A stretch of DNA of 32,833 nucleotides from the IMG/VR virus record IMGVR_UViG_3300019776_000987, positions 1 through 32,833 of that record; one strand, written 5' to 3'. Under the pieces are notes generated by a model. It saw only the letters and a program-made list of their open reading frames with translations, did not search any database and had not been told where the DNA came from. Below, piece after piece: positions 1 to 32,833 of this stretch (the first letter of the stretch is position 1; the number at the start of each line of letters is the position of its first letter). The stretch comes from a virus. The position numbers and the translations under genes are program-made.

Positions 1-13
1 AATCTTTCAATTT

Positions 14-166
14 ATGAAAAAATCCGACCTTTGAATCCTTGGAGCCTTGTTCCTTCTTCTCGTCGGGCTTACCCAGTGTAGTCCGTGATATTCGAATTGC
101 GAAGGGTACAAATTCCACCCCGCAAATGAAATCCCCGCACGATGCCAAAGTTATTTTAAGTACTAG
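14..166 (+). CDS. Small lipoprotein (possible lysis or exclusion protein)
   Basis: A 50-residue product: positively charged start (MKKSD), a hydrophobic stretch at about residues 8-19, then the lipobox LTQC with Cys22 as the predicted lipidated residue. The mature part is about 29 residues with two more cysteines (29 and 44). Gly7 and Gly25 are TGA. It stops 2 nt before the papain-like protease. If the window is circular it follows the holin-like gene directly, where an outer spanin or lysis lipoprotein could sit. Small phage lipoproteins also act in superinfection exclusion, so the role is inferred only. The signal peptide with lipobox is directly visible. Confidence 0.7.
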
Positions 167-168
167 AT

Positions 169-642
169 ATGCAAATACTGAATCAATGAAAAACGGGCAA
201 ATGCTGTCCGTTTTCTATACTCGGTGCAATCCTCGAACTTGACCATTTTGTTGACTCAAACAAAATGATACAAGCCATAATCGAAGAAGACAAGAACTCC
301 TTGTCTTTTGATATTTCGGCAAAATGGTTCTTGGCGAAGTGATGGATCAAGTGATACCAAAAACTTCCACGGATAAACCAGATCACACTAAAAAAAAATC
401 CTATCATCGTATGCCTCCATCAATGAGATTGGGCAAAAATAGGAAACCAACCATTTATGTTCTCAAAAAACGATATCGTCGGGAATCCTGGACACTTCGT
501 GTGTATCCCACCGCAAGAAATAAAAAAATGAGTCCTCAAAATAAAGAACTCATGGGGCGAATGATGGGGGGATGGTGGGTACTTTTATGCGGATCTTGGA
601 GATATCGTACTGAAAGAGCAATATTGGATGGTGAAAATATAG
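169..642 (+). CDS. Papain-like (C1-type) cysteine protease
   Basis: A 157-residue protein with the C1A papain active-site pattern in order. Residues 6-16 give the Q-G-x-x-G-x-C-x-x-F-S pattern of papain, with oxyanion Gln6 and nucleophile Cys12. His109 lies in GHFV and Asn127 in IKNSWGEGWGDGGYF, matching the papain His and Asn blocks. Gly7 and one Gly of the WGEGWG block are TGA, which supports the recoding. It is shorter than papain (about 212 residues) and has no visible signal peptide or propeptide. It lies 2 nt after a lipoprotein gene and ends back to back with the integrase stop. The substrate is unknown: a lysis factor, virion maturation protease or host-directed effector are all possible. 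Confidence 0.8.
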
Positions 643-1500
643 TTACTGGAGTTTTTGCATGCTTCCGTATCGTTTTTCGTCATTGAGGTACAAGTATATC
701 GAAGTCGTGGAGACATCACTATGCCCGAGCTGTTGTTGGACCGTGTAGATATCGACCCCGTCAATGATGCAATTCGATGCATAGGTATGTCGGAGAAGGT
801 GCGGATATATCCTCATACCAGCAATTTCTCCAATTCGTTTAAATGTCGTACTTATGGCTCCTACACCAAGTTTGCTTCACTCTCATCTGTCACTATAAAA
901 AAGATATTCGCTCTCCCCTTTCGTATCCTGTATGTACTTTTGAAGATTTTTGGAAAAATGTTCTGGAAGGTATATATTTCTCTTTTTTCCTCATTTTCCA
1001 TCTTTTACGACTATTTTTTTCTCGTCTACATCCGATCGAAGTACTTTCGTCAATTCTTCCCTCCTCAGACCTGTATATACCAGCGTATCGAATATCATCC
1101 TATTTCTCCTCCCCAATGGACCGTCTCCCCACCGCCTATAGATAGCATTGTATACATTCGTGAAGCACTCTCGATCCATAGCGAACGGGAGTGCTTTTTG
1201 GACCTTTGGACACTTGAGACATTCCCGTGCATGGTTTACATCTATGAATCTTTTTGATATCAGAAAATCAGAAAAAATCCTCATCGCCATCAGATATTTT
1301 TTTCGTGTAGAGTTTTTTATATCCATTTTCCAAATATTTTCGAAACATTTTTGGACCATATCACGATCTCAAAAATCTTCCCAACAAATTTTTCCATTTT
1401 GAAAAGTCGAAAGAATGTACTTCCGATAGTACACGATCGTTGCCTCCCTCCGTGACTGCATACGCAACCACATTTCGAAATCTGACATTAGGTTTTCCAT
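643..1500 (-). CDS. int: Tyrosine recombinase (phage integrase)
   Basis: A 285-residue tyrosine recombinase. The N-terminal half resembles a SAM-like core-binding domain (residues about 1-100). The catalytic domain shows Arg146 in TGLRREEL, a glycine/lysine turn (VKDGKGGKKR), His234-x-x-Arg237 in YPHLLRHTY, His260 in LGHSD, and nucleophile Tyr269 in VSTTSIYLYL. The gene is visible in full only when TGA is Gly. I chose the ATG at 1498-1500 because it restores the whole N-terminal domain; ATGs at 1486-1488, 1471-1473 and 1357-1359 are possible. It should integrate and excise the phage at an att site. A tRNA-Trp and a repeated anticodon-arm sequence lie just upstream of the gene. Confidence 0.93.
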
Positions 1501-1694
1501 AAATATTATGATAGAATATAAACGAGAAAACCCTAAAAGTTATTTACTTTATAACTATAAAAATAAAAAAAGCAATAAATAAAATATACAAAATATTTGC
1601 TTTATGTAATAAAATTGATATTATCACAACATAATTTTAGTAGACATGGCACACCAAAAGCTAATGCTTACTATGAGAGTTGAATATTTAGTAT

Positions 1695-1713
1695 AGAGGT
1701 CTCCAAAGCCTCT
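1695..1713 (+). repeat. Duplicated Trp anticodon arm / candidate att core
   Basis: AGAGGT-CTCCAAA-GCCTCT folds as a 6-bp stem with a 7-nt loop CTCCAAA identical to the anticodon loop of the tRNA-Trp just downstream. The 13-mer GGTCTCCAAAGCC at 1698-1710 recurs exactly at 1756-1768, 58 nt away. No D arm, T arm or acceptor stem is visible around the first copy. It could be a relic tRNA or an attP core matching a host tRNA-Trp anticodon arm, since integrases often use tRNA genes. Confidence 0.5.
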
Positions 1714-1727
1714 CGTCTAAAATACAT

Positions 1728-1802
1728 AGCTCTATAGTACAGCGGTTAGTACATCGGTCTCCAAAGCCGAGAACCTTGGTTCGATTCCAAGTGGGGCTGC
1801 CA
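1728..1802 (+). tRNA. tRNA-Trp (anticodon CCA)
   Basis: A full cloverleaf of 75 nt. The acceptor AGCTCTA pairs with TGGGGCT, the D stem GTAC with GTAC, and the anticodon stem TCGGT with GCCGA around loop CTCCAAA (anticodon CCA at 1761-1763). The T arm is CTTGG-TTCGATT-CCAAG, the discriminator G1799 is the usual Trp identity base, and CCA is encoded at 1800-1802. With anticodon CCA it reads UGG only, which fits a genome where UGA is not Trp. It may be phage cargo or a tRNA carried as part of the integration site. Confidence 0.93.
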
Positions 1803-1812
1803 TAAAAACCAT

Positions 1813-1845
1813 AAAGGTCGTTTATTAAAATTATAAACGATCTTT
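1813..1845 (+). terminator. 13-bp hairpin after tRNA-Trp
   Basis: AAAGGTCGTTTAT (1813-1825) pairs with ATAAACGATCTTT (1833-1845), including one G-T pair, around a 7-nt loop. It begins 11 nt after the tRNA CCA end. The downstream T run is poor, so it may terminate or protect the tRNA transcript. Confidence 0.55.
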
Positions 1846-1997
1846 AACATTTTATGCGGTCTAATGGGGGGAATAACACTACGATATATGCATCCATCTG
1901 CATAGATTCGCCCGCCAATTCGAACTGATCGTGCCTACTAGTGTATATGTAGGTGACCGTATAACCAAACAAACCATAAAAGTCAAAAACAAAAAAA

Positions 1998-2015
1998 CCA
2001 CGAGCGTACTCGTGG
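1998..2015 (+). other. Perfect hairpin CCACGAG/CTCGTGG
   Basis: A 7-bp GC-rich stem with loop CGTA. No T run follows. It is the first of three consecutive hairpins before the ATPase gene. Possible operator or RNA element; function unknown. Confidence 0.5.
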
Positions 2016-2030
2016 AATCAACATAACATA

Positions 2031-2050
2031 TCCGATATCAATATATCGGA
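2031..2050 (+). other. Perfect hairpin TCCGATAT/ATATCGGA
   Basis: An 8-bp perfect inverted repeat with loop CAAT, 15 nt after the previous hairpin. As DNA it is an operator-like palindrome; as RNA it is a stem-loop. No binding protein can be assigned. Confidence 0.45.
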
Positions 2051-2069
2051 AAAACAATAATTCGCAAGA

Positions 2070-2096
2070 AAAGAGATATATACTATCTCTTTTTTT
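2070..2096 (+). terminator. Hairpin with U-tract, possible -10 in loop
   Basis: AAAGAGATA (2070-2078) pairs with TATCTCTTT (2084-2092) and is followed by a T-rich run: a Rho-independent terminator shape. The loop region holds TATACT (2079-2084), a good -10 hexamer 33 nt before the ATPase start. This is the same -10-in-loop arrangement as at the late promoters. No clear -35 is seen. Confidence 0.55.
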
Positions 2097-2116
2097 ATTT
2101 TCTAAATATATTATAT

Positions 2117-3283
2117 ATGCAACTTCGTAAAGCCGAACGCAAAAAAGCAAAACTCCGAATTGGTCTCTCTGGTCCATCAGGGTCAGGAAAGACCTATTCA
2201 GCACTCCTTCTCGCTTATGGTATCGTTGGCGACTGGGACAAGATCGCACTCATCGATTCTGAAAATGGATCTGGAGAACTCTACTCCAACCTCTGATCCT
2301 ACAATGTCCTTCCGCTCGACGCTCCGTACTCCCCCGAACGATATATCGAAGCGATCCGATCGTGCGAAGAAGCAGGGATGGAAGCCATCGTCATAGACTC
2401 TATTTCCCACGAATGGGAATGAAAATGATGATGTCTTGAAATCAACGAAAAACTGGCATCCGCAAAATTCAAAGGGAACAGTTGGGGGGCGTGGTCCGAA
2501 ACGACACCACGACATCAGAAATTCGTCGAATCGATCATCACTTCGAAGTGTCATATCATCACCACCGCAAGGTCCAAAACGGACACAATCCAGACGGAAG
2601 ACAAAAAAATCAAGAAAGTCGGTACCAAGGAGATCCAGCGTGAAGGATACGAATACGAACTTACAGCGAACTTCAATATCGATCGTGAACACCATCTTGC
2701 TATAGCCAGTAAAGATCGTACCGGACTCTTTATCGACCGTGATCCGTTTCTTATTTCGTCGGAAATCGGGAAAGAGATCATGCAGTGGAATACTTCAGGG
2801 ATCGATGGAGAAGCCCGAGAACGAGAGCGAATACAGAAAGAACAGGAAGAAAGAGAAACCCTCTATACTGCTATAATTTCGGATATGGAAAAAATCAAAT
2901 TCATCGATGATCTTGCCAATCTCTGGAACACGCAAGTCCAGGCAAACAAGGTGAAACTGTGAGAAGCGTATATCAAGGATCTTACCGAGAGAAAGGACGC
3001 TATCAAGTCGGAACTTATGGATAATAGAGAAAAAGATAAAATACTTCCTACTCCTCCGACTCCAGTAATAGAAGAAGAAAAATCTATAGAAGAAGCTACG
3101 AGTACAACAACATTTCCTGAATTTGTCCAAAAAATAAAGTCAACGAAGAGTCAGGAAGAACTCGAAGAAATCATGCTCGAAGTCGAAACGGCTTTTTCCA
3201 TGAAACAGATCGATACAATACAACACGGGGTCCTTCACTCTCATAAATGAATTATGATGAAAAAATTCCTAATCACTCAATAA
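2117..3283 (+). CDS. P-loop ATPase, Sak4/AAA_24-like recombination protein
   Basis: A 388-residue protein. Walker A is GPSGSGKT at residues 19-26 and Walker B AIVIDS at 90-95; the pattern suits the phage RecA-like AAA_24/Sak4 group of nucleotide-binding proteins. From about residue 230 the protein is Glu/Lys-rich and probably coiled coil, with a Pro/Glu linker near 310-330, so it is longer than typical Sak4 (about 240 residues). Gly60 and a GxGG run at 102-105 use TGA, and the frame reads through a TGA near the end before TAA. It lies next to an exonuclease, with SSB downstream, which suggests DNA recombination or repair during replication. The exact family needs a profile search. Confidence 0.78.
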
Positions 3284-3288
3284 AAACT

Positions 3289-4026
3289 ATGAATCAAATA
3301 TTTTTTCTCGATACCGAGACAACTTCTTCAGATACTACCAAGGCTCGTGTGGTCCAGTTTTCCATTGTATCTGATGGGTATGAATGAGAATGGAACACAC
3401 TTCCGCCTGTAGATATCGATATCGGTGCTATGGCAACCCATCATATTACTCCGAAGCATCTTTCATGAGCATTGAAGTTCAATGATTGTATAGGTAAGGA
3501 TATCCTTTTGAGTCTTATTGATGGTGGGTGAATCCTCGTCGCACACAATGCCCCATACGATGTAGCGGTCCTTCACAATGAGTGAATCACTGTCCCAAGA
3601 TATATCGATACACTCAAAGTAGCCAAACATATCCTCGATGACTCAAATATTGAATCCTACGGACTCCAATATCTCCGGTATTTCTACAAGCTCGATGATC
3701 TCCACGAATGAGAACTTCGTGGTGGATTCGCTCACTCCGCTCTCTACGACACGATCGTACTCAAGTGGTTCTATGAATTTTTGGAATCAAAAATGAAAAA
3801 ACTTCATCCATGACAAGATCCAATCGAGAGAATGCTAGAGCTTACCCATACTCCTATCCTGATGAAGTCTTTCCGATTTTGAAAATACAACGGAAAAACA
3901 TTCGAGGAGGTAGCAAGTATGGATCCGCAATACCTCTTTTGGCTCAAATCATCAGAGATGAAAAAGCCAGAAAATGAGAGAAATACGGATATGATTTTTA
4001 CAATTAATAACTGGATTTCCAGGTAA
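3289..4026 (+). CDS. DEDDh 3'-5' exonuclease (ExoX/epsilon-like)
   Basis: A 245-residue protein. Exo I motif FLDTET has the metal ligands Asp8 and Glu10; Exo II is AHNAPYDVAVL; Exo III is AHSALYDTIVL, with the DEDDh-type His and Asp. The C-terminal part (from about residue 200) has SFRFGKYNGKTFEEVA, typical of the small tail domain of ExoX-type proteins. Several glycines are TGA. It starts 5 nt after the ATPase stop, so the two are likely cotranscribed and act in DNA processing or recombination. Confidence 0.88.
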
Positions 4027-4029
4027 TAA

Positions 4030-4179
4030 ATGCCAAAGTATACATACAACCACAAAAAAAATATTATAAAAACTATACCAACCATACCAAGATGAAGCAT
4101 AGGAGATACACTTATTGGATGTGCTCATCGAGATCTTATAGGAATTGCTCTATGAAGTGGAATATGAGCACCTAAATAA
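4030..4179 (+). CDS. Small hypothetical protein
   Basis: A 49-residue product starting 3 nt after the exonuclease stop. It is basic at the N terminus (YTYNHKKNIIK) and Gly/Ile-rich after that, with three glycines encoded by TGA. No family is recognised. It is followed by a strong terminator, so it closes the first early operon. The tight spacing and lack of TAA/TAG support a real gene, but it is short. Confidence 0.5.
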
Positions 4180-4202
4180 ACATAGCTTTAACCTCGCCAT
4201 CT

Positions 4203-4233
4203 GCCCTCTATGGTGTCAAAAAGAGGGCTTTTT
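4203..4233 (+). terminator. Rho-independent terminator
   Basis: GCCCTC (4203-4208) pairs with GAGGGC (4223-4228), followed by TTTTT. It ends the ATPase-exonuclease operon. Confidence 0.8.
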
Positions 4234-4271
4234 AAATATTCAATGTCATCCGATTTTTAATAAAAGTTATC

Positions 4272-4568
4272 ATGCCAAATAAAGAGAATACCTATCGAGT
4301 ACTCCATCACCTACTCGAAAACCCGATCTTTCTTGAAAGACTTGCTCAAGCCTATGAGACTCTCACGGATTCCCCGACGAACCTCGGGTATAGGCGATGA
4401 CATTTACAAAAAATCAAAGATGAGCGTAGAAAACCGCATACTCCAGTAATGAAGAAGATCTGTGAAGCATACCGTATGCTCCTTGCAAGGATTCACCAAA
4501 CTCAAGATACTCGTGATATTACAAGTATCGAAAGCGAACTCCTTGAACCATATAACCATATTCAATAA
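4272..4568 (+). CDS. Small putative HTH DNA-binding protein
   Basis: A 98-residue, charged protein. Residues about 36-67 (LGYRRGHLQKIKDERRKP followed by a helix) look like the turn and recognition helix of a Cro/CI-type HTH. One glycine is TGA. It is the first gene after a terminator and lies 11 nt before the replisome organizer. It could be an early regulator or replication accessory; the HTH call rests on pattern only. Confidence 0.55.
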
Positions 4569-4579
4569 CTTCATTTTTT

Positions 4580-5614
4580 ATGGCACGACCACAAAAAAAC
4601 AATGCGGACTATTTCTCGCATGATTCCTCGATGAGGAATGATATGAAAATAAAAGCACTTCGGAGGAAGTATGGAATGGAATGATATGGTTTGTATTGTA
4701 TGCTTCTTGAGATTATTGCAGGGAGTGATTACTTTGAGTACAGTATCGAAGAAAATGACTATATTGCATGGGAGATGTTTGCAGGTGATGTAGATATCGA
4801 TACAGAAAGGCTTCGTGAGATTATAAAATATATGGAAAATATAGGACTTCTTCATTACTCATCATGAAAAATATTTTCTGATGGACTTAAAAAAAGATTG
4901 CAACCAGTTACAGAAAAAAGAGATCAAATCAGAATTTATCGTGAATCTCAGAAAATCACAAAAAATGATGTTTGAGAAAGTAAAAATGATGACAAACAAC
5001 TTGAAAACTGAGTTTGTGCAACACAAACTATAGTTTGTACCACACAAATGCCACAAAGTAAAGAAAAAGAAATAAAAGAAAAAGAAATAAAAGAAAAAGA
5101 AATAAAAGAAAAAGAAATAAAAGAAAACAAACAGGTACCAGCGTGCGTGTTTTCTTTTAATGATTTTTTTGAAACCTACCCGAAAAAAACAAACCAACTC
5201 CTTGCTGAGGATCTTTTTGCTAAGTTATCAAACTCAGAGATCTCCGAAATTATGGTTCGCCTCCCACAGTTCATCGATTACTGGGGAACCATCGAGGTTC
5301 GATTTGTTCCTGCTCCCGATAAGTTCCTTTCTCTTAAAAAATGGCGTGATACCATTCCTCCTTACAAAAAAATGGATCCGAATCATCCTGTAGCGAAAAG
5401 AAAAGATACTCAAGAACCACAAAAACCAAAGGAAGATAATTCAAAAATATGGGAATATTTCTTGTCTTTGGATGAAGAATACCGGTCAATTATCGAGAAA
5501 AAAGCAACTGATAAATTCGCACATCTCCCGATAAGAAATACCGATGTATTGGTAAAAAATGAGATAATTCTCATGATTCGATCAGAATTCGAAAAATACA
5601 AGAGCCAATTATAG
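4580..5614 (+). CDS. Replisome organizer (Lin1244/DUF4373-type N-terminus)
   Basis: A 344-residue protein. The N-terminal domain (about 1-110: ADYFSHDSSMRND, then GMEGYGLYCMLLEIIAG) matches the Lin1244/Lin1753 or DUF4373 domain of phage replication initiators; the central Gly of MEGYG is TGA. A linker at residues 161-180 is four exact copies of KEKEI, followed by a C-terminal domain of about 150 residues. Such proteins load host replication enzymes at a phage origin. The linker DNA is four 15-bp tandem repeats next to inverted repeats, a candidate origin inside its own initiator gene, as in lambda O. The stop codon lies in the following terminator hairpin. Confidence 0.72.
5013..5048 (+). repeat. 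Array of TTTGTG/CACAAA inverted repeats
   Basis: TTTGTG (5013-5018), CACAAA (5022-5027), GTTTGT (5033-5038) and CACAAA (5043-5048) alternate in orientation. The centre (5023-5038) is a perfect 16-bp palindrome, ACAAACTATAGTTTGT. It lies directly before the 15-bp tandem repeats in the replisome organizer gene. Confidence 0.6.
5060..5119 (+). repeat. Four 15-bp tandem repeats (iteron-like)
   Basis: Unit AAAGAAAAAGAAATA repeated four times without change, encoding (KEKEI)x4, then a partial copy. It is purine-rich and easily melted. It may be only a flexible linker microsatellite, but its place inside the replication gene and next to an inverted-repeat array suits an origin. Confidence 0.65.
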
Positions 5615-5624
5615 GCTCTTTTTT
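5600..5624 (+). terminator. Rho-independent terminator of replication operon
   Basis: AAGAGCC (5600-5606) pairs with GGCTCTT (5614-5620), followed by a T run. The TAG stop of the replisome organizer lies in the loop and stem. Confidence 0.85.
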
Positions 5625-5673
5625 ATACCAAAACAAATCTCGATACGAGTCGTTTATATTCTAAATTTTACTC

Positions 5674-6246
5674 ATGAAATATGCAAAAATCACAGGAATT
5701 TCACTCACCGCTACGGTGGTCTTACTTACAATTTTATACCGACCAACTCCTGATGCAGGAGTCAAAAACACAATCGTTCCATGATATGGTAGCGAGATAC
5801 AGACGATCGAAAGTAATCCAGAAAAGGGTAGAAAAGAGAGAGAAAGAAACAAATCATGAAGTGGGGTATTATCTAGCTCAATAACAACAAGAAAGTGTCT
5901 AAATAACAGAATCCTTCGTAACGGATGGGATGATCCACGAGTCCAGTATGCGTATGCCATATCTTGTTGAGATATGGACTTCATAAAGACCATTGAAGCA
6001 GAAAGTAAATGGGATATCAATGCAATCTGAGACTGATGAAATTCGTTCTGACTTTGTCAAATCAATAAGATCTACAATCCTGAAATGCAAAAAGAGTACC
6101 GGGAACTTATAACAGATAATGAAAAAGTACTTTTTTGTTATTACCAATACCAAATGTGGGTAAAGCGATGAGTCATCAGGACACGCCTCTATGGATATAA
6201 CCATAGGAATCTTCAGAAAAATACAAAACCATTTACATTTCCATAA
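5674..6246 (+). CDS. Signal-anchored lysozyme-like / lytic transglycosylase
   Basis: A 190-residue protein. Residues about 5-22 form one hydrophobic segment (uncleaved anchor or signal). The catalytic domain follows at about 95-185, with the SLT/lysozyme pattern TIEAESKWD (Glu110 likely catalytic) and GDGGNSFGLCQIN, where four of eight codons in a row are TGA. It cleaves peptidoglycan glycan strands outside the membrane. It sits in the early region between the replication operon and SSB, not beside the holin-like gene, so it may be a SAR-type endolysin or a host wall-remodelling enzyme. Its leader (cgtttatattcta) is shared with the integrase gene. Confidence 0.8.
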
Positions 6247-6249
6247 AAT

Positions 6250-6456
6250 ATGGCAACACCATCAGAAATATATGCAGAACTCTGCAAAACTATCCCACTT
6301 GCTCCACTATCAGAAATCAAGAAATTGACTGCATCACAGTGGGACAAGGCAATTCGAGATATACCTGGTATATGTTCCCTCAGGAATGCTATAGAGTGGG
6401 AAAAAAGAGATGCTAAGGAACGCATCCGGAGATATCATCTCCAGAAAAAATTATAA
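6250..6456 (+). CDS. Small hypothetical protein
   Basis: A 68-residue soluble protein, basic at its C terminus (ERIRRYHLQKKL), starting 3 nt after the lysozyme stop and ending 19 nt before ssb. It has no TGA codon. No family is recognised. The place between lysozyme and ssb suggests cotranscription with them. Confidence 0.6.
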   Translation: MATPSEIYAELCKTIPLAPLSEIKKLTASQWDKAIRDIPGICSLRNAIEWEKRDAKERIRRYHLQKKL

Positions 6457-6475
6457 TTTTTAACTACTTTCATTT

Positions 6476-6943
6476 ATGAGCAATTCTCTGAATAAAGTCC
6501 AATTGATCGGAAATCTTACGGCAAATCCAGAAGTTCGTGAGACTCCAAATGGTCAAAAAGTAGCCACCTTTTCGATCGCTACGAATCGAAAGTGGAAAGA
6601 CGCCGCAGGAGTATGGCAAGAAGAAGTCGAATATCACAACTGTGTTGCATGGCGAGGACTCGCTGATGTGATGGAACAGTATACACAAAAGTGAAAAAAG
6701 GTTTATGTCGAAGGATATCTCAAAACTCGAACTTGGGAAGACACTGCAGGAGTCAAACGCTACAAAACGGAGATCGTATCTGACAATGTTATTCTTTTGG
6801 GTTCGGCAGGAGGATCTGCAGGAGATACTTCGAGTTATGGAGCTTCTTCTTTTGAAGAGCGTTCACCAAGTGAACCCACTCCTTCTCGAAAAGTTAGAGC
6901 GAAAGCAGAAGAATGTATTAGTATCGATGATATTCCATTCTAG
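6476..6943 (+). CDS. ssb: Single-stranded DNA-binding protein
   Basis: A 155-residue SSB with the OB fold at residues about 1-105 (NKVQLIGNLTANPEVR, FSIATNR, then KKVYVEGYLKTRTW) and an acidic tail ending DDIPF, the usual SSB C-terminal contact peptide. The TGA at residue 73 falls exactly on the conserved Gly of the K-G-x-x-V-Y-I/V-E-G motif, one of the clearest proofs of UGA = Gly here. It binds ssDNA during replication and recombination together with the Sak4-like ATPase and the exonuclease. Confidence 0.95.
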
Positions 6944-6952
6944 AAATATCAT

Positions 6953-6973
6953 AAAAATCCATAACGGATTTTT
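6953..6973 (+). terminator. Rho-independent terminator after ssb
   Basis: AAAAATCC (6953-6960) pairs with GGATTTTT (6966-6973) around ATAAC. The A-tract/T-tract shape could act on both strands. Confidence 0.7.
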
Positions 6974-6976
6974 ATA

Positions 6977-6992
6977 TGGGGGATATCCCCCA
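6977..6992. promoter_or_regulatory. Perfect 16-bp palindrome TGGGGGATATCCCCCA
   Basis: A perfect GC-rich inverted repeat in an AT-rich spacer, 27 nt before terD. As DNA it is operator-like. A site controlling terD is possible, but no regulator can be assigned. Confidence 0.45.
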
Positions 6993-7018
6993 CCATTATT
7001 TTTATAACCATTTTTAAT

Positions 7019-7528
7019 ATGGTAAATCTTTCTAAAGGAGCGAGCCTTTCTCTCGTAAAAGCTGACGGTTCATCTCTTTCTAAGGTTCGTGTTGGTCTCT
7101 CTTGGGATGTTACTCCTGGAGTTAATGCAGACCTTGATTTATTCATAGTTTCCCCATCGAAGCAAGTTGCATACTTCGGAGATAGGACTGCCATTGCAGG
7201 CATTCAACTCTCTGAAGATAATCGTACAGGTGCTGGTGAAGGTGATGATGAATACGCAAAATTCGACGCCACCGTAACTACAGACGGTGTCTACACCATC
7301 TGTGTAAACAGTTACACGGGTACTACATTCGACAAGGTTTCCAATGCTAAGGCTACTGTTTACAATGATGAAGATGGAACTATCCTTGCTACATTCGACA
7401 TTTCTCAGGGTGATACAAATACCGGTATTATTGTTGGTACTATTGCTGATTCTGGTAACTCATATGTATTTACGGCTAATGGTGACTTTGTGAATGGAGA
7501 TATCAATCAGATCGTTGCTTCTCTATAG
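7019..7528 (+). CDS. terD: TerD-family protein
   Basis: A 169-residue TerD domain protein: NLSKGASLSL at the start, VGLSWDV, the acidic DADLDL-type motif, DNRTGAGEGDDE, and a long beta-rich C-terminal half. TerD proteins bind calcium through these acidic loops and belong to tellurite/stress and phage-inhibition clusters; the role in a phage is unknown. None of its 18 glycines is TGA, unlike most neighbours, so it may be a recent transfer from a standard-code organism or a highly expressed gene. It shares a cassette with terC. Confidence 0.92.
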   Translation: MVNLSKGASLSLVKADGSSLSKVRVGLSWDVTPGVNADLDLFIVSPSKQVAYFGDRTAIAGIQLSEDNRTGAGEGDDEYAKFDATVTTDGVYTICVNSYTGTTFDKVSNAKATVYNDEDGTILATFDISQGDTNTGIIVGTIADSGNSYVFTANGDFVNGDINQIVASL

Positions 7529-7533
7529 TTTCC

Positions 7534-7555
7534 TTCTCCCCTCTCATGGGGAGGA
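7534..7555 (+). other. Hairpin TTCTCCCC/GGGGAGGA
   Basis: An 8-bp stem (one G-T) with a 6-nt loop, 5 nt after the terD stop. It has no T run. Its 3' arm also pairs with 7649-7654 as an extension of the tRNA-like acceptor stem, so two folds compete. Confidence 0.45.
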
Positions 7556-7556
7556 T

Positions 7557-7647
7557 GAGCGTGTGAAAGTAGAATAATTATGGAAAAATTATCAATGGCT
7601 AACGAGATGTTCCAACACTCTTATTGGTTCGAATCCAATCACGCTCT
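7557..7647 (+). tRNA. tRNA-Ser(GGA)-like element lacking a normal D arm
   Basis: Acceptor GAGCGTG (7557-7563) pairs perfectly with CACGCTC (7640-7646). The T arm ATTGG-TTCGAAT-CCAAT (7623-7639) contains the canonical GGTTCGAATCC box. An anticodon-like arm ATAATT/AATTAT (7574-7592) has loop ATGGAAA, giving GGA (Ser). A long variable region with a small hairpin (TGG..AAC/GTT CCA) suits a class II tRNA, and 91 nt suits Ser. Only about 9 nt lie between the acceptor and anticodon arms, so the D arm is missing or minimal, and no CCA is encoded. It could be a degenerate tRNA, an unusual one, or a tRNA mimic. Confidence 0.5.
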
Positions 7648-7691
7648 CATCCTCCTCTTGAGAAAATTTTCTATCTTTTTATGAAAACATT

Positions 7692-8372
7692 ATGAATTAT
7701 TCTGATACTATCATCATTATTAGTCTCGTGCTGATGGAATGAATCCTATCGATCGACAACGCCGCAGTACTCGCCACCATGGTGAAACACTTGAACCCAG
7801 TGGAACAAAAGAAAGCCCTCAAATATGGGATCCTCGGTGCATATATCTTCCGTGGAATCTTCCTCTTCACAGCGGCGTGGCTCATCAAATTTGCATTCCT
7901 CAAGCTCCTCGGTGGGCTCTACCTCATCTACCTTGCGGTCTCGCACTTCATGAATCACAGTGAAGAGTCCAGCAAAATACAGACGGTAGTTCGTGGTTTC
8001 TGGTCTACAGTTGCAATCGTCGAAGTGATGGATCTCGTATTTTCTATCGATAATGTCTTCGCTGCGGTGGCAATGTCACCAAAGATATGGGTCGTTATCA
8101 CTGGAGTATTCATCGGTATCCTCGCAATGCGATTCGTCGCAGGACAGTTCGTCGTTCTCATGCGGAAGTACCCAGAACTCGAGACATCTTCCTATATGGT
8201 AATCCTTATGCTCGGAGTAAAACTCTCACTCGGATTCCTCGCTGGATTCTTCCATCTCACAGGTCTCGAACACTTCCTCGAAGGACATATCGCATCTATC
8301 GTGACATCGTTTTTTACTCTCGGTGCATTCTCAGTTCCATTCATCAAAAAGTATATTTCTCGTAACGCTTAA
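7692..8372 (+). CDS. terC: TerC-family integral membrane protein
   Basis: A 226-residue, strongly hydrophobic protein with about seven membrane segments and the two TerC signatures: LMEGILSIDNAAVLATMVKHL near the start, with Gly17 encoded by TGA, and VMDLVFSIDNVFAAVAM near residue 115. Acidic residues in these segments are thought to bind a metal ion; family members are linked to manganese export and to tellurite resistance. The ATG at 7692 is chosen because it restores the first signature helix. With terD it forms a stress or membrane cassette unusual for a small phage. Confidence 0.92.
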
Positions 8373-8410
8373 AGAATTTATTATCTATTTCTATTAAACA
8401 CTTTTCTCCT

Positions 8411-8683
8411 ATGATAAAGTTACTCGAACAAGTCTTTGGTGTAGTTTTCACCAATAAAATCCGCATCATTATAGCAAACAATAAACGATCAATTCTTATA
8501 GAAGTTGTAAGTTCTTTTATTGAATGATATATAAAAACATTTCAGAAAGGTGGTGATATTATGAGATTTTACCTAATAATTTCTCCATTTTTTAACCTGT
8601 TTCTTTTTTATAGTTTCTTCGAATTTGTCTTCATTCTCATTTTAGATTTCATAGTATTTCGTATTGTAACAAATAACGAATAG
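8411..8683 (+). CDS. Small membrane protein
   Basis: A 90-residue protein. The first 50 residues are soluble and basic, with one Gly as TGA (SFIEGYIKTF); residues about 52-86 are two hydrophobic segments (FYLIISPFFNLFLFYSFF, then FVFILILDFIVF). No family is recognised. It follows terC by 38 nt and probably belongs to the same cassette. Confidence 0.6.
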
Positions 8684-8687
8684 CATC

Positions 8688-8768
8688 CCCTCTCGTCGAG
8701 AGGGTAGAAAGTACACGAGCGACACGGTGCATACGGTAGCATGAAGTAGTAGTGTATTTTCTATCCTC
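8688..8768 (+). ncRNA. Two mutually exclusive hairpins (possible RNA switch)
   Basis: CCCTCTC/GAGAGGG (8688-8704, triloop) competes with a 17-bp stem between 8700-8716 and 8752-8768 (two G-T pairs, 35-nt loop), because both use 8700-8704. No U-tract directly follows. It lies between the membrane protein and the next gene, starting 4 nt after a stop codon. It may be a structured leader, processing site or small RNA; no known family is recognised. Confidence 0.5.
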
Positions 8769-8799
8769 CCTATGATGATTTTATTTCCATTTTTTCTTT

Positions 8800-9390
8800 A
8801 TGATAAAAAATACTCCACAAAAGAAAAAACCAGTAAAAAAAACTCTATCTCCTCGCCAAAAAAAAGTGATCGATATACTTCAAGAGGAAATGGTGGAAAA
8901 TGGTGGAAAATTCACCAAGTGAAAGGTTCTTGAGAAGGCTTGATATCCACCATCTACACAATCAACACCCGACAAGGTTTTCGCATCACAATCGATGAAA
9001 CGAGCACTAAAAAATGTATGAATGGATCCAGTATCTCTCAAGCGAAAACACATAGAATTATTGAATTCTTGAGTTATTCAGCAACTACAAACAGTTATAT
9101 GAGTTCCTGTAGAACCATTTGTACAGATCGTGATCGAGAATTGTCCCGGTTCAAAGTACCTATCTCACTATGATATTCCGATGGCATGACAACGAGTATA
9201 TGTATTCCTGATGCCCGATAAAATCACTCAGGCTCGTGTCCTTGAACTCGCATACAAAGTAACCGGGTGAATGTCTCCAGAGAAACATGAGGTGAAGTTT
9301 GAGGCCCCTATTTTATATTTACCTGATAATAATCGCAGTCTATGAGAGCCACCAAAACCCGAAAAGAAAGGTCGAAAAAAGGACCAGTAA
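8800..9390 (+). CDS. Putative DNA-binding protein (terminase-small-like)
   Basis: A 196-residue protein. A lysine-rich start is followed at about 18-60 by a helix-turn-helix-like stretch (SPRQKKVIDILQEE, GKVLEKAGYPPS) that recalls small-terminase HTH domains. The remainder is mixed alpha/beta, with a basic tail (KPEKKGRKKDQ). Many Gly are TGA. A better small-terminase candidate lies beside the large terminase, so this one may be a regulator or packaging accessory. No firm family. Confidence 0.55.
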
Positions 9391-9398
9391 AAAAACCA

Positions 9399-9473
9399 AT
9401 GCTTCGAGCGATCGGAGTGTGGGTAAGGTTGAAAAATGAATACTATATTTGATTTTATCAAAAAAATTGATAA
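9399..9473 (+). CDS. Possible 24-residue peptide
   Basis: A short frame (MLRAIGVWVRLKNEYYIGFY, then a few residues) with two TGA glycines, starting 8 nt after the previous stop. Nothing supports it beyond position; it may not be translated. Confidence 0.2.
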
Positions 9474-9497
9474 ATTTGTATAAATTTATAAAAAATT

Positions 9498-9680
9498 ATG
9501 CAAAAAATCTACGCAAACAAAAAAGAAATCGAACGAGCTGAGATCTGTCATCGACATTCGGTAGATTCTTGGATAAAACAGGGAAAAATCGAGCAAGTCG
9601 TGATCGTATGAGGAGAAAAAGACGGCGTGATAATGTACACTCTTCCAATTGATTATACAAAAAGTGACAAAAAAGAATAA
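9498..9680 (+). CDS. Small excisionase/MerR-like HTH protein
   Basis: A 60-residue protein. The segment IERAEICHRHSVDSWIKQGK, then IEQVVIVGGEKDGV, looks like the winged HTH of excisionases and MerR-type helix_turn_helix_17 proteins: helix, recognition helix, then a short wing. One Gly is TGA. It could be the directionality factor for the integrase, though it is far from int. The call is from pattern and length only. Confidence 0.5.
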
Positions 9681-9686
9681 AAAGAT

Positions 9687-9714
9687 TTGACTTTCAAAGA
9701 AAAAAGAATATACT
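9687..9714 (+). promoter_or_regulatory. Sigma-70-type promoter
   Basis: TTGACT (9687-9692), a 16-nt spacer, then TATACT (9709-9714). This is the clearest housekeeping-type promoter in the window. It would drive the 9832 gene and the structured RNA that follows. Confidence 0.65.
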
Positions 9715-9831
9715 CGTTTCATCACATCGAGAGAGACACAGACACTCCACAGACGGAGAAAACAGAAACTCAATCAAGTGGTACACTTATATTCTTAGAC
9801 CGCAAGGCATAGGGTGAAAGTCCCATACATT
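9715..9831 (+). other. Long untranslated leader
   Basis: About 110 nt from the predicted start to the next ATG, with no good frame. It contains GGGTGAAAGTCCC-type pairing (GGG/CCC around 9812-9824) just before the ATG. A leader or regulatory RNA is possible. Confidence 0.35.
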
Positions 9832-10146
9832 ATGACTACCGCTACTACTCCATTCGCTATCACTACATTCTACTCAGTGAGTGAGCATACGCCGTCAATC
9901 ATCACACAATTTTCATACAATGGAGAAATATTCCGAGAGGAAGAATCAGATATCGATCAGGATGAATTCTTCAATGCTATATCTTGAACAAAATATGAAG
10001 AAAAATCCATAAAAGCAATGGTATGAGAAAAAATAAATAAAGAAGTAAAGGGATTTGATACATTGGAAGCAATGGTAGAATACTATACAGATGATGAAGA
10101 TTTCAGATTTTACATCGAAAGTGATTTCAATAATTTAGCAAAATAA
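9832..10146 (+). CDS. Hypothetical acidic protein
   Basis: A 104-residue acidic protein (EEESDIDQDEFF, YYTDDEDF), soluble, with two Gly as TGA. No family is recognised. It has its own sigma-70-like promoter and a long leader, and is followed by a structured non-coding segment that ends in a terminator. Acidic small phage proteins are sometimes anti-defence or DNA mimics, but nothing specific shows that here. Confidence 0.65.
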
Positions 10147-10149
10147 TCC

Positions 10150-10331
10150 CCTCGCTCTGCTCTCCTCATCGGAGGATGGCAGGAACGAGCGGAAGTAAGA
10201 ACCCCGCTTGCACTCATTCGCTCAAGCCTTCCTGATAGTTCCATTATAAGTCGCATAGGACACGGCGTATGAGTGAAGTGTACCACCCTTGATTGGGTAG
10301 TCCCCACCGAATAATAGTAGGTGGGATTTTT
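10150..10331 (+). ncRNA. Structured non-coding RNA with terminator
   Basis: After the 9832 gene come about 180 nt without a credible gene but with ordered pairing: a long interrupted hairpin (10153-10191: CGCTC/GAGCG, TGC/GCA, TCCTC/GAGGA, loop ATCG); GCTTG/CAAGC (10206-10227), whose loop CACTCAT can pair with ATGAGTG at 10269-10275 (pseudoknot); ACCC/GGGT (10285-10298); and a terminator, CCCACC/GGTGGG (10303-10325) plus a T run. GC content is well above the surroundings. No known RNA family is recognised. Confidence 0.55.
10303..10331 (+). terminator. Rho-independent terminator
   Basis: CCCACC (10303-10308) pairs with GGTGGG (10320-10325), followed by ATTTTTATTTT. It ends the structured RNA and the transcript from the 9687 promoter. 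Confidence 0.8.
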
Positions 10332-10351
10332 ATTTTATAATTTTTCGCAAA

Positions 10352-10642
10352 ATGTCAGAATACATACCATACATCATTCGCAACAACATCACTGATCTTG
10401 ATCTCGCATGACTTCTCGATTATCTCGAGAGGGAGATGGGGTTGGAAATATTACTTCATAAGCAATGAGAAAACTTTGAAATAAAAAGTGGGACATACTC
10501 AATACAGAAAATATTTAATACTATCTATTTTTTTATATTCGATGGAAATGAAGAGATCCGAATTATAAGTCTACATAGAGATCTCTTTTTCCGTACATAT
10601 AAAACCTTTCTCCCTGTGATAAGGGATTTATATTCTAAGTAA
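10352..10642 (+). CDS. Hypothetical protein
   Basis: A 96-residue, mixed-charge soluble protein beginning MSEYIPYIIRNNITDLDLAG, two Gly as TGA. No family is recognised. Its last codons overlap the TTTATATTCTAA leader word placed before the next gene, so the two genes are closely coupled. Confidence 0.6.
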
Positions 10643-10649
10643 TCAATAT

Positions 10650-10913
10650 ATGCACAACCAGCTCGATAAGCTCGATCAAGAGCAATTACTCAATCACATG
10701 TCAGATTGTATTAAAAACATCAAAAGGCTGAAAAAGAACTATACCAAGTCGAATGAGGCAATGATGAATCTACCGCCAAGGGTAGGTATACGATGATGAA
10801 GAAACTCCTCAATACAGGCTCTCCACTCTCGAACCTGAGATATGCTCGTATCATGGGAGCAATCCTTCAAGGAAGCGATGGAGAACTACCATGATAGATT
10901 TTGTAGATTTTAA
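10650..10913 (+). CDS. Hypothetical basic protein
   Basis: An 87-residue basic, helical protein (CIKNIKRLKKNYTKSNEAMM in the middle, RVGIRGGRNSS after). Three Gly are TGA. It starts 7 nt after the previous stop and ends 21 nt before the ParB-methyltransferase gene. Possibly a nucleic-acid-binding accessory; no family recognised. Confidence 0.55.
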
Positions 10914-10934
10914 CCGCCCTCACGGGATTTTTTT

Positions 10935-12230
10935 ATGCAATCTACCCTCACCCATATCTCAAACATCAAACCAAATCCGAATAATCCTCGTATCATCAAG
11001 GATATGAAATTTAAACAACTCGTGCAGTCGATAAAAGATTTTCCAGAGATGCTCGAACTTCGACCGATTATCGTCAATGATGACATGATTGTTCTATGAG
11101 GTAATATGAGACTCAAGGCGTGTCGAGATGCTGGACTCACGGAGATCCCAGTGATCCGAGCGAACTCACTCACTCCAGAGCAACAAAAAGAGTTCATCAT
11201 CAAGGATAATGTGAGTTTTTGAGAGTGGGACTATGACGCTCTCACGAGTGAGTGGGACCAGTCAGACCTAGAGCGGTGGTGAATGGATCTCCCTGAGTTC
11301 GTTCCAGACGATACGAATGCTGTGGATGACAACTACGAGCTCCCTGACGAAGCTGAGACAGATATCGTTGCTGGAGATAGATTCACTCTCCAGTCGTGAG
11401 ACCTCACTCATACTCTCATCTGTGGATCTTCGACTGATCCTGCCACTTTCGATGGTATCAAAGCAGATATGATGTTCTCAGATCCTCCGTATCTCATGAA
11501 TTTCAAAGGTGCTATGACAGGAGATGGATCACATAATAAGAAACATAAGGTGATAAAAAATGATGACCTTTGAAAGGATGAATGAAATCAATTTCTTAGA
11601 GATTTTCTATCGATTGTTCCAAGTATATGTTCTGGTGCTTGGTATATATCATTTTACAGACTTGGTATCGATCGACTCTTTTCAGCTCTCACGGATACTG
11701 GTATGAAATGGAGAAATTTGATAATATGGAAGAAAGAACATAAAAATCTCTCAAATTCAGACTATCAATCGATCTATGAGCCGATATTTTATGGATTCCA
11801 AGATGATTATAATCCTATCGTATATGGATGGTCTGATAATCATACATTTTACGGTGGAAAGTGAAAGCAGAACGATGTGTGGAATGATATACAACTTCCA
11901 AGTATATGGGAAATAAATAGAACAAAGAAAAATGATCTACATCCTACCATGAAGCCAGTTGAACTCATATCACGATGTATACGAAATTCATCGAAACCTT
12001 GAGAAACCGTCCTTGATATGTTCCTTTGATCAGGTACAACGATGGTAGCATCTCATCAGATGAAGAGGAAATGTATCGGTGTAGAACTGGATCCTTTTTA
12101 TTGTTCTGTAATACTTGATCGTATGAAAAAACTTGATAATTCTCTTACTATACTTCGTAACTGACAAGCGTATGAGCAAAAAACGATTTGGAAGACCACC
12201 GAAGTACACAAAGATATCGTTTGCAAATAA
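10935..12230 (+). CDS. ParB-like domain fused to DNA adenine/cytosine-N4 methyltransferase
   Basis: A 431-residue two-domain protein. Residues about 1-95 are ParB/Srx-like (IKPNPNNPR, RPIIVNDDMIVLGGNMRLKA). The catalytic domain follows with DPPY at 183-186 (motif IV) and later DMFLGSGTT (motif I, near 360-369), the order of beta-class amino-methyltransferases. The Gly at position 365 of FLGSGTT and the GGN turn in the ParB part use TGA. It probably methylates phage DNA to avoid host restriction or to mark packaging sites. ParB-MTase fusions are common in phages near the terminase. It overlaps the small terminase gene by 59 nt. Confidence 0.93.
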
Positions 12231-12603
12231 AGTAGAAGAGTACCTAGAAGAACGGAAGAATTGACGCATAAAGTGACCAGTAACAATACTCGACTTCTGT
12301 ATGTATGCAAAAATATATCGTGACTATGTAGCAGAACATGAGTTATGAGATGGGTCTAATAATGATTTTTCCGACGCTATAAAAATACTGAAAACTGCTG
12401 CAGAACATTCTACTGAATACTTCGCACTCATAGGTAAGATCAATCCAACTATGGCAATATTTTCTCTAAAAAATAATTTTTGATGGAAAGATAAGAGTGA
12501 GCTATCTGGTCCTAATAACTCTCAAATAACACCAATAATTTTACTTCCGTCTAACTCTCGGGAATCATGAAACAATCTCACGACGGGGAAAGAAAAATCA
12601 TAA
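12172..12603 (+). CDS. terS: Terminase small subunit
   Basis: A 143-residue protein with GRPPKYTKISFANKVEEYLE at the start, an HTH-like region (PVTILDFCMYAKIYRDYV), a helical oligomerisation segment, and the ending INPTMAIFSLKNNFGWKDK typical of one family of small terminases; the Gly of NNFGWKDK is TGA. It recognises phage DNA for packaging and hands it to the large subunit. It overlaps the methyltransferase upstream and the large terminase downstream (37 nt), so the three are translationally linked. Confidence 0.82.
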
Positions 12604-14117
12604 AACCACAACCCGGATATCAAGAAAATGCACTCTCCTCCCCCGCTGATATCCTCATATCTGGTGCGGCTGCTGGAGTTGGTAAAACTTTTGCACTCCT
12701 ACTGGAGGCGACACGATACCTCCATATTCCAGGATTCTGAGTACGAGCCTTCCGACGGACTGCTCCACAAATAACCAACCAATGATGACTCTGGGATACT
12801 TCTCTTGAAATATTTCCCTCTCTCGGTGGTACTGCGGTCGAGTCCAAGCTTGAGTGGTATTTCCCTTCCAAGTCTCGTGTTAAATTTTCTCATCTTGAGT
12901 ATGAAAAAAACATATATGACCACCAAGGAGCACAATATGCCCTTGAACTCTTCGACGAACTCACACACTTCACAAAAAAGCAATTCCTCTATCTCCTCTC
13001 TCGTAACCGTTCTACCTGCGGTGTAAGACCATATGTAAGAGCAACTACAAACCCCGATCCTGATAGTTGGGTAGCAGATATGATCGATTGGTGGATAGAT
13101 CCTGTCACTGGTTTTCCTATCAAGGAGCGTGAGTGAAAAATACGGTATATGGTCGTCGATGGGAATCACTTCATTTTCGGTGATACTGCAGAAGAAGTAA
13201 TCGAAAAATGTCCCCATGTTTTCTCTATTATAGACCCTTCTTCTGGAATAAATCTCCAAGATATTATTAAGACGGTAACATTTATCTCAGGTTCTATCTA
13301 CGACAACAAAGAGCTCATCGGAAAGGATCCATCTTATCTGTGAAATCTCCTCTCGCAAACTCCTGAGGAACGAGCAAAACTTCTCGAATGAAACTGGAAG
13401 ATTAGGACCGACGGACTCTCACTTTTTCGCAACGAGTGTATCAATGATATTTTCTCAAACTTCATCTGAGAAGGTGGGGAACGGTATATCACTTGTGATG
13501 TTGCCCGTTTTGGTCGAGATCTCTGTGTGGCGATGGTATGGGAGTGATGGAGAGTGATTCGTATAGATATCCTTACGAAGTCTCGTACCACCGAGACGAC
13601 CGCAATGCTTGAATGACTCAGATCCCTCTACTATATACCAAAGAGTCTTACACTCGTGGATCAAGATGGAGTTGGTGGAGGTGTCATTGACGAGTCTTCA
13701 GACGAAGATGGTGGAGGATATGTTGGATTCTCTGGTGGATGATCGGTGATGACGGATCCAGTATCAGGAATCAAAGAAGCCTACTCCAATCTCAAAACTC
13801 AGTGTGCCTATCGTATGGCGGACCGTGTGAATTCCTGAAAAATTAGTATCGATGAATCTCAGATATATGTGGATTGATATAATACCGATGAAGTCATCAT
13901 CGAGTGAAAGCCATATCAGGTCCGCAAGCTCATCATAGACGATCTCCGTTCGTTTAAAAAGAAAAATGCTGATTCCGACGGTAAAAAACAAATGATACCG
14001 AAACAAGAACAAAAAAACATATTGAAGCGTTCCCCTGATTTCGGGGACGCTTTTATTATGAGGGAATGGTTCGAGTTCATAGAACGACCTCAGAATGACG
14101 AAATAACTATTATCTAA
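12567..14117 (+). CDS. terL: Terminase large subunit
   Basis: A 516-residue packaging motor. Walker A GAAAGVGKT is at 33-41; Walker B ends LELFDE with Asp130 and Glu131; a coupling segment ATTNPDP follows. The nuclease domain has TCDVARFGRD, with metal-ligand Asp311, a second acidic site in VDQDGVGGG, and a final acidic ligand around SPDFGDAFIM. About a dozen glycines are TGA. It cuts concatemeric DNA and pumps it through the portal. The start overlaps terS. Confidence 0.95.
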
Positions 14118-14129
14118 TACAATCATTCT

Positions 14130-14669
14130 ATGCCACAAACACCTCTTATAACGATAAAACTCAGGGAATATATGGCGAAGCATCACCCATATGGTATGAA
14201 GATGATTTGTGATCGTACTGGAATTGGCCATGTTGCCATCGACAATATTATACACGAGAAAAAGTCAAAGTATAAACTATCAACCCTCAATGCTCTTTAT
14301 GAATATTTCAAGATAGAACGAGATGATTGGTATCGTTCCAATATGAAAAAGTGGCATCAAAGACCAGATAGTATCCTCGGAAGTTATTTTCGTGAAAAAC
14401 GAATTGCCCTGAGTTTATCTATCCATGAAGTGGCAAGATCCCTAAGAAATATCGATGAACGAACGATATATAGAATCGAAAGTGGTGACTCATTTCCTGA
14501 TTATAGCTCGTATACTATTATTAAACTTATAGAATACTACAAAATCCCAGAAGATGAGAAACATACGATCATGTGGCATCTCCGGTGCGGTCATGATATG
14601 ATGGGGATATACAAGAAACTGATCGATGACATAGGAAAACTTGGAGGTGATGCTAGTATTTATGTATAA
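14130..14669 (+). CDS. Double-HTH (XRE/Cro-CI-like) regulator, candidate late activator
   Basis: A 179-residue protein with two HTH-like units: residues about 8-60 (MKMICDRTGIGHVAIDNII, then a KSKYKLSTLNAL turn) and about 85-135 (SYFREKRIALSLSIHEVA, then IDERTIYRIESGDSFP). The second is a good Cro/CI fold match. None of its roughly ten glycines is TGA. It sits between terminase and portal, just upstream of the region where all late boxes occur, and one box lies inside its own 3' end (14625-14639, encoding DDIGK). It is thus a natural candidate to read the late box; this is inference. A repressor role is the alternative. Confidence 0.75.
   Translation: MPQTPLITIKLREYMAKHHPYGMKMICDRTGIGHVAIDNIIHEKKSKYKLSTLNALYEYFKIERDDWYRSNMKKWHQRPDSILGSYFREKRIALSLSIHEVARSLRNIDERTIYRIESGDSFPDYSSYTIIKLIEYYKIPEDEKHTIMWHLRCGHDMMGIYKKLIDDIGKLGGDASIYV
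14625..14659 (+). promoter_or_regulatory. Late promoter 1 (portal operon)
   Basis: GATGACATAGGAAAA at 14625-14639 inside the 3' end of the HTH gene, 14 nt, then TAGTAT (14654-14659). The box ends 40 nt before the portal ATG, giving a leader of about 14 nt. Confidence 0.7.
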
Positions 14670-14679
14670 TTATCAATTT

Positions 14680-15921
14680 ATGCCAACAAAAAAACAAGAT
14701 ATTGGAATCACTGTCGTTCATAAATCGGCATTTGCATGAGAATCAGCACAGATTGTCACCGAGGATCGTTTCAAGTCTATAGCAGGAATGATCAAACCAA
14801 AGCACGATCCTGAGGACTTTCTCTATGCCTACGATAATAGTTTCACCGTCGGTGGAATATCAGATAAATTCTCGACGACTGCTTCGAGTGGGTGGGTATT
14901 TCCAAAAGAAATGAAAGAGGAATCACAAAAGGTTATGAAGACGCTCGATCAAGAATACCTTTTCACTTCCCTCTTTGTTACCGGAGATGTATATTTTGAA
15001 AAGATACGGACAAAGGATGGATCGAAAACCATATCAAGATTTGAGCCTTTTATTACATCGGAGGTCCGTATTGCTCGAAATAGCGGTATTATCACCTATA
15101 ATCAGATTGCTCCAGGTATGTGATCCCCGAAAGAGTTTGCGTATGATGATGTTCTTCATATAAAACTCAAAAGCCTCTTTTCAAGGTACTATGGTGACTC
15201 AAAGTTCCATCGTTGTATGCGTCAGGTAGTCCTCCTTGGACTTATAGATAAATACTATGAATGAGTATTTGACGGTGGATTTTTTGGAAGTTCGATCCTA
15301 TCAGACAAGAGCGGAAAACTTACAAAGGATCAACGAGAACTCATATCAGCAACGATCAAAGATAAACTCAAAGGACTCAAGGAAGCATTTACGACGATGG
15401 TGGTCCCATGAGAACTCGTCAAGCTTGACCTTGACAAGAATTTTGATACTGAGGCATTTCTAAAATTCCGTAAGGATCTCATGAAGTCTATCTCTGTAGC
15501 ACTCAATATTCCTTTTGATCTCCTTGATCCAGAATGATCCGCTCGTAACACAAAGCAATCATCGATAGAAGAGTTCAACAACGATATCGTGAAACCAATA
15601 CAAGAGCGAGCACTCAATCAGATCCTTCAACAGATATCAGAGGAGGAAGTACCATGAATATCCGGACTGAAATTTGTACCCATCGATACATCAAACCAAA
15701 AAGAAGAAATGGAAGTCAATACAGGATATAAGGATTCGGGTATATTGACTGCCAACGAAATAAGAAAAAGAATATGAGAAGATCCTCACCCTGATGGTGA
15801 CAAACTCGAAGTAAAAACAGGAAATAAAAATCCAACAGATATTACCAATCCAGCAGATACCACTGCACTCAAAAAGATCGAGGAAGAAATATCCAAAATG
15901 TACGCTCACTATGAGGACTAA
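14680..15921 (+). CDS. Portal protein
   Basis: A 413-residue HK97-type portal: an early DPEDFLYAYDNSFTVGGISD, a core with FLFTGD-like FTSLFVTGDVYFEKIR, SPKEFAYDDVLHIKLKS, and the helical ISVALNIPFDLLDPEGSARNT segment typical of these portals. The C terminus (from about 340) is a charged helical tail. Many Gly are TGA. It forms the dodecameric ring at the capsid vertex. It is the first gene of late unit 1 and is followed by the MuF gene. Confidence 0.85.
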
Positions 15922-15951
15922 GTCCAGCATTTCCTCTCTACAATCATAACT

Positions 15952-17352
15952 ATGAATACCATAACTCAAGCAATCACCGACCTCAAGTGTCTCCAGATGG
16001 CGAAAGCACAAGAGGAGATCCGAGGGAAAGAATTCACGAAAGTCTATACGGCTTTCGTGAATCTTTTTGCGTGACTTTTCGTGGATCAGACACAATTCTT
16101 TCTTGACTATATATCATCTCACGAACATATTTTCACTCCAGATGGGTGACTTATTATCGAGAAGTCTGATGATTTTTGAGATATGTTTCCGGGTGATGGA
16201 TTTATTAGAGAACTTGAGTCTTTTTTTATAAAGGCTCACATGATAGGACAAGATAAGACGAACAATGAGGTTATGTGACAGGCAGATATATCCCTCGAAG
16301 TGAAAAACCTATGAGCGTCGATTTATGCAAAGAATAGGGCGTGAGAACTTATGAAGCAAGTGAATGATACGACCAAGGAGGAGGTTCGTGCACTTTTTTC
16401 GAAAGCATGGGAGGAGAGTTGGTCAGTCAGTACTATATCGAGTGCTATCGAGGAGAAGTTTACTCAGTTCTCGAAGTATCGAGCTTCACTCATAGCTACT
16501 ATGGAAGTCGCAAATGCCTACGAGGTAGGAAAAAAAGATCAGTTCGCACTCTATCAGAACTACTATCACTTTGATGGATTCAAGCGGTCACAGACTCAGC
16601 ACGATAGTGGAGTCCGATATACACACTCGATCAATGAGATTGAGGGGTGGATACCAGAGAAACAACTTTTTTCTGGAACAAGTACCGATCATGCACCACA
16701 CGGATTCAATTGTCGATGTGTGACACTTCGAAGTCTTCTCCCTCCTGAAGTAGATGATGTCGTGTGAGTTCAGTTCAAGAAAGATTCATCAGCATACTTG
16801 GATCGTTCACAAAAATTGGAGATATCGAATGCGGTCCAAAATTTTCGTAAATCGGCTCCATATCTCCCAAAAATCGGTACCCTATCAGACTTTGGTGATG
16901 CTGCAAAATGAAATATTGCAGTATACTATGGGAAAAAAGATACTCTCGCAGTAAATTATATCTGATACGAAAATGATGGAATACAGGAATGATATGCAAT
17001 AGCTGGATCATTCTCTGGAATCGCTCACAAAAATGCTATCATATATCACGAACTTGGTCACTATCTAGACACTTATATCGAGAAGCAATCTATTGACTGA
17101 TGAACTTTTCGGGATATGTTATGGGTAGATATTCACGATAGTATGATCAAGGCCAAGATATCGCTTATGTCGAAGTGGCAGAGTGGTGATATACCATCTA
17201 TGAAATACCCTCTCGATACCGTATCATCCAAGGGATACGAGGTCGCACTAAGAGAATTATTTGCAGAAAGTGTCTCTGGGTATATAATGGGGAAAATAGA
17301 TATCCTCGATGATGGGATGAAGCAGTTTTTAGACTTTATATTCATGAAATAA
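15952..17352 (+). CDS. MuF-type head protein fused to HExxH metallopeptidase domain
   Basis: A 466-residue protein. Residues about 130-265 form the Mu gpF/SPP1 gp7-like head morphogenesis domain (MEVANAYEVGKKDQF, DGFKRSQTQHDSGVRYTH, DHAPHGFNCRC). A C-terminal extension of about 190 residues has HELGH at 366-370 and a downstream ELFAE (435-439), the pattern of a zincin with a distal Glu ligand. MuF proteins enter the virion and can carry toxin or enzyme domains, so the peptidase may be injected into the host; a role in head maturation is the alternative. Many Gly are TGA. Confidence 0.82.
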
Positions 17353-17357
17353 TATTT

Positions 17358-17498
17358 ATGCTTTTCAAAAATATTGACGATCTCAAAAACGCAACATTCG
17401 AGCCGATCGAAGTGCATCAAGTAGATTCAAATGGGAAACCGATCTATCGTGGAGAGGGGTTGGGAATAGACTATTCGAAAGTGAAACCAATCGAATAG
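17358..17498 (+). CDS. Small hypothetical virion-region protein
   Basis: A 46-residue protein, MLFKNIDDLKNATFEPIEVH at the start, charged and soluble. It follows the MuF gene by 5 nt; its TAG stop shares a base with late box 2. No family is recognised. The position suggests a small head accessory. Confidence 0.55.
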   Translation: MLFKNIDDLKNATFEPIEVHQVDSNGKPIYRGEGLGIDYSKVKPIE

Positions 17499-17533
17499 AT
17501 GACATAGGAAAATGCACTATCTCTCGTTATGAT
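17498..17533 (+). promoter_or_regulatory. Late promoter 2 (protease)
   Basis: GATGACATAGGAAAA (17498-17512), 15 nt, then TATGAT (17528-17533). The -10 lies wholly in the loop of the terminator hairpin 17520-17541. Confidence 0.75.
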
Positions 17534-17547
17534 GCGAGGGATTTTTT
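17520..17547 (+). terminator. Terminator interleaved with late promoter 2
   Basis: TCTCTCG (17520-17526) pairs with CGAGGGA (17535-17541), loop TTATGATG, then six T. It ends the portal-MuF unit. Confidence 0.8.
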
Positions 17548-17550
17548 AAT

Positions 17551-18006
17551 GTGCCAAAAATGCAACATAATTTCCATACAGAACGCATCATAAAAACGGA
17601 AACCTCGAATCAGACGGCAACATTCGTCATTCTCGAACCAGGTATCGTCGATCTCAATGGTCAGGAGATATCCGAGGAGGAGATTATCAAGACGGCTCAT
17701 GAGTTCGTCATCAATTTACAGGATAAGTATGTAAATATAGATCATGTAAAAAATACAACTCAGGACGATGTGATATTCGTCGAATCGTATGTCTCCCCTG
17801 TCGAGTTTTCTATTTCTACTGCTACTATCAAAAAGTGAACATGGCTCGTGGCATTCAAATTCCTCTCAGCGGATAAGTGGCATATGCTTCTCGATGGAGA
17901 TATCACTGGAGTATCGATGGAGTGACTCGGATATGTCGAGAAGACTACTGATCAGATAGCAAAACTCGAAAGTATCCAAAACCATTTTATTTCCCTTTAT
18001 GCATAA
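17551..18006 (+). CDS. XkdF-like prohead serine protease (Peptidase_S78_2 type)
   Basis: A 151-residue protein. ILEPGIVDLNGQEISEEEI, the His in NIDHVKN, then FVESYVSPVEF, KKGTWLVAFK, and GDITGVSMEG match the XkdF/Peptidase_S78_2 pattern, with His and Ser (GVSMEG) as likely catalytic residues. Gly at KKGTW and MEGLG are TGA. It would cleave scaffold and capsid termini during maturation. The start is GTG 17551 or ATG 17560; GTG gives a 10-nt leader from the predicted transcript start. Followed 4 nt later by the 71-residue gene. Confidence 0.82.
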
Positions 18007-18010
18007 TTTT

Positions 18011-18226
18011 ATGTCAAAAATCACCGATGTCATCGTCAAAGGAATATCACTCGTAATGAAGTGAAACACTCCAGCAGTACCACACGCACAAACGAAGTTC
18101 GCCATATTCAAAAGTGATACATCGTATACTTCAAAATTTGATGAGATAGAAAAAAAATTTAACAGACTCTCTATCCATCAAGATACAGGTACGGTATGTG
18201 GTCCTTGTGGAGTCGATGAGAAATAA
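18011..18226 (+). CDS. Small XkdF-C-terminal-like protein
   Basis: A 71-residue protein: SKITDVIVKGISLVMKGNTP, AQTKFAIFKS, and a CGPCG ending. The ISLV...FAIFKS pattern resembles the second part of XkdF-type proteases (V-S-L-V-x-K/R-x-A, F-A-I-x-K), here as a separate gene. It probably works with the protease during head maturation. The CGPC pair could bind a metal or form a disulfide. Confidence 0.55.
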
Positions 18227-18238
18227 CGATAGAGAGTC

Positions 18239-18273
18239 GATGACATAGGAAAATAATCTAAACACGGGAAAAT
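18239..18273 (+). promoter_or_regulatory. Late promoter 3 (scaffold-capsid)
   Basis: GATGACATAGGAAAA (18239-18253), 14 nt, then GAAAAT (18268-18273), the weakest -10 of the set but with A2 and T6 kept. It overlaps the loop of the 18262-18281 hairpin. Confidence 0.65.
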
Positions 18274-18290
18274 ACCCGTGTTTATTATTT
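18262..18290 (+). terminator. Terminator interleaved with late promoter 3
   Basis: ACACGGG (18262-18268) pairs with CCCGTGT (18275-18281), loop AAAATA, followed by a T-rich run. Confidence 0.75.
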
Positions 18291-18304
18291 CACTTTTTAC
18301 TGGT

Positions 18305-18748
18305 ATGAAAGAACACCTACAAAAAATTGCTCTTGCTTTCGCAGAAATCACTAAGGCGGCTAAGAATGGTGACAATGCTACTCTCATTGCAAAGCTTGAA
18401 GAGGTTGCAGATGCTATAGATACAGCAACCACTGAGGCTGATAGTACCATGAAAGAATCGGTAACTCAAGCAGAAGAGGTTACCAAGATGAAAGAACGGA
18501 TCGAAAAGTGGGCTGATATGTATGTTTCATCAGAGACATTCTCTGATCTTTTGGAACAATTTAAGTCGGCTATGGACATGATAAATGGTCTTACCCCTGT
18601 CATAAAGACGGTAGAAGATCTCACCAATCGTCTGGAAATAGTCGAAAAAGGTGCGAAACCATCAGCACAGGATGATGGTGAATCCAATCCACAAACAATA
18701 AAAAAGGGTGCATCCGCTCTCTCGAGTGCTGCAAGTCGATTCGCATAA
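18305..18748 (+). CDS. Scaffold-like coiled-coil protein
   Basis: A 147-residue, Ala/Glu/Lys-rich helical protein with likely coiled coil (about 5-65 and 85-115) and a Ser/Gly-rich C terminus. Placed directly between protease and capsid, it fits a scaffold. The ATG at 18305 is preferred: the upstream GTG at 18278 lies in the terminator hairpin and before the predicted transcript start. No TGA codon is used. Confidence 0.65.
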   Translation: MKEHLQKIALAFAEITKAAKNGDNATLIAKLEEVADAIDTATTEADSTMKESVTQAEEVTKMKERIEKWADMYVSSETFSDLLEQFKSAMDMINGLTPVIKTVEDLTNRLEIVEKGAKPSAQDDGESNPQTIKKGASALSSAASRFA

Positions 18749-18790
18749 ATACTTCTTATATATCTTTACTTTATTATTTTTTCTACCATT

Positions 18791-19732
18791 ATGCCAACCC
18801 CAAAAGAACAACTCCATAAAGCATTCGGGTCGTCTGGTGACACCTCCAGTGCTGTACATCTCTCCGTAGAAGAAGCATCTGCATTCTTCGATACGGTCGT
18901 TGATCAATCAGTACTTCTCAAAAAAGTTCGTACAGAAAAGGTTGATCGTGCCACTAAAAATCTCCAGAGACTCGTATCGACTGGAGAATTCCTCCGAGCA
19001 GGTGGAAATCATGTTGCATTCGATGATGCCGATGCTGATACGGTAGACACTCAAGTTATACCTATTTCCACAAAAGAAGTACAAGGATCTATCTTTGTAT
19101 ACGATAGTGAAAAACGACATAATATAGAAGGCGTTTCTATCGGGGAACATGTTCTATCGATCGCTGCAAAAAAAGTCGCAAACTCTCTCGAAAAACTTTG
19201 TCTTACTGCAGATACTGCAAATTCATCATTCGTAGGAACTCTTTCTGCATACAAGCAGGTTGACTGATGGCTCAAGCGTATCAAGTCGACAGGTCACTAT
19301 CTTGATGCAACAAACACTACACTTTTCTCGGATGCATCTGTAACTCGTGAAAAATTCCTCAAGCTCTATACCTCTCTCGAAACTCAATACCGAGATAATG
19401 CCCAGTTCTTCCTCCACGATAATGCCATCGTCGAATACGATGAACTCTTCACGGCAAACTTCAATCGTAATAACCTTGTTGATAATATCCTCAACCGTCC
19501 GCTCGTGAAAGTTCCTCTCATGGGAATTACTGCCGGAAAGAGTCAAGTTATCCTCACTGATCCTCAAAACTTGATCATCGCATTCCAAGTGGAAACAGCA
19601 GCGGTACAGTTTGAAAAATTCCGCAATCCAAAGATGAAACGAGATGAATACTACTTCACTATGGAGCTCGATACTCAGGTCGAAGTCCCAGAAGCAGCAG
19701 CACTCCTCGACAAACTCACGATGAAATACTAG
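18791..19732 (+). CDS. Major capsid protein
   Basis: A 313-residue protein with the makeup of HK97-fold capsids: helical N-arm (SVEEASAFFDTVVDQSVLL), FLRAGGNH, a spine region with VANSLEKLCLTAD, and the C-terminal LVKVPLMG ... VQFEKFRNPKMKRDEYYF. Position after protease and scaffold supports this. Only one of about a dozen Gly is TGA (VDGWL), in keeping with strong expression. Sequence family not fixed. Confidence 0.82.
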
Positions 19733-19735
19733 TTC

Positions 19736-19770
19736 GATGACATAGGAAAATAAACACGAAAGTCTACTAT
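19736..19770 (+). promoter_or_regulatory. Late promoter 4 (connector operon)
   Basis: GATGACATAGGAAAA (19736-19750), 14 nt, TACTAT (19765-19770). The -10 lies inside the loop of the hairpin 19754-19781. Confidence 0.8.
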
Positions 19771-19786
19771 GACTCTCGTGTTTTTA
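19754..19786 (+). terminator. Terminator interleaved with late promoter 4
   Basis: ACACGAAAGT (19754-19763) pairs with ACTCTCGTGT (19772-19781) with one mismatch, loop CTACTATG, then a T run. It ends the capsid unit. Confidence 0.82.
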
Positions 19787-19804
19787 TATTCTAATTTTTT
19801 TTCT

Positions 19805-20029
19805 ATGAAACTCATAAACACTCGTGATCGATCCTACAACGGAATAAGAAAGGGAGAAACCATCGATATTAAAAATGAAGATCAGATTGTAGAATACCTC
19901 GATGCTTGATTCGAGAAAGTTGGAAAGGAGGAGATGAAAGCAATTTCCAAAGATGCTGATAAAAAATGAGGTGATGAAAAAAATACCCCAGTAGAGGATA
20001 ATAAAACAGGAAGTACTGAAGTAAAATAA
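19805..20029 (+). CDS. Small head accessory protein
   Basis: A 74-residue protein: an N-terminal part of about 45 residues (INTRDRSYNGIRKGETIDI, EYLDAGFEKV) that resembles the short mature-domain proteins often found after capsid genes, then a charged, disordered tail. Two Gly are TGA. Possible head fibre or head-tail protein; no firm family. Confidence 0.55.
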
Positions 20030-20037
20030 TAAAACTT

Positions 20038-20607
20038 ATGCTTTATACTGATATCGAAACACTCAAAACACATCTCGGAATAGAATGTTCATACGATGAT
20101 GAAAATCTCAAAGCACTCATCGAAACAGCAACGGAACTCATCGATACTGATCTTTGAGAAAATATATGAATTCGGACAAAGACTCGTCGTATTGATGGTA
20201 CTGGAAATATCCGAATTATCATGGAAAATCGTGTTAATACGGTTATCTCTGTAAAAGATACTCGTACGGGATATGCCTATACGGTAGATTTTATTGATTG
20301 ATATATGATCTATCTCACGACCGAGCTCGAACGAGGTATGAAGAATATAGAAGTATCCTATACAATGGGATACAATACTGTTCCAAAGGACTTTGAACGA
20401 TATTTTCTAGAGTACTGCAAAGAACTCTATCAAAGAGATAAGATCAAAAATGATACGGATGTCGTGAAAACGAAAAAGCTCGGGGATTTATCCGTTACAT
20501 TCTTTTCTCCGAGCGAGCTTGTGAAGTATGGATCATCCGTTCTCGATTCTCCAGATATGGAGAAAATTATGAATAAGTACAAAAATTTTTCTATCTATAC
20601 CGCATAA
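20038..20607 (+). CDS. Head-tail connector (gp6-like)
   Basis: A 189-residue protein starting MLYTDIETLKTHLGIE, with a helical pattern (ALIETATELIDTDLG) and a beta middle (YTVDFIDGYMIYL, VSYTMGYNTVP). This is the layout of gp6/gp15-like head-completion proteins that bind below the portal. Several Gly are TGA. It overlaps the next gene by 1 nt (TAATG). Confidence 0.75.
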
Positions 20608-20957
20608 TGTCTTTTCTCTCTACATATTTCTCATCTGATATGCGACCTCTCTCCGTCACCAAACAAGCAAAAACAAAAAATGATATCGGTGAGATGGTGG
20701 ATACAGACTCTACTATCGTCAGGTTTATGGGATTACTTCTCAGAGTCGGACAAATTGGGTCTTGATTTATGATAGAAAAAAACATACCGATAGAGGATGC
20801 CACTCATACACTTAGGTGCGAACTCGGTATATCTATCAACCGTGATGATATCATCAACGATCGTGGTGTGAGGTATATCGTGAAACACTGAGCAATCCAG
20901 GATGACTTCTGAGGTGAATATGATCATCAGCTTATTTATCTGAAACACTATGAGTAA
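20607..20957 (+). CDS. Head-closure / head-tail joining protein
   Basis: A 116-residue protein with beta-rich sequence (IVRFMGLLLRVGQIGSG, VRYIVKHGAIQDD), suited to the stopper or head-closure role. It overlaps both neighbours by a few bases. The call rests on size and position between the connector and the gp10-like gene. Confidence 0.6.
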
Positions 20958-21420
20958 TACCGGAATCAGCATCAATGAAAGAGCTTTTGATGAGGCGATT
21001 AATGCTGGACTTGCTCAGGTGTGACTCATGCTACAAAACGAAATCGTAAAAATAACCCCAAGAGATATCAATCGTATTGACATGAATAAGCCGATTGATA
21101 GGAAAGATGGGAAACGGCCAAAACGAAGATCTCACTATAAACCGAAACAAATATTCGGGCATTGGTATGAATGAGTGAGTGGTAACCTCAAGCGATCAGT
21201 ATCATTTGAGGTAGATGAATCAAGAAAGCGTGTAGAGGTTGGAACTCTTGCAGATGGTCCAGCTCAAAACTATTGAAAGTATTTGGAATATGGAACGGCA
21301 AGGATGCAAGCAAGACCTTTTCTCAGACCAACTATAGCGGATAAAAAAGTACAAGCAATGCTTGTCAGTGAGTTTGAGCGTACATTTTATGCAGTCCTCG
21401 AACGATACAATCGCTCATAG
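20950..21420 (+). CDS. HK97 gp10-like tail completion protein
   Basis: A 156-residue protein. The C-terminal YLEYGTARMQARPFLRPT is the signature of HK97-gp10-like tail-completion proteins. The N-terminal half has basic stretches (DRKDGKRPKRRSH). Several Gly are TGA. It overlaps the upstream gene by 8 nt. It should join head and tail at the neck. Confidence 0.85.
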
Positions 21421-21456
21421 TCAATACACTGTAACAATATAATCAATCACCTGATA

Positions 21457-21855
21457 ATGATAGATCTCAAAAAAGCCATCTACGGTATCCTCCATAATTC
21501 TCCCGGTATTACTACCATAGTGGGAGATGAGATCCATACATGGGCAGATGGGAAAGATATTCGAGAAGATTTTACTGATAAATTCCCACAGGTAACCTAT
21601 CAGCGTATCGGAAGTATGAATATTCAAAGGATCGGTGTGCGATCTGAGAGGTACCAGGTATCATCATGGGATCTTACGCAGAAATGAGCTGATGTCCTAT
21701 CAAATGAAGTCATCAAAGAACTGAATCGATCCGGTCCAGTGAAATCCTATAAGTCGTGTAACCTCATCCATATCGGTGAAAGTTATGATCCTGAGACAAA
21801 GTCTTTTGGGGTACATACTGATTTCGAGATCGTGGTATATGATCCAGAATACTAG
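21457..21855 (+). CDS. Tail terminator-like protein
   Basis: A 132-residue protein (LKKAIYGILHNSPGITTIVG, FPQVTYQRIGS, FEIVVYDPEY), with the makeup of tail-terminator or DUF3168-like proteins that cap the tail tube. Position just before the tail tube gene supports this. One Gly is TGA (QKGADV). Confidence 0.68.
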
Positions 21856-21861
21856 GGACTC

Positions 21862-21896
21862 GATGACATAGGAAAATGACAAGACTCTCATAGAGT
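21862..21896 (+). promoter_or_regulatory. Late promoter 5 (tail tube)
   Basis: GATGACATAGGAAAA (21862-21876), 14 nt, TAGAGT (21891-21896). The -10 overlaps a small hairpin ACTCT/AGAGT (21884-21896). Confidence 0.75.
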
Positions 21897-21921
21897 GATA
21901 ATGATTATTTCATCACTTTTT
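21895..21921 (+). terminator. Terminator after late promoter 5
   Basis: GTGAT (21895-21899) pairs with ATCAC (21912-21916), then TTTTT. Weaker than the other late terminators and partly downstream of the -10. Confidence 0.5.
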
Positions 21922-21925
21922 ATTT

Positions 21926-22696
21926 ATGCAAACTTCCGTACAAAATAACCGATCAATTCGCCTAGGGTCTGCAATCATGATGGTAAATTGAGTGAATATT
22001 GGAGCCCTTGAAAATACGAAACTCAAGGTTGAAATTTCGGTGATCTCACTCGTTGCCGATAATGCGAAACTTGAGCCTCGTAAAAAAATCACCAAGGCTA
22101 GTATCACGGCTGATATGTGGGAAATCAATCTCGATACCCTTGCGACAATCGATGGAGTCGGGACACTCTCATCAGTAGCATCCACTCCTATCAGTCCGAC
22201 AGCTGAGGTAGTACTTGCGAGTGGATCATGGGCATCAAATACTCCTCTTTTCTTCGCTGGTCGTCAATCCAATTGAGGAGTTGCTACGGCTATCAGCGTC
22301 AAGAATGGTTCCACTACCCTCACTCTCGGTACTGATTATGCAATCATCAATGAGAACGGAAAAACTGGTATCGTGAGAATTGGTACATCACTTGCAACGA
22401 GTGGAATTGGTATCAATGTTGCCTATACCTACACTCCAGCAGCTTCTAAATCATACACTGGTAAAGATATCATAAAGCTCATTGGTATGTACCCAGTTGA
22501 AGTCTATAATACCGATGAGAATGGAAAAAAATTTGGTATATCATTCCCTCTTGCATATAATTCAGCAGGTATTGAGTGGAGCTTCTCTCCAGACGAGAAA
22601 CTCGATCAAGTTATGAAACAACCACTTGAGTTCACAGCATTTCCCGACTCTACCAATACATTCTTCGTTATGTATGATGAACAAGCGTACCAGTAG
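21926..22696 (+). CDS. Major tail tube protein
   Basis: A 256-residue, beta-rich protein with Ser/Thr/Gly-rich strands (SIRLGSAIMMVNG, ASITADMWEINLDT, ISVKNGSTTLTLG, GISFPLAYNSAGIEWSFS). Place, size and its own late promoter fit the tail tube. Few of its many Gly are TGA (two), as for the capsid. No direct family signature was seen. Confidence 0.75.
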
Positions 22697-22731
22697 GATG
22701 ACATAGGAAAAACCAAAATCCCCCTTATAGT
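22697..22731 (+). promoter_or_regulatory. Late promoter 6 (tail assembly)
   Basis: GATGACATAGGAAAA (22697-22711), 14 nt, TATAGT (22726-22731). The -10 exactly fills the loop of the 22715-22743 terminator. Confidence 0.85.
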
Positions 22732-22744
22732 GAGAGGGATTTTT
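22715..22744 (+). terminator. Terminator interleaved with late promoter 6
   Basis: AAAATCCCCCT (22715-22725) pairs with AGAGGGATTTT (22733-22743) with one mismatch, loop TATAGTG. Typical A-stem-T terminator of the tail tube gene. Confidence 0.88.
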
Positions 22745-22754
22745 CTTTTCTAAT

Positions 22755-23216
22755 ATGCGTATTATCCGTGAATTCATCTATGACTCATGACTCAAAACTC
22801 TCAAGTATTGAGATATGTCGTGGGAGCAATACACTCGATATTTTTATCAACCGGACGAAGTGATCAAAGAGATACTTACAGAATTTCAGGAAACTCCTGA
22901 TCTTTCAAATGATGATATGTCGTTTTTTATCGTTACTTGTTTTACAGAGATTACTGGAGTAGCTTCACTACATAAGAAGCGAGATGGCAATCATATGGTT
23001 CCAGAACATCATATCCCTATGGGATACCTTATGTTTCATCTCCATCAGCAGTACTCAGAAATTATGAGTATGCCTGCACGATTGGTGTTTTTACTATTGA
23101 ATGATATCGCCATATTCTCAGGACAAGAGGAGTATGATCCTGATCGTCGGCTGAAGAGTATTGATCGTGATGCTATAAAAAAGGTTTTTGGGAAAACGAG
23201 CGGAAGTGTGAAGTAG
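22755..23216 (+). CDS. Tail assembly chaperone-like protein
   Basis: A 153-residue protein between tail tube and tape measure, where tail assembly chaperones normally sit. It is helical and soluble (DEVIKEILTEFQ, RLVFLLLNDIAIF). Two Gly near the start are TGA. No frameshift-extended second product is evident: an accessory cassette on the other strand follows. The call rests on position and size. Confidence 0.55.
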
Positions 23217-23228
23217 TAATACAATAAT

Positions 23229-23252
23229 AAACCACTCGAATATGAGGGGTTT
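23229..23252. terminator. Bidirectional terminator
   Basis: AAACCACTC (23229-23237) pairs with GAGGGGTTT (23244-23252) with one mismatch. It lies between two convergent genes and has A and T runs for both directions. Confidence 0.7.
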
Positions 23253-23257
23253 AGAGT

Positions 23258-23461
23258 TTAATCACAGCCACTATACTCCTTATTTCATCCACTACTATAG
23301 TGATATCTTCATCATTTTGAACCAGTATAGCAAGTATATCATGAACTTCTTGTATAGTTTCCAGATTCGTATGTTGATTGTCTATTTTGTGGTAAAGATG
23401 CAATATAGTCATCAGTTTCCTTTTTTTGCTTCTTTGCAATTCTTTCCCGTTCTTCTTGCAT
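23258..23461 (-). CDS. C-terminal fragment of secreted protein (after in-frame TAA)
   Basis: A 67-residue frame, if begun at ATG 23459-23461: MQEERERIAKKQKKETDDY, a linker, then SSGYTCYTGSKGGRYHYSSG ending in YSGCD. The Cys-Tyr/Gly-rich end (CYTG.KGGRYHY..SGNKxY..C) resembles small modules often found at the C terminus of secreted or phage proteins. It is in exactly the same frame as the gene just upstream, separated by TAA (23480-23482) plus a short Glu-rich stretch. Probably one gene broken by a nonsense change (CAA to TAA would explain it), or two linked genes. Confidence 0.55.
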
Positions 23462-23479
23462 TCTCTTTCATTCTTCTTC

Positions 23480-23815
23480 TTACTGTTTTTGTATTTCAAA
23501 ATTTTCTTTAGCGATTTTAGAATTTTTTTCAATTATTGAACCAAAATCTATTCATACAATTTTTGGATATACTTGTGTTCATGAATCAGTGGATCAAGTT
23601 TGATCGTAAACTACACCAGTTTGGGTAGATCCAGTATATATTTTTTGTTTGATATCATTGTTTATCTCTTTTTTAAATTTTGGAATAATTCTCTTTACTT
23701 TTTGTATAGAACCTGTTCTTGTGTTTACATCTGTGTTTTTTACACTTTCAGCTCAAGATACCGATAGTGATAATGAAAAAATGGAAAACAAAAAAATGGA
23801 AAATATTTTTTTCAT
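23480..23815 (-). CDS. Secreted protein, N-terminal part (interrupted)
   Basis: A 111-residue product with an N-terminal signal peptide (MKKIFSIFLFSIFSLSLSVS then GA as likely cleavage site), followed by a polar Thr/Lys/Gln-rich domain with four further TGA glycines. The end (KIAKENFEIQKQ) runs into an in-frame Glu/Arg/Lys-rich coil after the TAA, so the natural protein was probably about 185 residues. No family is recognised. Second gene of a minus-strand accessory cassette inside the tail module; likely a lysogeny-expressed surface or exclusion protein (inference). Confidence 0.6.
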
Positions 23816-23831
23816 AGTTGGTTTTTTTAAA

Positions 23832-24491
23832 TTAGTATTTTACTCATTCAACATTGAATACCATAGCATGATTTCATTCGTTATAAAATGAGGCTTCTAT
23901 AACTAACTTTTTTGCTTTTTTTATTTTTTCAATAAATGCGGTTTCTCACTTAATGAAAATTGTATCACTCGAATAATCTGAAGGCTCGTTAAATCAAATA
24001 GTTTCCACTTTTCATTCGTCGAATCGAACCTTAATTGAACTATTATAAGATCAAACAAACTGTCACTTCGAAACTGTTAGCATAACATCATTATCATTTG
24101 GTCAATTATGTCTAAGTATCAGTGTTGCATCCTGTCATCCAGCATATGGAAAGTCAAAATATAATTTTTCGTTTGCTACTATTCTTGCTGTATATATAGA
24201 CTTACCAGATAGTTTATCTTCACGAGTACTATATTCCCATGTATTTGGAACATCCTTTGGTATAACAATATTTCCAGTTTGACTTGTGTTTGTGCTAACC
24301 TGTCATCATCATGCCATTACTCATATAAGTGCGGTAAATAATATAAACAATCATCCCCACTTTACGAGAGGTGACATTTTATTTTCCTCCTTTAACATAT
24401 TCTTTGCCTCATCAGTTGATAGTTCCACCTGACAATGTTTACATCTGATAGATCAATCTATAATTTCTTCCTTACAATACGGACATTTCAT
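23832..24491 (-). CDS. Zinc-ribbon membrane protein of accessory cassette
   Basis: A 219-residue protein. The N terminus CPYCKEEIIDGSIRCKHC is a four-Cys zinc ribbon; one hydrophobic segment follows at about residues 48-65, ending in a Gly-rich stretch encoded by consecutive TGA codons; the rest (about 70-219) is beta-rich and probably outside the membrane. About a dozen Gly are TGA. It starts 22 nt after a probable transcript start from TATAAT at 24520-24525. Host-like zinc-ribbon/TM proteins of this layout are common in bacteria, so this looks like a moron gene. Function unknown. Confidence 0.72.
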
Positions 24492-24519
24492 ATTTTATAC
24501 TATAAAAAATAATATCCGC

Positions 24520-24546
24520 ATTATACAGAATCTACAAATAAATCAA
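24520..24546 (-). promoter_or_regulatory. Minus-strand promoter of accessory cassette
   Basis: On the minus strand: TTGATT (24546-24541), a 15-nt spacer, then consensus TATAAT (24525-24520), 28 nt before the zinc-ribbon ATG. It is back to back with late promoter 7 (starts 24548), 1 nt apart. Confidence 0.6.
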
Positions 24547-24547
24547 G

Positions 24548-24582
24548 GATGACATAGGAAAAAATATATTTCTTCCCATATT
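24548..24582 (+). promoter_or_regulatory. Late promoter 7 (tape measure operon)
   Basis: GATGACATAGGAAAA (24548-24562), 14 nt, CATATT (24577-24582); TATTAT at 24579 is an alternative. The -10 lies in the 5' arm of a long hairpin that covers the start codon. Confidence 0.7.
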
Positions 24583-24614
24583 ATGATAGTTTTACTAATA
24601 ACTTTCATAATATG
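24577..24614 (+). promoter_or_regulatory. Start-codon-covering hairpin
   Basis: Fifteen paired positions with one mismatch: the segment 24577-24591 pairs with 24600-24614. The tape measure ATG (24612-24614) is the end of the 3' arm. A transcript started at late promoter 7 lacks the 5' arm; a read-through transcript would have it and hide the start. Confidence 0.55.
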
Positions 24615-27600
24615 TCACTATTTAATGCTCAAGTAGGATTCTCAGCAGATCAAGCTAGTCTTGAAAAATTATGAAAAGCACTCGAGTCAAAACTCGCTGA
24701 TAAAAGCGAAGTAAAAATAAAGGCTCAAATCGACCTGGCAAAGGTAGAAAGGCAAATGCTCGATCTCAAAGAGACAATGAAAAAAGTATGGAATAACGGG
24801 AGTCGTGATACTTGGGAAAAACTCAATGTCCAAATGAAAGACCTCCAGTGAAGGGCAGATACTCTCAGGGACCATCTGAAAAAAGTAAATGATGTGGTAA
24901 ATGATATAGGAAATACCGAATCCAAATGGAGTAAACTCTGATCCGCTATAGGTGGTGTTTTCGCTGTTGGAACGGTGATGAATTGGGGGAAACAGATATT
25001 TGACGCCGCTGGAAAAGTCGAACAACTCAAAATTAGTTTTGGGACGATGCTCGGAAGTGCTGAAAAATGAAACAAACTCTTTGCTGATCTACAAAATGAA
25101 GCAAAGACAACCCCGTTCAATATGACGGACTATGCGAAGGCTTCACAACTCCTTATCGCTATGGGATATGATGCCCAAAAAATAATACCAACGATGCGGA
25201 ATGTCGGGGATGCAGTAAGTGCTGCATGAGGAAATGGGGAAACACTCCTCAATATCTCTCGGGCTCTCGGACAAATCCAAACAAAGTGAAAACTCTCCGC
25301 AGAAGAAGTGAACCAACTTGCCGAAAATGGAATCTGAGTATGGAGGCTCCTATCTGAAGCAATGGGAAAAAGTGAAGCAGAGCTTATGAAAATGGCATCA
25401 GATGGAAAGCTTTTATCAAAAGATATACTCCCAATTCTCCTGGATCAGATGGATAAAACTTTTGGTGGGAATATGGAAAAGCAGGCACAAACACTGAATG
25501 GGAGACTCTCAAATATTCAGGATACTTTTTCGAATACATTGGCAACTCTATGAAAATCAGTAAATCCTGTATTTAATGGAATTTTGACTTTTATAAACTG
25601 GATTGTAGAAAAAATATCGTATCTTGCTACAGAATTTCCACGACTTACTGGAACTATTATAACAATAGTATGAGCTATTGGGCTGATTTGAGGTGCTATT
25701 GCAGTGTTATGACCAGTATGGGCTGGATTTATGTGAATATTTGCTACTTCCACTGGAGTTGCCACTACTGCAGTAGTATGACTTGAAGTCGCATCCGCAC
25801 CACTTATAGGTACTTTTTGACTCATTGCATGAGCTATTGCAATACTATGAATTTGAGTTTCTACTTTCCTTGATGTAACAGAAAAAGTACCAACAGCAAT
25901 GGAGAACGCATCAAAGAAAACAGAAGAGTACTCCAGTAAACTTGACGATCAAAAAAAGAAACAAGAAGAACTAAAAAAACAATTGGAAGACGGAACCATA
26001 ACACAAGATGAGTACAATCAAAAAATACAAGATTCACAAAAAAATATAGAAAATCTAAAAGATAAGTCGGACCAGTACTCATGATCGCTAAAATATGTTT
26101 CTGACAATACAAAGAGTTTTTCCGATAGGATGGAGTACTTGAACAAAATAAAAATAAAACTCTCAATAGATGAATACAAAGCACTTGCTAGTGTGATACG
26201 AGAAGCGGCGAATGAGCAAATAAGACTACTACAACTTCAACAGGCTACTATTAAAGATAAAATGAGAGAGAGTCAAAGTGAGTTTTCAAAAATTCAGGAT
26301 CAGTACACAAAAACAACTGGAGAGTGATCATTATCTACATATACAGAACAAAACAGACTGAATGATATACGAACTTCAAAACTAATGGATGAATATATAT
26401 CATCGAATCAAGCGAAACAGTCAAACAAAGAGTTCAACGAACTCAATAAACAGTACAATGAAAAGCAAAAAAATATAAATGATCTCGAAAAAAGAGTAAA
26501 AGATATTGATTCCGCAATCAAAGAGTTAAGTACCGTATCACAATCTACAGCATCATCGTCATCATGAAGTGCCAAAAAATCCAAAGAGGAAACCGAAGCC
26601 CTTAAACAATCAGTAGATCGTGTAAAAGACTCATATACTATCCTAAAAAATGAAATCTGAAAGATAGACGGTGTCACAAAAAAAGCGAACGATGCACAAG
26701 AGAAGTGGGCGAAAACTATAAAAGATGCTCATAAAAGTGTGGAGGAGCAACTCAAAAAGGTGCGTACTGAGTATGAGAAGACCATCGATACGATCAATAA
26801 AGACTCTGCGAAAAGCTCAAACGATGCAGTATGATCTCAGTATCGTAGTCTTCTAGAAGAGAAAAAACAAATCGAAAAAGATATGAAGGACGCCAATGAT
26901 ATACTCATAGCCAGTGCTTCTGGACGAGATGTAGACTGGGCAACCGCCGCACAAAAACTCCAAGAAGCAACGCCAAAGTTTGAATCCATAAAAAAACAAA
27001 TCGAAGAAATCCAAAATGCAAAAGGATCCAATGGAGAAAATCTCCTCTCGCAAAACACACGAGCCAAAGAAGACCAACGAGCTTCACTCGATACCCAATG
27101 ACAATCTCGCTTCGACTTCCAAGAGAAGCTCTGAGAGATACAGCTCGAAAAGGCAAACAAGATCAGTGCGGCAACCGATGAGTTCGCAGCAAAAAGAGCC
27201 CTACAATTACAAAATGAAAATATTATCAAAACTTTTGAAAATCAAAAGACAGCACGAGGGATAAAACTAGAAAACCTAAAAAAGCAACTTGAACTCCAAA
27301 ACCAAGAAAAGGAACAACAAGATCTCATACAAAAACTCTATGACGAAAGGGTGTCACTTCAAAAAGCAGAAGATGAGAAAAAGGCAGTAGAATCACGAGT
27401 ATTCATATATACGAATAATCTCGCAAAGGAATATCACGCCGCCGAACTCTCAATGATACAAGAGAGAAAAGCAGAATATGATACACTCATCGAAAAAATA
27501 AAGATGGCTATAGCCCAAGCTGAATCCCTGCAAAGACAACAGTCTGCTGTATGAATAGCATCGAGTAGTACCAAACCACTTCCGTGAAAAAGTGATGGAG

Positions 27601-27869
27601 GATATACTGGTGATTGAGGAAAGTACGAACCAAAGGCAATAGTACACGGTGGTGAGTATGTCCTCTCTCAGGAAATGCTAAAAAATGTACAGTATGCTAT
27701 GCCGGACTTTATCCCTGCTATGGAAAATATCCGTAAGGGATTCAGACCTATGACAACCGCTCAAAATATTAACAATAGCAAAAGCATCAATCTCACCGCT
27801 CCTATCTATGTAGAACGACCGATAGATCTACAAAGAGAGTTCTCAAAGATGATGTGGCGTGGATTTTAA
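24612..27869 (+). CDS. Tape measure protein
   Basis: A 1085-residue protein, the longest gene. The N-terminal 300 residues have the tape-measure pattern (SFGTMLGSAEKGNKLF, TTPFNMTDYAKASQ, NVGDAVSAAGGN, QLAENGIGVWRLLSEAMGKS). A Gly/Ile-rich membrane-like region follows at about 320-420 with many TGA glycines. Then comes a very long Lys/Glu/Gln coiled coil (about 425-980) and a C-terminal GGYTGDGGKYEPKAIVHGGE motif typical of tape measures. It sets tail length and helps DNA entry. The tail would be about 160 nm at 1.5 A per residue (estimate from family knowledge). Confidence 0.93.
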
Positions 27870-27883
27870 CCTTTATTTTTTCT

Positions 27884-28774
27884 ATGGACGCAAAGCAAAT
27901 AAAACTTGATGGATTCGATATCCTAAAAGACTGAGTCTCCGGGATATACTATGTACAAAAAGAGTGGCGAAACAATCTCCAAGTATCAGATTTGGCAAGT
28001 GATCGTTCCGGTTGGCACGGACGGGATGTGTCACCAACATTCGCCAGAGTTCGTATCATCACGCTCGAGGGGATTATAGATAGACTTCCCTATCCATCTC
28101 TTGAGCAATCATCGACGGAGTATCTGGAGCAACTCTTCGCACTCCAATCCAATCCATCCATACTCATACCCCGTACGCTCTATGTGAAAGATATCTATAA
28201 CCGTGAGTGGACTCTTTCGGTCAAGATCAAAGAGCCGTGTATGATCGAGGAGGGTGACGGAGAATATAAAGGGTCTCACTGGAAATGGCGAGTCGTCCTT
28301 GAGTCTGTCTGAGATCCTACATATCTCTCCTATGGGGAGTTTTCTCAGAGTGGTATCGAGGGTGCATTATGATGATGGTCGATACCAACTTTATGATTTA
28401 CACTTGATAGTGGATTCTCATTCTCAGAGGGGATGAATCTCATCTCTATCGATCCAACTGGAAATACTGCTATATTTCCACGATTCGTCTTCACGATCAC
28501 TGGAACCTTGAATACACCTCTCAGGATAAAAAATCTCAGTACTCTCGAAGTATTTTCACTTGATGTATCAGGAGTCGCAGGAGATGTTATCATAATAGAC
28601 TCACAGAATCAAAAGTGTACAAAAAATGGAATCGATATCACCTCACAAAGGGTCGCATGATCTCTCTGGCCATCAGCACTCTCTGCAACAACCTATCTTA
28701 TCGATGATGCTGATGGTGGATCTATAGTATCTGACTTTTCTATTATTATTTACTACAAAAACGCACTCCTATAG
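27884..28774 (+). CDS. Distal tail (Dit)-like protein
   Basis: A 296-residue protein following the tape measure by 14 nt. The segment SDRSGWHGRDVSPTFARVRI then ITLEG matches the siphovirus tail family (Dit) pattern near the N terminus; the C-terminal half is beta-rich and probably a carbohydrate-binding-like fold. Many Gly are TGA. It would form the ring joining tube and baseplate. Confidence 0.75.
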
Positions 28775-28813
28775 CGTATTCCATCGAATTCGACGGAATC
28801 ATAATATTACTCT

Positions 28814-29902
28814 ATGCAATCAATTATATACATCTATACACGCACTGGAACAAATCCGATTATGCAGATATTTGATGGAATGAATCTTTCACTCTCATCA
28901 AAGACCAATGAGATATCAACAGCCTCTTTTGATATCCCACTCTATAGACCTGATGGATCCATACATCCATCACTTAAGGATATTACTTACCTTGCAAAGA
29001 TGAATAGAGTGAAAATAGCTATGAATATCTCAGGGGTCGAGTCCGTACAGTTCGATGGATATATTTCATCGGTTTCTGATGGTCCAACATCGACCAAAGT
29101 CATACTCTCAGATTATCTCGGAATACTTGAATCAAGAATCATCACAACAGATGTAACTTTTTCTAATGTATCGGTGAGTTCTATTCTCACGAGTATATTT
29201 TCTACAATGAACTCGATCGACCCAACAGGACTTTCTATAAGTTCCAGTATCACGGATATGGTGACGAAGACATACACTGCAGGTCAAAGTATTATGGAAA
29301 TAATACAAGATCTTGCACAGGGTGGATATCACTATATAATGCGATGAATCGTATTATCTATGGATACCATCGTCGGAATCGATAGGAGTACTGGAGCTTC
29401 TTATATAGAATTTCGCTATGACTATCGTGAAGCTCGAAGTCGCAATATATCAGACTTCACTATGGACTCAAATGTAAGAAATATCCAAAATTCTATTAGT
29501 GCTAAGCCAAGTACTGGAACTCTCGTGAATGCATCAGACACAACGAGCATATCGACTTATGGGAGACGAGAGGAAATGATCAGTGCCAATGGTACCATAT
29601 CAGATGAAGTTTCAAAATATCTTGTAGAACACAAGGATGATACTGTAGAGATATCGATCACTCCAACGACATATGACTACTCTCTTGCGAATGCTGGAGA
29701 TATCGTTAAAGTTATGATCGATAGAGGAGATGCTCGTGGGAAGTATTCAGGTACGATGCGTATCGTATCAAAGGAATACACGACACAAGGGGATCTCCCA
29801 TCAGTAGTATTCTCACTTTCATCATCGAAGATACGAACACCTAATATATTGGAAAAACTAAAACGGATGAACGATGATATAAAAAGCCTAAAGACTCTCT
29901 AG
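28814..29902 (+). CDS. Tail hub / Tal-like protein
   Basis: A 362-residue protein after Dit, beta-rich with a Thr/Ser-rich middle (ISSVSDGPTSTKVILSDYLG, DLAQGGYHYIMRG) and a C-terminal helix. Position and size fit a tail hub (gp27/gp44-like) that closes the tube. Only one Gly is TGA (MRGIVL). Its stop lies in the loop of the following terminator. Confidence 0.68.
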
Positions 29903-29916
29903 TGGGTCTTTTTTTT
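29890..29916 (+). terminator. Rho-independent terminator of tape measure operon
   Basis: AAAGACTC (29890-29897) pairs with GGGTCTTT (29904-29911) around TCTAGT, which holds the stop codon TAG; then a T run. Unlike the other late sites it ends 1 nt before the next late box. Confidence 0.85.
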
Positions 29917-29917
29917 C

Positions 29918-29952
29918 GATGACATAGGAAAATGCTGTTATAGGGAGATATT
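29918..29952 (+). promoter_or_regulatory. Late promoter 8 (fibre-holin operon)
   Basis: GATGACATAGGAAAA (29918-29932), 14 nt, GATATT (29947-29952). No hairpin covers the -10. The leader to the fibre ATG is about 16 nt. Confidence 0.7.
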
Positions 29953-29974
29953 TACAGAATAAGAATTACTCTCT

Positions 29975-32035
29975 ATGGCACAAATTACCGCCCTCATTGC
30001 TGGTCCAAATAAAAACTTTGATTATCAGGTCACAGCACTTGCTCGTTCCATCTTGAATCAATGAGTCATATCATGAACAGATCTGATTGTTTCAACAAAT
30101 AGTGTTGGCGTTGGAGAGGCTTTTATTCTCTGTACTCGAACGGGATGACAACAAGTGATGGTCCACTATACCAATTCTGCGAGTCTGGCCATAGATACCA
30201 CTGGAACCAAATATGTGTGGGTAGGGATCGATCAATCCGTGATAGACGATGGAAGTGCAAATGCGATAGACGGAACAGGGATTGCGACGATACGGACAGG
30301 ATCATCCTACCCGACGACGGGTGCATATATCCCCCTTGCCTCCATCACTGGAGGAGTCATCACCGACACTCGTGTGTTCGTCACACAAAAAGCCATCACA
30401 AGAAATGGATTCGCAACTGGAAAAACCGTCTATGTAGATCCAAACACTGGAAACGAGGTGGTGAAAAATAGTACCACAAGCTCGACGATATCTGGATCAG
30501 ATACGATGCTGATGCGAGATCAAAATGGAGATGAAAAACGGGTAGCATACAGCGACTTCGGAAGTCTCGTGACGAGTAGTGGGAAGTATGTACAGACCGC
30601 TACTATGGGTGAAACGGTAGCGAGTACCTTTGTGTCACAGACGACTACACTTCCAGTGTTTACATTGATTCATGGATGAACTACACCGTTTTTAGTATAC
30701 AGCGGATCCGCAAAAAAATTCACCTCATTTTCTATATATGCGAATTATAATTCTAATGCTACTATTTTCGTAAAGGGAAGCAACGATGGAGGAACGACAA
30801 AAACAACACTCTATACAGGATCCGTCAACATAACTACCAATTCACAAACAATATCTCTCAGCGGAAGTAGTACCGCATATTCATCTATCTACTTCGAATC
30901 GAGCATACCGAATATCAGTGCATACATTGATTATATCACCCTCATAGAAGACACTTCCTATACCTATACTGGATCCGTACCCGTATCCGTGGTATCCGAA
31001 ATCCTCTACACAAACACTCTTACCACGAGTGCTGGAGCGAATCAGACACGAATCGGGAATCGGTACAATTTCCCATACGAAGTCAAACTCAAAAAATTCA
31101 AAACTTGGCAAACGACCGTGTCAACGAGTGCGAGTATCCTTATTCTCGACAATCTCGGAAATACACTCAAAACCGTTCCAATGGCAACTGTCGGTATGCA
31201 AGAAGTCGATCTTGATTTCCTCTGTACCGCCAATACCGAATACCGTGTAGTACTCAATGATACGGCGAATTGGACGAGTGGGGCAAGCTACCAGTACAAC
31301 ACCATTTCCAACTACCAAACGAGTATGCCGTATGTCCTCGGTGCGGTGTACGGTGCATGAGCTGGAACGCTCGACAATGCGAATGGATACATATTCATAG
31401 AGTCCACCGTGGATTTCCAGTGACGAGCGTACAAGTCACGAGCCAATCGAGTATCCGAACCACAATTTGCGGTATTCGCAGGATTTGTGACTTCTCCAAA
31501 AAATATAGGAGATATCGTGAAGCTCGATGCGAATGAAGGTGGATACAACGATGGTCTCCAATGACTTACGAAATGATCGTTTTACTACCTTTCAGATATT
31601 GGCGGTATCATAAGCTCAACACCTGGAACTATCATTTCCCCAATTGGGATATCGTATAGTACAACAGCGTTAAAAATTACACGAAGTAAAACTCTTGGAA
31701 TAACAAAAACAGTATCAATGTCCACCACGATTGATGTCCCTAATGGAACTAAAACGACAACATTTTATTCTTCAATTTTTCTATTTTCGAAATTTATATC
31801 AGTAAGTGCCATCAATAAATGATGATGGGCAAACGCTTTCGATGGCGGAGTATGATATATTTATGTCCAATTAAGCATTGATTGAATTAATTTTTATGAT
31901 TATAACAGTCTTGAATTATGAAACTATGTCATTCCAGATGTTATGGTATGAAGGATTAAATTTGTAATAATTTCAACAAATTATCAACCACTAACCAATA
32001 GAACCTACTCACCATCCGTAACTCTTAATTTTTAG
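29975..32035 (+). CDS. Large tail fibre / receptor-binding-like protein
   Basis: A 686-residue Thr/Ser/Gly-rich, beta-rich protein. The N-terminal 130 residues look like a tail attachment domain (VTALARSILNQGVISGTDLI), with the repeated pattern GAYIPLASITGGVITDTRVF as in phage tip fibres. Beta-sandwich-like segments follow, and the last 150 residues are Gly/Asn-rich with many TGA codons. It follows the hub and starts the last operon, so it is the likely host-binding protein. Confidence 0.75.
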
Positions 32036-32040
32036 TCCCT

Positions 32041-32526
32041 ATGCTCCTCTCCTTCTTCTCTCCCACCGAATACGTCACTGGCATCGACTATTCCCATCAT
32101 CCAGACTGTCTTCACACCGAAGATATCGACTTCGACCCGTCGAATCATACCGCCACGATCGAGGAAAAAGACGGAAAGTATACAGTGAAAATAACAGAAA
32201 AACCAATCGTCCAAAAAGTAGAAACCACCACCGAAAAACACACTCGAATCCTTCAAAAAATCCTCTCGACGGAAGGAATCAAAAAAGAGGATCTCGAATG
32301 GGAAACATTCACGAGTGACGAAAAACGGAAGATCATAAACCAACTTGTCTACGGTGATGAACTCTCCGAAACGCTTTGGCTCAAAAAAGAAATGAGACTT
32401 GCTTCAAAAAGCAACACACTCTACACAAAACCTTCCGCCGTTTTTACGGAAAAAGAAAAACTCGACTGTCTCAAAATCCAGGCACAAAATATAAAAATCG
32501 AAGAACTTAAAACTTTACTCTCCTAA
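32041..32526 (+). CDS. Hypothetical protein between fibre and holin
   Basis: A 161-residue charged, soluble protein: a beta-rich N-terminal part (FFSPTEYVTGIDYSHHP) and a helical, Lys/Glu-rich C-terminal part (EKHTRILQKILSTEG, MRLASKSNTLYTKPS). It uses no TGA. It follows the fibre stop by 5 nt. Possibly a tail-fibre chaperone or accessory; no family recognised. Confidence 0.6.
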   Translation: MLLSFFSPTEYVTGIDYSHHPDCLHTEDIDFDPSNHTATIEEKDGKYTVKITEKPIVQKVETTTEKHTRILQKILSTEGIKKEDLEWETFTSDEKRKIINQLVYGDELSETLWLKKEMRLASKSNTLYTKPSAVFTEKEKLDCLKIQAQNIKIEELKTLLS

Positions 32527-32536
32527 TATCCAAAAA

Positions 32537-32833
32537 ATGATCGAAATCGTACTCGTCAAATCCTGACATGCTATCGCTGGACTCCTCGGCGGACTCACCG
32601 CCTATCTCGTCGACAAAAATATGCACTGGCGTGACGGTGTAGCCCTCGTCGTGATCGGTGGGGTATCGTCTTTTTATCTCGTTCCTGCCATTATCCAATA
32701 TGGTGGACTCTCTGGAGAAATGGCAAGTTTCATTGCCTATTGTGTGGGGATCATATCCCGTGCCGTGATCTTGCAAGTCAAGGATAAAATGGCAACGATG
32801 ATATCGGATAAGATCGTGAACGGTGGGAAATAG
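32537..32833 (+). CDS. Holin-like membrane protein
   Basis: A 98-residue protein with three likely membrane segments (about 9-26, 34-54 and 64-80) and a charged C terminus (QVKDKMATMISDKIVNGGK). Gly10 is TGA. Size, topology and position after the tail genes fit a class I holin. If the genome is circular the next gene is the lipoprotein at 14, then the papain-like protease. The window ends exactly on its stop codon. Confidence 0.72.

Follow-up and report, generated by a model that had tools for sequence, protein, structure and literature searches.

Candidate late promoters superposed on intrinsic-terminator signals of the preceding operon in a phage that reads TGA as glycine

Eight exact copies of a 15-bp box look like parts of the late promoters of a phage, and at four of them (sites 2, 3, 4 and 6), weakly also at a fifth (site 5), the predicted promoter is superposed on the signals of an intrinsic terminator within about 50 nt of DNA. 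The hairpin of this putative terminator is found where the box directly follows the end of a co-directional operon, and its presence appears tied to the ending of that operon. At two further sites (7 and 8), hairpins are predicted to hide the start codon of the downstream gene in read-through RNA, which would be a second kind of insulation. The model as a whole, with late promoters at the boxes, terminators of the upstream operons in the same DNA and start-codon hiding at sites 7 and 8, is in our judgement probably correct.

The window analyzed is an entire virus record of 32,833 bases, whose genes are read through in-frame TGA codons (code 25); several late genes form uninterrupted reading frames from end to end only when TGA is translated as glycine. 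Code 25 is used by many phages of Absconditabacteria/Gracilibacteria (PMC10746230), and the host is taken to be a bacterium of Absconditabacteria or Gracilibacteria. Family searches identified a portal protein, a Mu F-like head protein, an S78-like protease, a head-tail connector and a tape-measure protein, in addition to the major capsid protein, and an Rfam search of the window returned a tRNA as its only match. A gene for a helix-turn-helix (HTH) protein stands directly before the first late operon, and by this position only we would guess its product to be a candidate late activator; a structure model computed from the single sequence, with no alignment, reached a pLDDT of only 34, too low to be of use.

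The 15-mer GATGACATAGGAAAA is present in eight exact copies in the window, all on the plus strand (Table 1), and with up to three mismatches the window holds 14 matches, compared with a mean of 2.4 in shuffles. A plausible start codon of a virion operon follows each box at a distance of 39-55 nt. Boxes 2-6 (n = 5) stand at, or shortly after, the stop codon of a plus-strand gene, box 8 follows a plus-strand gene and that gene's terminator, and box 7 comes after reverse-strand genes, so that the box cannot be merely the 3' end of a plus-strand gene. A -10-like hexamer of the form xAnnnT is found 14 nt past the box at seven of the eight sites and 15 nt past it at site 2; among 20,000 random sets of eight window positions, none reached seven hexamers at any spacing up to 39. 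The hexamer of site 3, GAAAAT, is a poor -10. A scan for -35 elements with spacers of 16-18 found no site with more than three of the six TTGACA bases, and because good -35 elements are missing from all sites, the box probably takes their place as an activator site. Starts of transcription, predicted about 7 nt past the hexamer, would fall near 14666, 17540, 18280, 19777, 21903, 22738, 24589 and 29959.

Table 1. Boxes, -10 hexamers, hairpins and selected genes in the window.
Feature	Position	Strand	Details
Integrase gene	left end of record
HTH protein gene	14130..14669	+	179 aa; second possible HTH region upstream
Box 1	14625..14639	+	in 3' end of HTH gene; portal start codon 14680; no terminator hairpin
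-10 of site 1	14654-14659	+	TAGTAT
Box 2	17498..17512	+	first G is last base of upstream TAG stop codon
Terminator hairpin 2 (putative)	17519..17542	+	-11.5 kcal/mol; loop is exactly the -10, TATGAT 17528-17533; tail TTTTTAATG
Box 3	18239..18253	+
Terminator hairpin 3 (putative)	18259..18284	+	-13.8 kcal/mol; loop AAAATA; T-run weaker, interrupted (TTATTT)
-10 of site 3	18268-18273	+	GAAAAT
Major capsid protein gene	18791-19732		from family searches
Box 4	19736..19750	+	3 nt past stop codon of major capsid gene
Terminator hairpin 4 (putative)	19752..19783	+	-14.1 kcal/mol; loop is exactly the -10, TACTAT 19765-19770
Box 5	21862..21876	+
-10 of site 5	21891-21896	+	TAGAGT
Weak terminator-like hairpin 5	21892..21919	+	-5 to -6 (-5.1 to -6.1) kcal/mol; tail TTATTTATG
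Box 6	22697..22711	+	directly past stop codon of major tail protein gene
Terminator hairpin 6 (putative)	22715..22743	+	-10.5 kcal/mol; tail TCTTTTC
-10 of site 6	22726-22731	+	TATAGT; within 7-nt loop of inverted repeat
Box 7	24548..24562	+	before tape-measure gene
-10 of site 7	24577-24582	+	CATATT; in 5' arm of hairpin 7
Hairpin 7	24577..24614	+	A+T-rich; start codon ATG 24612 in 3' arm; no T-run
Separate terminator upstream of box 8 (putative)	29892..29909	+	-6.5 kcal/mol; T-run score 4.79
Box 8	29918..29932	+	before 686-aa gene
Hairpin 8	29936..29980 (approximate)	+	start codon 29975 in 3' arm; no T-run
-10 of site 8	29947-29952	+	GATATT; mostly in long loop of hairpin 8

The DNA from the box to the start codon contains, at sites 2, 3, 4 and 6, a hairpin with a folding energy of -10 to -14 kcal/mol and a T-run behind it; the -10 hexamer falls within the loop of this hairpin or overlaps it. 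Each of these four hairpins has at least three G-C pairs, the T-run scores are 3.98, 3.18, 3.96 and 4.5, respectively, and the stem sequences vary from site to site. The original prediction had placed the -10 wholly in a hairpin loop at sites 2, 4 and 6, and across a loop or arm at sites 3 and 5. This geometry was recovered: the hexamer is the exact loop at sites 2 and 4 and lies in the loop of an inverted repeat at site 6 (in the lowest-energy RNA fold there, an inner 4-bp helix closes over part of TATAGT), five of its six bases are in the loop at site 3, and at site 5 it falls in the 5' arm of a weak hairpin. To obtain a chance expectation, the hexamers were held fixed, the rest of the sequence was shuffled with dinucleotides kept, and sites with a hairpin of -6.5 kcal/mol or below over the hexamer were counted; of 1000 shuffles, 947 had no such site, 52 had one and a single shuffle had two, compared with the four observed. 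RNA beginning at the predicted start lacks the 5' arm, as had been foreseen, and in it the terminator stretch folds to 0.0 kcal/mol.

The proposal that terminator and promoter are packed into about 50 nt thus agrees with the superposed signals at sites 2, 3, 4 and 6 and, weakly, at site 5; as a layout of the late promoters it does not extend to sites 1 and 8, which have box and -10 but no terminator over them. A further copy, suggested at 2070-2096 before an early gene, is not supported as a promoter: the hairpin at 2068-2094 carries TATAC in its loop, but the box search had no match there and no -35 could be seen by eye. Calculated from the coordinates, the terminator hairpins begin 18-36 nt past the upstream stop codon. 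Termination in an E. coli system reached its maximum at distances between stop codon and hairpin of more than 27 nt, with a gradual rise over shorter distances (PMC4824070). By analogy, the phage hairpins would be at or close to distances at which a terminating ribosome ceases to interfere, and because termination depends on this distance, the box may perhaps also act as a spacer.

Sites 1, 7 and 8 are informative about the nature of the overlap, as they keep the box and the -10 at the same spacing without a terminator over the promoter, and for this reason the hairpin is not part of the promoter itself. These sites also argue against two other readings of the arrangement. Box, hairpin and U-run could together form one RNA element at the 3' end of an operon, either a tagged terminator or an antitermination site resembling nut or put, with the -10 being incidental; at five sites the box does stand between a stop codon and a hairpin that has a U-run, and its invariance is what an RNA-protein site could display. 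We consider such an element unlikely, given that box 1 lies in a gene, box 7 is preceded by reverse-strand genes and box 8 by a separate terminator, all three with no terminator behind them and all three still with a -10 at the same distance. Alternatively, the inverted repeats might extrude as DNA hairpins that help to open the promoter. Extrusion of a DNA hairpin serves promoter opening at the promoters used by the virion RNA polymerase of phage N4, and the four sites whose loop carries the -10 would suit a similar device here. However, half of the promoters sharing the box (sites 1, 5, 7 and 8) have no such hairpin over their -10, whereas an N4-type system would have one at every promoter; the hairpins are followed by U-runs, and none of the proteins tested matched an RNA polymerase family. 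Extrusion is therefore highly improbable.

The explanation that comes closest to the superposition of late promoters and terminators is one of pure packing, in which both signals are real but only lack of room has put the -10 into the loop, the overlap itself never having been under selection. Of all parts of a hairpin, only the loop is free of pairing and can carry any sequence. With 24-32 nt of hairpin in a gap of 38-54 nt from box to start codon, few placements exist: the box blocks the left side and the start codon the right, and the position of the -10 may thus be a by-product. By a hand count, the chance that all four hairpins, taken as given, would fall on the hexamer is about 6 in 10,000, a figure that is not vanishing once constraints of order are considered. 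What packing leaves unexplained is that hairpins 7 and 8 would use the promoter to separate two kinds of RNA. We regard it as a possibility to be taken seriously, if not the one we would favor; it is a weaker form of the preferred explanation and does not contradict it, and the claim that the signals overlap is unchanged by it.

Start-codon hiding by a hairpin was assessed by computed folding at all eight sites. At site 7, the inverted repeat pairs the start codon with the RNA of the -10 region, and the computed unpaired fraction of the start region is 0.08 in read-through RNA vs. 0.85 in promoter-born RNA, with none of 300 shuffles as low. The corresponding values at site 8 are 0.17 and 0.73, with 7 of 300 shuffles (~2%) as low, and the remaining six sites are ordinary. 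With eight sites tested, start-codon hiding is firm, as a computed property, at site 7 only, and site 8 is weaker. The hexamer of site 7 does lie in a hairpin arm, as originally described, although the terminator role ascribed to that hairpin did not stand, as it has no T-run and instead hides the start codon. The start-codon hairpin of site 8 was absent from the earlier list.

The boxes, their spacing, the hairpins and the difference in folding are read directly from the sequence; promoter activity, termination, an activator and the insulation of operons as the purpose of the arrangement are what we infer from them. In the proposed mechanism, the 15-bp box would stand at the place of the -35 and would most likely be bound by a phage-made activator or by a phage-modified RNA polymerase, with a -10, 14 nt further on, that resembles the one read by the main sigma factor of the host. 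At sites 2, 3, 4 and 6, and weakly at site 5, the same 40-50 bp would also encode the intrinsic terminator of the upstream operon. A polymerase coming in from the upstream operon would transcribe both arms and the U-run and stop a few bases beyond the start of the next transcript, whereas one that initiates at the -10 would begin inside the 3' arm and would not be stopped, its RNA being unable to form the hairpin. At sites 7 and 8, the start codon would be paired with sequence present only in read-through RNA, and only promoter-born RNA would be translated well. In single-molecule experiments, E. coli polymerase that had terminated at an intrinsic terminator remained on the DNA and was able to initiate again at promoters close by (PMC6978380). 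A hand-off of this kind, in which the polymerase that ends one virion operon would remain on the DNA and restart at the next late promoter, each operon thus being supplied from the tail of the one before it, is conceivable but unlikely in this phage.

Each of these ideas has a precedent, and what looks new is their repetition across the late operons of one phage. Like the T4 middle promoters, which depend on an activator and have a -10 but no -35, the candidate promoters combine a conserved box near -30 with a sigma-70-like -10 at a fixed distance, although the box differs in sequence and length and the activator is here only a candidate. The T4 late promoters rely on a phage sigma factor and a TATAAATA box, compared with a 15-bp box and a sigma-70-like -10 in the present phage. 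Overlap of a terminator with the promoter of the next operon is known from Salmonella tufB-secE and other concatenated ribosomal operons (PMC7055797). As at tufB-secE, the signal that ends one operon overlaps the one that starts the next and keeps the two adjacent, and the predicted signals at sites 2, 3, 4 and 6 likewise place a promoter core in a terminator between co-directional operons. Unlike tufB-secE, which is a chromosomal operon pair, the arrangement is repeated at four or five of the eight late promoters of one phage, and the -10 lies in, or overlaps, the hairpin loop. In T4, the start regions of genes e, soc, 49 and I-TevI are sequestered in an RNA helix, and the late promoters of gene e lie in the region encoding its 5' strand, so that RNA initiated there lacks the inhibitory helix (PMC3014915). 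By computed folding, site 7 resembles gene e, and site 8 does so more weakly; unlike the T4 leaders, both belong to a phage that would use terminators at other sites. The phiEco32-like phage 7-11 also has bipartite promoters before its late genes, and its phage sigma factor reads GTAAtg-16-aCTA (PMC8948821), whereas no phage sigma factor was recognized among the proteins tested here. A limited search of the open-licence literature found no description of a phage whose late promoters have their -10 within the loop of a terminator, and the words 'promoter' and 'terminator' have zero occurrences in the text of the survey of code-25 phages (PMC10746230).

Queries with the major capsid and portal proteins found no relatives in the viral collection; 36 relatives of the terminase (40-47% identity) and 20 of the tape-measure protein (up to 50%) were found, and those checked had neither an in-frame TGA in the match nor a repeated box. 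In 24 whole records of terminase relatives, the box with up to two mismatches gave scattered, chance-like matches on both strands, and box scans of viral and genome contigs returned one match per stretch only, again chance-like. In a motif scan of the relatives, the coding mask also missed the window's own boxes, so the negatives of that scan are weak. Among 380 genomes of the phylum to which a Moraniibacteriota genome belongs, there was no sign of code 25.

If the model is true, the phage of a bacterium that reads UGA as glycine would use a single 50-bp cassette both as the end of a late operon and as the start of the one that follows, and would cover two further junctions with start-codon hairpins. 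The model yields eight exact predicted RNA starts and four predicted RNA ends, the latter in the U-runs of sites 2, 3, 4 and 6, near 17549, 18291, 19790 and 22750, respectively. Such cassettes would be a compact way to keep neighboring gene blocks separate, and the eight sites would offer a natural series for terminator-promoter overlap as a coupling between neighboring operons.

The hairpins of late-promoter sites 3, 4 and 6 (18262-18281, 19754-19781 and 22718-22740), predicted + strand terminators, have terminator scores on the opposite (-) strand as well, since the late box, the 15-mer repeated before the virion operons, contains an AAAA that reads there as a T-run. Further terminator-like hairpins lie away from these sites, two of them strong and in or near coding sequence (table). 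To the right of the leftward hairpin, no leftward gene was recognized, and this hairpin may mark the end of an unannotated small RNA.

Features in the window and in contig L037
Feature	Position	Energy or score	Setting
Terminator-like hairpin, leftward	1998-2015	T-run score 5.75	
Putative TerD-like and YkoY/TerC-family membrane protein genes, adjoining	7019-8372		on a phage
Strong terminator-like hairpin	14026-14051	-14.6 kcal/mol	near terminase gene 3' end
Strong terminator-like hairpin	16033-16061	-15.5 kcal/mol	within Mu F-like coding sequence
Terminator-like hairpin	23228-23253		convergent side of reverse-strand block
TATATATTTACAGTGT repeat region	L037:5356-7064		upstream of terminaseThe membrane protein of the adjoining gene pair belongs to the YkoY/TerC family (TIGR03716, 221 bits in the NCBIfam search); its neighbour, taken for a TerD-like candidate, had no match in that search. 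Three copies of the TATATATTTACAGTGT repeat, made of overlapping 12-mers, were found upstream of the terminase in two terminase-relative contigs (L037 and L038).

Reverse-strand genes occupy 23251-24491, between the tail-assembly gene (end 23216) and late box 7, which precedes the tape-measure gene; this block looks like an inserted, moron-like one.
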